From positions 62,001 through 126,000 of the forward strand of contig JAXHMK010000010.1 in NCBI GenBank assembly GCA_034521495.1: 64,000 nucleotides of DNA, read 5' to 3'. Position 1 is the stretch's first letter; every line of letters starts with the position of its first letter. The notes beneath the pieces were generated by a model. It saw only the letters and a program-made list of their open reading frames with translations, made no database searches and was not told where the DNA came from. A program made the position numbers and the translations under genes. Origin of the DNA: Balneolaceae bacterium. GTDB lineage: Bacteria > Bacteroidota > Rhodothermia > Balneolales > Balneolaceae. Shown in pieces: positions 1 to 64,000 of this stretch.

Positions 1-1700
1 CAGCTTTTCAATAAGTCTATGCGAAGATCCATACTGGCTTTGGAATCTGTTACGCATTCAATGATCAAAGTTCCGGTTACAGCATTCAGATCGATCTTCT
101 TTAAAGAGTTGAGGGATTCAATTTTTTGATAACGAATGCCTGATGCTTTTGCAAGATGAGAAATATCTGTTTTCTGAGGAGTTTGAAAATAGGTTTGATA
201 GATCTCTTCAGGAATAGCACGATCTTCTTTCCTGTGAATGGGCAGCATCTGGAAGATATTTCCTCCCTGGTTATTTATAATAATTGCAACAAATGGCCGG
301 TCGCTATCTTGCTGAAGTGTATAGAGAGCATTGCTGTCATGCAGAAATGCTAAATCTCCAATAAAACAGCAGGTGGGCCTGTCAGATGAAAAATGAATGC
401 CGAGTGCCGTGGATAAAACTCCATCTATTCCGGCAGCTCCACGGTTCACAAACTGATTTTTCCTGGATTTTCCAAATGTAAGCATATCCCTGGCCGGCAG
501 AGAGTTGGACAGCATCACATTCCAGTTTTCAGAAAGTTGATTTGAAAAATAGTTGAACACACTGCCATCTGTCAATTCATGAGACGCGTTTATCTTTTGA
601 GCCAGTCCTTCGGATGCTTTTTTGTTGAGTGAAAGCCATTCTTCAACCCAATTTTCTGAACTGTTTGATTGAATTATTTTATGATCGATTGAATCCTGTT
701 TTCGGCAAATAATTTTATGGCTCACACTCATGGCATGATCCTGGGTAGTTCTTCTGGCCGTAAAATGAATGACCGGGATTTCTTGCCAGGCTTCCAACGC
801 CCACAGCAATGAACTTGAATAAGGTTGATCGCCAAACCGAATGATCAGATCGGGTTGAAGCCTCTGACGCATATCCGGATTTCGAATAAACTGATCGAAC
901 CGGGCAATTTGATTTGTTGTATCTGAAAGCTGACTTCCGGGTTCCGCAAGAACAGGGGCATTCAAATGATCGGCAAACAGATCAATCTGCCGGTTTAAAG
1001 CATGCTGCGGATCGGCCGGACCTGCAATTAAAAGCGGATGCTTTGAAGAAGAGATCAACTCGATAACCTCTTTACTTAATGTAATTTCAGATTGATCAGG
1101 AGAAGGGGTAAAATCCTCGGAAAATGTACTCGCTTTAAGTTTCTCTTTTTCTTCCTGAAGCGCCTCTGCTGTTGGCTCTAAAGGCTTTCGGAATGGAAGA
1201 TTAATCTGTGCGGCTCCACCTGAATCTTTCGAACATTCGATGGCTTGTTTGCCCAGGTACTCAATTCTTTTTAAATCTTCTTCCTTATTAACAGGCTCAC
1301 CCGCTTCATGAAAAAAGACGGTTTGATCTCCGAAAATCTTTATCTGATCGACGGTTTGGGAACTGCCCAGGTTTCGAAGGTTGGGTGGACGATCCGCGGT
1401 TAACAGAATCATCGGTACGCCGGATTCTTTAGCTTCAACCACAGCGGGCATATAATTGGCAACGGCAGTTCCGGAAGTACAGATCAAAACAGCAGGCATT
1501 CCCGTAGACTTCCCAATTCCAAGTGCAATAAAGGCAGCCGATCGTTCATCCAATACAACCTGTTTCTGAATTCCGGGATGAATCGCGGCGGCAAGCGTAA
1601 GCGGTGTAGATCGTGATCCGGGGGAGATTATAGCATGTCTTACGCCATTCTTATACAGAGAGTTGAGCAGTGTAGTTGACCAGGCCAGGGAATCACTCAT
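1..1700 (-). CDS. menD: MenD, 2-succinyl-5-enolpyruvyl-6-hydroxy-3-cyclohexene-1-carboxylate synthase (3' end outside window)
   Basis: Thiamine-diphosphate enzyme of menaquinone synthesis that joins isochorismate and 2-oxoglutarate (SEPHCHC synthase). Translation from the ATG at 1700 opens with the family N-terminus containing PGSRSTPLTLA, then DERSAAFIALG with the expected catalytic Glu, and later GDLAFLHDSNAL and INNQGGNIFQ, the ThDP/Mg-binding region. About 566 codons are visible; the frame is still open at base 1, so only the last few residues are missing. The start overlaps the stop of menF by 8 bases (ATGAGTGA), which implies translational coupling. Cytoplasmic. Family identification is firm; the exact C-terminus cannot be seen. 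Confidence 0.93.
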   Translation of the reverse strand, partial: MSDSLAWSTTLLNSLYKNGVRHAIISPGSRSTPLTLAAAIHPGIQKQVVLDERSAAFIALGIGKSTGMPAVLICTSGTAVANYMPAVVEAKESGVPMILLTADRPPNLRNLGSSQTVDQIKIFGDQTVFFHEAGEPVNKEEDLKRIEYLGKQAIECSKDSGGAAQINLPFRKPLEPTAEALQEEKEKLKASTFSEDFTPSPDQSEITLSKEVIELISSSKHPLLIAGPADPQHALNRQIDLFADHLNAPVLAEPGSQLSDTTNQIARFDQFIRNPDMRQRLQPDLIIRFGDQPYSSSLLWALEAWQEIPVIHFTARRTTQDHAMSVSHKIICRKQDSIDHKIIQSNSSENWVEEWLSLNKKASEGLAQKINASHELTDGSVFNYFSNQLSENWNVMLSNSLPARDMLTFGKSRKNQFVNRGAAGIDGVLSTALGIHFSSDRPTCCFIGDLAFLHDSNALYTLQQDSDRPFVAIIINNQGGNIFQMLPIHRKEDRAIPEEIYQTYFQTPQKTDISHLAKASGIRYQKIESLNSLKKIDLNAVTGTLIIECVTDSKASMDLRIDLLKS

Positions 1701-3148
1701 AATCCAACTCAAGCTGATTCAGCGCATCCATCAATGGCACGAACTTTAGCAACGTTTCATTCCATTCCTTTTCAGGATCAGAATCGGATACAATTCCACA
1801 CCCTGCAAAAAGTTCGGCTTTGTTGTCGTGTAATAGGGCACTTCGGATGGCGACAGCAAATTCGCCCGAACCTTTTAAGTTAAACCATCCCAACAGGTGC
1901 AGAATACCATCCCCGGTCGATCTGTTCAATTTCATGAATGTAGGGTACAGATTCGTCTCGCGGATATCCTCCAACAGCAGGAGTTGGATGCAGTTGCTGA
2001 ACCAACTCATGTATTTCAACTCCCTCTTTTATAGACGCCCGGATGGGGGTGAAGAGATGTTGAACATTTTGCAGTTTTTTGATCTGCGGCCGTTCAGGGT
2101 GTTCAACAGAATCACTGTAGGGCTTAAGATTGTCATCAATCGCCTGGACAACAAACTTGTGTTCTTCGCGGTCTTTGGGACTGTTGAGAAGCGTATGAGC
2201 CAGGGAAGCATCTTCTATGGCACTTTGTCCCCGCGAGATACTTCCAGCCAGGCCCTCGGTTAAGAATGTTCCATTATTGAAAGATGCAAGACGTTCGGGC
2301 GATGCTCCGATAAATGACGTGCGGGGATCTCGTTGGATCATAAAATTGTAACATGCGGGATATTTCTCACGCAGTTTATGTGCAATTACAGTTGGAACGA
2401 GTTCCCGTTTCGATTCAAAAGAAACAGAACGTGCCAACACAATTTTTTCAAATTTCTCTTGGCCAATGAGTTTTTTAGCATTTTCAACTTTAGAAAACCA
2501 TCGTTCGCGATCTTCCGGGGCTTGAAGAGTACACAGAATATTCGATTGAGTTTTCTCTTCTTGATCGGTGTGCTGCAACTTTCCTGCAAGATTTAAAAAA
2601 TCCGTGATTTTCGAGATAATTTCCTGGTAGATCTCATCTGCTGCTCGTTCCCTTTTTTCAATTGCCAGCGTTAACAGGTGTAAATGCCCAACCTCTATCA
2701 ACATCCATTCGGGGAGTACAAACCGGGCAGCTCCAAATCTTTTCCAAATTTGCCCCACATTATGATCGGTAAAGGAATATCCTCCTAAGAAAAGCGGACC
2801 AGCCATAGAGTGTTGGATGGCGGTATAGGCTTGAATTTGATCTTTTACCCGGATGGTTTGATTTGTGATCTCCTCAAACCTGTTTTTTCCCGTTGCTTTG
2901 AGTTCCCGAACCATTCCGGCTGCGGAGATGGATATCGAATTTTCCGGATGAGCCCAATAAAACTTCTCATCGTAATTGGGGTTCAGTTCAAGTGCTGCCA
3001 GCGGATCAATTCCCGCAATTGGGAGAGTGATGGATAGCAGGGGAGCCTTTTTCTCATTAATTTTTCTGAGAAAATCAGTAAATGCCGGTGATTCGAGCGA
3101 CTCTATAAATGTAGTAGGAGTTACAAAATCTGAATTCTTGCGATCCAT
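1693..3148 (-). pseudogene. menF: MenF-type isochorismate synthase, broken by a one-base frameshift
   Basis: Chorismate-binding enzyme that converts chorismate to isochorismate, the first step of menaquinone synthesis. From the ATG at 3148 the frame carries FEKIVLARSVSFES, FIGASPERLASF, LAGSISRGQSA and LHPTPAVGGYPRDES, then reads IDRGWYSAPVGMV and stops at 1880. The rest of the family C-terminus (GSGEFAVAIRSALL, LFAGCGIVSDSDPEKEWNET) continues in another frame to 1693. Removing one A opposite position 1888 restores the expected PVGW junction. All catalytic blocks are otherwise intact, so this is a recent mutation or a sequencing error. It sits directly upstream of menD, which it overlaps by 8 bases. 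Confidence 0.88.
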
Positions 3149-3295
3149 AAAAATTCAACTCTTTGTTTCAGTACTTTCAATATAAATTGAAAACAGATCA
3201 TTCCAAAAATCTATTAACTACAATGAATTGGCAGACAAACAGTAGAGTCAGTTCAATAAATGTAAGGAAAAAGCTAAAAAATGCCTTGAGCATGC

Positions 3296-3571
3296 TTATT
3301 CAGCATCGTCAACGGTACCGTTATTGAACGGGTTTTGGATGCCGTATTCATTGGGATCAAATTCGGCGAGTTCAAAAAAGTAATCCCACGCCAGTTTACT
3401 TTGTCCGTTGTCTTCAACCCAATTCGGATGGCTCTGTTTAATCAGCCCGACAACTCGTTTGGCGTATTTCAGGCGTTCGTCAAAATCATCAATTCGGGGT
3501 ATAGCGGCAATCATCAGGTCCAGGTTGTACCCGCAATCGTAATCTTTTGGTTTGTGTTGTTCTAAAAACAT
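3296..3571 (-). CDS. Small acidic protein resembling DUF4290
   Basis: A 91-residue soluble protein with no signal peptide or membrane segment. The central part, DDFDERLKYAKRVVGLI followed by KLAWDYFFELAEFDPNEY, resembles the DUF4290 family of Bacteroidota (ERxxxAxxVxxxM ... KLWDxLxxMSDF pattern). It is encoded on the same strand as menF-menD, 147 bases upstream of menF, and may be transcribed separately. Function unknown. The family call rests on remembered motif similarity. Confidence 0.6.
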   Translation of the reverse strand: MFLEQHKPKDYDCGYNLDLMIAAIPRIDDFDERLKYAKRVVGLIKQSHPNWVEDNGQSKLAWDYFFELAEFDPNEYGIQNPFNNGTVDDAE

Positions 3572-4433
3572 GAAAGGTTATTTCTTAAGATAAGTGCTAA
3601 TGAAGATAAGCAGAATGAGTAGAAATTGTATAATTAAAATTAATAGTACTACCACATCTGTCCAAAACGTTTCTCTCTGATCAGCGAATGCGCAGTACTT
3701 ATTTAGTGCGAAAAGACGCTCGGTTCAAAGACCATTCATCGTTTCGCCCTCTCCCCAACCCCTCTCCCGCGGGAGAGGGGCGAAGGGGTGAGGGGGACAT
3801 ACCAGTTTTACCAGTGGTTCGATTTTTATCTACAGATCGCCAAACAGATACAATGCTGATCAATATGATTAGGTGTTAGAAAACCTCAATTCAGGGGTTT
3901 GGTTTTGTTATCTTATAAATACCTTCTCTCAGAGATAAAAAAGACAGATTTCTTCTCATTTTTTAAATGTCTTGGACAGCTATGTACTACTACCTAAAAT
4001 GAGGGAGTTTTTTATTTTCAGATGTTGAAAATTAAATCAGCACTATCCTCAATCAACCGATACGATGGTGGTATCAATGCACTCTCATTTATATCTGTTT
4101 GATTTGGTATCCTTTTAGCCTTTGGATGAGTTCACCATCTGCTCTTAAGTACCGTTAGTTACAGCAGATGGTAATACTTTTGTCTTCGGATCTTATAGCG
4201 AAGAATGCATCGAAGGTGCTATAGATTCAATAAAACAATCTATGCCAGTAAATATTCAAAAAAGATGTTCAATGAGTTGCTAAAGCGGCTGCCATTTCCA
4301 TTTGTAAATGGGTTTAAACTGTTCAGAGAATGTGGATTTTAACGAACTGAAACCATCTGCTGAGTTCACTAAAAACGGGAATAAAAATTACTATATTTAG
4401 GCTTTAATAAAACAGACCATAGAAGAAGTTTTT
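3572..4433. other. 862-base gap with a dispersed repeat and possible decayed coding fragments
   Basis: No convincing intact gene. It contains the palindromic CCGCGG repeat listed separately. Between about 4020 and 4345 short open stretches in different frames look protein-like: one reads VTADGNTFVFGSYSEECIEG near 4155, another LLKRLPFPFVNGFKLFREC near 4275. They are interrupted by stops and frame changes, which is what a decayed gene would look like, but I do not recognise the family. The promoter of the downstream synthase should lie near 4390-4430. Confidence 0.4.
3731..3796 (+). repeat. Dispersed palindromic repeat centred on CTCTCCCGCGGGAGAG, copy 1
   Basis: A GC-rich stretch with the perfect palindrome CCCCTCTCCCGCGGGAGAGGGG, here described by its core, flanked by C-rich and G-rich arms. 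The same sequence, including the flank ACCATTCATCGTTT, occurs inverted at 21138-21205. It is intergenic, far richer in GC than its surroundings, and any open frame through it is probably not a gene. Confidence 0.85.
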
Positions 4434-5417
4434 ATGATACAGCATTCGATACTTGAGTCTATTGGAAAGACTCCCTTAGTTCAGCTTCGAAAAGTTACAG
4501 ACGGCATAAAAGCAACCGTAGCGGCTAAAGTTGAATATCTAAATCCCGGTCAGAGTGTAAAGGACCGGATTGCCATTAAAATGATTGATGACGCCGAGGA
4601 GAAAGGCTTGATCAAACCCGGGGGGACCATCATTGAAGGAACCTCAGGAAATACCGGGATGGGACTTGCACTTGTGGCAGCCGTTCGGGGCTATAACTGT
4701 ATTTTTACCACTACAGATAAACAGAGTAAAGAAAAGGTAGATCTGTTAAGAGCTTTAGGAGCTGAAGTTAAAGTTTGTCCCACCAATGTTGAACCGGATG
4801 ACCCTAAAAGTTACTACTCCGTTGCAAAACGTCTGAGTGAAGAGATTCCGAACTCATACTATCCCAACCAGTATGAAAATTTGAGCAATACCCAGGCCCA
4901 CTACGAAACAACTGGTCCTGAAATTTGGGAGCAAACAGAAGGAAAGATTACACATTATGCCTGCGGAATGGGAACCGGCGGAACTATTTCGGGAACGGCA
5001 AAATATTTAAAAGAGCAAAATCCCGACATCAAAGTGATAGGAATTGACAGCGTTGGATCAGTTTACAAACATTACTTCGAAACGGGAGAATTTAGTAAGG
5101 AGGAAATAAAACCCTATAAAACCGAAGGTATCGGTGAAGACATTATTCCCCAAAATGTAGATTTTGACCTGATTGATGATGTTGTCCAGGTGAATGATAA
5201 ACAGGCTTTTTTGATGACAAGGGAGCTTGCAAAAAATGAGGGATTGTTTGTTGGCGGATCATGTGGTGCAGCGGTTCACGGTGCATTGGAATATGCAAAA
5301 AGAGCCGATCTGGAAAGCAGTGATCTTATGGTTATTATTCTACCCGACAGCGGAACACGTTATATATCAAAAATCTACAATGACGAGTGGATGCGTGAGA
5401 ACAATTATTTCGATTAA
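4434..5417 (+). CDS. PLP-dependent cystathionine beta-synthase / cysteine synthase family enzyme
   Basis: A 327-residue fold-type II PLP enzyme. Lys43 in NPGQSVKDR is the expected Schiff-base lysine, TSGNTG (70-75) binds the PLP phosphate, and GMGTGGTISG is the glycine loop. The segment after residue 95 (FTTTDKQSKEKVDLLRALGA, then VEPDDPKSYYSVAKRL) matches cystathionine beta-synthases better than O-acetylserine sulfhydrylases. The C-terminal CBS regulatory domains of eukaryotic enzymes are absent. The likely reaction is serine plus homocysteine to cystathionine; cysteine synthase activity cannot be excluded. The DUF3467 gene follows after 21 bases, probably in the same transcript. Confidence 0.88.
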   Translation: MIQHSILESIGKTPLVQLRKVTDGIKATVAAKVEYLNPGQSVKDRIAIKMIDDAEEKGLIKPGGTIIEGTSGNTGMGLALVAAVRGYNCIFTTTDKQSKEKVDLLRALGAEVKVCPTNVEPDDPKSYYSVAKRLSEEIPNSYYPNQYENLSNTQAHYETTGPEIWEQTEGKITHYACGMGTGGTISGTAKYLKEQNPDIKVIGIDSVGSVYKHYFETGEFSKEEIKPYKTEGIGEDIIPQNVDFDLIDDVVQVNDKQAFLMTRELAKNEGLFVGGSCGAAVHGALEYAKRADLESSDLMVIILPDSGTRYISKIYNDEWMRENNYFD

Positions 5418-5438
5418 ATTTAGAATTAACTATACAAT

Positions 5439-5765
5439 ATGGACTCAATGAATCCTAAGAAGCCCAAAAAAGGAAAGAATATAGAGATTGAACTGAAAGA
5501 AGAGGAGGCTACCGGCACCTATTCAAACCTGGTGATGATTACTCATTCTCCCTCGGAGTTTGTGTTTGATTTTATCTCCATGATGCCAGCCGTTAAAAAA
5601 GCAAAAGTAGTGAAGCGTTTGGTTTTAACGCCCGATCATGCAAAAAGGCTGGCCAATGCACTGAATGAAAATTTGAAGAAGTACGAGAAGGAACACGGTC
5701 CTATCACAACAAAAGAGAAGTTCGATATGCCCTTTAACTATCGTGGACCGAAACCCGAGGCGTAA
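5439..5765 (+). CDS. DUF3467 domain protein
   Basis: A 108-residue soluble protein. After a lysine-rich start, the block IEIELKEEEATGTYSNLVMI, HSPSEFVFDFISMMP and RLVLTPDHAKRLANALNENL is the DUF3467 signature, found as single-domain proteins across Bacteroidota; the biochemical role is unknown. It lies 21 bases after the cystathionine beta-synthase-like gene. The last codons (PFNYRGPK) are repeated 417 bases downstream in the intergenic region. Confidence 0.85.
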   Translation: MDSMNPKKPKKGKNIEIELKEEEATGTYSNLVMITHSPSEFVFDFISMMPAVKKAKVVKRLVLTPDHAKRLANALNENLKKYEKEHGPITTKEKFDMPFNYRGPKPEA

Positions 5766-6196
5766 CAGAATTGTCAGTCATCGAAAGCAACTAATTTTGC
5801 CCAAAAGCGGGGCAAAACCATTGAAGAGGTGACAGAAAATTTGACCAGGGTTCCAACTTTCAATCATAAGTTAGATTTCTCGTCCTTCGGCCTTGATTGG
5901 TGGAGGGATTGCATGGTTTGCAACACAGCACGGGAGAAATCGCTCTGCGCGCTCGCTTTGTGAGCATTCGCAGAGTGTACCCGTGCGTGTAAACCATGCC
6001 CCGGAAGCAATCACAGCCGGGAGTTTTTGATTACTTTTGGCGGTCCAAAAGTAATAGGGAAGAAATTACATGAGACTTTTATGTTGTATAAAGACGTATT
6101 TTATGAATCTGGTAGCGTTTTTAACACAAACACTCATCCGGTGACTCCATTTAACTATCGCGGACCGAAATTCGGAAGTATAAAAAACTGCCGTCA
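5766..6196. repeat. Intergenic repeat-rich segment with a second copy of the DUF3467 gene tail
   Basis: No credible gene. The stretch holds a perfect inverted repeat ATTACTTTTGG/CCAAAAGTAAT (6030-6055), of a type scattered between genes in many Bacteroidota. At 6147-6174 it repeats 24 of 28 bases of 5730-5757, the end of the DUF3467 gene, and would encode the same PFNYRGPK. It looks like an insertion that duplicated the gene end, or the scar of a lost second copy. Confidence 0.6.
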
Positions 6197-7276
6197 CTAC
6201 TTCCTTGTAAACAGAAGCAGTATTATTCCTAATATCAGGAAAAAGGCATGAGGAAAGACTGCAGCAAATATTGGTGAGAGAGTATCTGCTGCTCCGAATG
6301 GTTCAATTACTTTCATCATTACGAGGTAGATAAAGCTGATACCGAGGCCGGCTGCTATATAGAATCCTTTTCCGCCTTTCCGCTTATCGGCAGCCAGGGC
6401 AAAGCCAATGAGGCTAACTACCACAATCGAAAATGGGTAAGCTATTCTGCCATAAAGTTGAACTTTAGGTAAACTAATTCCGCCGGCTCCGATACGTTCT
6501 ATGGATTGAATGTACTGGAACGCTTTTGGATATGTAAGTTGATAAATATCAGAAGTCCGGCGGGCCAGGTCTCTCGGTAAAATATTGATATCAAACACTT
6601 CACGCTCAGAAGATTTCACCTCTACCTTTTTATCTCTCATGATACGGGTAGTGGGCCTGTCGATAACCCAGTGAGAGGTTGAATCAACCCACATCATACG
6701 GCTGGCTTGTGTGATACGGTCAATATTGTTGCCGTTAAATTCAGTTAGAAATACACGATAGCCAACGTTTGTATTCGGATCAAAAAAGTTGATGTTGATA
6801 ATTGTGCTGTCTGAATCCTGGCGAAATATTCCGCCCCGGTCAATCCGTTCACTTCCCTTAGACAGAAACTCCTGCTCGAACTCGATACGCTCCGAATTTG
6901 CCTCCGGGATGATATATGCGTCCAGATAACTGATAATACCGGCAAGAAACACACCAATAAAAAGATAGGGTAAAACCAGCCGGTATAAACTGATACCAGA
7001 TGCTTTGATAGCTGTAATTTCAAGGCGTTCCGTCATTTGGCCGGTTAAAAACAGGCAGGCTGTAAACACAGCAACCGGTATAACCAGGCGAATCATTTCC
7101 GGGATATAATTGAAATAGTACTGATTCCAAATTTGGGCAAATGTGGCTCCCTTGTCGGCAAAATCATCACTGTTCTCCGAAAAATCGATTAGAATGAAGA
7201 TACAGATCAATACAGCCAGCATGAAAACTGTCAGTATCAGGATGCGGAAAAAAATATACCGATCAAGTTTTTTCAT
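6197..7276 (-). CDS. LptG-like permease of the LPS transport (Lpt) ABC exporter
   Basis: A YjgP/YjgQ family inner-membrane protein, 359 residues. It has an N-terminal membrane helix (ILILTVFMLAVLICIFILI), a second near residue 65, a third near 105, a soluble periplasmic domain, and three helices at the C-terminus ending in FLILGIILLLF. With LptB it extracts LPS from the inner membrane and passes it to the periplasmic bridge. It overlaps the upstream paralogue by 14 bases, so the two are co-translated. Assignment to LptG over LptF follows only from order and the shorter periplasmic domain. Confidence 0.85.
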   Translation of the reverse strand: MKKLDRYIFFRILILTVFMLAVLICIFILIDFSENSDDFADKGATFAQIWNQYYFNYIPEMIRLVIPVAVFTACLFLTGQMTERLEITAIKASGISLYRLVLPYLFIGVFLAGIISYLDAYIIPEANSERIEFEQEFLSKGSERIDRGGIFRQDSDSTIININFFDPNTNVGYRVFLTEFNGNNIDRITQASRMMWVDSTSHWVIDRPTTRIMRDKKVEVKSSEREVFDINILPRDLARRTSDIYQLTYPKAFQYIQSIERIGAGGISLPKVQLYGRIAYPFSIVVVSLIGFALAADKRKGGKGFYIAAGLGISFIYLVMMKVIEPFGAADTLSPIFAAVFPHAFFLILGIILLLFTRK

Positions 7277-8684
7277 TTCTGTGGAATAGTTTAGTGATTC
7301 GAATAGATGAACTTACATGAAGTGTAAGAATGATGCCGATGAACAAGTAGAAAATATTAATTCCCCACATTCCCATAAAAGGGCTTATAAGCCCCCTGTC
7401 GGCCAATTTCTCCCCCTGGATAACGGCAAGGAAATAGATCGTCAACAGAACAGAGCTGATAATTGCCGCAAATCCAAGATTACCTCTTTTGGTGAGCATT
7501 CCGATAGGAGCACCTACTAAAACAAAAATAACACAGGCAAAGGGAATGGAGAGTTTTTTGTGTATTTCAATCATAAACTCTGCAATTCTGGTATCTCTCC
7601 AGGAGAGGTTCGTTTCGAGGTTTTCGAGTTCGGGCCTGTAGCGGTCCATTACACTCATTGCACGATTGATAGAAGAAACTTTGGCTGTTGGATTTGGCAG
7701 TTCATTAACAACGGCAAACTGCGATTCAAATAATTGCAGGGTGTCTTTAAGCGTCTCCTCCTTTAACTCAAAAATACGGTTTGGCTCAAAATGAAAGGGA
7801 AGACTGACATTTCGGGAAATATTATTTTTAAATTTTTCTACCTCGTTTGTTTTTTCCCGATTCAATGAATCGATAACGGCAAGCATCGCTTCGGCACTCA
7901 TGGTTCGGTCTGTTCGGCTTCGTTGCTTTGGGTTTGAACGCGAAAAGGAGAGATCCGAGAGATCAAATGTCATCCTGTATTTTTCAAATGAGCTGCGTTC
8001 AATGGTTCCGCTTGTTGCGTCACTGCCGGGAATAAACCGAAGAGAGGTTCCATCCAAGAGGAAAAGTGAAAGTGTAACATCGTTCGGTGTTTCCAGCCAG
8101 CCGCGTTCCGCAGTAATAACAGCCCGGTTTTTTGAATCAGAGGGCTCCTGGAATACCTGTATATTATAAAGAGAGTCGGTTTCCGAGTTAATCTCTTTTA
8201 TTAAAAAAGTATATCCATCAATATCATTATAAAATGTTGACGGCTTGAGATCGAAGGCCGGTTTTTGAGTTCTTATATCAATAAACAACGATCTGGCTTT
8301 GTGATTCGATTCCGGCAGTACATAGTTTGAAAAATAACCCATAAACAGAAACAGGAGAAATCCTGCTCCAATCACGGGCGTAATCAGTTTTATGGGATTA
8401 ATACCGGCAGCACGGACAGCTGTCAGCTCGTTCCATTCAGAAAATTTTCCAAATGCAATAAGGGTAGAAACCAGTACGGCCATGGGAGCTGCCAAAACCA
8501 CCATGTAGGCAAGGTTGTTTAAGATCAACTCAATGATAATTCGTATAGGCAGACCTTTTCCTACAAGTTTATCCACATGCAGTATCAAGAACTGCATTAA
8601 CAGAACAAACATCAGTGTTGTAAAACAGAACAGAAACGGCCCAATGTGTTTCTTTAGTAAATCGAGTTGAACGTTATTTAACAT
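7263..8684 (-). CDS. LptF-like permease of the LPS transport (Lpt) ABC exporter
   Basis: A YjgP/YjgQ family permease of 473 residues, the first gene of a two-gene operon. LLKKHIGPFLFCFTTLMFVLLMQFLIL forms the first membrane span, and the conserved NELTAVRAAGINPIKLI loop follows the next helices. A large periplasmic domain with a charged insert (about residues 270-370) makes it longer than typical LptF. Three C-terminal helices follow. It partners with the downstream permease to form the transmembrane part of the Lpt ABC transporter. The operon is divergent from sprA across 384 bases. Confidence 0.87.
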   Translation of the reverse strand: MLNNVQLDLLKKHIGPFLFCFTTLMFVLLMQFLILHVDKLVGKGLPIRIIIELILNNLAYMVVLAAPMAVLVSTLIAFGKFSEWNELTAVRAAGINPIKLITPVIGAGFLLFLFMGYFSNYVLPESNHKARSLFIDIRTQKPAFDLKPSTFYNDIDGYTFLIKEINSETDSLYNIQVFQEPSDSKNRAVITAERGWLETPNDVTLSLFLLDGTSLRFIPGSDATSGTIERSSFEKYRMTFDLSDLSFSRSNPKQRSRTDRTMSAEAMLAVIDSLNREKTNEVEKFKNNISRNVSLPFHFEPNRIFELKEETLKDTLQLFESQFAVVNELPNPTAKVSSINRAMSVMDRYRPELENLETNLSWRDTRIAEFMIEIHKKLSIPFACVIFVLVGAPIGMLTKRGNLGFAAIISSVLLTIYFLAVIQGEKLADRGLISPFMGMWGINIFYLFIGIILTLHVSSSIRITKLFHRNEKT

Positions 8685-9068
8685 ATCAGCTGAATATAAG
8701 GCCTTAATTGATGAGCGTACAATCTTTTAAGTGTTCGTCACTTTTTCTGATAATCTGCTTTTAGAATCTTTAAATAAGGGGTTAACAATTTGAATCACGT
8801 TATAATCATCAACAGTAACGTCTGCAATTCCAATAAATGATAATAAACAGAGTTGACAGGATAATACTTTCAACATTTGGGTGAATACTTTATTATTCTT
8901 TTCGGTTTCTGATTAAACATTCATTAAAAACAGTCCTATCGCAGTATCGCTACGACGTTTTGAATTTTAAGACTCTTACAGTTCTATTTAGTGTTTGTGT
9001 AATAAAACTTAAAGACACTATTTATACTGTAAATTATTGTTGCAAGCCTGAAAAAATTAATCAACTCT
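8685..9068. other. Divergent intergenic region between the lpt operon and sprA
   Basis: An AT-rich gap of 384 bases that must hold the promoters for both directions. I found no hairpin, tandem repeat or open frame that can be supported, and no strong match to the Bacteroidota -7 element at a clear distance from either start. Confidence 0.5.
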
Positions 9069-12000
9069 GTGTTTGATTTACGTCGTTTTTCTCAAATAAT
9101 GTTGGTGGCAGCTATCGTTTTCTGTTGTAATGCTAATATGCATGCACAAGAGATTAACGAACCGGCCGCAACGGACTCACTGCAGGACAGTGTTGATACG
9201 GAAGCTCTGCGGAAGGCTTTTCCAACGAAGTATGGCAATTTTGCAGCCAGGCCATTCCTGCGGCCTATTCCCGCCATCTACTTTATAACGTTGCCGAAAG
9301 AACAAGTTTATGTTGAACGGCGGGATGACGGTACGTTTTATACTGAAACCAGGATTGGAGATCTGCGTTCGGGAGTTCCTACTCTCCTCTCAGCAAAAGA
9401 GTACTATAATCTTCACGAAGATTATGCAAAGGAGGAGAATTGGAAGATGCTTATACGAGAAAACCGCCAGAGAGAAGGCACCGGAGGTGGATTGCTCGAT
9501 TTCAGTCTTGATATTCCGGGTGGACAGGAGTCTGCATTTACTACGATCTTTGGAGCTCCGGAAGTGAATTTGCGGGTGAACGGTGTGGCGCAGATGAATG
9601 TGGGGGCATCGGTTCAAAAATCGGAAGATCCCTCGCTTCCGCCTGATCAGCAAACGCGGGTTGATCCTACATTCGATCAAAATTTGCAGTTAAATATCCA
9701 GGGAACCATTGGCGATAAACTGACCATCCAAACCGACTGGGATACGGAGAGAACTCTCGACTATCAAAATACACTCAATATTGTTTACGAGGGATATGAG
9801 GATGAGATCATCAAAAGTATTGAGATGGGTAATGTGTCACTGAACACAGGAAACTCCCTGATTCGGGGAAGTGGTGCTTTGTTTGGAATTAAATCGGTGG
9901 CTGAACTCGGTTCATTGCGTTTGACATCGGTCGTTTCTCAGCAGGATGGCGAGAGTAATGTGGAGACAATCAGCGGTGGCTCCCAGGAACGACAGATTGA
10001 AATTCGACCTGCCGGTTATAGTGACGATCAGCATTTCTTTCTGGATTTTTATACACGGCAGGAGTTTGAAACGAGTATGGCAAACCCTCAGCAGCTCTCC
10101 CAGACTCTTCAAATAGCCGATGTGGAGGTATGGGTTCTTCGTGAGAATATCCAGGCAGAGGAGGGGGCGAAACTGGCTGTAGCCCTGGCCGAAATAGGTG
10201 TAAATCAACAGCCGGATGGTTCCTATGCCCCTCCAAACAATCAAACGGATTCATTTCCAGAACAACTGCTTGATCAATACCGCGATCCTCAAACAGGAAT
10301 ATCGGCTTCGGAGTTGAACATTGAAGATTCCAGAAATTTTGAAGAGGGATATTTTACACCGCTTCAGGAGGGAGTCGACTATACCATTAACAAAATCAGC
10401 GGGTATATTTCGCTGAACAGGGCGCTGGGATCGAGGGAGGTGCTTGCCATTGCTTTTAACTACCGGGGGGCTAATAACGAAATTGTGGAGGTTGGAGAGA
10501 TTAACACAGGGGGTGGTGACCGGATTTTTCTGAAAATGCTTCGACCCAAAAATGTCTCTACGGATAACACGCTCTTTCCGCTGACGATGCGAAATATCTA
10601 TTCACTGGGAGTAAGTAATATTACACGGGAGTCTCTTGAACTGGAGTTGCAGTACACAGAAGATAACGTTGCTTCAAACAGGCTGCCCAACAGGGGATCG
10701 ACCCTGCTTCAGGACCTGGGGCTGGACCGTGTAGATTCTCAGGGTGCACTTGAACCGGATAACCAGATTGATATCGGAACCGGCACACTCGATCCACAAA
10801 ACGGCCAGATTATCTTTCCATACCTGGAGCCTTTTGGTGATCGAATAGAGCAGGTTTTACAGGATTCACCCGCGTCACAGGAAGATGTTGAACGTCTCGC
10901 CTATAACGAGCTTTATACAGAACGACAGAGAAATGCGGCTCAGAGTTCAAAAAATAGCTTTTACCTGTTTAGTGGTACCTCTCGTGGAGGTGTACAGGAG
11001 AATTTTAATCTTGGAATTGCCCTGGTTGAGGGAAGCGTTCGGGTATATGCCAATGGAACACAGCTGCAGGAGAATGTAGATTACCAGGTGGATTACTCTT
11101 TTGGAAGTATCACTATTTTGAATGAGCGGTACACTGCCCCCGGCCAGGATATAAGGATTGAATATGAAAATCAGTCGCTTACCTCGATCGAGCAAAAAAC
11201 ATTTACCGGATTTCGTGCTGAGTACGGCTTCACAGATAACATTACGATGGGAGGGACCTATTTTCGGTTCAGTGAACGGCCGCTGGATGATAAAATTCGT
11301 TTGGGAGATGAACCGATCAATAATGCTGTGATCGGATTGGATGCAAATGCCGAATTCGATGCACCATTTTTAACTCGTTTTTTAGATAATCTGCCGATAC
11401 TTCAAACCCGGGAATCATCGGAAATTGCATTTAGTGGTGAATTCGCTCAGCTTCGGCCCGGTGTTGCAGAAACCCGGGCTGTAAGTCAGGCTATACGGAA
11501 TAACGAACTTTTTAACGATGAAGAGAATGGGTTGGCTTTTATTGATGATTTTGAAGGATCTAATATCAAAATAAGCTTGCTGAATGCAACACGCTGGAAC
11601 CTTGCTACAGCTCCTGCAGCTGTTCCGGGATATGATGCTGATATTCCTTTTTTTGAGGAGGATGACTTTCCCGGAATGCCTGTTGCAAATACGCAAGCGC
11701 GTTTGGAGCGGTCTGATCTGCGATCTCAGTTTGCCTGGTACACCATACCCCGAAATATTTCGTCAATTTTAGATGGAGTTGAGTTTACTGCAGAGTCTGA
11801 ACCGGTTGAAGTAACAGACGTTTTCCCCGGCCGGGAGACGCAGAATCCACAGGAAGAGATCATCAATACACTGGATGTATATTACAATCCAACCAACAGG
11901 GGGCCATATAATTACAATGAAAATCTAAAAAATCTTTTAGAAGATGAGCCCGAAAAAACATGGGGTGGAATGACAGCGGTGATACCGTCCGGTCAGGAGG

Positions 12001-15000
12001 ATTTTTCCCAAAACAATATAGAGTTTTTAGAGTTTTGGGTTCAGCCGGTACTGCCCGACGGACAGATGCAGGGAGGGGCTGCCATTGAGGATTATGATGG
12101 AAAAATGTATATCGATATTGGGTTAGTGACCGAAGATGTAGTACCCAATACAAAATTAAATACTGAGGATGGCTTGGCACTCAATCCTGAAACTTTGATT
12201 TTGGATAATCCGGCGAATGCACGCTCGGCCATTCCTGCCAATCCGCCGCCGCCTGAAGGTCAGTTTTCGAATGCTAATCGTGAACTTGAGGATGTGGGGC
12301 TGGACGGGATGCCCAACAGAGACGGAGCGAATAATTTCGATGAACAGACAATTTTCGGAGATTTTGTTGATAAGATGCGGGAGCAGTTCGGATCAAACAG
12401 CCCGGAATTCCGCGAAATTGTCTCAGATCCGTCTAATGATGATTACCTGTTTTATGGCCAGGAAGCCGTTCAGGATCTGCCGCTACATGAGCGTTTTCAT
12501 CGCCTCTTGGGTTACTATGATGGAAATACCCCGATTGATCAGGATGACAAACGAGCCATCACGAACAGACCTGACACCGAGGGTTTGGTAAATCCGTCTA
12601 CGGTTTCATTAACGAATGCTTATTTTCAATATGAAGTTGAACTGAATCCCGCCGATCAATCTAACCTGGAGATTGGAAGTCCCGGTACATTTATTACCGA
12701 CCGGGTGCCCGGTTCCCGGCAACAAGATCGATGGTACCAGGTTCGCATCCCTCTGAGTGAGTTCAAACGAAAAATCGGGGATATCAATGATTTTCAGAAC
12801 ATCACCTATATTCGAATCTGGATGTCTGGTTATGAAAAACCGTTCACAATGCGTTTTGCAACGCTTGAATTTGTGGGGAGCCAGTGGAGGCAGGATGAGG
12901 ACATAAATCAACAAAGCGACCCTGCCGCAGAGATGAGGATCAGTTCTTTGAACATTGAAGAGAACTCCAATCGCCGGCCGGTTCCTTATCGTCAGCCTGA
13001 AGGGGCTATTCGTGCAGAAAATCGGGCATCGCAGTTACAATCACTCCAAAATGAACAGTCTATTGTCATGGACGTCAATAACTTAAGTCCCGGTTCAATT
13101 CAATTGATTCGGCGTGTGTATCCCGGCGGGCTTGATCTGCTGAACTACTCGAATATGCGAATGTTTGTCCATGGCGAAGGCTACGAAAACAGGGAGGATG
13201 CCGAACTGGTGATGCGCTTCGGAAACGATCTGGAAAATAACTACTACGAGTATCGGCAGCCGGTTACACCCTCAAATCCGAATTTTCCTTACCAACCCTT
13301 TGAACCGGGTGATAATGCCCAACTGGCAGAGGAGGCTGAGCAGGTTTGGCTGTATGAAGAGAACAGTATGAATATTGTGCTCACCGCTTTCAATCAATTG
13401 AAGCAGTTACGTGACCAGGAGCAGGGAAGATCATTTTCAGAGGTTTATGAACGCTCTGATATTCTTGAGAATGCTGCACCCGGAGCGGTTGTAGCGATTA
13501 AAGGAAATCCTTCGTTGGGCCGTGTTACGGAGATAGGAATGGGTATCAGGAATCCATTTGATCCCTCGAATCCCTCCGGGAATGGAACTCCCGTTTTAGA
13601 TGCCGAAATGTGGCTGAATGAATTACGGGTATCTGGGTTCGATAACGAAAAAGGGTGGGCAGCCAATGCAAAATCAACGATTAAGTTGGCCGATTTTGCT
13701 ACGGTAAATGCAAATGTCACCCGGCAGACACAGGGGTTTGGTTCTCTCGATTCAAGACTTGGCCAACGGAGAGTGAGTAACGAATTTGCTTATGATGTGA
13801 ACACTTCGGTTAACCTGGACAGCTTTATCCCGGAACGATTCGGGTGGAGTATTCCTGTAAATTTATCGACCCGGCGCTCGTCATCAATCCCCAAGTATCT
13901 GCCCAACCAGGGGGATATTCGATTTTCTGATTTTAAGGATGCGGTAAATGCCAGGGTAGATATTGATGCAAGTCAAAAAGATCGGTTGATTGACCAGCAA
14001 GAAAGAGAGATTGAAACATTTAATGAAAGCTATGCCGTTAACTTTTCAAATGTTTCAAAAACCAACTCGCAGAGTGAATTCGGCCGGCTTCTGTTGGATA
14101 ATACAACACTAAATTATGTGTACAATACAACCGACAGCCGAAATCCCCAATACCGGTTCCAGGATAACTGGAACTTTAACGGTTCACTCCGTTATTCGCT
14201 GACATTACGAAATGTAAATTTTTTGAGGCCTTTTAACTTCTTTGAGGAACTGCCGCTGCTGAATGTGTTATCAGGTTTGAGGCTGGGATATATGCCAACG
14301 AATGTTACCGCTTCAATTGGTACCGAGCGCACTTATGAAGAGCGCAAGAGACGGGTTTTTGCGAATGAGGTGGAGCAGCCTCTTCAGCAGACTCACAATT
14401 TCAATTACAGTACGTTGGCGGGGTTTGGATATAATCTTACCCGGTCTATCTCTACTTCATTTCAGTCTCAAACCGTTTACGATTTGACACGGGTGGCAAC
14501 AGAAGATGCTGAACTTGCAGGAATTGACAGTACAGCTTTTAAGCCTCTGCAATCGATGGAGGTTTATGGTGATTTGATTACGGGTGATAAATCGGCTCGG
14601 AGAAATAGCTATAACGAAAATTATACGGCAAGCTGGCAGCCCCGATTTAACCAGGTTGAGTTCCTGGACTGGTTATCGTATAACAGCCGCTATTCTGGTG
14701 GATTTCGATGGGAAAATTCACCTTTTGGGTCTGATTTGGGAGCAAGGGTATCTAATAATTTTCGGCTTGATAACACATTGCGAATCGACTCAGAAAATCT
14801 TCTGAACCGATTACCTTTCTATCAAAATGCAGTGGAGGCAAATGATGAAGGAAGTGATCTCCGAAGAAATGAAAGCAGTGAAGCCGACACTACAACTTTT
14901 AGTGTAGGAGAACAGTTTATTTACTACGGCCGTAAAGCAGCGTTGGCGGTGTTTAGTTTGGAGTCTATAGATGTTAACTACAATAACTCAAAGGCATCTG

Positions 15001-16286
15001 CCCAAAGTGGTTACAACGGTTCCTCACAATTTTTCGATATGTTTGGAAGTGAATCAATCGCCCCTGCATTCGGGTACCGGTTGGGAATTTTTGAAAGTAT
15101 TGGGCAAGGTGACCTGATTTCGAATCCAAACGGAACTTCTACAATTCAGCTGCCGTCTTCAAATACGTATACTGATAATATTACGCTTACAGCCCGCCTT
15201 ACACCGTTTGAGAATGTCTCTGTAGATCTGAACTGGCAAACGCAGTGGGACCGGCGCAAATCGGAGTCTTTATCGCTGAACCCACAGAATGAATTTTCAT
15301 CTGTATTAAGCGGGTCGGGTAATATATCATCCAGTGTTTGGGCGTTTGGCCCGGGTTATGAGGCGCTATTCCGAAGTCAGCTGCAAACTGCTTTTGATGG
15401 AATGAGCGAATCGGAAAACATAATCAGTGACCCGGAGAGCGGAAATAATACACTTCTGAACCCGGTAGATCTTCAGCGGGATTTTCGGTCGGCTTATATG
15501 GGTAGCAACAAAACGATTGGAGATAAAAATTTTACGGCATTTCCGCTTCCGAACTGGAGAATAAACTGGACCGGAATTGAGAACTGGATTCCGTTTATTG
15601 GTCGTGTGATGCAGCGGGCAACGATTACGCATTCTTATGAAGGACTTTACAGAATAGGCTGGAATTTGAATAACAATCCTGGTGAGATAATTACCCGACG
15701 GGTGGGTGTTTACAGGGTTGAGGATGAAAGACCCGAATTTGAACCGGCTTCCGTGAATATTGAAAAACGTTTTTCACCGCTCATTCAACTGAATATAACC
15801 TGGGATAATGGCCTGAGAAGTCAGCTTGGGTATGAAACGAGCAATATCACAAGTTTGTCGCTGGCAAACACCCAGATTATTGAGCGGATATCCAAGGGTT
15901 TGAGAGTTTCCCTGGCCTATACTATTCGTAATTTCAGAATTCCCTTTATTCGGCGAACAGCCAGTAATGTAGATCTGACCTTCAATGGAAGCCTGATTGA
16001 AGATACGGAGCAGCGATTCCTGCTGGATGCAAATTTGGATGCAGCTCTGCAGGAGAGTGCCGGTACGATTGATCGTGATCCTAACGCCTACTCGTTCACG
16101 CCCGGTGCTATTAATGGTCAATCAAGGATTAATGCCAGTATGGTTGTAGGATATCGTTTCTCCAATACCATTCAGGCAAATTTTGAATATGCCTTCAGCC
16201 AGGTTCTCCCGAAATCAACCCGAACCTTCAAGCGAACCACGCATGATATCCGGTTTAGTATTCGAATAAATATTCGGTCTACTTAA
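9069..16286 (+). CDS. sprA: SprA, outer-membrane translocon of the type IX secretion system
   Basis: A 2405-residue protein of the SprA/Sov family, the giant beta-barrel pore through which type IX cargo leaves the cell. The GTG at 9069 gives an arginine-containing signal peptide whose hydrophobic stretch (MLVAAIVFCC) ends near an HAQ cleavage site; an ATG at 9099 would keep only the core. SprA-type motifs recur, including YEDEIIKSIEMGNVSLNTG, IDDFEGSNIKISLL and ELRVSGFDNEKGWAANA. The C-terminal half is rich in alternating beta strands and ends in a strand finishing RINIRST. Length is typical. No other type IX genes are in the window; a terminator follows the stop. Confidence 0.95.
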   Translation: MFDLRRFSQIMLVAAIVFCCNANMHAQEINEPAATDSLQDSVDTEALRKAFPTKYGNFAARPFLRPIPAIYFITLPKEQVYVERRDDGTFYTETRIGDLRSGVPTLLSAKEYYNLHEDYAKEENWKMLIRENRQREGTGGGLLDFSLDIPGGQESAFTTIFGAPEVNLRVNGVAQMNVGASVQKSEDPSLPPDQQTRVDPTFDQNLQLNIQGTIGDKLTIQTDWDTERTLDYQNTLNIVYEGYEDEIIKSIEMGNVSLNTGNSLIRGSGALFGIKSVAELGSLRLTSVVSQQDGESNVETISGGSQERQIEIRPAGYSDDQHFFLDFYTRQEFETSMANPQQLSQTLQIADVEVWVLRENIQAEEGAKLAVALAEIGVNQQPDGSYAPPNNQTDSFPEQLLDQYRDPQTGISASELNIEDSRNFEEGYFTPLQEGVDYTINKISGYISLNRALGSREVLAIAFNYRGANNEIVEVGEINTGGGDRIFLKMLRPKNVSTDNTLFPLTMRNIYSLGVSNITRESLELELQYTEDNVASNRLPNRGSTLLQDLGLDRVDSQGALEPDNQIDIGTGTLDPQNGQIIFPYLEPFGDRIEQVLQDSPASQEDVERLAYNELYTERQRNAAQSSKNSFYLFSGTSRGGVQENFNLGIALVEGSVRVYANGTQLQENVDYQVDYSFGSITILNERYTAPGQDIRIEYENQSLTSIEQKTFTGFRAEYGFTDNITMGGTYFRFSERPLDDKIRLGDEPINNAVIGLDANAEFDAPFLTRFLDNLPILQTRESSEIAFSGEFAQLRPGVAETRAVSQAIRNNELFNDEENGLAFIDDFEGSNIKISLLNATRWNLATAPAAVPGYDADIPFFEEDDFPGMPVANTQARLERSDLRSQFAWYTIPRNISSILDGVEFTAESEPVEVTDVFPGRETQNPQEEIINTLDVYYNPTNRGPYNYNENLKNLLEDEPEKTWGGMTAVIPSGQEDFSQNNIEFLEFWVQPVLPDGQMQGGAAIEDYDGKMYIDIGLVTEDVVPNTKLNTEDGLALNPETLILDNPANARSAIPANPPPPEGQFSNANRELEDVGLDGMPNRDGANNFDEQTIFGDFVDKMREQFGSNSPEFREIVSDPSNDDYLFYGQEAVQDLPLHERFHRLLGYYDGNTPIDQDDKRAITNRPDTEGLVNPSTVSLTNAYFQYEVELNPADQSNLEIGSPGTFITDRVPGSRQQDRWYQVRIPLSEFKRKIGDINDFQNITYIRIWMSGYEKPFTMRFATLEFVGSQWRQDEDINQQSDPAAEMRISSLNIEENSNRRPVPYRQPEGAIRAENRASQLQSLQNEQSIVMDVNNLSPGSIQLIRRVYPGGLDLLNYSNMRMFVHGEGYENREDAELVMRFGNDLENNYYEYRQPVTPSNPNFPYQPFEPGDNAQLAEEAEQVWLYEENSMNIVLTAFNQLKQLRDQEQGRSFSEVYERSDILENAAPGAVVAIKGNPSLGRVTEIGMGIRNPFDPSNPSGNGTPVLDAEMWLNELRVSGFDNEKGWAANAKSTIKLADFATVNANVTRQTQGFGSLDSRLGQRRVSNEFAYDVNTSVNLDSFIPERFGWSIPVNLSTRRSSSIPKYLPNQGDIRFSDFKDAVNARVDIDASQKDRLIDQQEREIETFNESYAVNFSNVSKTNSQSEFGRLLLDNTTLNYVYNTTDSRNPQYRFQDNWNFNGSLRYSLTLRNVNFLRPFNFFEELPLLNVLSGLRLGYMPTNVTASIGTERTYEERKRRVFANEVEQPLQQTHNFNYSTLAGFGYNLTRSISTSFQSQTVYDLTRVATEDAELAGIDSTAFKPLQSMEVYGDLITGDKSARRNSYNENYTASWQPRFNQVEFLDWLSYNSRYSGGFRWENSPFGSDLGARVSNNFRLDNTLRIDSENLLNRLPFYQNAVEANDEGSDLRRNESSEADTTTFSVGEQFIYYGRKAALAVFSLESIDVNYNNSKASAQSGYNGSSQFFDMFGSESIAPAFGYRLGIFESIGQGDLISNPNGTSTIQLPSSNTYTDNITLTARLTPFENVSVDLNWQTQWDRRKSESLSLNPQNEFSSVLSGSGNISSSVWAFGPGYEALFRSQLQTAFDGMSESENIISDPESGNNTLLNPVDLQRDFRSAYMGSNKTIGDKNFTAFPLPNWRINWTGIENWIPFIGRVMQRATITHSYEGLYRIGWNLNNNPGEIITRRVGVYRVEDERPEFEPASVNIEKRFSPLIQLNITWDNGLRSQLGYETSNITSLSLANTQIIERISKGLRVSLAYTIRNFRIPFIRRTASNVDLTFNGSLIEDTEQRFLLDANLDAALQESAGTIDRDPNAYSFTPGAINGQSRINASMVVGYRFSNTIQANFEYAFSQVLPKSTRTFKRTTHDIRFSIRINIRST

Positions 16287-16290
16287 AAGC

Positions 16291-16326
16291 ATCGGCTGCC
16301 AAATTCTCTTTGGCTGCCGATTTTTT
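16291..16326 (+). terminator. Rho-independent terminator after sprA
   Basis: An ATCGG stem base and CCAAA/TTTGG stem top pair around a short loop, with an internal CTG/CTG bulge, followed by six T residues. It begins 5 bases after the sprA stop codon. Confidence 0.75.
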
Positions 16327-16942
16327 GATGTGGGCGGCGAATTCGGCAGGTGAAAAAAGCAATCAGTGATGGCGCAAGCGTCCTCGCTTGTGTCCATATT
16401 ACAGGGTACGAGCGAGTCAACTACGCCAAAGGCTTCGTTGACCATGGACGCTCGCGCTATCTTTACTCCTCGTACCGAAGGTCCTCCTTCGGTACGCCGC
16501 TGTGGAAGCTCCGCTTCTATTCAGTTCTGCCGTGAATCCTTTCACGATTTCATCCATCACCCCTCGACCAGCAAGATTGCTTTTTCAAAGTTCAGCGCCT
16601 CGGGGTTTTATATATGCTTACGCGATACCCACGGCTACAAACAATTCGCGATGCCCACATCGCTTTTGTTTTTGCCGCGGGCTATTCATCTTTCACCCCT
16701 TTGGGGTGGGATTGCCCAGGTGCAATCAATTGTCTTCCATGCCATGGACTCGGCAGGCAAGGAAATGCGTCGGCTCGAATTCCCTTCGTCTGATGACTTT
16801 ATGGTTTGGGGCCTGAATTATTCGCCAGCCCAGAAAAAGCACTATGCAGGCGAACGATCTGCGTCAGGCGAATAATTTGGCAGGTGAGCCAAAGGCATCC
16901 CTCCGACGAAAAAGACAATCGTCAGCCGATTGTTCATCAACA
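16327..16942. repeat. Composite intergenic repeat region downstream of sprA
   Basis: About 600 bases, richer in GC than neighbouring genes, with no credible gene. At 16461-16520 there is a member of the GTNCCGAAGGTCCTCCTTCGG hairpin family followed by the small hairpin GAAGCTCCGCTTC. A palindrome CACCCCTTTGGGGTG lies near 16696-16710. The segment at about 16745-16890 is loosely similar, in opposite orientation, to 34750-34870. Open frames here differ in codon use from real genes and seem to be by-products of the repeats. Confidence 0.55.
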
Positions 16943-18169
16943 TTATTTCCCAAACGATAGCACCTTAACAGGATCGGTTTTGGCAGCGATTCGGGCGGGT
17001 AACCATGAGGCGAGGGCGCAAAGCAAGAGTGTAACAGCTCCAACAATAATAAAATCAAGGAGGTGAGGCTCTACCGGAGCATAGCTCATGTAGTAGTTTT
17101 CTTCAGAGAGAGGAATAATCTGATAGGTGACCTGGAGCCAATAAAAGAGTAATGAAATGCCAATTCCTGTTATGAGGCCCGAAACAGCTACAAAAATGCC
17201 CTCCAACAGGAAAATTTGACGAATAGCTCGGCTCTTGGCTCCAATCGTTTTAAGAATACCGACATCTTTTACCCGCTCAAGAACCATCATCAACACTGTG
17301 CCAATAAGATTGAAAGCTGCTACGATAACCATCACGCTTATTACAAGAGGGATGGTCTCTTCCTGGAGATCGATCCAGGCAAAGATATTTCTGTATCTCT
17401 GGTAAATGCTTTCGGTCACATATGGGAATTGCGTGGCATCCCGAATGTTACTGTAAATAGTTTCGATTTGATCCTGGCTGGATACGTTAATCTCCATAGA
17501 ACTGGCGTAATTCGAATCGTATCCAAAAAGCTGCCGAACCGGTTCGTTTGTGGTAAGCGCAAAATTATCGTCAAATCTTGCAATTCCGGTTTGATAAATC
17601 CCGGTCAGTGTAAACTGTTCAATTTCCGGTGTGTTAAATGGGGTTGGGAGTCCGTCAAGAGCAAAAACGGTGACTTTATCTCCAATGTTTGCATCAATTG
17701 TTCTGGCTAAATCCTGGCCGATTATTAGTCCTGGTAAACCACTATCCTGGATGGACAAATTGTAGCTGCCTTCCAGAACATAATCTCTCAGTTGTGTGAC
17801 ATCTCCCGATTCGGGCACTCCTTTGATCAGCGTTCCGCTCACCTCACCGGCGGATTGAATCATCACCTGACCCAAAACAACCGGTTGAACTTCTTCAACT
17901 CCTTCAAAATCAGACAGGTATGTTTGAAGAGTATCTGCCCGAAGAAGCGGGTCGTTCATGAAGGTGTTGACGGTGATATGAGGTGCAAAACCAACTATCT
18001 TCTCGTTGATGGTTGACTTGAATCCATGAACAATAGAGAGAGCAATCAGCAGCCCGGCAGAGCCAATAGCTACCCCGCCAATCGCCATGATCTTGATAAA
18101 GGAGAGAAACCGCGACTCACGCTTTTTACTCCAAAAATACTTACCGGCAATGTACCAGGTGAATTTCAT
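16943..18169 (-). CDS. LolC/LolE-type ABC transporter permease (FtsX superfamily)
   Basis: A 408-residue inner-membrane protein with the LolC/E layout: an N-terminal YIAGKYFWSKKRESRFLSFI motif, first membrane helix at about residues 28-48 (AIGGVAIGSAGLLIALSIV), a periplasmic MacB-like domain to about residue 270, then three helices including VISVMVIVAAFNLIGTVLMMV and the conserved MVLERVKDVGILKTIGAKSRAI cytoplasmic loop. It probably forms the permease that releases outer-membrane lipoproteins to LolA; the ATPase LolD is not nearby. lysS lies upstream on the same strand, separated by the four-helix-bundle cassette. Confidence 0.87.
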   Translation of the reverse strand: MKFTWYIAGKYFWSKKRESRFLSFIKIMAIGGVAIGSAGLLIALSIVHGFKSTINEKIVGFAPHITVNTFMNDPLLRADTLQTYLSDFEGVEEVQPVVLGQVMIQSAGEVSGTLIKGVPESGDVTQLRDYVLEGSYNLSIQDSGLPGLIIGQDLARTIDANIGDKVTVFALDGLPTPFNTPEIEQFTLTGIYQTGIARFDDNFALTTNEPVRQLFGYDSNYASSMEINVSSQDQIETIYSNIRDATQFPYVTESIYQRYRNIFAWIDLQEETIPLVISVMVIVAAFNLIGTVLMMVLERVKDVGILKTIGAKSRAIRQIFLLEGIFVAVSGLITGIGISLLFYWLQVTYQIIPLSEENYYMSYAPVEPHLLDFIIVGAVTLLLCALASWLPARIAAKTDPVKVLSFGK

Positions 18170-18175
18170 CCTCAG

Positions 18176-18203
18176 TTGCTGGTTACTTGTTACTGGTTTC
18201 TGG
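18176..18203 (+). repeat. Degenerate heptamer array, left flank of the four-helix-bundle cassette
   Basis: Four consecutive 7-base units read TTGCTGG, TTACTTG, TTACTGG, TTTCTGG. Their reverse complement belongs to the same family as the CCAGCAA units on the other side of the gene (18612-18663), so the two arrays are inverted relative to each other. The array starts 6 bases upstream of the permease start codon. Confidence 0.75.
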
Positions 18204-18208
18204 TGATT

Positions 18209-18571
18209 TTATTCCCAATTATTCTCAACGTATTGGATGAATTTGTTAATTCTCTTGCCAAGAACTATATACTTGTCGAGAAGTTCTGTGAGTGGATTTT
18301 TGGGATAGTGAATATCACTTATCATTCTGAGATGGTCGATAGTTTCATCACAGGAACTTTGGGAGTAGACTAAAAATTTAATGAATTCTTGTTTATACCT
18401 TCGTCTGCCAAATCCTTCAACGATATTATCTTTGATACTTTTACTCGATCTTCTGATCTGACTTCCCTGTTCATAAAGCTCATATTTTGGAAGTTTCAAG
18501 CTCATTTGATGAACTTCGAGGGCAAGCTGATAAGCCTCTTTGTATATGTCGAGATCTCTGTAACTTTTCAA
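18209..18571 (-). CDS. Four-helix-bundle protein of the 23S rRNA intervening-sequence (IVP/S23) family
   Basis: A 120-residue, all-helical protein with the family pattern: YRDLDIYKEAYQLALEVHQMS, then QIRRSSKSIKDNIVEGFGRR, then FLVYSQSSCDETIDHL, and a final helix from about residue 95. Relatives are encoded inside 23S rRNA intervening sequences or free in genomes; the free forms have no known function, though the fold resembles Avd of diversity-generating retroelements. It lies between lysS and the LolC/E-type permease on the same strand, flanked on both sides by inverted heptamer arrays that fill the whole gap. No reverse transcriptase or rRNA gene is nearby. Confidence 0.85.
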   Translation of the reverse strand: MKSYRDLDIYKEAYQLALEVHQMSLKLPKYELYEQGSQIRRSSKSIKDNIVEGFGRRRYKQEFIKFLVYSQSSCDETIDHLRMISDIHYPKNPLTELLDKYIVLGKRINKFIQYVENNWE

Positions 18572-18611
18572 TTATTTTAAGCGATTTTTTAATAGTACAT
18601 CGAAATATCTT

Positions 18612-18663
18612 ACCAGCAACCAGCAACCAGCAACCAGCAACCAGCAACCAGCAACCAGCAACC
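18612..18663 (+). repeat. Perfect (ACCAGCA)7 tandem heptamer array, right flank of the cassette
   Basis: Seven exact copies of ACCAGCA plus a three-base partial copy. The last base overlaps the first base of the complement of the lysS stop codon (18663-18665), so the array begins exactly where lysS ends. Because 7 is not a multiple of 3, copy changes would shift any reading frame crossing it, but it is noncoding. Confidence 0.95.
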
Positions 18664-20201
18664 TAATCTTTTTCCGGCCTCATCAATGGAAAGAAAAGCA
18701 CATCACGGATGGAATCGGAGTTGGTCATGATCATCGCGAGGCGGTCAATTCCAATACCGATACCGGCTGTTGGAGGCATTCCGTATTCAATGGCTTTCAG
18801 GAAATCTTCATCCACGGTCATCGCTTCGTCATCTCCTTCGGTTCGGAGGCGGGCCTGTTCCTCAAAACGTTCACGCTGATCCACAGGATCGTTCAACTCA
18901 GAAAATGCATTGGCAATCTCTTTTCCATTACAGATCGCTTCAAACCGTTCCACAAGTCCCTCTTTACTGCGATGCTTTTTGGCAAGCGGACTCATCTCGA
19001 TCGGGTAATCGGTGATAAATGTAGGCTGAATGAGCTTTGGCTCAACCGTTTCACCAAAAATTTCGTCAATCAGTTTTCCTTTGCCCATTCCATCTTCTAC
19101 ATGGATCTCAAGCTCTCTGGCGATATTTCGGATTTCGTCTTCTGTCTTATCTGACAGATCATACCCTGTTTCGTTTTCGATCGCTTCATACATCGGAATG
19201 CGTGGCCAGGGTCGTTTAAAGTCGATCTCATTTTCACCCACGGTCACTTTTGTCGTACCGTGAAGCTCAAGAGCTACTTTTTCGATCATCTCTTCCATGA
19301 AATCCATCATCCAGTTGTAATCTTTGTAAGCTACATACAACTCCACCTGGGTGAATTCAGGGTTATGAAAACGGGAGAGTCCCTCATTTCTAAAATCTTT
19401 CGAGAATTCGTATACACCATCGAAACCGCCGACAATGAGCCGCTTCAGGTAGAGCTCATTCGCAATACGCAGATATAGATCCATATCCAGCGCGTTATGA
19501 TGGGTTTTAAACGGACGTGCAGAAGCTCCGCCATAGATCGGCTGAAGAACAGGAGTTTCTACCTCCATATATCCCCGTTCGTTCATAAAATTGCGCATGG
19601 TTTGCACCATTTGGGTGCGCTGCTTGAAAACCTTTTTTACGTCCGTATTCACAACCAGATCCACATAACGCTGGCGATATCGAAGCTCTTTATCAGAAAA
19701 TGCATCATACGTAACGGTTTCGCCTTCCTCGTTTTCAACTTCTTTAGGAGTAGGAAGGGGACGTACAGTTTTCCCCAGGAAATGAAATTCATCTGCAAAA
19801 ATTGTAGTCTCTCCGGTACCGGTTTGAAATACATGTCCTTTTATTCCGACAAAATCACCAATATCTACCAGCTTTTTGAACACTTTGTTGTACTCCTCAA
19901 CGCCCACGTCATCCCGGCGGATGTAGATCTGTATGATGCCCTGGGAATCCTGTAGATTGAAAAAAGAGGCTTTCCCCATGATTCGTTGGGTCATTACGCG
20001 TCCGGCTACGGAAACCCGTTTTGCATCCTCGTCTGGTTCGAAGTCCGTTAAATACTCAGATTCGTTGTCTAAAATTTCTTTGGAATGATGGGTAACATCA
20101 TATTCAAAAGGGTAGGGGTTCACACCCAGTTCCTGAAGTTTATCGAGTTTTTCGAGCCTTATTTCTTGCTGTTCACTTAGTGATGATTCAGTATTACTCA
20201 T
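18663..20201 (-). CDS. lysS: Lysyl-tRNA synthetase, class II
   Basis: Charges tRNA-Lys in the cytoplasm. The 512-residue protein has an N-terminal OB-fold anticodon-binding domain ([20 protein letters not shown]) and a class II catalytic domain with motif 1 near [17 protein letters not shown], motif 2 [18 protein letters not shown] and motif 3 [12 protein letters not shown]. The length is standard. It starts at the ATG at 20201. Downstream on the same strand lie the four-helix-bundle cassette and the LolC/E permease. Confidence 0.96.
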
Positions 20202-20343
20202 CTAAAATTTTGATCTGTCTATGATTAATTTTCGAACTAAAAAAGATAAGAAAAGTTCACGGAAAGTGGCATTTCTTGTTGAAATCATTCAGGTTGACGG
20301 AGATTAGAAGATTATTGATGGAATTGGTAGATTTTAGTTCACT

Positions 20344-20949
20344 ATGAAAACAGAAAAATCATCCCTGCAACGACTGACAGAGGCCTGTTTGCCGGATAGT
20401 ATCTTTGTCTGCTTCGAACCATTTGAGACGGATATAAAAAAAGATGAACTGGATCTGCTGGAAAGTCAATCGGGAAGATTGCTTATTAAAAAAATGTCTG
20501 ATCTTTTTTTAGAGTCTGATGAGATCAAAATCTTTACTAAAAAAAATGAGAAGCCCAAAGCACATTGCGAGGGGGAAGAGGTTTCCGTGAGTTTTTCGCA
20601 TACTACGGATGGCGTGGCCGGGACCGTATCAAAACAATTTAATGTGGGGTGTGATATAGAGCATGCGAACCGGAACGTGCATTCCAAATTAGTTGACCGA
20701 ATGAAACATGAGAACGAATTGGAAAGTTTTTATGAACAGACGGATGCGATAAGAATCTGGACGCTGAAAGAAGCGGCCCTGAAAATGATTGGCACCGGAC
20801 TACGAAAACCGATGAATAGTGTTTGGATTTCAACAAAAGGGGAGAACCGGTTTGCGGTTCAGTTTGATGATGGAAAAAAGGCAAAGATTTGTAGTTTCGG
20901 GCATAAGGATCATTGGATATCCGTTTGTTATCAACCATTGCACGCATAG
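20344..20949 (+). CDS. 4'-phosphopantetheinyl transferase, Sfp-like
   Basis: Transfers phosphopantetheine from coenzyme A to a serine of acyl or peptidyl carrier proteins. The 201-residue protein shows the family landmarks in order: SVSFSHTTDGVAG, VGCDIEHANR (Mg-binding Asp and Glu) and IWTLKEAALKMIGTGL, the WxxKEAxxK motif. It is a single gene divergent from lysS with 142 bases between them. The target carrier protein cannot be told from context. Confidence 0.87.
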   Translation: MKTEKSSLQRLTEACLPDSIFVCFEPFETDIKKDELDLLESQSGRLLIKKMSDLFLESDEIKIFTKKNEKPKAHCEGEEVSVSFSHTTDGVAGTVSKQFNVGCDIEHANRNVHSKLVDRMKHENELESFYEQTDAIRIWTLKEAALKMIGTGLRKPMNSVWISTKGENRFAVQFDDGKKAKICSFGHKDHWISVCYQPLHA

Positions 20950-20964
20950 TGTAAGTATCCGTTT

Positions 20965-21292
20965 TTTACTTGTTCCGAAGGTCCTCCTTCGGAACGCCAA
21001 CCCGAAGCTTCTTTTCAAGTTAACTTTCCAACAATTAAAGGACCGAAACACTACAGATATTTGATTAGAAGCAGGGCTTCGTACGTGTTTAGCAACCTGG
21101 AAACGAAAAAAGCCAGTCTCTTGGCACAGACCGTTGTTTCTCCCTCACCCCTTCGCCCCTCTCCCGCGGGAGAGGGGTTGGGGAGAGGGGGAAACGATGA
21201 ATGGTCACTGAAAACAGAGATTCTTTTAGTACTATACCCATACAGAGCTTCTAAGTGCAATCTTCCGAAGTAAGACCTTCGGAACAAGTAAA
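20965..21292. repeat. 328-bp intergenic element with perfect 19-bp terminal inverted repeats
   Basis: The left end, 20965-20983, reads TTTACTTGTTCCGAAGGTC; the right end, 21274-21292, is its exact reverse complement. Just inside each end the arm also folds on itself (TTCCGAAG with CTTCGGAA), giving a hairpin at both ends. The interior carries copy 2 of the CCGCGG palindromic repeat and no gene. The layout resembles a miniature inverted-repeat element, but no target-site duplication or transposase is evident. Confidence 0.7.
21138..21205 (-). repeat. Dispersed palindromic repeat centred on CTCTCCCGCGGGAGAG, copy 2 (inverted)
   Basis: This is the inverted counterpart of 3731-3796. Matching continues on one side into the flank AAACGATGAATGGT. 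It is nested inside the 328-bp element with terminal inverted repeats. Confidence 0.85.
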
Positions 21293-21317
21293 TACGTTAA
21301 CAATAATTTTTTTATGA

Positions 21318-22199
21318 ATGGACAGATCCAAACCAACCATCACAATAATCGGAACAGGCGCGCTTGGTTCAACACTGCAAATGTTTTTTGAGGAGAACGG
21401 GTACCTGGTTCGTTCAGCCTGGAATAGCAGGAGGGGCTTGATCTATTCCGATTCATCTGAAAAGTTTGAAACCGTTGACAGAACACTCCCTGAGAGTGAT
21501 AGCGAAAGTGGTGATCTTATTTTTATCACAACTCCGGATGATTTGATCAAAAGAACGGCTCAGTCATTATCCAATCAACCCATTTCCTGGGGCAAAAAAA
21601 TTGTGGTTCACTGCTCGGGAAATCTCACCTCGGATGAACTGACGTCCCTTTCAGAATCGGGTGCTAAAACGGTTTCTATGCACCCGCTTCAAACATTTAA
21701 AAGAGGGGATGGGAGCGACCGGTTCAACGATATAACCATGAGTCTTCAGGGTGATAACGATGCGAAAGAGAAGTTAAAACCAATAATTCAGGAGATGGGT
21801 GCTCAATCCCTCAACCTGAATAAAAAGCAAAAAAGATATCTGCATATTGCCGCGGTAATGGCTTCCAATTATCTCGTAGCGTTGATGTTTAGCGTGGAAA
21901 ATCTGCTGAAGGATGCAGAACTGAAGGAAGGATTTGATGCTCTTGAGACACTCGTAAATCAAACCGTCACAAATATTTTCGAGAAAGGCCCGGCGGATGC
22001 ATTAACCGGACCCATTGCCAGGGGAGATGTTGAATCGGTTCAAACGCATTTGTCTGAATTAAGTGGGATCGATCAGAAAAATTTATATAAAATATTGGGA
22101 CTCGAAGCGCTTAAAATCGCCCGGCAGAGTGGTTCTGTACCTGAGGATACGATGAATAAACTTTGTCGTCTTTTTGAGGAGAAGAACTCAAATAAGTGA
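21318..22199 (+). CDS. Rossmann-fold / DUF2520 domain protein
   Basis: A 293-residue soluble protein of the family annotated as Rossmann-like plus DUF2520. The N-terminal nucleotide-binding half starts ITIIGTGALGSTLQMFF (GxGxxG) and includes IFITTPDDLIKRTA and VVHCSGNL. The C-terminal helical half contains SMHPLQTF, AAVMASNYLVALM and LTGPIARGD, the conserved DUF2520 block resembling the helical domain of hydroxyisobutyrate and ketopantoate reductases. It is probably an NAD(P)-dependent oxidoreductase of unknown substrate. The ATG at 21318 is chosen because an ATG four bases earlier is out of frame. Convergent with gltA. Confidence 0.8.
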   Translation: MDRSKPTITIIGTGALGSTLQMFFEENGYLVRSAWNSRRGLIYSDSSEKFETVDRTLPESDSESGDLIFITTPDDLIKRTAQSLSNQPISWGKKIVVHCSGNLTSDELTSLSESGAKTVSMHPLQTFKRGDGSDRFNDITMSLQGDNDAKEKLKPIIQEMGAQSLNLNKKQKRYLHIAAVMASNYLVALMFSVENLLKDAELKEGFDALETLVNQTVTNIFEKGPADALTGPIARGDVESVQTHLSELSGIDQKNLYKILGLEALKIARQSGSVPEDTMNKLCRLFEEKNSNK

Positions 22200-22255
22200 A
22201 ATGAGATCACCCAAGAAGATGGGCGACCTCATCGCTTATGAAGGAGATTTAGTTT

Positions 22256-23539
22256 TTACCTATCGTTAATATTAACGTAGTCACGTTCATTTGGCCCAAC
22301 ATAAATCTGCCGCGGACGAGAAATGGGTTCGTGATTATCTCTCATCTCTTTCCATTGGGCAATCCAGCCGGGTAAACGACCCAGGGCAAACATCACTGTA
22401 AACATCTCCGTGGGAATGCCAATGGCCCGGTATAGAATGCCTGAATAGAAATCAACATTTGGGTAGAGTTTCCTTTCAACAAAGTAGGAGTCGTTCAGGG
22501 CTACCTCTTCAAGTGATTTTGCGATTTCCAAAAGAGGATCGTTGATATCAAGCTCATCAAATACCTCGTCACTGACTTCTTTGATGATATTGGCACGCGG
22601 ATCGAAATTTTTGTACACCCGGTGACCGAATCCCATCAGGCGAAAATCACTGCTTTTATCTTTTGCTTTCTCTACCATTTTTGCCACATCGCTGCCCTCG
22701 TCATGAATTTGTTGCAGCATCTCAATCACTTTTTGATTGGCGCCTCCGTGCAGCGGTCCCCAGAGGGCACAAACACCGGCAGAGATCGCAGCATATAAAC
22801 TTGCGTGAGACGAACCGGCCATCCGAACCGTTGAAGCCGAGCAGTTTTGTTCATGATCGGCATGCAGAATCAGGAGAGTATTCAGCGCTTTAACGATGGT
22901 TGGATTGATCTCGTACTCCTCGGTAGGCAGGGCAAACATCATGTGCAGAAAATTCGAGCAGTAATCCAATTTGTTTTGAGGATACATAACCGGAAAACCC
23001 TGCGATTTTCTGTATGACCAGGCTGCAATGGTGGTGATTTTTGCGATCAGTCGCCGGATGGTTAAATCAACTTCGTCCGGATCTAATTCAGAACCCTGTG
23101 CATTCGGATAAAATGTTGAAAGTGCTCCAATCATGGATGCCAAAACACCCATCGGATGTGCTTTTGCGGGGTATCCTTCATAGAGCATCTTCATATCTTC
23201 GTGAATTAACGTATGCTTAGTGATGCCGTCGACAAACTTATCAAGCTGTTCTGAAGAGGGCAGTTCACCATATATCAACAGATAAGCCACCTCCAGGAAA
23301 GACGATTTTTCGGCAAGCTGCTCGATGGGGTATCCCCTGTACCTCAAAATTCCTTCTTCGCCATTCAAAAAGGTGATGGCACTTCTTGTTGCCCCGGTAC
23401 TCTTGTATCCAAGATCGGATGTAATAAGTCCGGTTTCATTTCTAAGTCCGGAAATATCCAACGCTTTTTCGCCTTCGGTTCCCTCAATGACATCAAGTTC
23501 ATAGGAGTCATTTCCGATGATTAGTTTTGCTTTATCCAT
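22256..23539 (-). CDS. gltA: Citrate synthase
   Basis: Condenses oxaloacetate and acetyl-CoA in the citric acid cycle. The 427-residue protein shows the type II bacterial layout: an N-terminal beta-rich segment (KLIIGNDSYELDVIEG), GILRYRGYPIEQLAE, LHADHEQNCSAST with the first active-site His, GFGHRVYKNFDPRA with the second, and VDFYSGILYRAIGIP with the catalytic Asp. The start ATG is at 23539. It is transcribed alone and converges on the DUF2520 gene; an imperfect hairpin (ATGAGATCACCCA with TGGGCGACCTCAT) lies in the 56-base gap. Confidence 0.96.
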   Translation of the reverse strand: MDKAKLIIGNDSYELDVIEGTEGEKALDISGLRNETGLITSDLGYKSTGATRSAITFLNGEEGILRYRGYPIEQLAEKSSFLEVAYLLIYGELPSSEQLDKFVDGITKHTLIHEDMKMLYEGYPAKAHPMGVLASMIGALSTFYPNAQGSELDPDEVDLTIRRLIAKITTIAAWSYRKSQGFPVMYPQNKLDYCSNFLHMMFALPTEEYEINPTIVKALNTLLILHADHEQNCSASTVRMAGSSHASLYAAISAGVCALWGPLHGGANQKVIEMLQQIHDEGSDVAKMVEKAKDKSSDFRLMGFGHRVYKNFDPRANIIKEVSDEVFDELDINDPLLEIAKSLEEVALNDSYFVERKLYPNVDFYSGILYRAIGIPTEMFTVMFALGRLPGWIAQWKEMRDNHEPISRPRQIYVGPNERDYVNINDR

Positions 23540-23787
23540 GATTTAATCCTCGTTTCTTTTTTGGTTTTATCTTCTGCGGATGAAATTAACAGAATGGAAG
23601 CGCTTTCTTTATAGGATAAAATTTGAGCTGTGCATCGGGGAAATTCCTATGCCATAGTTTTAAGAATAGAAGTGAAGTTTTTGGTAGATGATAAGTTTGA
23701 ATTCACTCCCCGGGGGCTTGAAGAATAGGAATGAATAAAAAGCCATCCTTTAATTTTAGTATTGTTTGCTTTTAATTATACTATTCG

Positions 23788-23979
23788 GTGAGAGCGAACA
23801 ACGATAATGGGTATATGACACTCACACCAGAACAGATTGCACGACAGGAGATTGACCGAAGACTTGAGCAAGCGGGTTGGTCAGTCCAGGACTATAAAAA
23901 GATAGACTTTGGAGCTGAAAATGGAAAAAGTATTAGATATACAGAAGTAAAATTCGGGATTAATAAAATGCTAAACTGA
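23788..23979 (+). pseudogene. Fragment of a type I restriction enzyme R subunit (HsdR) N-terminus
   Basis: Only 63 codons remain. MTLTPEQIARQEIDRRLEQAGW followed by SVQDYKKIDFGAENG matches the start of HsdR/EcoEI-type restriction subunits, which normally exceed 700 residues. Similarity ends after about residue 50 and a stop follows. The natural start is probably the ATG at 23815 (MTLTPEQ); a GTG at 23788 also fits. No helicase domain and no HsdM or HsdS is present. The DUF262 nuclease gene begins 13 bases after the stop, as if it had replaced the rest of the operon. Confidence 0.75.
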
Positions 23980-23992
23980 CTTAATTAAGAAG

Positions 23993-26239
23993 ATGAAAAA
24001 CGTTGAGAAACCAAGTCGAATACATTTAAGTAAACTCATAAGTAATTTACGTGAAGGAAATTATGTTATCCCGGATTTTCAGCGGGAATTTGAATGGAAA
24101 CCGTGGGATGTATTGGATTTAATCAGGTCGATCTTTTCTGATTATTATATTGGTACATTATTACTTTGGGAAGGAAATGAAAAACATTTTAAAACCTTAA
24201 GCTGTGAATCCATATACGGATATAAGGGAGAACCAAATCCCGAATACGTTGTGTTAGATGGTCAACAACGTTTGACGGCTTTGCACTATGTGTTTTTTGG
24301 CCCTGATATAAACTTTAGAAATAGGGCAAACAGATATTTGTTTTTTGTAAATATTCCAGAGCTTTTAGATGAAAATTTTGAGGAAGCATTTTTCTATTCT
24401 TATTACAAAAAACACGAGCGATTACTTGAGAATCCTGAAGAACAATTCGATCAGCATGTTTATCCATTAAGCTTCTTTTCAAAAAAAGGATATGATCGTT
24501 ACAGATGGTTCGATCAATACGAAAAATATTGGGTGAATAAAGCCAGTGAGATTGAAAAGGAAGATCCCACTAATACTGAAGTAATTAACGAATATAGGAA
24601 CTATTCAAAGAGAGGAAATGAACTGAGAGACTATTTTGAAGAGTTGTTAAATGAGTACTATGTAAGTTTTATTGAGTTAGGAGAAAATATTGAGTTGGCG
24701 AAAGTTTGTGACATCTTTACCCAAATTAATAGTAAAGGTGTTCGTCTTGATATATTTGATCTTCTAAATGCTATTCTTCGACCACAAGAGATATATCTAA
24801 AAGACAGGTGGAAGTCGGTAAAACCACGACTCTCTTTTGCTGATCCCGGTAAGATGAAAATATACATTCTTCAAGTGATGTCGATTCTTGAACAAGCCTA
24901 CTGTTTGCCAAAATATCTTTATTACTTGGTACCCGAAGCTGAGAAAACCATTCGAAATCCAGATGGTTCGAAGGAAACAAAGATTCTTATTGATGACAAA
25001 GATGAATTTGTCAGTAAGTGGGATAGTGCTGTAAAATATATTGAGAGTGCTATAAAGAATTTAAAAAATCCTCGTGATTTTGGTGCAATACTATCAAGTT
25101 ACTTACCATATCCTTCCATTTTACCAGCCTTTGCAGCAATTAAAGCGTATATCAGTAGTGATGAAGTATCAAACAAGTTAGATGCTTTAAAAAAGCTTAG
25201 AAAATGGTACTGGGCTTCGATTTTTCTAAATCGATATTCAAGCTCGGTTGAATCTACTTCAGCAAAAGATTTTCAGGATTTAAGAGATTGGTTTCAGAAC
25301 GATAACGATGAGCCTGAATACGTATCTGAATTTATTCGAGATTATAAGAATATTGATCTTCTGAGTGAAGTGAAAAAAGGATCGGCCATTTATAAAGCGA
25401 TTTTTAATGTATTGATCATAAATGGTGCTAAAGATTGGCAGACATTTGAATTGCCTGAATATGACTCATTAGATGACCATCATATAATTCCAAGTTCTCT
25501 CTTCAGAGATGAAGTGGGCGGAAAAATAAACAGCATTTTAAATCGGACCCCGCTTTCACCGAATACTAATCGAAATCTAATCAATAATCGGATGCCCAAT
25601 GAGTATTTAAAAGAGATGATACAAAAGAACGGTGAAAAGGAATTTTACGATGTATTAGAATCTCATCTAATTTCAAAAAAAGCAGCTAAGATTTTGTTGA
25701 GAGATCCTTTTACTGCTAATGATTTTGACCAATATATAGAGGAGCGAAGAAAATCTATTATGGATGCAATAGAAAATGTTTGTATCAGAGAGATGACGAA
25801 GATTACTCCTGCTCTAAAAGATCTGGATAATAAGATAGAACAGATTGAATTAGGTTTAAGAAATCTTATTTCTTCAGTTTACAGAAGAAACGGAAAGAAG
25901 CTCAAAGAGTTTCTGCCGGGCCATTTGATCAACAAAATTGACATAAGAGTTAATAAAGAACTGAAAAGCAATCCACATTTGAAAGAAGATGACTTCGAAC
26001 AGATTGAAGATCAAATTCAGTTCTTAGATTTCTCAGATTACTTCGATATAACAGCCACAAAATCTAATTGGAGTTCGTTTGAATCTATATTTGGGAATAA
26101 ACAAGAATTACAGAATAGAATAAGAAAGCTTTCTGACTTGCGAAACCGAATCCGACATAGCAGAGATATAAATGAAACTGACAAGTTAGATGGTCAAGCT
26201 TCTATTACTTGGTTTAAAAATATATTCAACAGTTTATGA
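23993..26239 (+). CDS. DUF262-DUF1524 (GmrSD-like) nuclease candidate with C-terminal HEPN-like domain
   Basis: A 748-residue soluble protein. The N-terminal DUF262 domain (about 10-300) has PDFQREFEW (27-35) and DGQQRLTAL (89-97), the ParB/GmrS-like nucleotide-binding motifs. A middle DUF1524-type HNH region has DDHHIIP (494-500) followed by LSPNTNRNLINNRMPNEYL. The C-terminal 130 residues are helical and end with RNRIRH, an R717-x4-H722 pattern like HEPN ribonucleases of the Swt1 type. GmrSD proteins are type IV restriction enzymes against modified phage DNA; this role is inferred here. Codons are AT-rich compared with neighbours. It follows an HsdR remnant by 13 bases and precedes toxin-antitoxin genes. 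Confidence 0.8.
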   Translation: MKNVEKPSRIHLSKLISNLREGNYVIPDFQREFEWKPWDVLDLIRSIFSDYYIGTLLLWEGNEKHFKTLSCESIYGYKGEPNPEYVVLDGQQRLTALHYVFFGPDINFRNRANRYLFFVNIPELLDENFEEAFFYSYYKKHERLLENPEEQFDQHVYPLSFFSKKGYDRYRWFDQYEKYWVNKASEIEKEDPTNTEVINEYRNYSKRGNELRDYFEELLNEYYVSFIELGENIELAKVCDIFTQINSKGVRLDIFDLLNAILRPQEIYLKDRWKSVKPRLSFADPGKMKIYILQVMSILEQAYCLPKYLYYLVPEAEKTIRNPDGSKETKILIDDKDEFVSKWDSAVKYIESAIKNLKNPRDFGAILSSYLPYPSILPAFAAIKAYISSDEVSNKLDALKKLRKWYWASIFLNRYSSSVESTSAKDFQDLRDWFQNDNDEPEYVSEFIRDYKNIDLLSEVKKGSAIYKAIFNVLIINGAKDWQTFELPEYDSLDDHHIIPSSLFRDEVGGKINSILNRTPLSPNTNRNLINNRMPNEYLKEMIQKNGEKEFYDVLESHLISKKAAKILLRDPFTANDFDQYIEERRKSIMDAIENVCIREMTKITPALKDLDNKIEQIELGLRNLISSVYRRNGKKLKEFLPGHLINKIDIRVNKELKSNPHLKEDDFEQIEDQIQFLDFSDYFDITATKSNWSSFESIFGNKQELQNRIRKLSDLRNRIRHSRDINETDKLDGQASITWFKNIFNSL

Positions 26240-26536
26240 CTACCAACAATGGGATCATACAAAAGATGTGGAATTTCGTTACCCAGAATAATCAAACACC
26301 GGAGTTTTTACCGTTTTTTTTGTTGGGCATTACACCGAATCTTTTTTTGGAGTTGCTCCACAGTTTCAGGAGCAAATACTGTCGCCGGTTTCTTTACGGT
26401 ATTTCACGGTGTTCTCCTTTTCTCAAAACCGATCTATTTTGAAGGATCAGCTTGATAAAATCAATAAACGAAAATAGTATTCAAAACACACAATTTTCGT
26501 TATTTATTAGCATCCATTAATTAAACCAATAACATT
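26240..26536. other. Gap between the DUF262 gene and the DUF2281 gene
   Basis: Nearly 300 bases with no clear gene. A 68-codon frame begins at 26236, overlapping the DUF262 stop as ATGA, but its product has no recognisable domain. The reverse strand reads a short protein-like stretch (PETVEQLQKKIR near 26340) interrupted by stops, possibly a decayed antitoxin or transposon end. Confidence 0.35.
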
Positions 26537-26731
26537 GTGAGTAACAGGAATTTACTTATCAAAGAGATCAAAGAGCTGCCAGATGACAAACTGCATGAAG
26601 TGATAGATTTTGTGCAATTTTTAAAATCAGAGTCAGGGAAAGAGACTTGGGAAATTATGAAAATTAGTGAGTTTTCCCTTGCTAAAGAGTGGAATAATCC
26701 TATTGATAATAAGGTATGGAGTAATTTGTAA
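26537..26731 (+). CDS. DUF2281-family antitoxin-like protein
   Basis: A 64-residue protein starting at GTG 26537. ELPDDKLHEVIDFVQFLKSE is the DUF2281 motif seen in VapB-like antitoxins, and the C-terminal SLAKEWNNPIDNKVWSNL tail is typical of such proteins and probably wraps a toxin. No PIN or other toxin gene follows directly; the next gene belongs to a different pair. It is thus either an orphan antitoxin or a remnant of a second system. Confidence 0.65.
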   Translation: MSNRNLLIKEIKELPDDKLHEVIDFVQFLKSESGKETWEIMKISEFSLAKEWNNPIDNKVWSNL

Positions 26732-26765
26732 ATAGAATTTCTAAATCACGAAAAAAATAAATAGA

Positions 26766-26984
26766 ATGGATACGCAAGCATCAAAAATTGAACTCGCCAA
26801 GCTGATACTGGAACTGGAAGACCCAAAACTTATCAACAAAATCCGGGAACTGCTCTTGGATGAAAGCAGTCGGTTCAGGAAAACTCTGACAGAGCATGAA
26901 AAAGAGGAAATCAAACTCGGCCTTGAGCAACTGAACAGGGGGGAACGTATCTCATTTGAGGACTTCCTGAAAAAAGTATCCTGA
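26766..26984 (+). CDS. Antitoxin of a RelE/ParE-type toxin-antitoxin pair
   Basis: A 72-residue protein with a charged helical N-terminus (IELAKLILELEDPKLINKI) and a C-terminus (KEEIKLGLEQLNRGERISFE, then FLKKVS) typical of the small antitoxins encoded before ParE-like toxins. The toxin gene begins 4 bases after its stop. It should bind and neutralise the toxin and probably represses the pair's promoter, as in related systems; the promoter would lie in the 34 bases after the DUF2281 gene. Confidence 0.75.
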   Translation: MDTQASKIELAKLILELEDPKLINKIRELLLDESSRFRKTLTEHEKEEIKLGLEQLNRGERISFEDFLKKVS

Positions 26985-26988
26985 AACT

Positions 26989-27303
26989 GTGAAGGTTTTT
27001 TTCTCTCCACTTGCAGAGTATAAACTGACTAAACTTCTCTTCTATCTTGAAGATGAATGGGGAAAGTCTTCCAAAGAGAAGTTTCTTAAAGAACTGGAAG
27101 CGAAAGTGAATCAAATTTCCAGTCAACCCAAAAGCACACCTCTGGCAGAGGATTTTGATAAGGTACATTGGTGCGTTGTTACTCCCCAAAGCTCCTTTTA
27201 TTATCGGGTTTTAAAACAAGAAATCGAAGTTATCACAATCACTGACAATCGACAGAATCCGGATAAAACTATCAAAGAAATCAGAAGTCACTTTGCAGTA
27301 TAG
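26989..27303 (+). CDS. RelE/ParE superfamily toxin
   Basis: A 104-residue protein starting at GTG 26989. It has the ParE/RelE layout: KVFFSPLAEYKLTKLLFYLEDEWG, then a helix, then the beta sheet LAEDFDKVHWCVVTPQSSFYYRV and IEVITITDNRQNPDKT. Toxins of this superfamily act on ribosome-bound mRNA (RelE) or DNA gyrase (ParE); the sequence does not tell which. Last gene of the islet, 227 bases before the tRNA-Leu gene. Confidence 0.8.
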   Translation: MKVFFSPLAEYKLTKLLFYLEDEWGKSSKEKFLKELEAKVNQISSQPKSTPLAEDFDKVHWCVVTPQSSFYYRVLKQEIEVITITDNRQNPDKTIKEIRSHFAV

Positions 27304-27489
27304 TATTCACTCTGTAACCTAACTTGCATATGACCTCGACAGAGATCAGAAAGAGTTTTTGAAGTATCAAATATTCAATTAGAAAATTACAAAGCAGATA
27401 GGGATACAAACGATACCTATTTCAATTCACAATGAGTTGTTCTTATATCAATTATTCGCCTCTTTGTTGTACAAATTTATTAACTGAAT

Positions 27490-27526
27490 AAAAAAAACCT
27501 TTGCAAGCCAATAACTTACAAGGGTT
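27490..27526 (-). terminator. Rho-independent terminator of tRNA-Leu
   Basis: On the minus strand AACCCTTGTAAG pairs with CTTGCAAAGGTT around a 7-base loop and is followed by a run of T. It lies 5 bases downstream of the tRNA 3' end. Confidence 0.8.
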
Positions 27527-27530
27527 TAAG

Positions 27531-27614
27531 TACCCGAGAAAGGACTCGAACCTTCACGACCTTGCGGTCACATGCACCTGAAGCATGCGCGTCTACCAAT
27601 TCCGCCACTCGGGC
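27531..27614 (-). tRNA. tRNA-Leu (anticodon CAG)
   Basis: An 84-nt cloverleaf with acceptor stem GCCCGAG/CTCGGGT and discriminator A, D-arm GGCGGAATTGGTAGAC, anticodon stem CATGC/GCATG around TTCAGGT (anticodon CAG), a long variable arm TGACCGCAAGGTCGT typical of tRNA-Leu, and T-arm AAGGTTCGAGTCCTT. CCA is not encoded. The AT-rich defence islet lies on its 3' side. Confidence 0.95.
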
Positions 27615-28156
27615 AATTCAATAAAGACTTAAAATATAGGAAGGTTTACGGACAGATTGCAATAGGAATGTTGGGAAAAATTACAGGGTCTAAAGTTTAA
27701 AGTTCAAGGTCTAAGGTTTATCTGAATTTTAAACTTTATGAGGACTTACCCCATTATTGTAAGTGTAAACTTATTGCATGTTGTATGTCCTTTTGTCTTG
27801 ATACAAAAGAACGCAAAAATCAAGACTGTGAATACTTGGCGGCGGACACGAGTTCACCGTGGAATCCTTTCAATGGTCCATCAGGCTTTCAGCCCTTAAA
27901 TTTCGCTCCTCGCCGGTATGAAAGGATTCTTCTCACGGTTCTCTCGTTGTCCTTTTTCCCGCCAACTATTCAAGGTCGGTTATTTTTCTAAAATTACCAT
28001 TTCTACTTTTTAAAGGTATTAAACTACTGTTATTTAATACTTTATCATACTTGAACTTAAAATTTCGGGGTAACTTCTCTAAACTTTATACCTTAAATTT
28101 TGGATTAGAAAGCTTATAATCCCTGAAAGAAAATTATAAAGACTGAATTACTTACA
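27615..28156. repeat. Intergenic repeats before the nagB fusion gene
   Basis: Over 500 bases without a credible gene. At 27688-27720 there are almost five degenerate 7-base units (GTCTAAA, GTTTAAA, GTTCAAG, GTCTAAG, GTTTA). At about 27783-27971 there is an interspersed-repeat-like segment containing GTCTTGAT/ATCAAGAC and CTTTTGT/ACAAAAG inverted repeats, of a sort scattered through Bacteroidota genomes. A 68-codon frame across it seems to be chance. The promoter for the next gene should lie near 28090-28150. Confidence 0.55.
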
Positions 28157-30064
28157 ATGGAAAACGGTACGTTTGACGAAACCGGTCAAAAGATTTTTGA
28201 AAAGATCGATGCTTCTATCTTCTCATCTGCAAGTAAAGCTTCCAAAGTTGTAGCCTCAGAAATTGCCAATCTTATTCGGGCCCGAAATCAAACAGGGCAA
28301 AATACAGTTTTGGGGCTTGCCACAGGTTCCACACCGCTCCAGGTGTACAGTGAGTTGGTACGAATTCATAAGGAAGAAGAGCTCAGCTTTAAAAAAGTGA
28401 TCACCTTTAACCTGGATGAATATTACCCGATGCATCCCGAGGAGATCCAAAGTTATGTGAGATTCATGCATGAGAATCTCTTCGACAAAATAGATATCCC
28501 GAAAAAAAATATTCACATACCCGATGGTACTATTCCCAAAGAGGATGTCTATGAATATTGCAAGGAATACGAACAGAAAATTGAAGAAGCCGGCGGACTC
28601 GACATACAGATTTTAGGGATCGGCCGGACCGGACATATAGGATTTAACGAACCGGGCTCGCTCGCCAAAACCCGAACACGGCTGGTTACTCTTGATGAGA
28701 TCACCCGCTCGGATGCAGCCGCAGCATTTTATGGCGAAGAACGCGTTCCAAGGCAAGCTATTACGATGGGAGTGGGGACAATCCTGAGAGCCAAGAAAAT
28801 CTATTTAATGGCCTGGGGCGAACCGAAGGCTAAAGTGATCAAAAAATCTCTGGAAGGAGAGGTGACCGAACAGATTCCAGCGACGTTTCTCCAAAATCAT
28901 GAAAACACAAAAGTGATTCTGGATGAGGCCGCCGCATCAGAGCTGACCCGACGTAAAACGCCCTGGCTGGTCGGGCCGTGTGATTGGGATGAAAAAATGA
29001 TCAAAAAAGCAGTCACATGGCTGAGCCTTACAGTAGAGAAGCCGATCCTAAAGCTCACGGATGAGGATTATAATCAGCATGGAATGAGCGATATACTGAT
29101 TGAGTTTGGTCCGGCCTACAACATGAATATCCACATCTTTAATAAAGTACAGCATACCATTACAGGATGGCCCGGCGGGAAGCCCAATGCCGATGACACC
29201 CATCGGCCGGAACGGGCGGAACCACATCCCAAACGAGTTTTGGTTTTTTCACCGCATCCTGCGGATGATGTCGTTTCGATGGGAGGGACCCTGATGCGCC
29301 TGGTTGAACACGGACATGAGGTGCACGTGGCCTATCAAACTTCGGGTAATATTGCGGTGTATGATGATGAAGCTTTGCGATATGCGGATTTTATTTCACA
29401 TCACAGTAAGAATACGGGGGAACAAAAGCTTTTCAGAAATCTGTCCGAAGCGGTTAAAGCTAAGGAACCGGGCGACCTCGATTCACCGGAGATGGTAGAG
29501 TTAAAAACGAATATCCGTAAAGTAGAAGCGCGATCAGCCTGCCGGTATTCCGGGATTCCCGACGATCAGATCCATTTCCTGGAGATGCCATTTTATGAAA
29601 CGGGACGGGCACGAAAAAATCCTCTGTCTGAAAAAGATTACGATTTGGTAAAAGGGATCATTCAACGTGTAAAACCTCACCAGATATATGCGGCGGGTGA
29701 TCTTTCTGATCCCCATGGAACTCATCGTATTTGCCTGGAAGCCTTACAGTCAGTGTTGAAAGATCTGAAGCATAATAATTGGTTTGACGATTGTTATGTA
29801 TGGCTATACAGAGGGATTTGGCAGGATATTGAAGTCAGTGATATTGACATGGCTGTACCGTTGAGTCCCGGAGAAAGACTTAAAAAACGGAAAGCTATTT
29901 TTAAGCATACATCACAGAAAGATCAACCCAAATATCCCGGAACGGTGAGTAATGAATTCTGGATGGTGGCCGATGAGAAAACCATCAAAAATGCCCGGGA
30001 TTACGACCGCTTAGGCCTTGCCGAGTACGATTCTATTGAAGGTTTTTCCCGATGGGAAATTTAA
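28157..30064 (+). CDS. nagB: Glucosamine-6-phosphate deaminase-like protein fused to a PIG-L deacetylase-like domain
   Basis: A 635-residue cytoplasmic two-domain protein. Residues about 20-280 are NagB-like: GLATGSTPLQVY, FNLDEYYP (the catalytic Asp region) and GIGRTGHIGFNEPGS (154-168). E. coli NagB has Asp141 where this protein has Thr158; His160 and Glu165 are kept. Residues about 360-610 are PIG-L/LmbE-like, with HPADDVVSMGGT (367-378) and DPHGTH (518-523). The usual HPDD motif has Ala369 in place of the Asp that acts as general base in MshB-type enzymes. This fusion is common in Bacteroidota and is annotated as glucosamine-6-phosphate deaminase. It heads a co-directional amino-sugar cluster. 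Confidence 0.85.
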   Translation: MENGTFDETGQKIFEKIDASIFSSASKASKVVASEIANLIRARNQTGQNTVLGLATGSTPLQVYSELVRIHKEEELSFKKVITFNLDEYYPMHPEEIQSYVRFMHENLFDKIDIPKKNIHIPDGTIPKEDVYEYCKEYEQKIEEAGGLDIQILGIGRTGHIGFNEPGSLAKTRTRLVTLDEITRSDAAAAFYGEERVPRQAITMGVGTILRAKKIYLMAWGEPKAKVIKKSLEGEVTEQIPATFLQNHENTKVILDEAAASELTRRKTPWLVGPCDWDEKMIKKAVTWLSLTVEKPILKLTDEDYNQHGMSDILIEFGPAYNMNIHIFNKVQHTITGWPGGKPNADDTHRPERAEPHPKRVLVFSPHPADDVVSMGGTLMRLVEHGHEVHVAYQTSGNIAVYDDEALRYADFISHHSKNTGEQKLFRNLSEAVKAKEPGDLDSPEMVELKTNIRKVEARSACRYSGIPDDQIHFLEMPFYETGRARKNPLSEKDYDLVKGIIQRVKPHQIYAAGDLSDPHGTHRICLEALQSVLKDLKHNNWFDDCYVWLYRGIWQDIEVSDIDMAVPLSPGERLKKRKAIFKHTSQKDQPKYPGTVSNEFWMVADEKTIKNARDYDRLGLAEYDSIEGFSRWEI

Positions 30065-30116
30065 CAATTGTGTTCATTGATCTATTAACCGATTTTGATA
30101 TAAATACTAATTAAAC

Positions 30117-31019
30117 ATGAAAACCATGAAACATCTTATTCTTACACTCTTTTTAATAAGTTTTTGTACAACTGCTGTTCAATCACAAATCAATTCACCT
30201 GAAGATGACCCCTTGAGAGTTATCGCTATTTTTGCACACCCGGATGATGCAGATTTCAAAATGGCGGGTACAGCTATCCAGATGGCTCAAGCGGGGCATA
30301 AAGTGAAATATGTATCTATTACAAACGGAAATGCCGGTCATCATGAGATGGGAGGAGGCGTTCTCGCAAAAAGACGCCGGGCAGAAGCGGAAGAAGCTGC
30401 CAGAAGAACAGGTATTGAAGAGTACGAAGTTTGGGATAATGATGATGCCGAATTAATGCCAACACTCAAGATCCGCCAGGATGTAATTCGTGAAATCAGG
30501 GAGTGGAATGCGGATGTGGTACTTGGGCTACGCCCGAATGATTATCATCCGGATCACAGAAATGCGGGGAAATTAGTGATCGATGCATCTTATATGGTGA
30601 TTGTACCGAATGTAGTTTCCGATACACCTCCGTTGGAAAACAATCCTGTGTTCTTGTATATGCAAGATGGATTTACAAAACCCAATCCCTTTAGTCATGA
30701 TATAGTTGTTTCCATCGATGATAGTTTTGAGCTGAAAGCACAGGGACTGGATGCCCATGTCTCCCAGGTGTATGAGTGGATGCCTTGGACAATGGGAATG
30801 CTGGACCAGGTACCTGAAGGGGAAGATGAACGATATGAGTGGTTAAAATCCGTTTACCTGGGCCGCGAAATTTCGGATGCACAGCGAGCCGGACTTGAGA
30901 AATGGTATGGCGCCGAACATGCTGCGGAGGTAGAACATGCCGAATCATTTGAGATTGCCGAATATGGGCATTATCCAACGGAGGAAGAGATTCGAATGAT
31001 TTTTCCAATGCTGGATTAA
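30117..31019 (+). CDS. Secreted PIG-L/LmbE family deacetylase
   Basis: A 300-residue protein with a signal peptide (ILTLFLISFCTTAV, cleavage near QSQ at 24). The mature part is a Zn-dependent N-acetylglucosaminyl deacetylase fold with intact ligands: HPDD at 41-44 and HPDH at 144-147, plus GNAGHHEMGG. It presumably acts in the periplasm or outside the cell on an N-acetylated sugar. It begins 52 bases after the nagB fusion gene and contrasts with the altered motif in that protein. The first ATG is used; M4 would also leave a working signal peptide. Confidence 0.85.
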   Translation: MKTMKHLILTLFLISFCTTAVQSQINSPEDDPLRVIAIFAHPDDADFKMAGTAIQMAQAGHKVKYVSITNGNAGHHEMGGGVLAKRRRAEAEEAARRTGIEEYEVWDNDDAELMPTLKIRQDVIREIREWNADVVLGLRPNDYHPDHRNAGKLVIDASYMVIVPNVVSDTPPLENNPVFLYMQDGFTKPNPFSHDIVVSIDDSFELKAQGLDAHVSQVYEWMPWTMGMLDQVPEGEDERYEWLKSVYLGREISDAQRAGLEKWYGAEHAAEVEHAESFEIAEYGHYPTEEEIRMIFPMLD

Positions 31020-31088
31020 GGTCAACTTCGGTAGTCTTTTCCACGTGACAGGATCAATAAATCAATTAACGGTCAATTTGCTAAAGAG

Positions 31089-31132
31089 GCCACAAAAACA
31101 CGAAAAATTTTGTGATTTCTTGTTTTTGTGGC
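31089..31132. other. Long hairpin GCCACAAAAACA/TGTTTTTGTGGC
   Basis: A perfect 12-bp stem around a 20-base AT-rich loop in the 211-base gap before the ROK gene. No T run follows, so it is a weak terminator at best. It resembles the terminator at 41466-41516 in sequence, which suggests a dispersed repeat family. Confidence 0.6.
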
Positions 31133-31230
31133 TGCCCAATAGACGATACTTTTTTAGATTGTAGCAATAGTAGGGACTACCGGGTTTGTCTTCCTTATAA
31201 AATCCAATATAAACAACAATTTAAAGCATA

Positions 31231-32073
31231 ATGAAGAATTCCATTTCAGCTATTGGAATTGATTTTGGAGCCACCAATGTACGTGTGGGATTGGTGAAAA
31301 ACGGGGAAATCAAATCACTCAAAAAAAGAAAACTGCCGGATGACAAATCTGTTGATTCGATCGTCTCTGTAATGAGCGATATGATTGGTGAGGTAGATGT
31401 TGAGGTGAAAAAAGTTGGTATTGGTGTGCCGAGTGTCGTTGATTCAGAAAATGGAATTGTGTACGACGTTCAAAATATTCCCGGCTGGGAGGAAGTTCAT
31501 CTCAGACAAAAACTGGAAGAGAGTACCGGTAAAGAGGTTTTTATTAATAACGATGCAAATTGCTTTGCCTTGGGAGAATACTATTTTGGCGGTGGAAAAG
31601 GGAAAGGAAATCTTGTTGGATTGGTGATCGGAACCGGTTTTGCCGGTGGCATCATCATTGATGGAAAACTTTATGAGGGACGAAATTGCGGGGCTGGTGA
31701 ATTTGGAATGATTCCCTACAAAGAGTCTATTCTGGAGCATTATGCAAGTGGCAGCTTTTTCCCCAGGCAACTTGGGTTGATAGGTGAAGAGGTGTATGAA
31801 AAAGCCCTGCAGGGGCACCATGATTCGATAGAGGCTTTTGAAACGCTGGGCTCTCATATTGCAGAAGCTGTTAAAATGGTACTTTATACATACGATCCGG
31901 ACTCCATTGTGCTGGGGGGCGGTATCAGCCAAACTTTTGATATTTTTAAAGATGCATTCTACAAAAGATTAGAGACCTACGGATTCCCTAATTCCCTGGA
32001 CCATGTTGATATTTCCATCTCAAAAACCGAAAATGTGGCTGTTCTTGGAGCTGCAGCTTTAACTGCTGATTAA
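31231..32073 (+). CDS. ROK family sugar kinase
   Basis: A 280-residue protein with AIGIDFGATNVRVGLV (phosphate-1 motif), VGIGVPSVVD, NNDANCFALGEY with the catalytic Asp, and VIGTGFAGGIIIDG. The usual zinc-binding CxCGxxGC segment is missing: GAGEFGMIPY runs almost directly into ILEHYASGSFF. There is no N-terminal helix-turn-helix, so it is a kinase and not a repressor. The substrate is probably glucose, mannose or an amino sugar, inferred from its place between deacetylases and a glycan-degrading protein. It starts the last two-gene unit; the next gene begins 10 bases later. Confidence 0.85.
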   Translation: MKNSISAIGIDFGATNVRVGLVKNGEIKSLKKRKLPDDKSVDSIVSVMSDMIGEVDVEVKKVGIGVPSVVDSENGIVYDVQNIPGWEEVHLRQKLEESTGKEVFINNDANCFALGEYYFGGGKGKGNLVGLVIGTGFAGGIIIDGKLYEGRNCGAGEFGMIPYKESILEHYASGSFFPRQLGLIGEEVYEKALQGHHDSIEAFETLGSHIAEAVKMVLYTYDPDSIVLGGGISQTFDIFKDAFYKRLETYGFPNSLDHVDISISKTENVAVLGAAALTAD

Positions 32074-32083
32074 TTCTGATATC

Positions 32084-34747
32084 ATGAATCGATCGCTTCT
32101 CATCTTTTTTGTTTCTGTATTCATTGCATTTTCATTTCATTCAAATAGTTTTGCTTCGGATACGGTTACCATTCATGTAAAAAAAGCTAAAGCTGATATA
32201 CCGGTTAAGCTTGGAATTCCATTTCCCAAAGGTGCACTCTATTCGCCGGACCATGTTCGGGTTTTAAATGCAGATGGGGAAGAGATTGTATCACAAACCA
32301 CACAGGTAACCACGTGGATGCCGGCCGATCCAGGTGTAAAATGGCTTTGGATATTCTTTTTTACGGATGAATCAGACGAATACACTATTGAGTATGGAGA
32401 GGACGTTCGGAAAACGGTTGAGATTGGGAATCCAATAGTTTTTAAAAATAATCAGCGGGACAATGGGTTTGCTGAGATCGATACAGGTCCCTTGAAGTTT
32501 CGAATTGAAAAGGGTGGATCAGGATTTTTTGATTCAGTTGTACTGAATAGCGATGGTACTGGAGTTTCGAAACAGGATACAGTTGCAACCGGTATCGAGG
32601 GCAGGGGCTCATTCATGGATTATATCAACGAAAATGGGCCGGACAGTTCCAAAGCTGTTGTTAAGCAGCATTTCATTGAAAAAGGATCGGGGCCGCTGCA
32701 TGCTGTAGTTCGTGTTGAAGGTGAGTATCAATACAATAGCCCGGAGCATGAGGATTCGCCGTTTGTAACATACATCCATGCGTATGCCGGAAAATCGTAT
32801 CTGAAAGTTTTTCACACCATTACATATACCGGGAGGCCGGATCAAAGTGAACCCCTGGAAGGTAAAGAGTTCCCCGAAATTGCAACCCAATCGGAGTTGA
32901 TTGTTGATGAGGAAAAACGACAAAATGATGAAGGTTTAACAAAACCATACGATATGATTGAGCGTGCCGGTTTTGGGTTGAACTATAACCTGGGTGGTGA
33001 AAAAATATTTCGGTCAGAATTGCTTGATGGTAATTGGTGGGAAGAGGGAGAGTCTGTTTTTGTAGAAAAGAACCTAACAGATGAAACCAATTATTCTGTG
33101 TTTCAGACCGGGCCCGATCCAACGATGTCTTCCGACGATACAAGCTCAACCCCGGAAGAGCGAATTTCCGGATTTGAAGCCAACATTTCGGCTGATGGAG
33201 CGGCTGTTGAACAAAGCCATAAAGCGGCCGGATGGATGAGTATTTCAGGGGATCGGTTTGGTGTGAGTATCGGGATTCGGAACATGTTTGAGGAATATCC
33301 CAACGAACTGGCTGTGGATCTTGATAACGGTAGAGTTTATGCATATTCCTGGAGTCCAAATGAAGCCCCGATGAGCTTTGAACGGAGTGTACCCCAATAT
33401 GGCATGCCGGGAAATTTTGCGACAGGTCTGACCAAAACAACTGAAACCATTTTCTACTTTCATGAGGGGGATAAGTCACTGGCTGAAATCAAACAAATCA
33501 TGGATTTTGTGCTCGATCCACCTGTGGCAAATGCCGATCCGGGATGGTATGGCGCTTCCGGCGTATATGGAAAATTCTCTGATGCAGATAACAACTTCCC
33601 TGAATTGGAGCGAAGCATGCAGTATAAGTTTGATTATATGCTTTTCAATCAAAACTGGGAACCGTGGTACGGTATGTTCAACTACGGTGATGTAAAGAAT
33701 TACTACTTCCGTGAAAATTGGTACCAATGGGCAAATAACGAGCCTGCTCAGGATTTTATGTGGTGGACAAATTTTATGCGAACCGGCGATCCTGAGATGT
33801 ACGAAATGGCACAGGCTGCAAGCCGCCACAGCATGGATGTGGATAATACACACTGGCCGCGTATTGAAGAATATCGGGGAGATACCAATAGTGCCTTAGA
33901 TTGGTTCATGCATAAGAAGCAAACAGAGGAGTCTCCATATCTTGGAATGGGCCGGAGGCATTCCGATAGTCACTGGACGTCGATGCTTTCTGCCCATGTT
34001 TGGGTTCCCGGTTGGCTGGCTTCTTATTACCTGGATGGATATCACCGTGGGCTGGATGTTGCCCGAATGACCGGCGATTATTATATACGGCGAATTTTTG
34101 GAGAGCACGGGCTTACGGGACGAAGATTGTATCTGTCGATTTGGAATCTGGCTGAATTGTATGATGCATCAAAAGAGCAAAAATATCTTGATGAACTGAA
34201 TGACCGGATCGACCAACTTCTAACTCTCCAAAAACAGCAGGGGGGACGCATGACGATTGACCGGTACGGATATTCCCAAAATTATCTTTCACACGGACTT
34301 ACCAAATATCTCCAGATGTTTGACCGCCCGGATATCAAGCGTGCTTATCTGACTCATGCAAGAAGTATCCGGGATGTTCCGCCGATTGATCACGATTATG
34401 AGTCATTTTTATCGAGTATTCATCCGCTGATAACAGCATATGATTTTACGGGTGAGAAGCAATTTTTAATAGAGGCCTGCCAACGATCCTCTCATCTTTT
34501 GGTTGATCAAATGCCCTCTCCGATAAGCGATTCAAATTCACAGGCACAAGTTCAAACTGCGATGGAAGAGGTGAGTCATCTGCCAATGTCGCAAAGTGAT
34601 TCCTTTTTTAGTCAGCGGCTGCCCGTATGGAGTTTCTCTATGGGGCTGAGGATTTTCGGCTGGACGCACGCATATAGCGTTCCAACTATGATTGACAGGC
34701 TGGAAGGTATAGATGACCTTTCCGAATTTTCATCATGTGTTAAGTAA
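32084..34747 (+). CDS. Secreted exo-rhamnogalacturonan lyase-like (PcRGLX/YetA-like) protein
   Basis: An 887-residue exported protein with a signal peptide (LLIFFVSVFIAFSFHSNSFA). The N-terminal beta domain carries PVKLGIPFPKGALYSPDHVRVLNADG and WMPADPGVKWLWIFF, matching YetA/PcRGLX-like proteins. A central beta-sandwich region and, from about residue 480, a helical (alpha/alpha)-toroid-like region rich in Trp, Tyr and His follow (HSDSHWTSMLSAHVWVPGW). It probably degrades an extracellular polysaccharide. The family call is moderate; the real substrate could be another acidic glycan, given the amino-sugar neighbours. It lies 10 bases after the ROK kinase. Confidence 0.65.
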   Translation: MNRSLLIFFVSVFIAFSFHSNSFASDTVTIHVKKAKADIPVKLGIPFPKGALYSPDHVRVLNADGEEIVSQTTQVTTWMPADPGVKWLWIFFFTDESDEYTIEYGEDVRKTVEIGNPIVFKNNQRDNGFAEIDTGPLKFRIEKGGSGFFDSVVLNSDGTGVSKQDTVATGIEGRGSFMDYINENGPDSSKAVVKQHFIEKGSGPLHAVVRVEGEYQYNSPEHEDSPFVTYIHAYAGKSYLKVFHTITYTGRPDQSEPLEGKEFPEIATQSELIVDEEKRQNDEGLTKPYDMIERAGFGLNYNLGGEKIFRSELLDGNWWEEGESVFVEKNLTDETNYSVFQTGPDPTMSSDDTSSTPEERISGFEANISADGAAVEQSHKAAGWMSISGDRFGVSIGIRNMFEEYPNELAVDLDNGRVYAYSWSPNEAPMSFERSVPQYGMPGNFATGLTKTTETIFYFHEGDKSLAEIKQIMDFVLDPPVANADPGWYGASGVYGKFSDADNNFPELERSMQYKFDYMLFNQNWEPWYGMFNYGDVKNYYFRENWYQWANNEPAQDFMWWTNFMRTGDPEMYEMAQAASRHSMDVDNTHWPRIEEYRGDTNSALDWFMHKKQTEESPYLGMGRRHSDSHWTSMLSAHVWVPGWLASYYLDGYHRGLDVARMTGDYYIRRIFGEHGLTGRRLYLSIWNLAELYDASKEQKYLDELNDRIDQLLTLQKQQGGRMTIDRYGYSQNYLSHGLTKYLQMFDRPDIKRAYLTHARSIRDVPPIDHDYESFLSSIHPLITAYDFTGEKQFLIEACQRSSHLLVDQMPSPISDSNSQAQVQTAMEEVSHLPMSQSDSFFSQRLPVWSFSMGLRIFGWTHAYSVPTMIDRLEGIDDLSEFSSCVK

Positions 34748-35393
34748 CTATTGGTGGACAAACCATCGGCTGGCGATTGCAGTTTTCGCCTGCCGGATTA
34801 TATGGCCCGGAACCCAAGAATTCGAGCCGAGGTGGACTCGACAGCCGATGCGTCCCTTCTCCGCCTGCTGGCGCAAGTGTTAAGCGAAGCGTCACTTGTG
34901 CCCCTTACCTTTTGCAAAAAGCTTGGCACAGGTGACATCCTTGGCTTACTGCTTGTAGAAAAAATTTTACCAACAAGAGATTATCTAACTTTATCCCAAT
35001 TTAAACTTTGAAATGCCGGTTTTAACCCCGAAGCGTTGGAACCCTCCTTATAAATGAAGGAGGTATCAGGGATGGTTATTCTCCCCTGGAGGGGAGTACG
35101 GCGAAGCCGGGAGGGGTGTCATCCCTCTGCTCTCTCCGATTGGCGCAAGTGACATCCTCGGTTTACTGATTGTAGAAAAATTTTTTCCAGCAAGAGATTA
35201 TCTAAATATATACAAATTCAAATTTTAAAAGCCGGATTTAACACTTGCGCCAGTTTGGGAGAGACTTGAACGAAGTGAAATCCTGCAGAGTTCGTGCTTC
35301 CCTTTCAAAACATATCTAATCGTAGATCAAACTGTGCAACTGCCAGGAATCTGAAAAACACAGATGCTTTGGCAGGTTGCTAAACAGGTATAA
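34748..35393. repeat. Repeat-filled gap with two copies of a ~104-base direct repeat
   Basis: No credible gene. Copies at 34925-35027 and 35142-35245 are mostly identical, starting GGCRCARGTGACATCCT and ending near GCCGGWTTTAACA, 217 bases apart. Between them lie small hairpins, CCTCCTT/AAGGAGG at about 35042-35062 and CTCCCCTGGAGGGGAG at 35082-35097. The first 120 bases have a weak match in opposite orientation to 16745-16890. Frames of up to 86 codons here seem to be repeat by-products. Confidence 0.65.
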
Positions 35394-36866
35394 TTACTGA
35401 ACCCAGTCCGGGATGACTCCTGTCTCAATCCCGAACACATATGCAAAGAAATAATAACTGGCTAAGGCAAGCAAAATCGAAATAATGATATTGAGCCAAA
35501 AACCGGCTTTAGCCATTTGCGGTATCGATACCTTTCCACTTCCATAGATTATTGCATTTGGCGGAGTAGCCACCGGCAACATAAACGCACAGCTTGCCGA
35601 GATTGCTGCCGGAAGTATGAATAACAAAGGATTTTGCCCCATTCCTATGGCTGTGGAAGCGAGAATCGGCAGGAAAGCAGCTGTAGTTGCTGTATTACTT
35701 GTGATTTCTGTTAGAAAAACTACGATTAGAATTACTGAAAAGACTAAAAGGATGATTGGGAATACTGACAGGCTTTGAACACTTTGGCCAATCCAGGCAG
35801 CAAGGCCGGAGGAACTGATGGCATTCGCGAGGCTCAAACCGCCGCCAAACAGGATCAGAATTCCCCAGGGGAGATCCCGCATATTATCCCAGGAAAGCAA
35901 CTTATTATGCTTTTTTTCTCCCGATGGAATGATGAAAAGAACTACACCTGCTGCAATAGCTATCCCTGCATCAGAAAGGCCGGGGATGATGTTGGAGATT
36001 AACGGCCTGAAAATCCACAATAAAGCCGTACCTGCAAAAACAGTTGCAACCCGTTTTTCAGGAATTGTAATGTCACCTATCTTTTGCAATTGTGATTGAA
36101 TAACATCTTTCCCGCCCGGCAGTTCTTTTAACTTGATCGGGAATACAAGTTTTGAAAGGATGACATACATCAGAGGTAAAAGAACCAAAGCCAACGGAAT
36201 ACCGATACTCATCCATCGAACAAAGCTGATTTCTACAGAGTAATTTTCGAGCATAAAACCGGCAAAGAGTGCATTGGGCGGCGTTCCAATTAAGGTTGCA
36301 ATTCCGCCGATATTACAGGCATAAGCAATGGCCAGAACAAGTACGATTTCGAAATTTGTTACAGAAGACTCTCCGGATTTTTCCTGATCGGTGAAGTGGA
36401 GCACAGAAAGTGCTATCGGCAGCATCATCAAAGCAGTAGCAGTGTTACTTACCCACATGCTCAAAAATGCCGATGCAATGATAAACCCGATTATGATAGA
36501 CGAGGGTTTTACCCCAACAAAGTTTATGATTCTCAATGCAATTCGTTTGTGCAGATCCCAGCGCTGCATGGCAATAGCGATGATAAATCCACCCATAAAA
36601 AGAAAGATCAATGGATTTGCGTAGGGTGCAGTTGAATCTCCAATTGATGTAATTCCCAAAACGGGCAGCAGTACAATAGGCAGCAGAGAAGTAGCCGCGA
36701 TGGGGATGGCTTCCGTAATCCACCAAACAGCCATTAAAACAGCTACTGCGGTGGTCTTCCAGGCAACAGTACTCATACTTTCTGGTGATGGAAGGAGCAG
36801 TATAACAATAAATGAAAAAAGCCCTGCGTAAAGTCCGCTTTTCGAAAAATTTAGTTTAAACAACAA
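35394..36866 (-). CDS. SLC13 (DASS) family sodium/dicarboxylate symporter
   Basis: A 490-residue inner-membrane protein with about 11-12 helices. Diagnostic motifs are WWITEAIPIAATSLLPIVLL, SNTATALMMLPIALS (first SNT cation-binding motif), NIGGIATLIGTPPNALF, the second SNT motif in EITSNTATTAAFLPILAS, and the C-terminal ATPPNAIIYGSG. It should import succinate, malate or related anions with sodium. It converges on the glycan-degrading cluster across a repeat-filled gap and is probably a single-gene unit. The exact substrate is not evident. Confidence 0.9.
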   Translation of the reverse strand: MLFKLNFSKSGLYAGLFSFIVILLLPSPESMSTVAWKTTAVAVLMAVWWITEAIPIAATSLLPIVLLPVLGITSIGDSTAPYANPLIFLFMGGFIIAIAMQRWDLHKRIALRIINFVGVKPSSIIIGFIIASAFLSMWVSNTATALMMLPIALSVLHFTDQEKSGESSVTNFEIVLVLAIAYACNIGGIATLIGTPPNALFAGFMLENYSVEISFVRWMSIGIPLALVLLPLMYVILSKLVFPIKLKELPGGKDVIQSQLQKIGDITIPEKRVATVFAGTALLWIFRPLISNIIPGLSDAGIAIAAGVVLFIIPSGEKKHNKLLSWDNMRDLPWGILILFGGGLSLANAISSSGLAAWIGQSVQSLSVFPIILLVFSVILIVVFLTEITSNTATTAAFLPILASTAIGMGQNPLLFILPAAISASCAFMLPVATPPNAIIYGSGKVSIPQMAKAGFWLNIIISILLALASYYFFAYVFGIETGVIPDWVQ

Positions 36867-37029
36867 TGATGCTTCAAATCTTTAGATTGATGGTACAATT
36901 AAACATGAATTATGAATTCGTTAAAAATTGGAACTGAAAAAGACACCTCTTTACGTAGGAGGATTGACTCTTATCCGGATGATCATGTCACGTTAAATTA
37001 TAGATAATATTTTTTCACCACACTCCCCT

Positions 37030-38247
37030 TTAAAAGCTGGTAGACTGAAAAAGTGCTTTCATCATATTGTGGTAGGAAGATGTGAGCTGAACCGACCGGC
37101 GCTGCATCATTCGCTCCATCGCTTCAACGGCTTTTTCAAAATGATAAGGGACAATTTCACTTCCGCTGACCCAGCTGAATGAGGGTACAAATTTTGGAGG
37201 ATATTTGTCAGAAAACAGGTTGCAGCAAACACCGCAAAGTGTTCCGGTGTTCATCATGGAGTTGATTCCCGTTTTACTGTGATCTCCCATAATGGTACCG
37301 ATAAACTGCTGCCCCGTATCGAACTGTTTTTGAGTTTTCCAGTCAACAACTTTTACTGTGCTGTAATTGTTTTTCAGGTTTGATGTATTTGTATCGGCTC
37401 CAATATTACACCATTGACCGAATACGGAGTTTCCCACATATCCGTCGTGGGCTTTATTGCTGTAGGAGTGAAAAATGGTATTAGCAATTTCTCCTCCAAC
37501 TTTACAGACGGGGCCTATGGTTGTGTCTTCGTATATTTTTGCCCCCATTTTAACGACAGATTTTTCACAAATTGCCGAAGGACCCCGAACTATTGAGTTC
37601 GCCATAATCTTGGCATTTTTACCAATGTAAATCGGCCCTGTATCGGCTAAAAGCATAGCTCCGGGCTCAATATTTGCATCTTTTTCAATAAAGATTTCGT
37701 CCGGGTTAGTAAATATAGCATGTGGGTAATCTTGCTCACTTCTTGCAAAATTTTGTTTCAAAAGATCAATATCCCGGCGAATCTGTTTGCCATTGATCTG
37801 AAACAATTCCCAACTGTTTTTTAAGATGACCAGACTGTTTGAATTCAAATCTGTAGTTGTAATATCGTCAAGATCAATACCAAGTTGACTCCATTTTTGA
37901 TGGGTTTCATAGGTCAGAAGGGCAGCAATCAATTGTCCGTCAGAAACAATTCCTTCATTTTCACCTAAATTAGTAACAGAATCTGCAATGGATTCGGATG
38001 GAATAAAACGCGGATTGATCCAGAGGGCTTGTTGATGTGTATCGGTTAGAGTAAACTCATCAAATACACCCTTTAAGTGATTCCGAAGAATTCCTTTTGG
38101 TGTATGTTGAGTCACATTCAGAACATTGATCCATTTTTCGCCAAGTGTTAGAATACCAACTCTTAGATCGTAAACGGGGCGGGTGAGTGTAAGCGGATGG
38201 AAATTTTCGAGAAAATCATCTTCAAAGAAACAACACTCGGTTTTCAT
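37030..38247 (-). CDS. GlmU-like sugar nucleotidyltransferase/acyltransferase (Bacteroidota type)
   Basis: A 405-residue protein with an N-terminal degenerate nucleotidyltransferase half (FFEDDFLENFHPLTLTRPVYDLRVG) and a C-terminal left-handed beta-helix from about residue 185 (hexapeptide pattern in EKDANIEPGAMLLADTGPIYIG, then NSVFGQWCNIGADTNTSNLKNNY). This family is annotated in Bacteroidota as a putative sugar nucleotidyl transferase or GlmU-like protein. It is divergent from glmS with 83 bases between the starts, consistent with a shared role in UDP-GlcNAc supply. The real GlmU activity is not proven by sequence. Confidence 0.8.
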   Translation of the reverse strand: MKTECCFFEDDFLENFHPLTLTRPVYDLRVGILTLGEKWINVLNVTQHTPKGILRNHLKGVFDEFTLTDTHQQALWINPRFIPSESIADSVTNLGENEGIVSDGQLIAALLTYETHQKWSQLGIDLDDITTTDLNSNSLVILKNSWELFQINGKQIRRDIDLLKQNFARSEQDYPHAIFTNPDEIFIEKDANIEPGAMLLADTGPIYIGKNAKIMANSIVRGPSAICEKSVVKMGAKIYEDTTIGPVCKVGGEIANTIFHSYSNKAHDGYVGNSVFGQWCNIGADTNTSNLKNNYSTVKVVDWKTQKQFDTGQQFIGTIMGDHSKTGINSMMNTGTLCGVCCNLFSDKYPPKFVPSFSWVSGSEIVPYHFEKAVEAMERMMQRRSVQLTSSYHNMMKALFQSTSF

Positions 38248-38330
38248 AATTCTTAGTTTGATTGTTTTATTCCTCAGATAAGTTGTGTTAAATTAGGCAA
38301 TTAAATAAAATAGTTTAAAAAAATATCATT

Positions 38331-40172
38331 ATGTGCGGAATAGTTGGATATGTGGGAGAAAGAGACGCCAGTGACGTATTACTGAAAGGTTTAAAAAGGC
38401 TGGAATATCGCGGATACGATTCAGCCGGATTAGCCCTGGTGAATGGTGGTCTTCACTACAAAAAAGGGAAAGGAAAAGTTGATGGCCTTGCAAAGAAAAT
38501 AAAGCAAACTTCCTTAGAGGGTAAGATTGGAATTGGTCACACCCGATGGGCCACTCACGGCGAGCCGAATGATATCAATTCGCACCCACACCTGAGCGAA
38601 TCCGGTAATATTGCTGTGGTACATAACGGCATTATTGAAAACTATACCACGCTCAAAAAACAACTCATATCAAGAGGAAAAACCTTTCAAAGTGAAACCG
38701 ATACAGAGATTGTTGCACAACTTCTGGAAGAGATCTATACAACATCTCCACAGGTTACATTTGAAGAAGCTATTCAGTTGACACTTAAGCAAATTGTAGG
38801 CACCTATGGCCTTGCAATTGTTAATAAAGATATACCTGATACAATTTTTATAGCCCGAAAAGGGTCACCGCTACTACTCGGTATTGGTGATAACGAAATG
38901 TTTATTGCATCCGATGCATCTCCAATTGTGGGTTACACGAACAAAGTTGTGTACCTGGATGACGGCGAAATGGCTACAATTAAAAAAGACAGTTACAATG
39001 TAAAAACCATTGAGGATGTTGAGCTGACAAAAGAGGTACATGAACTGGCTATTAGCATAGAAGAGATTGAGAAGGCCGGCTATCCACACTTTATGTTAAA
39101 AGAAATCTTTGAACAGCCTCGTTCAATTGCCGATTGTATGCGGGGCCGGGTAAATGCAAAAAACAATTCCATACAGCTTGGTGGAATTGAGGATGTAATG
39201 GATGATCTTGTGAACGCAAAACGGATTGTAATTGCAGCTTGCGGAACCAGTTGGCATTCAGGTCTGGTGGGTGAGTATTTGATTGAATACCTGGCCAAAA
39301 CTCCGGTTGAGGTAGAATACGCCTCAGAATTCAGGTATAGAGATCCACTGATTGGAGAAGGAGATGTAATGCTTGTTATTTCTCAAAGCGGGGAAACGGC
39401 CGATACCATAGCCGCCCTGAGAGAAGCCAAACAACGCGGTGCTCTGGTTTTAGGGATTTGTAATGTAGTTGGATCAACGATTTCCAGGGAGACCGATGCC
39501 GGTGTTTTTACTCATGCAGGACCGGAGATTGGAGTGGCATCCACAAAGGCATTTACAGCCCAGGTTGTGGTTTTAACAATGATGGCGCTCGCGCTTGGCA
39601 AAAGGAAAGGAGTATTGAGCCAGGATGAAATGACAAGTTTTATCCGGGAGTTATCAAAAATTCCCTCAAAAGTGGAATATATATTGGAACATATTGACGA
39701 ATCTGTCCAAAAAATGGCAGGTTTGTTTACTTACGCACCAAACTTTCTATATCTGGGGCGAAGCTATAATTTCCCCGTTGCACTCGAAGGAGCTTTGAAG
39801 CTAAAGGAGATCTCATATATCCATGCAGAAGGATATCCCGCAGCAGAGATGAAACACGGGCCGATCGCTTTGATTGACGAAATGATGCCTGTGGTTGTGA
39901 TTGCCGCTACAGATCATACGAACGAGAAGATGATCTCTAACATTGAAGAGGTAAAAGCCAGAAAGGGACGAATTATTTCCATAATGAATGATGAAAATTC
40001 AGATGTAATGGACCTGTCTGAATTCCATATCTCTATTCCCACGACCAAAGACTGTTTTACACCGCTTCTTACTGTTATTCCATTGCAATTGCTTTCCTAC
40101 TATGTAGCTGTTAATCGAGGATGCAATGTGGATCAGCCGAGAAACCTGGCTAAAAGTGTAACTGTTGAGTAG
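38331..40172 (+). CDS. glmS: Glutamine-fructose-6-phosphate aminotransferase (isomerizing)
   Basis: Makes glucosamine-6-phosphate from fructose-6-phosphate and glutamine, the entry to UDP-GlcNAc. The 613-residue protein begins MCGIVGYVG with the catalytic Cys at position 2 after Met removal, continues LEYRGYDSAG and GHTRWATHG in the glutaminase domain, and has two SIS domains (SQSGETADTIAAL; LGRSYNFPVALEGALKLKEISYIHAEG). It ends CNVDQPRNLAKSVTVE as expected. No glmS ribozyme is evident upstream. It opposes the NagB-like deaminase encoded 8 kb away, so the two must be regulated differently. Confidence 0.96.
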   Translation: MCGIVGYVGERDASDVLLKGLKRLEYRGYDSAGLALVNGGLHYKKGKGKVDGLAKKIKQTSLEGKIGIGHTRWATHGEPNDINSHPHLSESGNIAVVHNGIIENYTTLKKQLISRGKTFQSETDTEIVAQLLEEIYTTSPQVTFEEAIQLTLKQIVGTYGLAIVNKDIPDTIFIARKGSPLLLGIGDNEMFIASDASPIVGYTNKVVYLDDGEMATIKKDSYNVKTIEDVELTKEVHELAISIEEIEKAGYPHFMLKEIFEQPRSIADCMRGRVNAKNNSIQLGGIEDVMDDLVNAKRIVIAACGTSWHSGLVGEYLIEYLAKTPVEVEYASEFRYRDPLIGEGDVMLVISQSGETADTIAALREAKQRGALVLGICNVVGSTISRETDAGVFTHAGPEIGVASTKAFTAQVVVLTMMALALGKRKGVLSQDEMTSFIRELSKIPSKVEYILEHIDESVQKMAGLFTYAPNFLYLGRSYNFPVALEGALKLKEISYIHAEGYPAAEMKHGPIALIDEMMPVVVIAATDHTNEKMISNIEEVKARKGRIISIMNDENSDVMDLSEFHISIPTTKDCFTPLLTVIPLQLLSYYVAVNRGCNVDQPRNLAKSVTVE

Positions 40173-40599
40173 ACAAATATTTATTTTTACAGGGTTTTAA
40201 ACCTCAGTCAAATCTCAGGATATTTGTATATCTAACTATAAATGAAGTAAGTGTGAATAACTTTTTTGGTAAACTGGATAAATAAAGTGAAGAGCAATCC
40301 AATTTTCCCAAATATGATCTCATAATCCATATTCTTCAAACTATAAATATTATTTTTCTGAGAAGTCTTTAATGTGGATAACTTGATTTTAACCATATTT
40401 TTAGGTACATACACTTATCATCTAAACAGGTCAAAACATTCTGCTCTAAAATGAGAAATTGGAAATCAATTCTTTTTAAAGTTGCATTGCTCATTGTTAT
40501 TATAATTGTGGCTTTTACAGGCTAATTATTTAGACATTCGGGACTCTCTCTTAACTGCTTAAAAACTTATCTACAGCAAGAAAAATTGTAGATCTGCAA
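40173..40599. other. AT-rich gap after glmS
   Basis: 427 AT-rich bases with convergent genes on both sides. There is no clear terminator. A possible 24-codon membrane peptide at 40451-40525 is listed separately; otherwise nothing can be supported. Confidence 0.5.
40451..40525 (+). CDS. Possible 24-residue single-span membrane peptide
   Basis: An ATG-started frame encodes a basic N-terminus (MRNWKSILFK) followed by an unbroken hydrophobic stretch (VALLIVIIIVAFTG) and a stop. The arrangement, positively charged end then one membrane helix, is that of known bacterial small membrane proteins. There is no visible ribosome binding site and no homologue I recognise. In AT-rich DNA such frames can arise by chance. 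Confidence 0.25.
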   Translation: MRNWKSILFKVALLIVIIIVAFTG

Positions 40600-41049
40600 T
40601 CAGGTTTTGAATGTATGTTCCATTTTTATGTGTAAAATGCCATCCACCGGGTAAGGATCACTGATTTTTTTAAAACCAAGAGACTCGTAAAATGCTTTGA
40701 GATAGTTTTGTGCTTCAATTAATACTTTGTCAACGTTTCTTTTGGAAAGTATTTTCATACACCGTTGTACAACTTCTAAACCGTATCCCTTCCCTCTGTG
40801 TGATCTCTTAACAACGATTCTGCCAATAGATGGCCGATCAAATTTTTTTCCAGCTGGTACAATTCGGGAGTAGGCAACAATGGTTTCACCATCCTTCAAA
40901 TAGATATGTTCGGAATAGGGGTCGATATCATCAATATCTTCGTAAATGCATTGCTGTTCGATGATAAAAACATCCTGACGAAGCTTTAAAATTTGGTAGA
41001 GTTCCATTGCGGAAATCTCTTCTAAATTTGTAGCATGAATCCACTTCAT
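40600..41049 (-). CDS. GNAT family N-acetyltransferase, ElaA-like
   Basis: About 149 residues when started at the ATG at 41049 (MKWIHATNLEEIS), which fits the ElaA family better than an upstream start at 41085. Motifs are LYQILKLRQDVFIIEQQCIYEDID (the ElaA N-terminal signature), GRIVVKRSHRGKGYGLEVV (acetyl-CoA pyrophosphate loop RGKGYG) and YLKAFYESLGFKKISD. It should transfer an acetyl group from acetyl-CoA to an unknown amine. It diverges from the small membrane protein gene at 41111. Confidence 0.85.
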   Translation of the reverse strand: MKWIHATNLEEISAMELYQILKLRQDVFIIEQQCIYEDIDDIDPYSEHIYLKDGETIVAYSRIVPAGKKFDRPSIGRIVVKRSHRGKGYGLEVVQRCMKILSKRNVDKVLIEAQNYLKAFYESLGFKKISDPYPVDGILHIKMEHTFKT

Positions 41050-41110
41050 AATCAAAACTTTATAATAAATGCTGCGTATTGACAAGAAACATTAATTAAA
41101 CATCGAACCT

Positions 41111-41437
41111 ATGTTAAAAATATTAATCATCAATAGCATTGTAGTTTTTATCGGTGCTTACCTGCTTGAGGGCGTAAAAATAAAAAATTTCTGGACCGCT
41201 ATCGGGGTTGCTGTTTTACTCGGTTTGATTAATATGTTTATCAAACCACTGATATTGTTACTAACACTGCCACTCACCATACTTACCCTCGGTCTTTTTG
41301 TCCTTGTGATTAATGCCTGGATTCTTATGGTTATTGATAAAATGATCGACGGGCTGACGATCAAAGGTTTTTGGTGGGCCGTTATCTACAGCATAATTAT
41401 TTCGGTTCTCAATTCCTTTCTCTTTTGGATATTTTAG
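41111..41437 (+). CDS. Small four-helix membrane protein (phage holin 4/DUF360 family)
   Basis: A 108-residue, almost wholly hydrophobic protein with four predicted spans: LIINSIVVFIGAYLL, FWTAIGVAVLLGLIN, LPLTILTLGLFVLVINAWILMV and FWWAVIYSIIISVLNSFLFWI. Motifs AVLLGLINMFIKPLILLLTLPL and NAWILMVIDKMIDG match the family named phage holin 4 superfamily 2, which is usually chromosomal and not linked to phage. Role unknown. A strong terminator follows. Confidence 0.85.
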   Translation: MLKILIINSIVVFIGAYLLEGVKIKNFWTAIGVAVLLGLINMFIKPLILLLTLPLTILTLGLFVLVINAWILMVIDKMIDGLTIKGFWWAVIYSIIISVLNSFLFWIF

Positions 41438-41465
41438 AGACTTCAGATACCGGAATAGTTAATTT

Positions 41466-41516
41466 GCCACAAAATCTCGTGATTTTATTCTTGTCTACGA
41501 TTTTGTGGCTTTTTTT
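41466..41516 (+). terminator. Rho-independent terminator after the DUF360 gene
   Basis: A perfect 11-bp stem GCCACAAAATC/GATTTTGTGGC around a 22-base loop is followed directly by seven T residues, 29 bases after the stop codon. Confidence 0.85.
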
Positions 41517-41626
41517 AGCCTCAGTTGAGTCACCTTTTTTGAGAGTCTATTCAAAAACATCTTAATGTTTTCATATCTTCGTATTCAGTTATCAATTGTA
41601 TTGTTTTATCTTCTCTTAGTAGATCT

Positions 41627-41896
41627 ATGGTTTCAAAAAAAGTAGTAGTTAAGAACGAATCCGGGCTTCATGCTCGTCCGGCTTCAACTCTGGTAAAGAC
41701 CGCTTCAAATTTCAAATCCGATTTTTTTATTAAAATGTATGGATACAAGGTCAATGGTAAGAGCATTTTGGGGGTGATGACCCTGGCAGCAGAATCAGGT
41801 GCCGAGATGGAGTTGGTGCTGGAAGGTCCCGACGAGGAAGAGGCATTGGAAAAAATATCAGATTTATTCGAGAATAAGTTTAACATGGAAACATGA
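41627..41896 (+). CDS. ptsH: HPr phosphocarrier protein
   Basis: The 89-residue phosphocarrier of the PTS. His15 in SGLHARPAS accepts phosphate from Enzyme I, and Ser46 in NGKSILGVM is the regulatory site used by HPr kinase. Its stop overlaps the ptsI start by four bases (ATGA). No PTS permease (EII) gene is in the window, so a regulatory role, as proposed for many Bacteroidota, is possible but not shown. Confidence 0.93.
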   Translation: MVSKKVVVKNESGLHARPASTLVKTASNFKSDFFIKMYGYKVNGKSILGVMTLAAESGAEMELVLEGPDEEEALEKISDLFENKFNMET

Positions 41897-43611
41897 AAGA
41901 CGTTCACACAAAAGTATTTTCGGGAAGGCCTGCCGCACAAGGAATAGGTATTGGTAAAGTTTGGCAATTAAGAGAGGCAGATACAAATGTACACCCCCAG
42001 AAAATTTCTGAATCACAAGTTGAGGAAAACATTCAGAAATTTTTAAAAGCCCGGGAATTAGTATGCACTGAATACGAAAAACTGAAATATATTCCTGAAG
42101 AAGATGATCTTGAAGAAATTATTAATGCCCAGATTCAAATACTTTATGATCCTGAAGTAACTTCTGCTGTTAAACAAAAAATAGAGGAAGAACACTTTGC
42201 TGTTGAGTATGCTATTTTTAATACACTGAATAATTATATCCAGTTAATGGAAAATTCAGGGTCTTCCTGGGCTAAAGACCGAACAATTGATATTGTCTCT
42301 ATTCGTGATGAATTGATACGCGCAACAAAGGAGAAGAAAAAGGGATATGCGGTAAAAGAGGGTGAGATTGTTTTTGCAGGTGAAGTATCTCCAACGGCAA
42401 TGGTTCAATTGAGCCGGAATAAAATTGCCGGACTCGTAATGGAAAAGGGAGGGTTGACCTCGCATGCCGTAATTTTGTCCCAATCGCTCGGAATTCCCTG
42501 TGTTATTAACGTGCACTGGAATCGTTATGATATTCAGAATGGTAGTGATGTAATCATTGACGGTACAACCGGTCAGGTGATTATAAATCCATCCTGGAAG
42601 CAGAAAGAGGAGTACAAGCGGCGCAAGGAAGATGAGAGAAAGAGATTTGAAAAAGCGCTGGAGTGGGCAAAAAAACCGAATAAAACAACATGTGGAACTG
42701 AGTTTTCTCTGCGTGCAAATATTGAATTTCTGGAGGAACTTCCGAGATTAAACACCCATGGCGCTGAAGGGGTTGGCCTGCTTCGGACAGAAACTGTACT
42801 ATTTGAAAGTGATGAGTTTGACGTTGACAAACAGATTGCATTTTATAGTAAGGTGTTAGAGGCTGTTCGTGAACACTCGGTAACAATCCGTCTGTTTGAT
42901 GCCGGCGGCGATAAACTTCTGGAGGATGCAGAGTTTGAGGATAATCCGTTTCTTGGGTGGCGGGGTGTACGTATGCTGCTGGATAAGAAAAATTTCCTGA
43001 AGAATCAGATAGAAGCGATCTTCCGTGTTTCCGGAAAGTTTGATAAGGAGGTAAAGATACTGATCCCTATGGTTTCACGAATGGAGGAGATTCACTCTGT
43101 AAAACAGGTCATTGAGGAGGTTAAAGCGAATCTTCTTGAGCAGGAAATACCGTTTAACGAAAATATCCAGCTTGGGGTAATGGTTGAAGTTCCAAGCATT
43201 GCACTGATGTCTGAACAGGTAGCACAGCATGTTGATTTTTTTAGCATTGGAACCAATGATTTAACCCAATATACCCTTGCCGTTGATCGGGGAAACGAGA
43301 AGATTTCTCACCTTTTTGATAGTTTTCACCCCTCGATCTGGAAACTAATAAAAATGACAAAAGATGCTGCCGATAAACATAATATACCGGTTGCTATATG
43401 TGGTGAGATGGCTTCTAAACCGGAGGCGGCCGCTTGCTTACTCGGGTTAGGAATCAAGGATTTAAGTATGAATACCGGTTCTATTCCAATTGTAAAATCT
43501 GTGCTCTGCAGCCATAGTTATAAAGAGATGCATGAACTTTCAGAAAAAGTTCTTTCTGCAAAAGATCTTGACGAAGTACATGAGTTATTAGATGAATGGC
43601 GTGTTTTGTAA
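41893..43611 (+). CDS. ptsI: PTS Enzyme I, phosphoenolpyruvate-protein phosphotransferase
   Basis: Takes phosphate from phosphoenolpyruvate and passes it to HPr. The 572-residue protein has the usual order: GRPAAQGIGIGKVW at the N-terminus, a swivelling domain with the phospho-His191 in GGLTSHAVILSQSLGIPCV, then the PEP-binding barrel with GAEGVGLLRTE, FDAGGDKLL, GWRGVRMLL, MVEVPSIALM, FFSIGTNDLTQYTLAVDRGN and CGEMA. Length is typical. It is co-translated with ptsH; about 200 AT-rich bases follow without a gene. Confidence 0.95.
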   Translation: MKDVHTKVFSGRPAAQGIGIGKVWQLREADTNVHPQKISESQVEENIQKFLKARELVCTEYEKLKYIPEEDDLEEIINAQIQILYDPEVTSAVKQKIEEEHFAVEYAIFNTLNNYIQLMENSGSSWAKDRTIDIVSIRDELIRATKEKKKGYAVKEGEIVFAGEVSPTAMVQLSRNKIAGLVMEKGGLTSHAVILSQSLGIPCVINVHWNRYDIQNGSDVIIDGTTGQVIINPSWKQKEEYKRRKEDERKRFEKALEWAKKPNKTTCGTEFSLRANIEFLEELPRLNTHGAEGVGLLRTETVLFESDEFDVDKQIAFYSKVLEAVREHSVTIRLFDAGGDKLLEDAEFEDNPFLGWRGVRMLLDKKNFLKNQIEAIFRVSGKFDKEVKILIPMVSRMEEIHSVKQVIEEVKANLLEQEIPFNENIQLGVMVEVPSIALMSEQVAQHVDFFSIGTNDLTQYTLAVDRGNEKISHLFDSFHPSIWKLIKMTKDAADKHNIPVAICGEMASKPEAAACLLGLGIKDLSMNTGSIPIVKSVLCSHSYKEMHELSEKVLSAKDLDEVHELLDEWRVL

Positions 43612-43828
43612 AATCCGATGTTCTTAAAGGCTTTTCATATTTTATACTTCATTCTTTAAATGGGAAACGCTACCATGTCTTATAGAATTGATTATTATAG
43701 ACTTTAACTTAAATAATTAATATTTGAACATGTTATTATATTAATTATATATTAAATTTCATTTTAATTCATAATAAAATTAGGTAAATTTTCATTGATC
43801 AAATTTATAATACAATGTTTTATTAATC

Positions 43829-44128
43829 ATGTTAGAAAAAAACTTTACTCCTAAACGAACAATCTGCAAAGTAACTTTTTCACTTCCGAAAGAATGGGCT
43901 GAAAGTGAAGTAACGCTTGCCGGAGATTTTAATGACTGGGATGAAAAAGCCGATAAATTGGAACTTAAAAAAGATAAGTGGACCATTACCAAACGCCTCA
44001 AACCGGAAAATACCTATCGGTTTAGATATCTGATAGACGGCGAAAAATGGGAAAATGACGACGACGCTGATAAATATGTTTCAAATGAGTTCGGAACAGA
44101 AGACAGTGTTGTAGAAATAGGTAAATAA
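43829..44128 (+). CDS. Isoamylase early-set / CBM48-like glycogen-recognition domain protein
   Basis: A 99-residue, single-domain soluble protein. VTFSLPKEWAESEVTLAGDFNDW followed by KLELKKDKWTITKRLKPENTYRFRYLIDGEKW is the CBM48/AMPK glycogen-binding immunoglobulin-like fold, with Trp and Asp of GDFNDWD conserved. No catalytic domain is attached. It might bind glycogen or a partner enzyme. It lies 4 bases ahead of birA and starts the birA-tilS-hpt run. Confidence 0.85.
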   Translation: MLEKNFTPKRTICKVTFSLPKEWAESEVTLAGDFNDWDEKADKLELKKDKWTITKRLKPENTYRFRYLIDGEKWENDDDADKYVSNEFGTEDSVVEIGK

Positions 44129-44132
44129 ATTT

Positions 44133-44963
44133 ATGTCTGCCAAATTCGATGTAGAGCATTTCAACCATATACTTCAAACATCCTGGTTGGGACAAGAGTT
44201 TATCTACCTCGAAAAAACAGATTCAACAAACTCTTACTTAAAAGGAATACCATCCCATGAACTCACCCATGGGACGGTCACCTTAGCAGATCATCAGGTA
44301 AAAGGGCGGGGACAATACGAAAGACAGTGGGAAGCTGAGCCGTTTAAAAATCTCACATTTACAATTGCCTTTCGCCCTAAGGTGAGTGACCGGCTTAATT
44401 TACTTTCACTTGCCGTGGCATTTTCTATAACAGATGTTTTGGATGAGTTTGTTGATAAATCTGTATCTCTAAAATGGCCGAATGACATTCTGATAAACGG
44501 GAAGAAAGTTGGAGGACTTTTGACAGAATGCACGTTTAACGGATCAAAGCCGGATCGTGTTCTGATAGGTTTGGGATTGAATGTGGAACAAAATCAATTC
44601 AGTACTGAAATAAGACACAAAGCCACTTCATTGAATAAGGAGACCACTCAGCCGATATCAAGAGAAAAACTTCTGAATAAACTTCTGTTGGCTATAGAAA
44701 ATATATATCTGCGATGGCACAAACAGGATGAAAGTTTAAGGCAGGATATCAGCAAGAAAATAATTGGTTACGGTGAATGGGTTGAAATTGATATCAATGG
44801 TGTAGTACCTAATCAGAAATTTAAATTTATCGGGGTTAATCCGAATGGTGAATTATTGATGTTGAATGAGCAGTTAGATGTCAATAAATTTATATATGAG
44901 CAAGTTCGAATCATCACCGGTCACCAGGGAGTTCAGGAAACAGGTACGAGCACATCTGTCTGA
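44133..44963 (+). CDS. birA: Biotin--[acetyl-CoA-carboxylase] ligase
   Basis: Attaches biotin to biotin carboxyl carrier protein. The 276-residue protein has only the catalytic and C-terminal domains; the DNA-binding helix-turn-helix of E. coli BirA is absent, so it is not a repressor. Motifs are LEKTDSTNSYL, the biotinyl-AMP loop KGRGQYERQW and KWPNDILINGKKVGGLLTE. The SH3-like end finishes near VRIITG, after which a non-family tail of 13 residues runs on and overlaps tilS. Confidence 0.92.
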   Translation: MSAKFDVEHFNHILQTSWLGQEFIYLEKTDSTNSYLKGIPSHELTHGTVTLADHQVKGRGQYERQWEAEPFKNLTFTIAFRPKVSDRLNLLSLAVAFSITDVLDEFVDKSVSLKWPNDILINGKKVGGLLTECTFNGSKPDRVLIGLGLNVEQNQFSTEIRHKATSLNKETTQPISREKLLNKLLLAIENIYLRWHKQDESLRQDISKKIIGYGEWVEIDINGVVPNQKFKFIGVNPNGELLMLNEQLDVNKFIYEQVRIITGHQGVQETGTSTSV

Positions 44964-46251
44964 ATCAAATATTCGTGTCGTAGCCGGCGTAAGTGGCGGG
45001 CCAGACTCTATGGCCATGCTTTACCTGTTGCATCGATTTGGCATAGATACAACTGCGGTGCATTGCAATTACCAATTGCGCGGTGAAGCTTCAGATAAGG
45101 ATCAGAAACTTGTGGAAGAGATCTGCGCATACTGGAATATTGAATGTGTTTCAATGCGGCTTGATTCATCCGAAACGGACGGCAATTTCCAGGATTGGGC
45201 TCGAAAGCGGCGATACCAGGCGTATGAAGATATAAAAAAAGAGTATAACGCTGATCTTATACTCACAGCTCACCATGAAGATGATCAACTCGAAACCATA
45301 CTCCAGAAAATACTGAGGGGTTCGGGGATAGAATCATGGAAGGGAATGCAGGTATTGGACAATGAACTTTTTAGGCCCTTACTAAAGATTTCCAAACAGC
45401 AGATTATGGAGTTTGTCCAAAAGTTCAATGTACCATACCGAATTGACCGCACGAATGAAGAATCTACATATGCACGAAATTTTATCAGGAATCATTGGTT
45501 TCCTGATTTAAACAGGCTTTTCCCGGGTTGGAAGCAAAATTTACAGAAACTTACAGATCGCGCGGAAGAGTTTGGACTCATGTCTGATTTAATTTTTCAG
45601 CAAGTATCAAAGAATGAGAAAAAGTTACACAGGGAGAAGATTCTTGAGCTTGATCCTAAGATAAGAGCGACAATTCTGCTTCAGTTCTTCAAAAAAAATG
45701 TTGACAATATTGAGGCCAGCCGGGGATTTTTGGAAACCAACAGAAAACTTGCAGATCTGCAAAGTGGAGCAAAGCTTCAAATTTCAGACAACTATTATTT
45801 GATTCGCGACCGGGATTTTTTCAAAATTGTTGATGATTCAGAATCAACCGAATTATATGAAAAAATTGATAAGAACCGGTTAGAATCTTCTTTGATCATA
45901 GCAGGCTGGAAATTCTCCATTAAATCACCACCTGAAATTTATTCGGATCAAGATTTGCATCTGGATCTGCATAAAGTTGAATTTCCGATAACACTACGAA
46001 GATGGAAGAATGGTGATTCATTTCAACCGCTGGGAATGGATGGAACACAGCTGGTATCAGATCATTTAACAAATCGAAAAGTCCCATCATCAAAGAAAAA
46101 ACAAGCCTTGGTCCTGGAATCTTTTGATAGAACTCTTTGCGCTGTTATATTCCCCAATTATTCGAATTTAACCGAATTGGGCACTATCTCAGAAAACGTT
46201 CGCTGTACACCTTCAACACAAAAAACGTTAACAATTACAAAGAAAAACTAA
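44878..46251 (+). CDS. tilS: tRNA(Ile)-lysidine synthetase
   Basis: Converts C34 of the AUA-reading tRNA-Ile to lysidine with ATP and lysine. Motif GVSGGPDSMAMLYLLHRF is the PP-loop; CNYQLRGEASDKDQKLVEEIC, ARKRRYQAYE and LILTAHHEDDQLETILQKILRGSG follow. The C-terminal TilS domain holds LRRWKNGDSFQPLGMDGTQLVSDHL. The product is 457 residues from ATG 44878, or 451 from ATG 44896. Either start overlaps birA by 68-86 bases in another frame, which is unusually long. Confidence 0.93.
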   Translation: MSINLYMSKFESSPVTREFRKQVRAHLSESNIRVVAGVSGGPDSMAMLYLLHRFGIDTTAVHCNYQLRGEASDKDQKLVEEICAYWNIECVSMRLDSSETDGNFQDWARKRRYQAYEDIKKEYNADLILTAHHEDDQLETILQKILRGSGIESWKGMQVLDNELFRPLLKISKQQIMEFVQKFNVPYRIDRTNEESTYARNFIRNHWFPDLNRLFPGWKQNLQKLTDRAEEFGLMSDLIFQQVSKNEKKLHREKILELDPKIRATILLQFFKKNVDNIEASRGFLETNRKLADLQSGAKLQISDNYYLIRDRDFFKIVDDSESTELYEKIDKNRLESSLIIAGWKFSIKSPPEIYSDQDLHLDLHKVEFPITLRRWKNGDSFQPLGMDGTQLVSDHLTNRKVPSSKKKQALVLESFDRTLCAVIFPNYSNLTELGTISENVRCTPSTQKTLTITKKN

Positions 46252-46254
46252 CAT

Positions 46255-46839
46255 ATGGATCTCTATCAGCCTGAGTATGTACACATCAATGGAGAGGAAT
46301 TTAGGGTATATTTAACACACGAAGAGATCCAACAGCGGATTCAGCGCTTGGGAGAGAGAGTCAGCCAAGATTATAAGGAGAAGAAACCCATATTTATTGG
46401 TGTGCTTAACGGGGCATATATTTTTCTTGCCGATTTAATGCGGTATGTGACTATTCCCTGTGAGGTGGATTTCTTAAAACTCAGTAGTTATGGTGATGAA
46501 AAAGTTTCATCGGGGCAGGTTCGGCAACTAAAGGAGATCGATGCTAATTTAAAAAACCGCCACGTAATATTGGTAGAAGATATAGTTGATACCGGATTGT
46601 CTATGAAGTACCTGGTGGACAAGGTAAATCAAATGAATCCCGCTTCTCTTTCAGTTGTTACTATGCTCCACAAAACAGATGCAACCCGTTACGATGTTCA
46701 GATAGATTATGTGGGTTTTAAAATACCAGACCTTTTTGTTTTGGGGTATGGTTTGGATTACGCCCAAGAGGGAAGAAATTTAGCTCAGATTTACATTCTA
46801 CAGAAAAAAGAGCAGAGTGAAAAGAAAACGCAATCTTAG
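46255..46839 (+). CDS. hpt: Hypoxanthine phosphoribosyltransferase
   Basis: Purine salvage enzyme that makes IMP or GMP from hypoxanthine or guanine and PRPP. The 194-residue protein has FIGVLNGAYIFLADLMRY, LSSYGDEKVSSGQ (flexible loop) and the PRPP-binding VILVEDIVDTGLSM, then VGFKIPDLFVLGYGLDYAQEGRN. It starts 3 bases after the tilS stop, so the CBM48, birA, tilS and hpt genes form one likely operon. A purine nucleoside phosphorylase that would feed it lies at 57.4 kb. Confidence 0.93.
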   Translation: MDLYQPEYVHINGEEFRVYLTHEEIQQRIQRLGERVSQDYKEKKPIFIGVLNGAYIFLADLMRYVTIPCEVDFLKLSSYGDEKVSSGQVRQLKEIDANLKNRHVILVEDIVDTGLSMKYLVDKVNQMNPASLSVVTMLHKTDATRYDVQIDYVGFKIPDLFVLGYGLDYAQEGRNLAQIYILQKKEQSEKKTQS

Positions 46840-46903
46840 GTTGCAAAGGCCCACAAAAGCTTCCTATATTTGATGCTCTTTGAGAATTACAATTTGATCG
46901 TTT

Positions 46904-46992
46904 GGAGAGGTGGCTGAGTGGTCGAAAGCGCTCCCCTGCTAAGGGAGTATACCCCTAACGGGGTATCGAGGGTTCGAATCCCTCCCTCTCCG
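46904..46992 (+). tRNA. tRNA-Ser (anticodon GCT)
   Basis: An 89-nt cloverleaf with acceptor GGAGAGG/CCTCTCC and discriminator G, D-arm GGCTGAGTGGTCGAAAGC, anticodon stem CTCCC/GGGAG around CTGCTAA (anticodon GCT), long variable arm TATACCCCTAACGGGGTATC typical of tRNA-Ser, and T-arm AGGGTTCGAATCCCT. CCA is not encoded. Confidence 0.95.
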
Positions 46993-46995
46993 CTC

Positions 46996-47034
46996 AGGCG
47001 TGTTGATTATATTAAATATCATCACGCCTTTTTA
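46996..47034 (+). terminator. Rho-independent terminator of tRNA-Ser
   Basis: AGGCGTGTTGAT pairs with ATCATCACGCCT with one mismatch, around a 10-base loop, and is followed by a T run. It begins 4 bases after the tRNA. Confidence 0.88.
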
Positions 47035-47086
47035 TATTTTATCAAGTGAGTTTACCTGACCCATCAAGTCTAAAATTTATTGCAAC

Positions 47087-47671
47087 GTGTTTTCAATTTT
47101 TGAGCTGATCCCGCCCGTTTACATTCCGCTGTTTATCTTTTTTGCCCGAATTTTAGATGTCAGTTTAGGCACACTTCGTATCATGTTTGTTTCGAAAGGA
47201 ATGCGCGGAAAAGCCACAATACTTGGTTTTGTTGAGGTACTGATTTGGATTGTGATTGTTGCTCAGATTTTTCAAAACCTTGACAACTGGCTCAATTATG
47301 TAGCATTTGCCGGAGGTTTTGCAACAGGTACATATATCGGGATGTATATCGAGGAGAGAATGAAAATGGGGGTTCAAATCTTCAGAATAATTGTAGGTGA
47401 AGAAAGTGAAATTCTGTTTGAAAAATTAAAAGAAGCTAATTTCAGAGTAACCACGATCGACGGAACAGGAAAGTACGGCCCGGTTAAAGTTTTGTTTACC
47501 GTAGCAAAAAGAAAACGCTGGCATGATCTTGCAGAGATTGTCAGCCGGTATGCACCGAATGCATTTTACTCGGTAGAAGATGTTAAACATGTCTCCATGA
47601 TGGATGAGGAAGTATTTCCACAAAAACAAGACTTAATTTCCAGAATGCTGAAATTGAAAAAGGGAATTTGA
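47087..47671 (+). CDS. UPF0316 membrane protein (DUF5698 plus DUF2179)
   Basis: A 194-residue protein starting at GTG 47087. Three N-terminal membrane helices (YIPLFIFFARILDVSLGTLR, GFVEVLIWIVIVAQIF and a third near residue 70) form the DUF5698 part. A soluble C-terminal DUF2179 domain begins near residue 105 (VGEESEILFEKLKEANFRVTTIDGTGKYGP). The motif LGTLRIMFVSKGMR is typical of UPF0316. The function is unknown; DUF2179 domains elsewhere are thought to bind ligands. Single gene. Confidence 0.87.
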   Translation: MFSIFELIPPVYIPLFIFFARILDVSLGTLRIMFVSKGMRGKATILGFVEVLIWIVIVAQIFQNLDNWLNYVAFAGGFATGTYIGMYIEERMKMGVQIFRIIVGEESEILFEKLKEANFRVTTIDGTGKYGPVKVLFTVAKRKRWHDLAEIVSRYAPNAFYSVEDVKHVSMMDEEVFPQKQDLISRMLKLKKGI

Positions 47672-48120
47672 GAAGCTGATTAGCCCGCATTCTCATCGGT
47701 TTGCCAAATCCCGTGTTTGTTTCTATCAATATCGGTAAACGAGTAAAATGACCGCAATGGAGGATTTTGGAACCAAATTTTTACCACTGTTTTTTATATT
47801 GGCAATCTTAATTGAATTTTCCACAGGTTGATCCGGGTTCCGTTATTAATGAACCGTTAATTTCACGCCCATCTTGTTTACCAGTTTTGGTTAATTCAAT
47901 ACTTCACTTCACCCTATTTCAAAACTCCCTCCAGGAACTTTTTTAAGAAATTGATTGATTTTTCGGGTTCGCCCCTGATATTCCAAGGTGAACAATGCGA
48001 TTATCTTTCTTCTGTTCTGTTTGATTGTTGATTCTGAATGACATTAAACAATCAGTAATTACGCATCTATTTAAACAAGAATCTGCATTCTTCAATAATT
48101 CAAAACAAATCAGGAATTTT
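47672..48120. other. Gap before the lipoprotein gene
   Basis: 449 bases without a recognised gene. A possible 27-codon hydrophobic peptide at 47748-47831 is listed separately. A long frame extends upstream of the lipoprotein ATG to 48025, but it adds no plausible signal and is best ignored. The lipoprotein promoter should lie here. Confidence 0.45.
47748..47831 (+). CDS. Possible 27-residue hydrophobic peptide
   Basis: An ATG frame gives MTAMEDFGTKF followed by LPLFFILAILIEFSTG and a stop. One membrane span is possible. There is no visible ribosome binding site or recognised homologue, so this may well be chance. Confidence 0.18.
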   Translation: MTAMEDFGTKFLPLFFILAILIEFSTG

Positions 48121-49065
48121 ATGAAACTAATAACCAATTTTTTCCTGTGTATTGTAATCATTGCAATGTACGCTTGCAGTGAAAATAAAAATCAGGACCA
48201 GGCTTCAACTAATAATCAATCTCAAATAACACCACCAACCTTAGAGGTAATGGCGGCAGATTATGCTTTTCAGGCACCGGATACCATTCAATCTGGTTGG
48301 ACCACATTAAGACTGATCAACAATCGTGGTATGGAGATCCATGAACTGGGCCTGGCTAAACTACCGGACGGTAAGCATCTGGGAGATTATATGAATGAGA
48401 TTATGCCGGCATGGGAAACGATTATTGAGAGATTGCAAGATGGAGAAATTAATGCATCTGAAATTGGTTCAGCTGCTTATGAAATGCTCCCCGAGTGGAA
48501 TTCAGATATCGACTATGTAAAATCAAGAGGAATGATATCTCCGGGTTATACAACAGAGAATATTATGTACCTGGAACCGGGAACCTATATGATTGAATGC
48601 TGGGTGAAAGATGCCGACGGAAGAATACATATATCAAATGGGATGATTCGTGAATTAACGGTTTTGGATGAGGCAAATAAAGCAACTGCTCCGCAAGCAG
48701 GTTATTCAATCTCCTTGACAGAAAATGGAATTGAAACGGAAGAATCCATAACCGAAGGAAGACACGTTGTGGGTGTTGATTTTGCGCTGAATGAGAAGGA
48801 TCAACTTTTTTATGATGATGTTCATCTGATTCGTACAGATAATGAAACCGATTTTACAACTATTAATGAATGGTTGGGATGGTATCAAGTGGGAGGATTA
48901 CGTGCACCGGCACCGGCTGAATTTCTGGGCGGTGCCGATGTGTACGGCTCTCTGCCGTATGGCGAAAAAGCATACTTTACCGTAAATATTGAACCAGGTG
49001 AGTATGCATGGGTTGTTCATTCACCGATGGGAGAACCGATCTTTGAGAGGTTCACGATCGAATAA
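48121..49065 (+). CDS. Lipoprotein with cupredoxin-like domains
   Basis: A 314-residue exported protein. The ATG at 48121 is chosen because it yields a lipoprotein signal peptide (FFLCIVIIAMYAC) with Cys19 as the lipidated residue. The first domain (about 40-185) resembles cupredoxin-like proteins: a beta start LEVMAADYAFQAPDTIQSGWT, His74 in MEIHELGLAKL, and C160-x9-H170-x4-M175 near its end, a plausible type 1 copper ligand set. The second domain (about 195-314) repeats the fold without Cys (PGEYAWVVHSPMGEP). I do not recognise a named family. It is probably a periplasmic or outer-membrane protein, transcribed alone. Confidence 0.65.
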   Translation: MKLITNFFLCIVIIAMYACSENKNQDQASTNNQSQITPPTLEVMAADYAFQAPDTIQSGWTTLRLINNRGMEIHELGLAKLPDGKHLGDYMNEIMPAWETIIERLQDGEINASEIGSAAYEMLPEWNSDIDYVKSRGMISPGYTTENIMYLEPGTYMIECWVKDADGRIHISNGMIRELTVLDEANKATAPQAGYSISLTENGIETEESITEGRHVVGVDFALNEKDQLFYDDVHLIRTDNETDFTTINEWLGWYQVGGLRAPAPAEFLGGADVYGSLPYGEKAYFTVNIEPGEYAWVVHSPMGEPIFERFTIE

Positions 49066-49102
49066 TTATTTCTTCTGATCTTCAAGGTTCATTCCTTTAT
49101 GC

Positions 49103-49161
49103 TTTTTACTTGTTCAAAAGTTCTGCTTTTGGGACAGACTCGAATGAAAGCTCCGCTTCTC
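49103..49161 (+). repeat. Member of the TTTACTTGTTC hairpin repeat family
   Basis: TTTTTACTTGTTC is followed by AAAAGTTCTGCTTTT and GGGAC, then a second small hairpin AAGCTCCGCTT. The flank matches 20963-20975 exactly, while the stem differs in a paired way (CGAAG/CTTCG there, AAAAG/CTTTT here). It lies in the gap between the lipoprotein and DUF3500 genes. Confidence 0.65.
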
Positions 49162-49268
49162 ATAAAACTTGAATAGCATATGGTATCTGAAGTTGTGTGT
49201 TGAGAAGAAAGCTTCTGATTTAGCTTACATTAGGTGACCTAAGAACTTTATGATCACTACATAAGCTA

Positions 49269-50279
49269 TTAATGCTGATGATGTGGTGAATCCCTATAAT
49301 GTTCGCGAAGCAAATCCTTCCCAAAATCACCATCAAAATCCCGCCATACGGTATGAATGTGGTTGGCATCATCCTGTGTATTGTCGAACTCTATCAGGAA
49401 TGTTTTCCCTTGAATACGGTAGTAGTGAGGTTCACCTACATGTGTGGCACCAGCCCAGGCAAATTTGATCTGGTTAAATTCCTCATTCTTTAGATTTTCA
49501 TATCGTTTTTCGGCGAGTTCTTCAGGCATGACTGAGAGATATTCATTGATGATATCGAGCAATAATACTTGCTGATTTTCATTCAATTCGTCCATCGTAA
49601 TCCCTTCAAACGTAAGCGGACCCGTTTCGGTAGCTACATTGGTAACAATCTCCCAAAACGCCGTTTCCAAAAAAATTGCTTTATCGAGCTGCTCATCAGA
49701 CATCGATTGAATCAACTCGATTCCCATATCTTCCTCTTTGTGCAAGGCTGTTTTTTCTCCTTCTCTTGGACCTTCGGGTATAAGAGAGGGGCGAGCTCCT
49801 AAAAATCTTGGAACCATCGAAACATCGCCTTCAACTACCGTGAAATTTAGTGATATATGATGTCCTTCAAACGACCAGGCCCATTTATCATCATTATCAG
49901 GTTCACCATAAAAAGTGGCGTAATAGAGTTCAGGGTCTCTGAAATCCGGGTTGTTTTCAATTTCGGCGAGCACATTTTCAAGCTCCATGATAGATTGGGT
50001 TTTGTCGTAACCAGTTTCGCTCAGGAATTCCTGCAGGACGTCAAAAAGCAATTCTTTTTGATTGTCATCAAGTTCTTGCAACGGAATTCCTGGTCGCGGC
50101 CACATGGCTGCCGGCAGAAAATGCCAGGTGTGTCTTGTTAAATCATTAAACGGTTTTTGGGCTTTTTCAAGTTGTTCTTCATTCAGAGAATCCAAAAACT
50201 CGATAGCAGGATTGTCTGAAATGTTAACAGGAGCAATTGAGAGTAAAAGTAGAAACAGTGCTGATATAAGGTATTTCAT
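49269..50279 (-). CDS. Secreted DUF3500 domain protein
   Basis: A 336-residue protein with a signal peptide (YLISALFLLLLSIAPV). The body matches DUF3500: KAQKPFNDLTRHTWHFLPAAMWPRPGIPL, LYYATFYGEPDNDDKWAWSFEGHHISLNFTV and, near the end, HYYRIQGKTFLIEFDNTQDDANHIHTVWRDFDGDFG. The His- and Asp-rich tail could bind metal. The family occurs in environmental Bacteroidota and Planctomycetes; the function is unknown. It is transcribed alone, 94 bases after the YjbQ gene on the same strand. Confidence 0.85.
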   Translation of the reverse strand: MKYLISALFLLLLSIAPVNISDNPAIEFLDSLNEEQLEKAQKPFNDLTRHTWHFLPAAMWPRPGIPLQELDDNQKELLFDVLQEFLSETGYDKTQSIMELENVLAEIENNPDFRDPELYYATFYGEPDNDDKWAWSFEGHHISLNFTVVEGDVSMVPRFLGARPSLIPEGPREGEKTALHKEEDMGIELIQSMSDEQLDKAIFLETAFWEIVTNVATETGPLTFEGITMDELNENQQVLLLDIINEYLSVMPEELAEKRYENLKNEEFNQIKFAWAGATHVGEPHYYRIQGKTFLIEFDNTQDDANHIHTVWRDFDGDFGKDLLREHYRDSPHHQH

Positions 50280-50373
50280 TGGCAGACTTTAAGTTATAAC
50301 ATCGATTAGTTCAATTGAATGTAAACTAAACTTTTCAAACCGCCCAATGAGAATTTCTAAACAGTACATTTGA

Positions 50374-50793
50374 TCAATCACCATGCAATGTTACAACCAG
50401 TTTTCTTGATCCGCCCCTGTTTCGGTGTTCACAAAGATAAACTCCCTGCCATGTTCCAAGATTGAATCTTCCATTGGAGACAGGAATTGTAACTGAATGA
50501 CCTAAAATAGAACTTTTCAAATGAGAGGTCATGTCATCAGATCCTTCAAGAGTGTGTTCAAACATCGACATATCTTCGGGAACCATCCGGTTGAAGTGAG
50601 TTTCAAAATCTCGTCTCACAGACGGATCGGCATTTTCGTTGATTGTCAATCCCGCGCTGGTATGTTTGATAAAAATGTGAGCCAGGCCCGTTTTGATCTC
50701 ACTCAGTTTATCGAGTTTGGAAGTAATCTCATTCGTAATCAAATGAAATCCTCTGGATTTCGGGGAAAGCGTAATCTCTTTTTGATACCACAT
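50374..50793 (-). CDS. YjbQ/UPF0047 family protein
   Basis: A 139-residue single-domain protein of the YjbQ family, annotated as secondary thiamine-phosphate synthase because E. coli YjbQ can replace ThiE weakly. The signature HTSAGLTINENADPSVRRDFE is intact, as are HLKSSILGHSVTIPVSNGRFNLGTWQGVYLCEHR (residues about 90-125) with conserved His and Glu. Upstream lies the (ACCTGAG)9 array and then the SDR gene on the same strand. Confidence 0.9.
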   Translation of the reverse strand: MWYQKEITLSPKSRGFHLITNEITSKLDKLSEIKTGLAHIFIKHTSAGLTINENADPSVRRDFETHFNRMVPEDMSMFEHTLEGSDDMTSHLKSSILGHSVTIPVSNGRFNLGTWQGVYLCEHRNRGGSRKLVVTLHGD

Positions 50794-50852
50794 TTCAGTT
50801 GACAGTTTTACTAAAATTTCAAATAAGGCTATGAATAAACTATAATATCTTT

Positions 50853-50915
50853 ACCTGAGACCTGAGACCTGAGACCTGAGACCTGAGACCTGAGACCTGA
50901 GACCTGAGACCTGAG
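50853..50915 (+). repeat. Perfect (ACCTGAG)9 tandem heptamer array
   Basis: Nine exact copies of a 7-base unit, 63 bases in total, ending 7 bases before the complement of the SDR stop codon (50923-50925). It sits in the 129-base gap between the SDR gene and yjbQ, both on the minus strand. No gene lies in this array. The perfect copies suggest recent slippage. Confidence 0.97.
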
Positions 50916-50922
50916 AAATTGA

Positions 50923-51699
50923 TCACCCAAAAATTCCTTTTATCACTCCGCCTTCGTGACTAATGGTTTGACCGGTTATGTATCCGCTATGGGGAGAAAG
51001 CAACCATGCAGCTAATGACGCCAACTCTTCAGCTTTGCCCATTCGGCCAACCGGAATATTTTTTTCCATTTTTTTCTTGGCTTCATCATAGGATACTCCC
51101 TGTATACTGCTGTTATTTTTGATGACACGATCAATAGCAGGTGTTTCATGCGCTCCGGGTGCAATTACATTGACTGTAACTCCATCTTTGGCTATTTCAA
51201 GTGCTAACGATTTTGCAAATCCTACTACGCCTGCCCGGAATGAATTACTCAAAACCAAAGAGGGCAGAGGTTGTTTCACAGACTGACTTTCAATAAAAAG
51301 CATTCGTCCATATTCCTTCTCTGTGAGAATGGGAGCGAGCCGGAGGGCCAGATCAATTTTCCAACGCATAACGAGCTGCCAGGAAGAATCCCAGTCTTTC
51401 ATGTCGGTTTCAAGAGGAGTTCCGGTTGGCGGTCCTCCGGCATTGAACAATACCCCATGAAAATCACCGGATTTTGCGGCGTTTTCAATCCGGTCGATGG
51501 TATCCTCATAAATTAAGCTACCCTGTATGATGTCAATTTGACTCTTGAAGTGGTCAAACTTTTCACGAAGCAAATCTCCGCGGCGGGCAATAAGTATGGC
51601 TTCTGCCCCTTCGATTAGTAGCTGACGAGCTACAGCTTCGCCAAATCCACTGCTGGCTCCGCATATAATGAATTTTTGATTAGTAAGCTCTAAGTCCAT
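50923..51699 (-). CDS. Short-chain dehydrogenase/reductase with altered active site
   Basis: About 258 residues from the ATG at 51699 (MDLELTNQKF); an upstream ATG at 51759 would add a non-family tail. The Rossmann fold shows IICGASSGFGEAVA, LFNAGG and the C-terminal SPHSGYITGQTISHEGG. The usual YxxxK catalytic pair is replaced by Ser151 and Arg155 in LSNSFRAGVVGFAKSLA. A subgroup annotated as SDR or 3-oxoacyl-ACP reductase-like shares the SNS pattern, so it may use another mechanism or not be an oxidoreductase. Substrate unknown. Confidence 0.85.
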   Translation of the reverse strand: MDLELTNQKFIICGASSGFGEAVARQLLIEGAEAILIARRGDLLREKFDHFKSQIDIIQGSLIYEDTIDRIENAAKSGDFHGVLFNAGGPPTGTPLETDMKDWDSSWQLVMRWKIDLALRLAPILTEKEYGRMLFIESQSVKQPLPSLVLSNSFRAGVVGFAKSLALEIAKDGVTVNVIAPGAHETPAIDRVIKNNSSIQGVSYDEAKKKMEKNIPVGRMGKAEELASLAAWLLSPHSGYITGQTISHEGGVIKGIFG

Positions 51700-51789
51700 G
51701 TTGTTAACCTGATTTTTTTGGAAGATTAAGCTATAAGTTATCAAACAATTCCAACACAAATAAATGAGAGTTGGATGAGATCTGAATCC

Positions 51790-52467
51790 TTATAAATATT
51801 TTTTACTCATTTGCTCAGCGGAAACAACTCGTTTAATTGTAGAATCATTTGTGCTGTAAACCTGATTTTCTTTTGTGTTATGACTGATGTTACAACCCAT
51901 CCCAATAATATTTTTTTCACCAATTACAGTATCATGTTGAATAGCTGAATTCAGTCCAAGAAAAGAGTAATCTCCTATTTTTACGCCGCCCCCTATTGTG
52001 GTGCAACTCAACATCACATGACTGCCAATGTTACTATGGTGCCCAATCTTTGAGCCAAATATTATTGTGTTGGATCCTACTTTAACAAAAGGTTGTAAAC
52101 TGGTAATCCCGGAGATCAAAACATTTTCGCCAAATTCTAAATCACTATAATGAGTAACACTTTCTGTAATATGGCTGATCATAGAATACCCCATCTCTTT
52201 TGACTGGTTGTATATTCGTTCTCGTACATAATTATTTCCCACTGCAATGAATAATTTGAATTCGTAAGGATTGAAGGTTTCCAAAAGTTTTTCAAAACTT
52301 ACAATAGGTACTCCTTTAAACTCGCTGGTGTCTGTTTTAAAGTTCTTTTCTACACAATATCCCGCAATGGTATGGCCGGTTTCTTTCTCTAAAAAGGTGG
52401 TGACTAATTCGGAGAGTCTACCAATACCAAAAATAATTACTTTAAAATGTTTGTTTGAAGATTTCAT
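51790..52467 (-). CDS. NeuD-like acetyltransferase with left-handed beta-helix
   Basis: A 225-residue protein with the two-part layout of NeuD/PglD sugar acyltransferases: an N-terminal Rossmann-like domain (VIIFGIGRLSELVTTFLE, later FIAVGNNYVRERIY) and a C-terminal hexapeptide-repeat helix from about residue 110 (VLISGITSLQPFVKVGSNTI, then IGHHSNIGSHVMLSCTTIGG). It probably O- or N-acetylates a surface sugar or its precursor. Divergent from typA; 91 bases upstream of the SDR gene, so they may be co-transcribed. Substrate not evident. Confidence 0.83.
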   Translation of the reverse strand: MKSSNKHFKVIIFGIGRLSELVTTFLEKETGHTIAGYCVEKNFKTDTSEFKGVPIVSFEKLLETFNPYEFKLFIAVGNNYVRERIYNQSKEMGYSMISHITESVTHYSDLEFGENVLISGITSLQPFVKVGSNTIIFGSKIGHHSNIGSHVMLSCTTIGGGVKIGDYSFLGLNSAIQHDTVIGEKNIIGMGCNISHNTKENQVYSTNDSTIKRVVSAEQMSKKYL

Positions 52468-52570
52468 CGGTTTTTTAACTGAAAATAATTTATTGAATGT
52501 AATACGAATTGAAGTTAAATAACTGTATCTTTAAGGCTTTCCAATTTTTAATAACAGTTAGTTCAATACA

Positions 52571-54403
52571 ATGTCAGAACAATTAAGAAATATCGCCATT
52601 ATTGCTCACGTAGATCACGGCAAAACAACGCTGGTAGATCAGATGTTGAGGCAGAGTGGTACATTCAGAGAGAATCAACAGGTTGCAGAGCGCGTTATGG
52701 ACTCCGGCGATCTTGAAAAAGAGAAAGGGATTACCATCAGTTCCAAGAATACCGCTGTAAAATGGAAAGACACAAAAATAAATATTGTGGATACGCCGGG
52801 TCACGCAGATTTTGGGGGAGAGGTAGAACGGATTCTCAAAATGGTAAATGGTGTAATTTTGTTGGTTGATGCCGCCGAGGGACCACTTCCTCAAACAAAG
52901 TTTGTGTTGAGAAAATCGCTGGCACTCAATTATCAGCCAATTGTTGTGATCAATAAAATTGACCGAAAGGATGCCCGACCGGATGCCGTGTTAAATGAAA
53001 TTTTTGACCTGTTTGTATCACTTGATGCATCGAACGAACAGCTTGATTTCCCGATTCTCTATGCTATAGGCATTGACGGGATTGCAAAAACAGAGCTTGA
53101 GGATGAAGGGGAAGATCTGACTCCTCTGTTTGATCTGATTGTAGATCACATTCCACCACCAGAGCAAATTTCCGATGCCCCATTTAAAATGTTGGTGAGC
53201 AGCGTGGACTGGAATGATTACGTTGGACGAATTGCCATCGGACGGGTTGAACAAGGTACGATTAAAACCAACCAGGAAATTGTTTTGATGGACCGAAAGG
53301 GAAATCATAAATCTAAAGCAAAAGCCACGAAACTGTTTACATTTAACGGACTGAATCGTGAGCCTGTTGAAGAAGCCCATGCCGGTGATATTATTGCAAT
53401 GGCGGGTTATGAGGCTGTTGAAATCGGTGACACTTTAACTCATATTTCTGATCCCACTCCTATTGATTATTACGATATCGATCAGCCCACTATGGCCATG
53501 TATTTCCGGGTTAATAATTCTCCGTTTGCAGGTAAAGAGGGAGATTATGTGACATCAAACATGATCAAAGATCGGCTGCAAAAAGAGATCCGAACCAACG
53601 TGTCTATAAAAGTTAAACAAACTGAGAATCCGGATATTTTTAAAGTATCGGGACGTGGAGAATTACAGCTTTCCATTCTTATTGAAACGATGCGGCGCGA
53701 AGGATTTGAATTTGCCGTTTCGCGACCGGAAGTGCTGTACAAAGAAGTGGACGGAAAACTACTTGAACCTTTTGAGGAAGTTGTGATTGATGTACACGCA
53801 GATTACAGCAATAAAGTGATCGACAATATCCAAAAAAGACGCGGTATTATGACCTCTATGGTTCAGGAGGGAGATAATCATCGGGTGGAATTTAGCGTAC
53901 CATCCCGCGGATTAATAGGTTTCCGGGGTGAAATGCTTACAGAAACTCGCGGAACCGGAATTATGCACCAGCAGTTTTCGGAATATAAAGAATACGCCGG
54001 GGACATTCCGGGCCGAACACGAGGTGCTTTGATCTCGCTCGAACAAGGCGATGTAACGCCCTATGCGTTAGAGGGGTTGCAGGATCGCGGACAATTTTTA
54101 GTTCAGCCGGGTGATCCGGTTTATGAGGGGCAGGTTGTTGGAATCAATAACCGAGTGGATGATTTGGTAGTAAATGTTGTAAAAAAGAAGAATCTGACGA
54201 ACCATCGTGCTACACAAACAGCAGATTCAGTTAAGATTTCCCAGGCCAAAAGAATGACGCTTGAGCAGTGTATTGAATTTATTGACAATGATGAGCTGCT
54301 TGAAGTAACTCCCAAAAGTTTGCGAATTCGAAAGCTATATCTCGATCACAATGAGCGTAAAAGAGCCGAGAAAAAGAACGAAGCTGCCACCCAATTATCA
54401 TAA
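52571..54403 (+). CDS. typA: Ribosome-associated GTPase TypA/BipA
   Basis: Translational GTPase that helps 50S ribosome assembly and stress growth. The 610-residue protein has all G motifs: AHVDHGKTTLVDQML (G1), EKGITISSKNTAV (G2 switch), DTPGHADFGGEVERIL (G3), VINKIDRKDARPD (G4), and then the EF-G-like domains, including NSPFAGKEGDYVTS and SRGLIGFRGEMLTETRGTGIM. Length matches the family. It starts at ATG 52571 and is followed by a terminator at 54431. Confidence 0.96.
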   Translation: MSEQLRNIAIIAHVDHGKTTLVDQMLRQSGTFRENQQVAERVMDSGDLEKEKGITISSKNTAVKWKDTKINIVDTPGHADFGGEVERILKMVNGVILLVDAAEGPLPQTKFVLRKSLALNYQPIVVINKIDRKDARPDAVLNEIFDLFVSLDASNEQLDFPILYAIGIDGIAKTELEDEGEDLTPLFDLIVDHIPPPEQISDAPFKMLVSSVDWNDYVGRIAIGRVEQGTIKTNQEIVLMDRKGNHKSKAKATKLFTFNGLNREPVEEAHAGDIIAMAGYEAVEIGDTLTHISDPTPIDYYDIDQPTMAMYFRVNNSPFAGKEGDYVTSNMIKDRLQKEIRTNVSIKVKQTENPDIFKVSGRGELQLSILIETMRREGFEFAVSRPEVLYKEVDGKLLEPFEEVVIDVHADYSNKVIDNIQKRRGIMTSMVQEGDNHRVEFSVPSRGLIGFRGEMLTETRGTGIMHQQFSEYKEYAGDIPGRTRGALISLEQGDVTPYALEGLQDRGQFLVQPGDPVYEGQVVGINNRVDDLVVNVVKKKNLTNHRATQTADSVKISQAKRMTLEQCIEFIDNDELLEVTPKSLRIRKLYLDHNERKRAEKKNEAATQLS

Positions 54404-54430
54404 ATAACAGAAGATAAATGGTTTTACAGG

Positions 54431-54463
54431 AGGTTCAGTCGAAAACGGCTGGACCTTTTTTTT
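54431..54463 (+). terminator. Rho-independent terminator after typA
   Basis: AGGTTCAG pairs with CTGGACCT, with one G-T pair, around a 10-base loop, and is followed by eight T residues. It begins 27 bases after the typA stop. Confidence 0.85.
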
Positions 54464-54543
54464 GGAAATATTTTCTTTCGTTAAAAGGAATTGATGATTC
54501 ACCTGCATTGTTGTTTGGTAGAATCTGAGAAAGAATCCATTTT

Positions 54544-56022
54544 ATGAAGAATATCAATAGCCACAGAGTTTTTAAAAGAAATGAAGCTGATCTCAATCCA
54601 AGTGGCAAATATGTTGTCTACTGGATGCAAAGTACCCGGCGGTTCCACTATAATTTTGGATTAGAATATGCCGTAAGCTGGGCAAACAAGCTCAACATAC
54701 CACTTCTTATTTTTGAAGCATTTTCCTGTAGCTACCGATGGGCAACAGATCGCTCTCATACATTTATGATGGAGGGAATGAGGGAACATCTCGATTTTGC
54801 GGAGGAGAATGAATTGAATTACATCACATTTTGTGAAGAAGAACCGGGCCAGATTGAGGAGATGTTTATGAAGATCAGCGAAGATGCCTCCCTGGTAATA
54901 TCAGATGAGTTTCCAATCTTTATTATCAACAAGAGCAATCAGAAGTTCTCGAAAAAAGTCAAGATTCCATACATCACTGTTGACTCCAATGGACTCATCC
55001 CTTTAGGAATCACGGACAAAGATCCCTACAGCGCCTATTTCTTCAGGAAAACCATGCAGAAAAATTTTGTAGAGGCGTATACCCATCCCCCAAAAAAGAA
55101 TCCATTAGACGATCTTGAAAACAATGATCCAATTGAGTTGATTTCTGAGATTGTGGATCAGTTTCCCGATGGGAAAAAAGCTTTAAAAGATATTCCTGCA
55201 TTTATTAAAGGGCTTGATATCAATCATTCTGTAAAACCGATTGACTGGAAAGGCACACGACAGGCCGGTTTGGGAATGATGGGGCAGTTCATCCAACATG
55301 GGCTTTTTGAATATGGGGATAAACGAAATGATCCGGATGAGCAAAAAACGAGTCAATTAAGTCCTTGGCTTCATTTTGGTAAAATTTCCACGTTTGAAAT
55401 TGTTCGGGCCATTTTAGACCATCAGCCCGAAGATTGGAGCCTGGATAAGATTACCTATAATAAAGGATCTACAGGAGGATTTTTTCATGGTAATTCGAAT
55501 ATTGCAGATTTTTTAGACGAATTGATTACCTGGAGAGAAGTAGGATTTCATTTTGCGCATCATCGTAGTGATTACGATCAGTTTGAGAGTCTGCCGGATT
55601 GGGCACTCAAAACAATGAATGAACATCGCGACGATCCCAGGGAATGGAATTATTCTTATGAAGAGCTGGCAGAGTCTAAAACGCACGATGAGATTTGGAA
55701 TGCGGCTCAAACACAGCTTCGGGAGGAGGGAATTATTCATAATTATCTGCGAATGCTTTGGGGGAAAAAAGTGATTGAGTGGACTCCGAACCCGGAAACG
55801 GCTCTGGAATATTTGATCGATCTGAATAATACATATGCCATCGACGGCCGCGATCCTAACAGTTATTCAGGTATTTTTTGGTGTTTCGGGCGATTTGACC
55901 GGGCATGGCAAGAACGCCCCATTTTCGGAAAGCTGCGCTATATGACCAGCAAAAGTACAAGGAGAAAGGTTAAAATCGATCAATACCTGAGGAAATATGG
56001 ACCGCAGAGAAATCTGTTATAA
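54544..56022 (+). CDS. Class II cyclobutane pyrimidine dimer photolyase
   Basis: Light-driven repair of UV dimers with FADH. The 492-residue protein matches the class II branch: YVVYWMQSTRRFHYNFGLEYAV at the N-terminus, SPWLHFGKISTFEIVRAI, FLDELITWREVGFHFAHH, and the C-terminal RMLWGKKVIEWTPNPETALEYLIDLNNTYAIDGRDPNSYSGIFWCFGRFDRAW with GKLRYMTSKSTRRK. The class I/cryptochrome architecture does not fit. Its stop at 56022 directly abuts the first of three palindromic operator-like sites that precede satD. Confidence 0.93.
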   Translation: MKNINSHRVFKRNEADLNPSGKYVVYWMQSTRRFHYNFGLEYAVSWANKLNIPLLIFEAFSCSYRWATDRSHTFMMEGMREHLDFAEENELNYITFCEEEPGQIEEMFMKISEDASLVISDEFPIFIINKSNQKFSKKVKIPYITVDSNGLIPLGITDKDPYSAYFFRKTMQKNFVEAYTHPPKKNPLDDLENNDPIELISEIVDQFPDGKKALKDIPAFIKGLDINHSVKPIDWKGTRQAGLGMMGQFIQHGLFEYGDKRNDPDEQKTSQLSPWLHFGKISTFEIVRAILDHQPEDWSLDKITYNKGSTGGFFHGNSNIADFLDELITWREVGFHFAHHRSDYDQFESLPDWALKTMNEHRDDPREWNYSYEELAESKTHDEIWNAAQTQLREEGIIHNYLRMLWGKKVIEWTPNPETALEYLIDLNNTYAIDGRDPNSYSGIFWCFGRFDRAWQERPIFGKLRYMTSKSTRRKVKIDQYLRKYGPQRNLL

Positions 56023-56100
56023 TATCGCTTTAAATAACGATAAAAGGTATATATCGTTTAAATAAGCGATAATTTGAAATTATCGTAAAAAAAGACGATA
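56023..56100. promoter_or_regulatory. Three palindromic operator-like sites, period 29 bp, upstream of satD
   Basis: Perfect TATCG-N10-CGATA palindromes lie at 56023-56042, 56052-56071 and 56081-56100, so the site centres are exactly 29 bases apart. The spacers are AT-rich, and the first two are also nearly symmetrical around TTTAAATAA. The last site ends 7 bases before the satD ATG. Arrays like this are typical of a homodimeric repressor binding cooperatively to its own promoter. Confidence 0.75.
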
Positions 56101-56107
56101 ATAAGGT

Positions 56108-56737
56108 ATGGGAACTACGATAACAGGAGATATTGTCAATTCACAATCTGTAGAGAAGGCCGAAATATGGCTTGATCCTCTAAAAGAGCTGTTTTCCAGT
56201 ATAGGAGAATCGCCAACTGTCTGGGAGATATACAGAGGAGACAGTTTTCAAATTGCCGTTTCACCAAAAAATTCATTGCGAACTGCTCTCATCATCAAAT
56301 CCGTAATCAAAAAAATTCCTTCCAAGAAGTTAGATGTGCGGTTAGCGATAGGTATTAGTGAAGAAGATGTAGTTGCAAACCGGGTAAGTGAGGCATCCAG
56401 CGAGGCTTTTGTGTATTCAGGGCAAATGTTAGATACTTTGAAAGAGAAAAAAGTTCATCTTGGAATTAAATCACCCTGGGATGATTTTGATAAAGAATTT
56501 AATATGATTTTCAAGTTAGCACTCATCATCATGAATTCCTGGACAAATAATTCTGCCGAGGTTGCCGAACTGCTGTTTAGTGTTTCAGGAATTACTCAGG
56601 TAGAAATTGCGGAGAGGTTAGGAATTGCCCAGTCCACCGTTAATGATAGAATTAAGAGAGGAGCTATTTATGAAATTATGGAGATGGAGCAGTATTTTCG
56701 TGAAAGAATTGAAACCCAAATGCCCCGGAGTTACTAA
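56108..56737 (+). CDS. SatD family protein with C-terminal helix-turn-helix
   Basis: A 209-residue soluble protein. The N-terminal part (ITGDIVNSQSVEKAEIWLDPLK, then WEIYRGDSFQIAV and VRLAIGISEED) is the SatD domain, named after a streptococcal secretion and acid-tolerance locus. Residues about 158-190 (SGITQVEIAERLGIAQSTVNDRIKRG) form a sigma-70-region-4-like helix-turn-helix. The three palindromes in its promoter make autoregulation likely. The ATG at 56108 follows the last palindrome by 7 bases. The DUF3307 gene follows directly. Confidence 0.8.
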   Translation: MGTTITGDIVNSQSVEKAEIWLDPLKELFSSIGESPTVWEIYRGDSFQIAVSPKNSLRTALIIKSVIKKIPSKKLDVRLAIGISEEDVVANRVSEASSEAFVYSGQMLDTLKEKKVHLGIKSPWDDFDKEFNMIFKLALIIMNSWTNNSAEVAELLFSVSGITQVEIAERLGIAQSTVNDRIKRGAIYEIMEMEQYFRERIETQMPRSY

Positions 56738-57439
56738 ATGATTCTTGTAAAACTAATTTTGGCACATATCATAGGTGATTTCTTTCTTCAGAGAGGAAAA
56801 TGGATTGAAAGTAAGGAGAAAAAAAAATGGGCCTCGCCGTACTTGTACCTGCATGTATTTATTCACTTTGCACTGATGTTTCTCATACTGTGGGATCTGA
56901 GTGCTTTACCTGTCATTTTGTTGATTACTATTTCACACTATGTAATTGACGGATGCAAACTGACCTTTCATACCGAAGAGACAAGAGAACTTTGGTTTGC
57001 TGTTGATCAGGTAGCCCATTTTGGAGTTTTAGTTGCTGCCTGGTTCTTTTATTGGGGTGGTGGAGATGTCAGCGGCCTGAGTGATCAGTTCTGGATTCTA
57101 TTGACCGGCTTATTGTTTCTTACGTATCCGGCCTCATACTTTATGCAGCATCTGATGGCTCCCTGGAGTGACCAGATAGATTCAGGCGAAAAGGAGTCTT
57201 TACAAGGGGCGGGAAAATATATCGGAATGCTTGAACGGGTATTTGTTTACCTTGCTTTGATTACAGCAAATGCACAAGTTATTGGGTTTTTACTTGCGGC
57301 CAAGTCAGTTTTTCGTTTTGGAGATTTAACAAGATCAAAGGACAGGAAACTAACTGAATACATTTTGATTGGAACATTATTCAGCTTTTTGATGGCAATT
57401 ATTGTAGGGCTTCTAAGTACAAGATTGAATTATACCTGA
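56738..57439 (+). CDS. DUF3307 membrane protein
   Basis: A 233-residue protein with about 6-7 hydrophobic helices; its ATG is the base immediately after the satD stop, so they are co-translated. The N-terminus LILAHIIGDFFLQRGKWIE and the later THYVI-like segment ITISHYVIDGCKLTF, plus WFAVDQVAHFGVLVAAWFF, fit DUF3307. Conserved His and Asp residues in the helices (HIIGDF, SHYVID, DQVAH) might bind metal. SatD and DUF3307 genes commonly occur together; the function of the pair is unknown. Confidence 0.83.
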   Translation: MILVKLILAHIIGDFFLQRGKWIESKEKKKWASPYLYLHVFIHFALMFLILWDLSALPVILLITISHYVIDGCKLTFHTEETRELWFAVDQVAHFGVLVAAWFFYWGGGDVSGLSDQFWILLTGLLFLTYPASYFMQHLMAPWSDQIDSGEKESLQGAGKYIGMLERVFVYLALITANAQVIGFLLAAKSVFRFGDLTRSKDRKLTEYILIGTLFSFLMAIIVGLLSTRLNYT

Positions 57440-57442
57440 TGA

Positions 57443-58234
57443 TTATAACTTTTTGATAAGTTCTATCACCAATTTTGCAAAATCTTCTTTCCGACTTTCA
57501 GCAGCAATTTTTACTTCTGAGTGATCTAATTTTGAAGAGCTTAATCCCGCTGCCATATTTGTAACGAGAGAGATGGCTGCGGCAGGAATTTTTAATTTTG
57601 CCGCTTCCATTAATTCAGGAGCGGTGCTCATTCCAACAACATCAACGCCTAAACGCTGAAATGCTCTGATCTCGGATTTTGTCTCGTAATTAGGACCTTT
57701 TACATACAGGTAAGTTCCACTTTGAACATTGAGTCCGATACCAGCAGCAATTTCTTTTGTTTTTTCTGCGTATGGGTACAAATTATATGAAAATTTATCG
57801 GATGGTGAAGCAGAGATTTTCTGAAAAAGTCTGAACAGATCATTTATGACCATTAAATCACCAACTGCAAAATTGGTGTTAACGGCACCGGCAGCATTAG
57901 AGATTAGAATTTTATCAACAGAAAATAGTTTGGAGAGATGAATCGGTAAAACGGTTGTTTTTAGTTCATGCCCCTCGTAGTGATGAAAGCGTCCAGAAAA
58001 TACCATCACATTATTATTTTCAATGGATCCGGAAATTAATGACCCGTGATGCCCTTCTACGGTTGTTAATGGAAAACCGGGAATATCTGAGTAAGGTATT
58101 TCAACAGCATCTTGTATAAATGATGTAAATCCACTCAGTCCTGAACCCAATATAATGGAGGCTTCCATAGTTTCAGAGAAGCCATTTTTTATCAGATAAT
58201 TTTTTGCAATTTCCAGTTTATCAGAACTCATCAT
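57443..58234 (-). CDS. Purine-nucleoside phosphorylase
   Basis: Trimeric-type nucleoside phosphorylase that releases purine bases from nucleosides. The 263-residue protein shows SIILGSGLSGFTSF, VEGHHGSLISG, GRFHHYEGHEL, ISNAAGAVNTNFAVGDLMVINDL and VVGMSTAPELMEAAKL, matching the PNP/MTAP family. The upstream MBL hydrolase gene overlaps it by four bases (ATGA). It is convergent with the DUF3307 gene and could supply the hypoxanthine used by Hpt. Confidence 0.93.
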   Translation of the reverse strand: MMSSDKLEIAKNYLIKNGFSETMEASIILGSGLSGFTSFIQDAVEIPYSDIPGFPLTTVEGHHGSLISGSIENNNVMVFSGRFHHYEGHELKTTVLPIHLSKLFSVDKILISNAAGAVNTNFAVGDLMVINDLFRLFQKISASPSDKFSYNLYPYAEKTKEIAAGIGLNVQSGTYLYVKGPNYETKSEIRAFQRLGVDVVGMSTAPELMEAAKLKIPAAAISLVTNMAAGLSSSKLDHSEVKIAAESRKEDFAKLVIELIKKL

Positions 58235-59028
58235 CCTGTAATATTTTTAATTTTGTAACCTTTTGACTCATTATATGAAACCAACTTGAACAAAGGGGAG
58301 TTGGTTTCGTGATAAGTCATGATTGTGTATTCCTCTTCAAAGGCCAATTTCTGAAGCTCTTTTCGTTTTTTCATACTCTGCTCCGGTTCCTCATCATACT
58401 TTGCTTTATAATCTCTGTTAATAGCCCTTTTGGACCCTAATACATCTCCGGCCATCAGGTATTTATGGTTACCATTTTCATAAAAAAGTGCATGATGAAA
58501 TTTGGTATGTCCGCCGATCTGTTCAACCCGAACATTTGGCAGAGGATTCTCACTTTTTGAGAGAAAATTCAAATTTGCTTTTGCATCCAGGAAGTGAAAA
58601 AAATCAATTTCATCCTCGCTGTACTTATCAATATTTTCCCGGAGTCGATTCCACCCATCTTTGGAAACCCAAACAGAGGCCTCGGGAAACGTTATCTCCC
58701 AAAATCCATTTTCACGATTTGCAAGTCCCGCAATATGATCAAAATGCAAGTGACTGATAAAAATATCGGTTATTTCATGATCATAAAGGGAGTGCTTCTG
58801 CAAATTATCAAGTATTGTGTTAATTGATGAATCTTCACACAACAGATCTCCAATACCGGTATCAAACAGGATATTATGATTTTCCTCCTGAATTAGAAAT
58901 GGATTAATAGAGAGTTTAAGAGATCTTTTTTTAGGAGGTTCGTCTTTATCTATTTTGTGAAATACTTTATCAGTACCCACAGAAAAAGTACCCTCATACA
59001 GAGCTGATACTCTTGGTGTATTCTTCAT
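58231..59028 (-). CDS. MBL-fold metallo-hydrolase
   Basis: A 265-residue soluble protein with the beta-lactamase-fold zinc motif ISHLHFDHIAGLANR (HxHxDH), GHTKFHHALF for the third His site, MAGDVLG for the bridging Asp and ITYHE-like IMTYHETNSPLF. It has no signal peptide. The general layout resembles lactonase or phosphodiesterase-like members, but the substrate is not evident. Translation couples it to the downstream purine-nucleoside phosphorylase gene through a four-base overlap. Confidence 0.87.
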   Translation of the reverse strand: MKNTPRVSALYEGTFSVGTDKVFHKIDKDEPPKKRSLKLSINPFLIQEENHNILFDTGIGDLLCEDSSINTILDNLQKHSLYDHEITDIFISHLHFDHIAGLANRENGFWEITFPEASVWVSKDGWNRLRENIDKYSEDEIDFFHFLDAKANLNFLSKSENPLPNVRVEQIGGHTKFHHALFYENGNHKYLMAGDVLGSKRAINRDYKAKYDEEPEQSMKKRKELQKLAFEEEYTIMTYHETNSPLFKLVSYNESKGYKIKNITG

Positions 59029-59051
59029 AGATCAAAATATTCTGGGGGAGC

Positions 59052-60035
59052 TTACTCGTTTTCTTTATTTTCAAATTTTTCATAGGCATCAATGATATCC
59101 CGAACCAGTTTATGGCGGACCACGTCGTTTTGGTCGAGATACACAAAAGAGATTCCGTCGATATCCTGTAATATTTTTTGAATGGATACCAAGCCTGATT
59201 GATGCCTTCTGGGAAGGTCAGTTTGAGTAACATCACCTGTGATGATAGCACGGCTGTTGAAACCGATTCGAGTCAAAAACATCTTCATTTGTGTGTTGGT
59301 TGCATTTTGTGCCTCATCCAAAATCACAAATGCATTATTTAATGTGCGGCCTCTCATGTAAGCGAGTGGTGCAATTTCAATAATATTTTTTGCAAGCTGA
59401 AATTCGAGTTTATCAAACTCAATCATCTCTTCGAGAGCATCATAAAGCGGTCGCAAATATGGATCGATTTTTTCCTTCAAATCACCCGGCAGAAAACCAA
59501 GATTTTCTCCAGCCTCTACAGCGGGCCTGGCCAGAATGATCTTTTTTACCTTTCGCTCTTTCAGTGCTCGTACAGCCAACGCAACAGATGTGTATGTTTT
59601 GCCTGTACCGGCTGGACCAATAGCGAAAAGAATATCATTTTTTTCTGATGCTTTTACAATCGCGCGCTGACCGGGTGTTTTGGCCGAAATCGCTTCTCCT
59701 GTAAATGTATGGAGAATGGCATCACCGATATCGGGGTCATCGGGTGGCGACCATATTGGTGTATCTTCACCTTCCGATTTGTTTGCAAGTGCAAGAAGGG
59801 TTGAGAGATCGCTTTTCTGAATTCGCCCATTTCTCTTAGCAAGGCCAATCATCTCTTCCATAATCTCTTTTACAGTATCAACCTCAGATTCCGGACCCAA
59901 AATCTTTACTCTGTTTCCACGTGCAGTTATTTTGGTCGCAGGAAAAGCCCGGTCAAGTTGATTGAGATGTTCATCAGAAAAGCCAAGTAATACAACTGGC
60001 TCTATATCTTCAATGAAGAGTATTTCTTCCGAAAT
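59052..60035 (-). CDS. phoH: PhoH-family ATPase (uncertain, non-standard start)
   Basis: A P-loop ATPase linked to RNA metabolism, often next to ybeY. It contains GPAGTGKTYTSVALAVRAL (Walker A), LARPAVEAGENLGFLPGDL, NNAFVILDEAQNAT (Walker B) and GDVTQTDLP. The family N-terminus (EEILFIEDIEPVVLLGFSD, then ARGNRVKIL) is clearly encoded upstream of the first TTG (59900), but no ATG, GTG or TTG occurs in frame between it and the in-frame stop at 60075-60077. The start given here is an ATT at 60035 and is a guess. Upstream lies rpe, which reads the same way. Confidence 0.85.
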   Translation of the reverse strand: MSEEILFIEDIEPVVLLGFSDEHLNQLDRAFPATKITARGNRVKILGPESEVDTVKEIMEEMIGLAKRNGRIQKSDLSTLLALANKSEGEDTPIWSPPDDPDIGDAILHTFTGEAISAKTPGQRAIVKASEKNDILFAIGPAGTGKTYTSVALAVRALKERKVKKIILARPAVEAGENLGFLPGDLKEKIDPYLRPLYDALEEMIEFDKLEFQLAKNIIEIAPLAYMRGRTLNNAFVILDEAQNATNTQMKMFLTRIGFNSRAIITGDVTQTDLPRRHQSGLVSIQKILQDIDGISFVYLDQNDVVRHKLVRDIIDAYEKFENKENE

Positions 60036-60104
60036 TTGCTGTGATGTATCGATAAATGCGGATGTTAAGTTAGACTATAAAGATAAGAAAGATTCAAGAA
60101 ATGC

Positions 60105-60794
60105 TTAAACGACTCTGTCTGATCCTGAACGGGCATTTTGCAGTAATGTTGCTATACTTTTCGGGATATCTTCTGCTTTAAATACACTACTTCCCGCCAC
60201 TAATACATCAACACCACTGGAAACCAGTTTTTGTGCATTTTTTGTTTTTACGCCGCCATCAACTTCTATCAAAAAGGACAATCCGATCTCTTCTCTCATC
60301 TGATATAATTTCCTGATTTTTTGATAACTGCTGTTAATAAATGATTGTCCACCAAATCCCGGGTTTACACTCATAATAAGAACAAGGTCTACATCAGCGA
60401 GAATTGGTTCCAGTAAATTAACTGATGTAGCCGGATTTATCACAACACCGGCCATGCATCCGTTATTTTTTATATTTTCAATACTTCTATGCAGATGCGG
60501 GCAGGTTTCATAGTGAACCGAAATCAAGTCGGCTCCGGCATCAGCAAAATCGTCAATGTATTGATCGGGTTTTTCAATCATTAGGTGAACATCGAGAAAC
60601 AGATCAGGTGCAATGTCTCTGACAGTTTCCACAACTCCGGGCCCAAAACTTATATTTGGAACAAAGTGCCCATCCATAATATCGCAATGGATCCACTGTA
60701 TTCCTTCATCTGTACAGGATTGAATCTGTTCTTCCAACCGGGAAAAATCGGCTGCAAGTATAGAGGGAGCTAATACCGGTAGGCCAACGTTCAT
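60105..60794 (-). CDS. rpe: Ribulose-phosphate 3-epimerase
   Basis: Interconverts ribulose-5-phosphate and xylulose-5-phosphate in the pentose phosphate pathway. The 229-residue TIM barrel shows VLAPSILAADFSRLEEQIQS, WIHCDIMDGHFVPNISFG, LDVHLMIEKPD, MSVNPGFGGQSFI and IEVDGGVKTKNA, covering all metal and phosphate sites. It starts at ATG 60794, 11 bases downstream of the PASTA gene, so the two are co-transcribed. Confidence 0.95.
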   Translation of the reverse strand: MNVGLPVLAPSILAADFSRLEEQIQSCTDEGIQWIHCDIMDGHFVPNISFGPGVVETVRDIAPDLFLDVHLMIEKPDQYIDDFADAGADLISVHYETCPHLHRSIENIKNNGCMAGVVINPATSVNLLEPILADVDLVLIMSVNPGFGGQSFINSSYQKIRKLYQMREEIGLSFLIEVDGGVKTKNAQKLVSSGVDVLVAGSSVFKAEDIPKSIATLLQNARSGSDRVV

Positions 60795-60805
60795 TGTTTC
60801 AGATT

Positions 60806-61636
60806 TTAGGGGTTTTGGTTCTGTTGATTTACAGATGTAGAATCATCAATTATCGCGCCCGATTCAACTTCTTCGCGGGCGTCAAAACGTTCTGCAACAA
60901 TTAATTGAAGCGATTCTCCTTCTGTCAGGTTCTCCTCGTCAGGACTAAATGAGATAACAGTGTTAGGAGTGTATTCACGGCTTGGTTGAAACCGAACTTC
61001 ACCCACCCGAAGGCCCGCTTTGGTGATGGTTTGCTGAGCTTCAGAAAGCCTTAAACCAACTACGTCAGGCACTTCAACAATTCGAGAACCCAAACCATCA
61101 CTTACTGCAAGATTAACTACAGTGCCTCGGGATACAGTATCTCCGGCAGCCACTGACTGACGTAATATAGTATTTCTAAAGCGGGAAGATTCATAACTTT
61201 TTGTTCCGACGGTTAACCCGTGATTTTCCAGTTGAATTTCTGCATTTCTGAGAGACATATTTACTACATCAGGAACAACAGTTTGAGGAGTGGTAGCAGT
61301 ATTTACCGTTAGATATACTTTTCTGTTAGGCTTTACGATTTGCTGGGCAGACGGCGATTGATCTATGATAAAATCTGCCGGATAAGCTGAGTTGGCTCTG
61401 CGGTCGAGTACTTCATGACGTAAACCGTAGTCGTTAAGGAGAGTGGTGGCCTCTTCGAGTGATATTTTTGTTACATCGGGGACGGTGATGCCTTCCTTGT
61501 AATTGGTATAAGAGGGCATGATTATAAAATCGAGTAGTAATGCAAAGATAATCCCAAAAATAATGACACCTGCCAATGAGATATATAATCTACGGTCTGT
61601 TAAAGTAGATTTTAAAAAATGTTTAATGCGACTCAT
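60806..61636 (-). CDS. Membrane-anchored protein with three PASTA domains
   Basis: A 276-residue protein with a short basic cytoplasmic start, one membrane helix (LYISLAGVIIFGIIFALLLDFI, about 17-38), and three PASTA repeats of about 65 residues, each starting VPDV (near 54, 122 and 188) and ending in a beta strand. There is no kinase domain. PASTA modules bind peptidoglycan fragments or other cell-wall parts in kinases and penicillin-binding proteins. A short acidic, Gln-rich tail follows. It sits between DUF5683 and rpe genes with 9-11 base gaps. Confidence 0.88.
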   Translation of the reverse strand: MSRIKHFLKSTLTDRRLYISLAGVIIFGIIFALLLDFIIMPSYTNYKEGITVPDVTKISLEEATTLLNDYGLRHEVLDRRANSAYPADFIIDQSPSAQQIVKPNRKVYLTVNTATTPQTVVPDVVNMSLRNAEIQLENHGLTVGTKSYESSRFRNTILRQSVAAGDTVSRGTVVNLAVSDGLGSRIVEVPDVVGLRLSEAQQTITKAGLRVGEVRFQPSREYTPNTVISFSPDEENLTEGESLQLIVAERFDAREEVESGAIIDDSTSVNQQNQNP

Positions 61637-61645
61637 ACCGTCTAT

Positions 61646-62620
61646 TTAGAAACTGTATGTAAGTTGGATCTGTTTTCCAGGCATAATGCTTGAAGTAGCT
61701 TCCAATCTATTTTGTTTCATTTTGAATGTAAAATAAGCATCGAACGCAGAAAGAACATGATTAGCAATTAAAATAGATAAGAAGGTGTTACTTGTTCTGT
61801 AATCAGAATTAAACTGTTTGGCCATCTGTGCCGCCTCATAGAAAAAAGGACTGGCATAAGAACCACCTCTGTCTATCACAAATCTCTCATTGTAAAATGT
61901 TCCTGTATGTCCAATATTGTCGTGAAAATTATTATAATCTTTCCAGCCGGCCTGGTATTGGTAGTATTTTGAAATGAGCTCATAATACTGCTGACTTCCA
62001 TATTCGGGCAACGTGTGCGAAAAATTATTCGTCCTGTTTTGATCGGACGTGACATATGGCGTATCCCGTTCAACCTGTCGCAGAAGATCAATGTTCACTT
62101 CATTCCAATCTTTATTCACATTAAATGAAGCTTCAGTATTTCCAAGCATCTGTCTGAGGTCATCAATGTGAGGATTATCCAATCCATTTTGTTCATGATA
62201 CTGAACAAGCCAGTTGGAATACTGAACCACACTCCAGTTCCTGTTGGCATATTTTTCGTAATCTCTTTCGCCTATTCTCGCATCGTTTCTATTATCAACA
62301 AACAGGTAAACGGAGGTGGCTTCGATAGCAAAAAATAGTCCTGCTTTCCACCAGCTCCTGTTTTTAATCTGGCCTGAACCCGGAATGATTAACGAACTGA
62401 AAAATGATTGGAATATATTTCCATTACGAATAGCATATTCCTCCTGGTAATTAAGAGTTGAAGATTCACGCATAAGGACAGGAGTTATCAAATGATAGTT
62501 TTCTTGTCCACTCTGAAAATTCTTAATAACCGGTGATGATACATTGGCCGAAATTTCTTCTTGACCGTGAACAGAAAGTGGTATTAAAAAGAAAAGTGTG
62601 CCTATAAATAAAAATTTCAC
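61646..62620 (-). CDS. Secreted DUF5683 domain protein
   Basis: A 324-residue exported protein starting at GTG 62620 with signal peptide FLFIGTLFFLIPLSVHG. FFSSLIIPGSGQIKNRSWWKAGLFFAIEA is the DUF5683 signature (PGxGQxxNxxxWKG). Hydrophobic stretches near residues 85-105 and 275-295 suggest membrane association, and a long polar section rich in Tyr, Asn and Asp lies between them. The GTG overlaps the stop of the upstream barrel gene by four bases (GTGA). Function unknown; outer-membrane or periplasmic location is likely. Confidence 0.82.
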   Translation of the reverse strand: MKFLFIGTLFFLIPLSVHGQEEISANVSSPVIKNFQSGQENYHLITPVLMRESSTLNYQEEYAIRNGNIFQSFFSSLIIPGSGQIKNRSWWKAGLFFAIEATSVYLFVDNRNDARIGERDYEKYANRNWSVVQYSNWLVQYHEQNGLDNPHIDDLRQMLGNTEASFNVNKDWNEVNIDLLRQVERDTPYVTSDQNRTNNFSHTLPEYGSQQYYELISKYYQYQAGWKDYNNFHDNIGHTGTFYNERFVIDRGGSYASPFFYEAAQMAKQFNSDYRTSNTFLSILIANHVLSAFDAYFTFKMKQNRLEATSSIMPGKQIQLTYSF

Positions 62621-64000
62621 AACGAATTGAAATCAAAAGTTAAACCAAAGTAAAAGAGCAACTCTTTGCCGTAGGTAATGGAATTCTGCGATGATGAAGT
62701 TATAAATTGCTCTGGTAATGTAACGTTAAATCGATTGAAACCATACGTAGTAGTCGCAAAAAATTTTAACGGGAAAATATAATAACTATTTAAGGCAAAC
62801 CTTAATTCTGCACCTATTCCTGTTTTCAGATTGTCTCCAATATTTAAAGGACCACCCCAGCCATTACCTGCTTCAAGAAATATATTAGCATACATTTTGT
62901 CGAGCGTGTAGGCGCCAATTTGTTGATTGATATTCCTTTTAAGAGGTGTGAGAATGGAAAATCGTCCCCAAATTGTACGTTGCCCTCCAATGGCAAAATA
63001 TGGATAAGATTTCATTCCGGTTAAACCTCCTGTATAATCCAGGTAAAAATAATCTTCGGGATTGCTGAAATAACTAAATATTCTGGAAGTAAGTAATCCA
63101 TTGACGTTACCCGTAATTTCACCTCCAAGCTGGCTTTTTAATTCCAGTGAATAGTTGGTTGTTTGATCATAAATGGGAGATAATGTGCCCTCTTCAATTT
63201 CAAATTCTTGTAGTAAGCGCCCGTTATCTAATTGGAATGTTGCACTGGCACGGGCTCCTTCAGGGGCGATGTCTGAATGCCGTGTGGGCATAATGGTATT
63301 GACAATATATGAGACTGAATATGATGTCCCTTTGAAATATTCTGTGGTCGATCCCGGGATAAACTCATTGATTTCATCGGAGAAGAAACCGTCTGTTGCA
63401 ACACTGTAAGGAGAATAGGAAGCTCCCAGTTCCAGCAGACTCCACCGGTTTAATTTACTTCTCAGATACAAGTTTGCTTCCCAAACGTTATACCGAATAT
63501 CAATTGATTTTTGAGATGGCAGACATGAGGTACATGGGAATTCTTCAATTGATGCGCCATTGCTAACATTTCGTTTTAGATTATAGAGTTCTACACTAAC
63601 TGTTGGGGACCAACTTCTTTTTATGAAAGGAATGCCCTGGTGATCAATGATGAAAAACAGGTCGCGGTCCAGGTTGTTAAGCCGGTTTGGAGAGAAGAAA
63701 TCAGCAAAACTATCGGTTCCAGTAGATCCCAATCCGAAGAGAGCACCCGCAAAAATACTGAGTCGTTCAGTAACATCACGAGATGTAAAATAAGCTCCCG
63801 TTTTTATGTCTCGAATAAGATTTTTGCCAAGATTACCAAATTTTCCATTCGCAATAAGCCTTGAGTTACTGCCTTTAAGCTTGGAATAGTTGTCAAAACG
63901 GATAACAGGTATGACACTTAAACCTGTGGTTGTTTGGCTGTATGGCCTCCATAGAAAAGATTCTTCATCATTCTCCACGGTCAATGTAATCTCTTCTTCC
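62617..64000 (-). CDS. C-terminal part of an outer-membrane beta-barrel protein (5' end outside window)
   Basis: About 460 codons are visible and the frame is open at the window edge. The sequence is rich in alternating aromatic and polar strands with Gly-containing turns, for example GARASATFQLDNGRLLQEFEI and YSLELKSQLGGEITGNVNG, and ends in ELLFYFGLTFDFNSL with a terminal aromatic-rich strand typical of outer-membrane barrels. EEEITLTVENDEESFLW at the visible start suggests an upstream soluble domain, possibly a TolB-like propeller, but that is not seen. It is the first visible gene of a run with DUF5683, PASTA and rpe. Confidence 0.7.
   Translation of the reverse strand, partial: EEEITLTVENDEESFLWRPYSQTTTGLSVIPVIRFDNYSKLKGSNSRLIANGKFGNLGKNLIRDIKTGAYFTSRDVTERLSIFAGALFGLGSTGTDSFADFFSPNRLNNLDRDLFFIIDHQGIPFIKRSWSPTVSVELYNLKRNVSNGASIEEFPCTSCLPSQKSIDIRYNVWEANLYLRSKLNRWSLLELGASYSPYSVATDGFFSDEINEFIPGSTTEYFKGTSYSVSYIVNTIMPTRHSDIAPEGARASATFQLDNGRLLQEFEIEEGTLSPIYDQTTNYSLELKSQLGGEITGNVNGLLTSRIFSYFSNPEDYFYLDYTGGLTGMKSYPYFAIGGQRTIWGRFSILTPLKRNINQQIGAYTLDKMYANIFLEAGNGWGGPLNIGDNLKTGIGAELRFALNSYYIFPLKFFATTTYGFNRFNVTLPEQFITSSSQNSITYGKELLFYFGLTFDFNSL

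Follow-up and report, generated by a model that had tools for sequence, protein, structure and literature searches.

Phased palindromes upstream of satD form a widely conserved array that is most likely the operator of SatD itself

Results

The satD locus and its predicted promoter

The window (the whole 64,000-nucleotide stretch analysed, from a Balneolaceae bacterium) carries satD and a DUF3307 gene in direct succession downstream of a photolyase-family gene, with the following features:

54544..56022, + strand: photolyase-family gene, upstream, with its stop codon just before site 1
56023..56042, no strand: palindromic site 1, exact TATCG-N10-CGATA, starting right after the photolyase stop codon
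56052..56071, no strand: palindromic site 2, exact TATCG-N10-CGATA
56074..56079, + strand: -35-like TTGAAA, located between site 2 and site 3
56081..56100, no strand: palindromic site 3, exact TATCG-N10-CGATA, inside the predicted promoter
56097..56102, + strand: -10-like GATAAT, sharing bases with the right arm of site 3 and separated by 17 bp from TTGAAA and by 5 bp from the ATG
56108..56737, + strand: satD, 209 aa, with a palm (GGDEF/nucleotide-cyclase-like) domain and a C-terminal helix-turn-helix
56630..56659, + strand: recognition helix of SatD (helix 175-184 of the structure model)
56645-56647, + strand: codon of D180 in the recognition helix, the residue co-varying with arm base 4
56738..57439, + strand: DUF3307 protein, 233 aa, predicted all-helical, its ATG directly after the satD stop codon

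A first, sequence-only reading of this DNA had described three TATCG-N10-CGATA sites with a 29-base period ending 7 bases before the satD ATG, and this description is exact in the sequence: the 20-bp palindromes start at 56023, 56052 and 56081, site 3 ends at 56100 and satD begins at 56108. The three sites occupy the 85 bp between the photolyase-family stop codon and the satD ATG, and they are the sole zero-mismatch matches within the 64-kb window. The array score of this upstream region (38/42, z 9.3) exceeds those of all 200 dinucleotide-preserving shuffles of the same region. As to random occurrence of the motif, which the same reading had named as a check, the answer differs for lone and paired sites. 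The frequency of the lone site is near chance, with 10 places in the whole 4.57-Mb genome versus 6 for the reversed control pattern, and five of the seven single sites outside the satD array lie within ORFs of at least 100 aa. The frequency of the tandem pair is not chance, since the exact pair at period 29 was found in 17 of the 124 genomes of the order, while the reversed control gave 0 in each. The longest exact array among the matches listed has four TATCG sites in a row before satD (L069, genome G415).

Promoter-like elements were found around site 3 in two forms. TTGAAA-N17-GATA(A/T)T flanks site 3 in 12 of the 16 loci of the period-29 TATCG group, leaving 5 or 6 bp between the -10 and the ATG. 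The TATAAG group, which is mostly Chryseobacterium, shows the other form: site 3 continues with its right arm into TTTG and yields TAnnTTTG, which we take to be the consensus of the Bacteroidota -7 promoter element, in 19 of 20 loci. Within the array, TAnnTTTG was present in 20 of 32 loci with Q180 (2.4 expected), in 5 of 15 with R180 (1.1 expected) and in 1 of 35 with D or E180 (1.7 expected). The overlap between the array and the operon's own promoter, as looked for in an autoregulatory operator, is thus seen at the level of promoter-like elements. Site 3 would lie inside the predicted promoter in both promoter types, for which repression is the simplest reading. Because the -10-like GATAAT ends only 5 bp before the ATG, the satD message is probably leaderless, with a transcription start deduced from these same elements.

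Conservation of the array across satD homologues

Relatives of satD were found at 32 loci in a first scan. Phased palindromes stood upstream of most of them, often with other letters, the half-site versions including TATAAGC, TATTAGC, TATTGGC, TATTACA, TATATGG and more. A profile built from 24 SatDs (E<=1e-15) then identified the family in 91 of the 395 genomes sampled from the phylum and in 42 of 128 from the order, which after removal of repeats left 141 distinct satD genes of the phylum. When only the geometry of the window array was allowed, as set beforehand (20 bp, period 29), 16/21 pairs were reached by 32 of 109 closer homologues, compared to 0.4% of shuffles. With palindrome length and period left free, the scan peaked at 20-24 bp and 28-29. 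When spacings of 27-30 were allowed, a phased triple array was detected upstream of 111 of the 141 homologues at p<=0.01 by shuffles of their own sequence, and by falling SatD HMM score band this corresponds to 92/97, 7/12, 9/14 and 3/18. The spacings were 28,28 in 63 of these arrays, 29,29 in 41 and mixed in 7, so that a fixed period of 29, which fits part of the loci, was abandoned as the general rule. Among the 92 arrays of the top band, three sites were counted in 66, two in 8 and four to six in 18 under a looser count.

The same test applied to other ORF upstream regions in these loci was positive in 3 of 203 cases, all three being displaced arrays in satD loci (two loci of family f25, and L064 with its array 297 bp ahead of satD). 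At a score of at least 36, the figures were 87 of 141 for satD and 0 of 203 for controls. The conserved feature is therefore the geometry, i.e., 20-bp palindromes at a period of 28 or 29, and TATCG appears to be the version of one lineage. The scan of related genomes for TATCG-N10-CGATA proposed from sequence alone has to be recast accordingly: the literal motif is missing before many other satD genes where the phased geometry is kept, and this absence would have led to a wrong refutation, because the half-site differs by lineage. For this reason, the literal TATCG search was discarded as a test in related genomes.

Of the 30 loci that failed at p<=0.01, 11 are explained by an array in a displaced position or by a pair ahead of DUF3307, another 8 pass upstream at p<=0.05, and neither accounts for the other 11 (L110, L113, L119 and L148 among them). 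In family f25, a palindrome pair in the gap between satD and DUF3307 reached p<=0.01 in 8 of 13 loci, the gap pairs of L131, L132, L138, L140 and L142 not attaining this threshold; as a side observation, satD and DUF3307 lie ~90-260 bp apart in this family (L130-L132, L134-L140, L142, L144, L145), with pairs like TGCAAGC..GCTTGCA. Pairs before DUF3307 were also found at p<=0.01 in another family (L125 and L128, with TACAACC..GGTTGTA and TACAAGC..GCTTGTA, 29 apart), and none was found at this level in L119, L121, L146, L148 and L038. Altogether, ten loci carry a palindrome pair before DUF3307 in place of the array before satD. Since an array absent before satD can stand before DUF3307, this arrangement points to the DUF3307 gene as part of the regulated output.

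The protein encoded after satD in the window is assigned to DUF3307 (Pfam score of 104.2 bits versus a cut-off of 23), and its gene, which adjoins satD in the window, lies downstream of satD in 138 of the 141 loci, an association that is seen here and is no criterion of Pfam. Its structure model had no match in the PDB at E<=0.001. Many residues that do not vary among the DUF3307 proteins (G159, E166, R167, K189, S190, R193, E207, Y208, G212 and T213) fall in the C-terminal half, beyond the Pfam match (2-107).

Outside the phylum, arrays were also found before satD genes located on plasmids, 7 of 12 loci being positive at p<=0.01, several of which are closely related to each other. Arrays of three sites, with a period of 28, were observed in Vibrio lentus and Sphingomonas and, more weakly, in Agrobacterium, and two sites in Pseudoalteromonas and three haloarchaeal plasmids. 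The array of the Salinivibrio plasmid is doubtful (p 0.209 and 0.020), and no array was present upstream of the plasmid satD of Segatella (L173) and Arthrobacter (L180).

Co-variation of arm letters with residue 180 of SatD

The arm letters that differ between lineages were compared to the residues of SatD, in particular residue 180, which stands five positions past the conserved Q175 in the recognition helix. In a tally of 104 loci whose arm starts with TAT, TGT or TAC, C at arm base 4 accompanies D180 (15/15), E180 (20/21), G180 (3/3) and N180 (1/1), while Q180 goes with A or T (38/38), R180 with T or A (16/16, mostly TATTAC), and T180 has one locus each way. The exceptions to this C-or-not rule are E180 with TATAGAT (L010), T180 with TATCG (L104) and, in addition, family f25, in which D180 occurs with TGCAAGC-like sites. 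The D180 of f25 is thus not paired with TATC.

In a set of 44 representatives (N-terminal part clustered at 60% identity), residue 180 ranked first of 197 columns by mutual information for arm bases 4, 5 and 6 (level with T177 at arm base 5, where T accompanies N177). Clustering at 50% identity, which leaves 22 representatives, kept it first for bases 4 and 5 and not for base 6, and residue 189 led the sum with residue 180 second. When one cluster at a time was left out, residue 180 gave the right call on whether base 4 is C for 42 of the 44 representatives, compared to 34 for the next column and a baseline of 25. Arm base 5 was best predicted by residue 177 (35/44 versus a baseline of 22), and when base 4 was predicted to the letter (four states), residues 180 and 187 tied at 30/44 each, with a baseline of 19. 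On a tree built from SatD residues 1-155 (the N-terminal domain, with the helix-turn-helix left out), 10 branches carry a switch of base 4 between C and not C, and 9 of them (8 with strict D/E) also carry a switch of the residue class. Note that the class D/E/G/N was chosen post hoc, and that the strict D/E version and the leave-one-out test are independent of this choice. When changes of single-residue identity were set against the 10 base-4 switches, residue 180 was not among the top ten columns. Overall, the arm letters and residue 180 appear to change in step, as would be expected of a protein that evolves together with its own operator.

Arrays away from satD

In the home genome, a pair of sites is found at satD and, with one mismatch, at one further non-coding place. 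Among 28 genomes of the genus, pairs away from satD (<=2 mismatches) occur at only 3 places in 3 genomes, and a broad regulon was rejected on this ground. These pairs (L163:1501-1549, L165:1501-1549 and L185:1554-1602) each lie downstream of a gene from a single secreted lipoprotein-like family, 67 to ~350 bp beyond its 3' end, and those of L163 and L165 also fold well as RNA hairpins. Within the same genus, the SatD of genome G203 is identical over the 190 residues compared to that of Rhodohalobacter sulfatireducens.

A second target recurs in one other genus (g47), which we infer to be Chryseobacterium from the match of its SatDs and arrays to the Chryseobacterium loci L018-L031. All 60 genomes searched in g47 contain satD, 58 of them at least one TATAAG pair (<=1 mismatch), and 38 three TATAAG matches, two of which overlap at satD among the matches listed. 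The stop codon of a gene for a patatin-like phospholipase (TA-TAA-GC) marks the start of the second SatD-type pair in 20 of 20 fetched loci (L190-L209, within ~2333-2550), the arms of the pair being kept while the spacers vary, with p 0.003-0.017 in six g47 loci. The gene checked in L190 matches Pfam Patatin and the PADLOC 'Effector / Phospholipase' models, which we take to be those of CBASS effectors. An M15 peptidase gene precedes the patatin-like gene in L190-L209, and downstream of the array most of these 20 loci show a repeated CGTCAAGTTTTGTCG-like element and then TAnnTTTG, a promoter-like arrangement. This array looks genus-specific, because eight relatives of the patatin gene checked outside g47 (G331, G057, G084, G289, G375, G076, G029 and G002, drawn from 19 non-g47 genomes) carry no array, and patatin was consequently rejected as a conserved second target.

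Taken together, the array would be mainly a local operator and not that of a broad regulon. The suggestion of a new regulon made from the sequence alone is therefore not borne out, with one other non-coding place in the home genome and a repeated second target in one genus only.

Fold and family of SatD

The window protein belongs to the SatD family PF16264, although low in the family (31.2 bits versus a gathering cut-off of 29). The name of the family comes from the sat genes of S. mutans. The helix-turn-helix end ascribed to the protein from its translation was confirmed by HTH_24 (29.6 bits versus a cut-off of 21.9) and lies C-terminal in the structure model (pLDDT 92), in which a palm domain is followed by helices and then the helix-turn-helix. 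The structural matches of SatD are the palms of GGDEF, class III cyclase, GTP cyclohydrolase III, Cas10 and mCpol proteins, at modest scores: the best Foldseek E was 5.9e-3, with none at E<=0.001, and VIA-align gave Z 8.0-9.7 over 100-150 aligned residues among the matches listed. The modelled N-terminal domain thus has a GGDEF/cyclase-like palm fold, as a likeness of fold only, and no GGDEF, cyclase or Cas10 family was among the Pfam or NCBIfam hits at 1e-3. Nine residues do not vary among the 24 SatDs (T6, D8, S12, R43, G44, D45, K64, D76 and R78), and among them D8 and the R43-G44-D45 stretch may include candidate metal-binding aspartates. Because of the palm-fold matches and these invariant residues, a nucleotide ligand or product of SatD is plausible.

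SatD gave only weak PADLOC matches in its helix-turn-helix region (best E 0.0018) and DUF3307 none at 0.1, which does not place the pair among known defence systems; no SatD was found in phages with two queries, and no viral structure matched at E<=0.001. The same genome encodes a second, canonical-type SatD (PF16264 115.3 bits; L141:2483-3853, G000:C19), which has no clean array upstream; in its partner, the conserved C-terminal half of the DUF3307 protein is visible and the N-terminal motif is not. Locus L038, which is counted among the 111 and holds the second, canonical-type SatD of the same genome, shows no clean array by eye.

Discussion

Our results suggest that the array is a real and widely conserved operator, most likely that of SatD itself. 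We consider it highly probable that the three sites form the operator of satD-DUF3307, where SatD would bind and shut the promoter. The layout of the array and the residue co-variation give strong indirect support to a SatD that represses its own two-gene unit. Autoregulation of the satD-DUF3307 operon by SatD, as put forward in the sequence-only reading, is strengthened by the association of the array with satD (111/141 versus 3/203 controls) and by the co-variation at residue 180. Binding by SatD, its dimerisation and the repressive sign are inferred, and cooperative binding is suggested because the spacing of the lattice is fixed. In such a mechanism, each SatD dimer would take one 20-bp palindrome through its C-terminal helix-turn-helix, with neighbouring dimers placed 28-29 bp apart along the same DNA. 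SatD on site 3 would then cover the promoter spacer and the -10 and turn the promoter off, until the palm domain, by sensing or making a nucleotide, lifts repression and allows DUF3307 to be made.

Other readings of the array must be weighed against this putative autorepression. SatD might bind the array and activate, or mainly regulate DUF3307 in response to a ligand with its own promoter not repressed: the sign is not readable from sequence, an activator could act from the positions of sites 1 and 2, and some loci have a pair before DUF3307 only. However, site 3 falls on the -35/-10 spacer and the -10 arm in the 12 of 16 loci mentioned above, which is the classic place of a repressor, and on the -7 element in nearly all loci of the second promoter type, so that activation appears unlikely. 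That another transcription factor reads the array is conceivable insofar as the cognate pairing of SatD and array is deduced from co-variation, but a shared outside factor would leave unexplained why the arm letters track the recognition helix of SatD itself, and arrays also stand before plasmid satD genes of another phylum (e.g., Vibrio lentus, Sphingomonas and Agrobacterium); we regard such a factor as very improbable.

The palindromes could also act as RNA, as hairpins or an attenuator in the satD leader, and the segment does fold better than shuffles (z -4.74), as a row of palindromes must. Yet with a predicted -10 that reaches into site 3 and stops 5-6 bp short of the ATG, the array would remain untranscribed, and neither the strict 28-29 bp lattice nor the tie to helix residue 180 is expected of an RNA element. 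The hairpin reading was thus rejected, and we give it hardly any weight. Finally, chance or a simple A+T-rich repeat structure might be invoked from the near-chance frequency of single sites in the genome, but the shuffle and real-upstream controls and the empty reversed-pattern control reduce its probability to a negligible level. Autorepression by SatD accordingly remains the favoured reading.

Autoregulation is known in kind, and it is unusual here in form and on an uncharacterised module. Autoregulated helix-turn-helix repressors have palindromic operators in their own promoter, with a half-site that follows the recognition helix, and the satD palindromes likewise overlap promoter-like elements of the regulator's own operon. 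In contrast to these repressors, satD usually has three sites on a 28-29 bp lattice that is kept while the letters diverge, and SatD carries a nucleotide-cyclase-like palm domain. The Lrp/AsnC family combines phased multi-site binding with a helix-turn-helix and a ferredoxin-like RAM domain, and SatD is alike in its phased sites, its small alpha-beta domain with a helix-turn-helix, and a weak helix-turn-helix similarity. However, the HTH_AsnC-type score stays below threshold (20.1 bits versus a cut-off of 27), no RAM family is among the Pfam hits at 1e-3 that would correspond to the C-terminal RAM domain of Lrp/AsnC, and the order is reversed in the model, with the sensor first, resembling GGDEF/cyclase/Cas10 palms, and the helix-turn-helix last. 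The palm fold is also common to Panoptes mCpol/OptS and Cas10 (9pd0_C, 9mnr_A and Cas10 chains are among the structural matches of SatD), but this likeness is at the fold level only, and SatD differs by its helix-turn-helix and its DUF3307 partner. In the literature searched, partly by title, no operator, DNA target or function was found for the SatD/DUF3307 pair.

A wider and much more tentative picture, which we hold to be possible rather than probable, is that SatD-DUF3307 is a widespread nucleotide-signalling switch built around a membrane effector. The palm domain of SatD would make or read a nucleotide, DUF3307 would be harmful and kept silent by adjacent SatD dimers covering the array, and loss of SatD or a nucleotide change (upon stress or phage infection) would release it. 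One paper (PMC11323703) reports satD of S. pyogenes to be essential in all strains tested by transposon studies and present in 178 of 249 genomes. A gene that is essential yet not universal would fit one that holds a putative harmful partner down.

SatD and DUF3307 are widespread and uncharacterised, and the array now gives SatD a predicted DNA target and a likely mode of action, in which a cyclase-like palm domain would be tied to the transcriptional control of a likely membrane protein. The paired recognition helices and half-sites (residues 180 and 177 versus arm bases 4 and 5) resemble a small protein-DNA code that is testable by gel shift, and the function of the satD-DUF3307 module thereby becomes testable as well.
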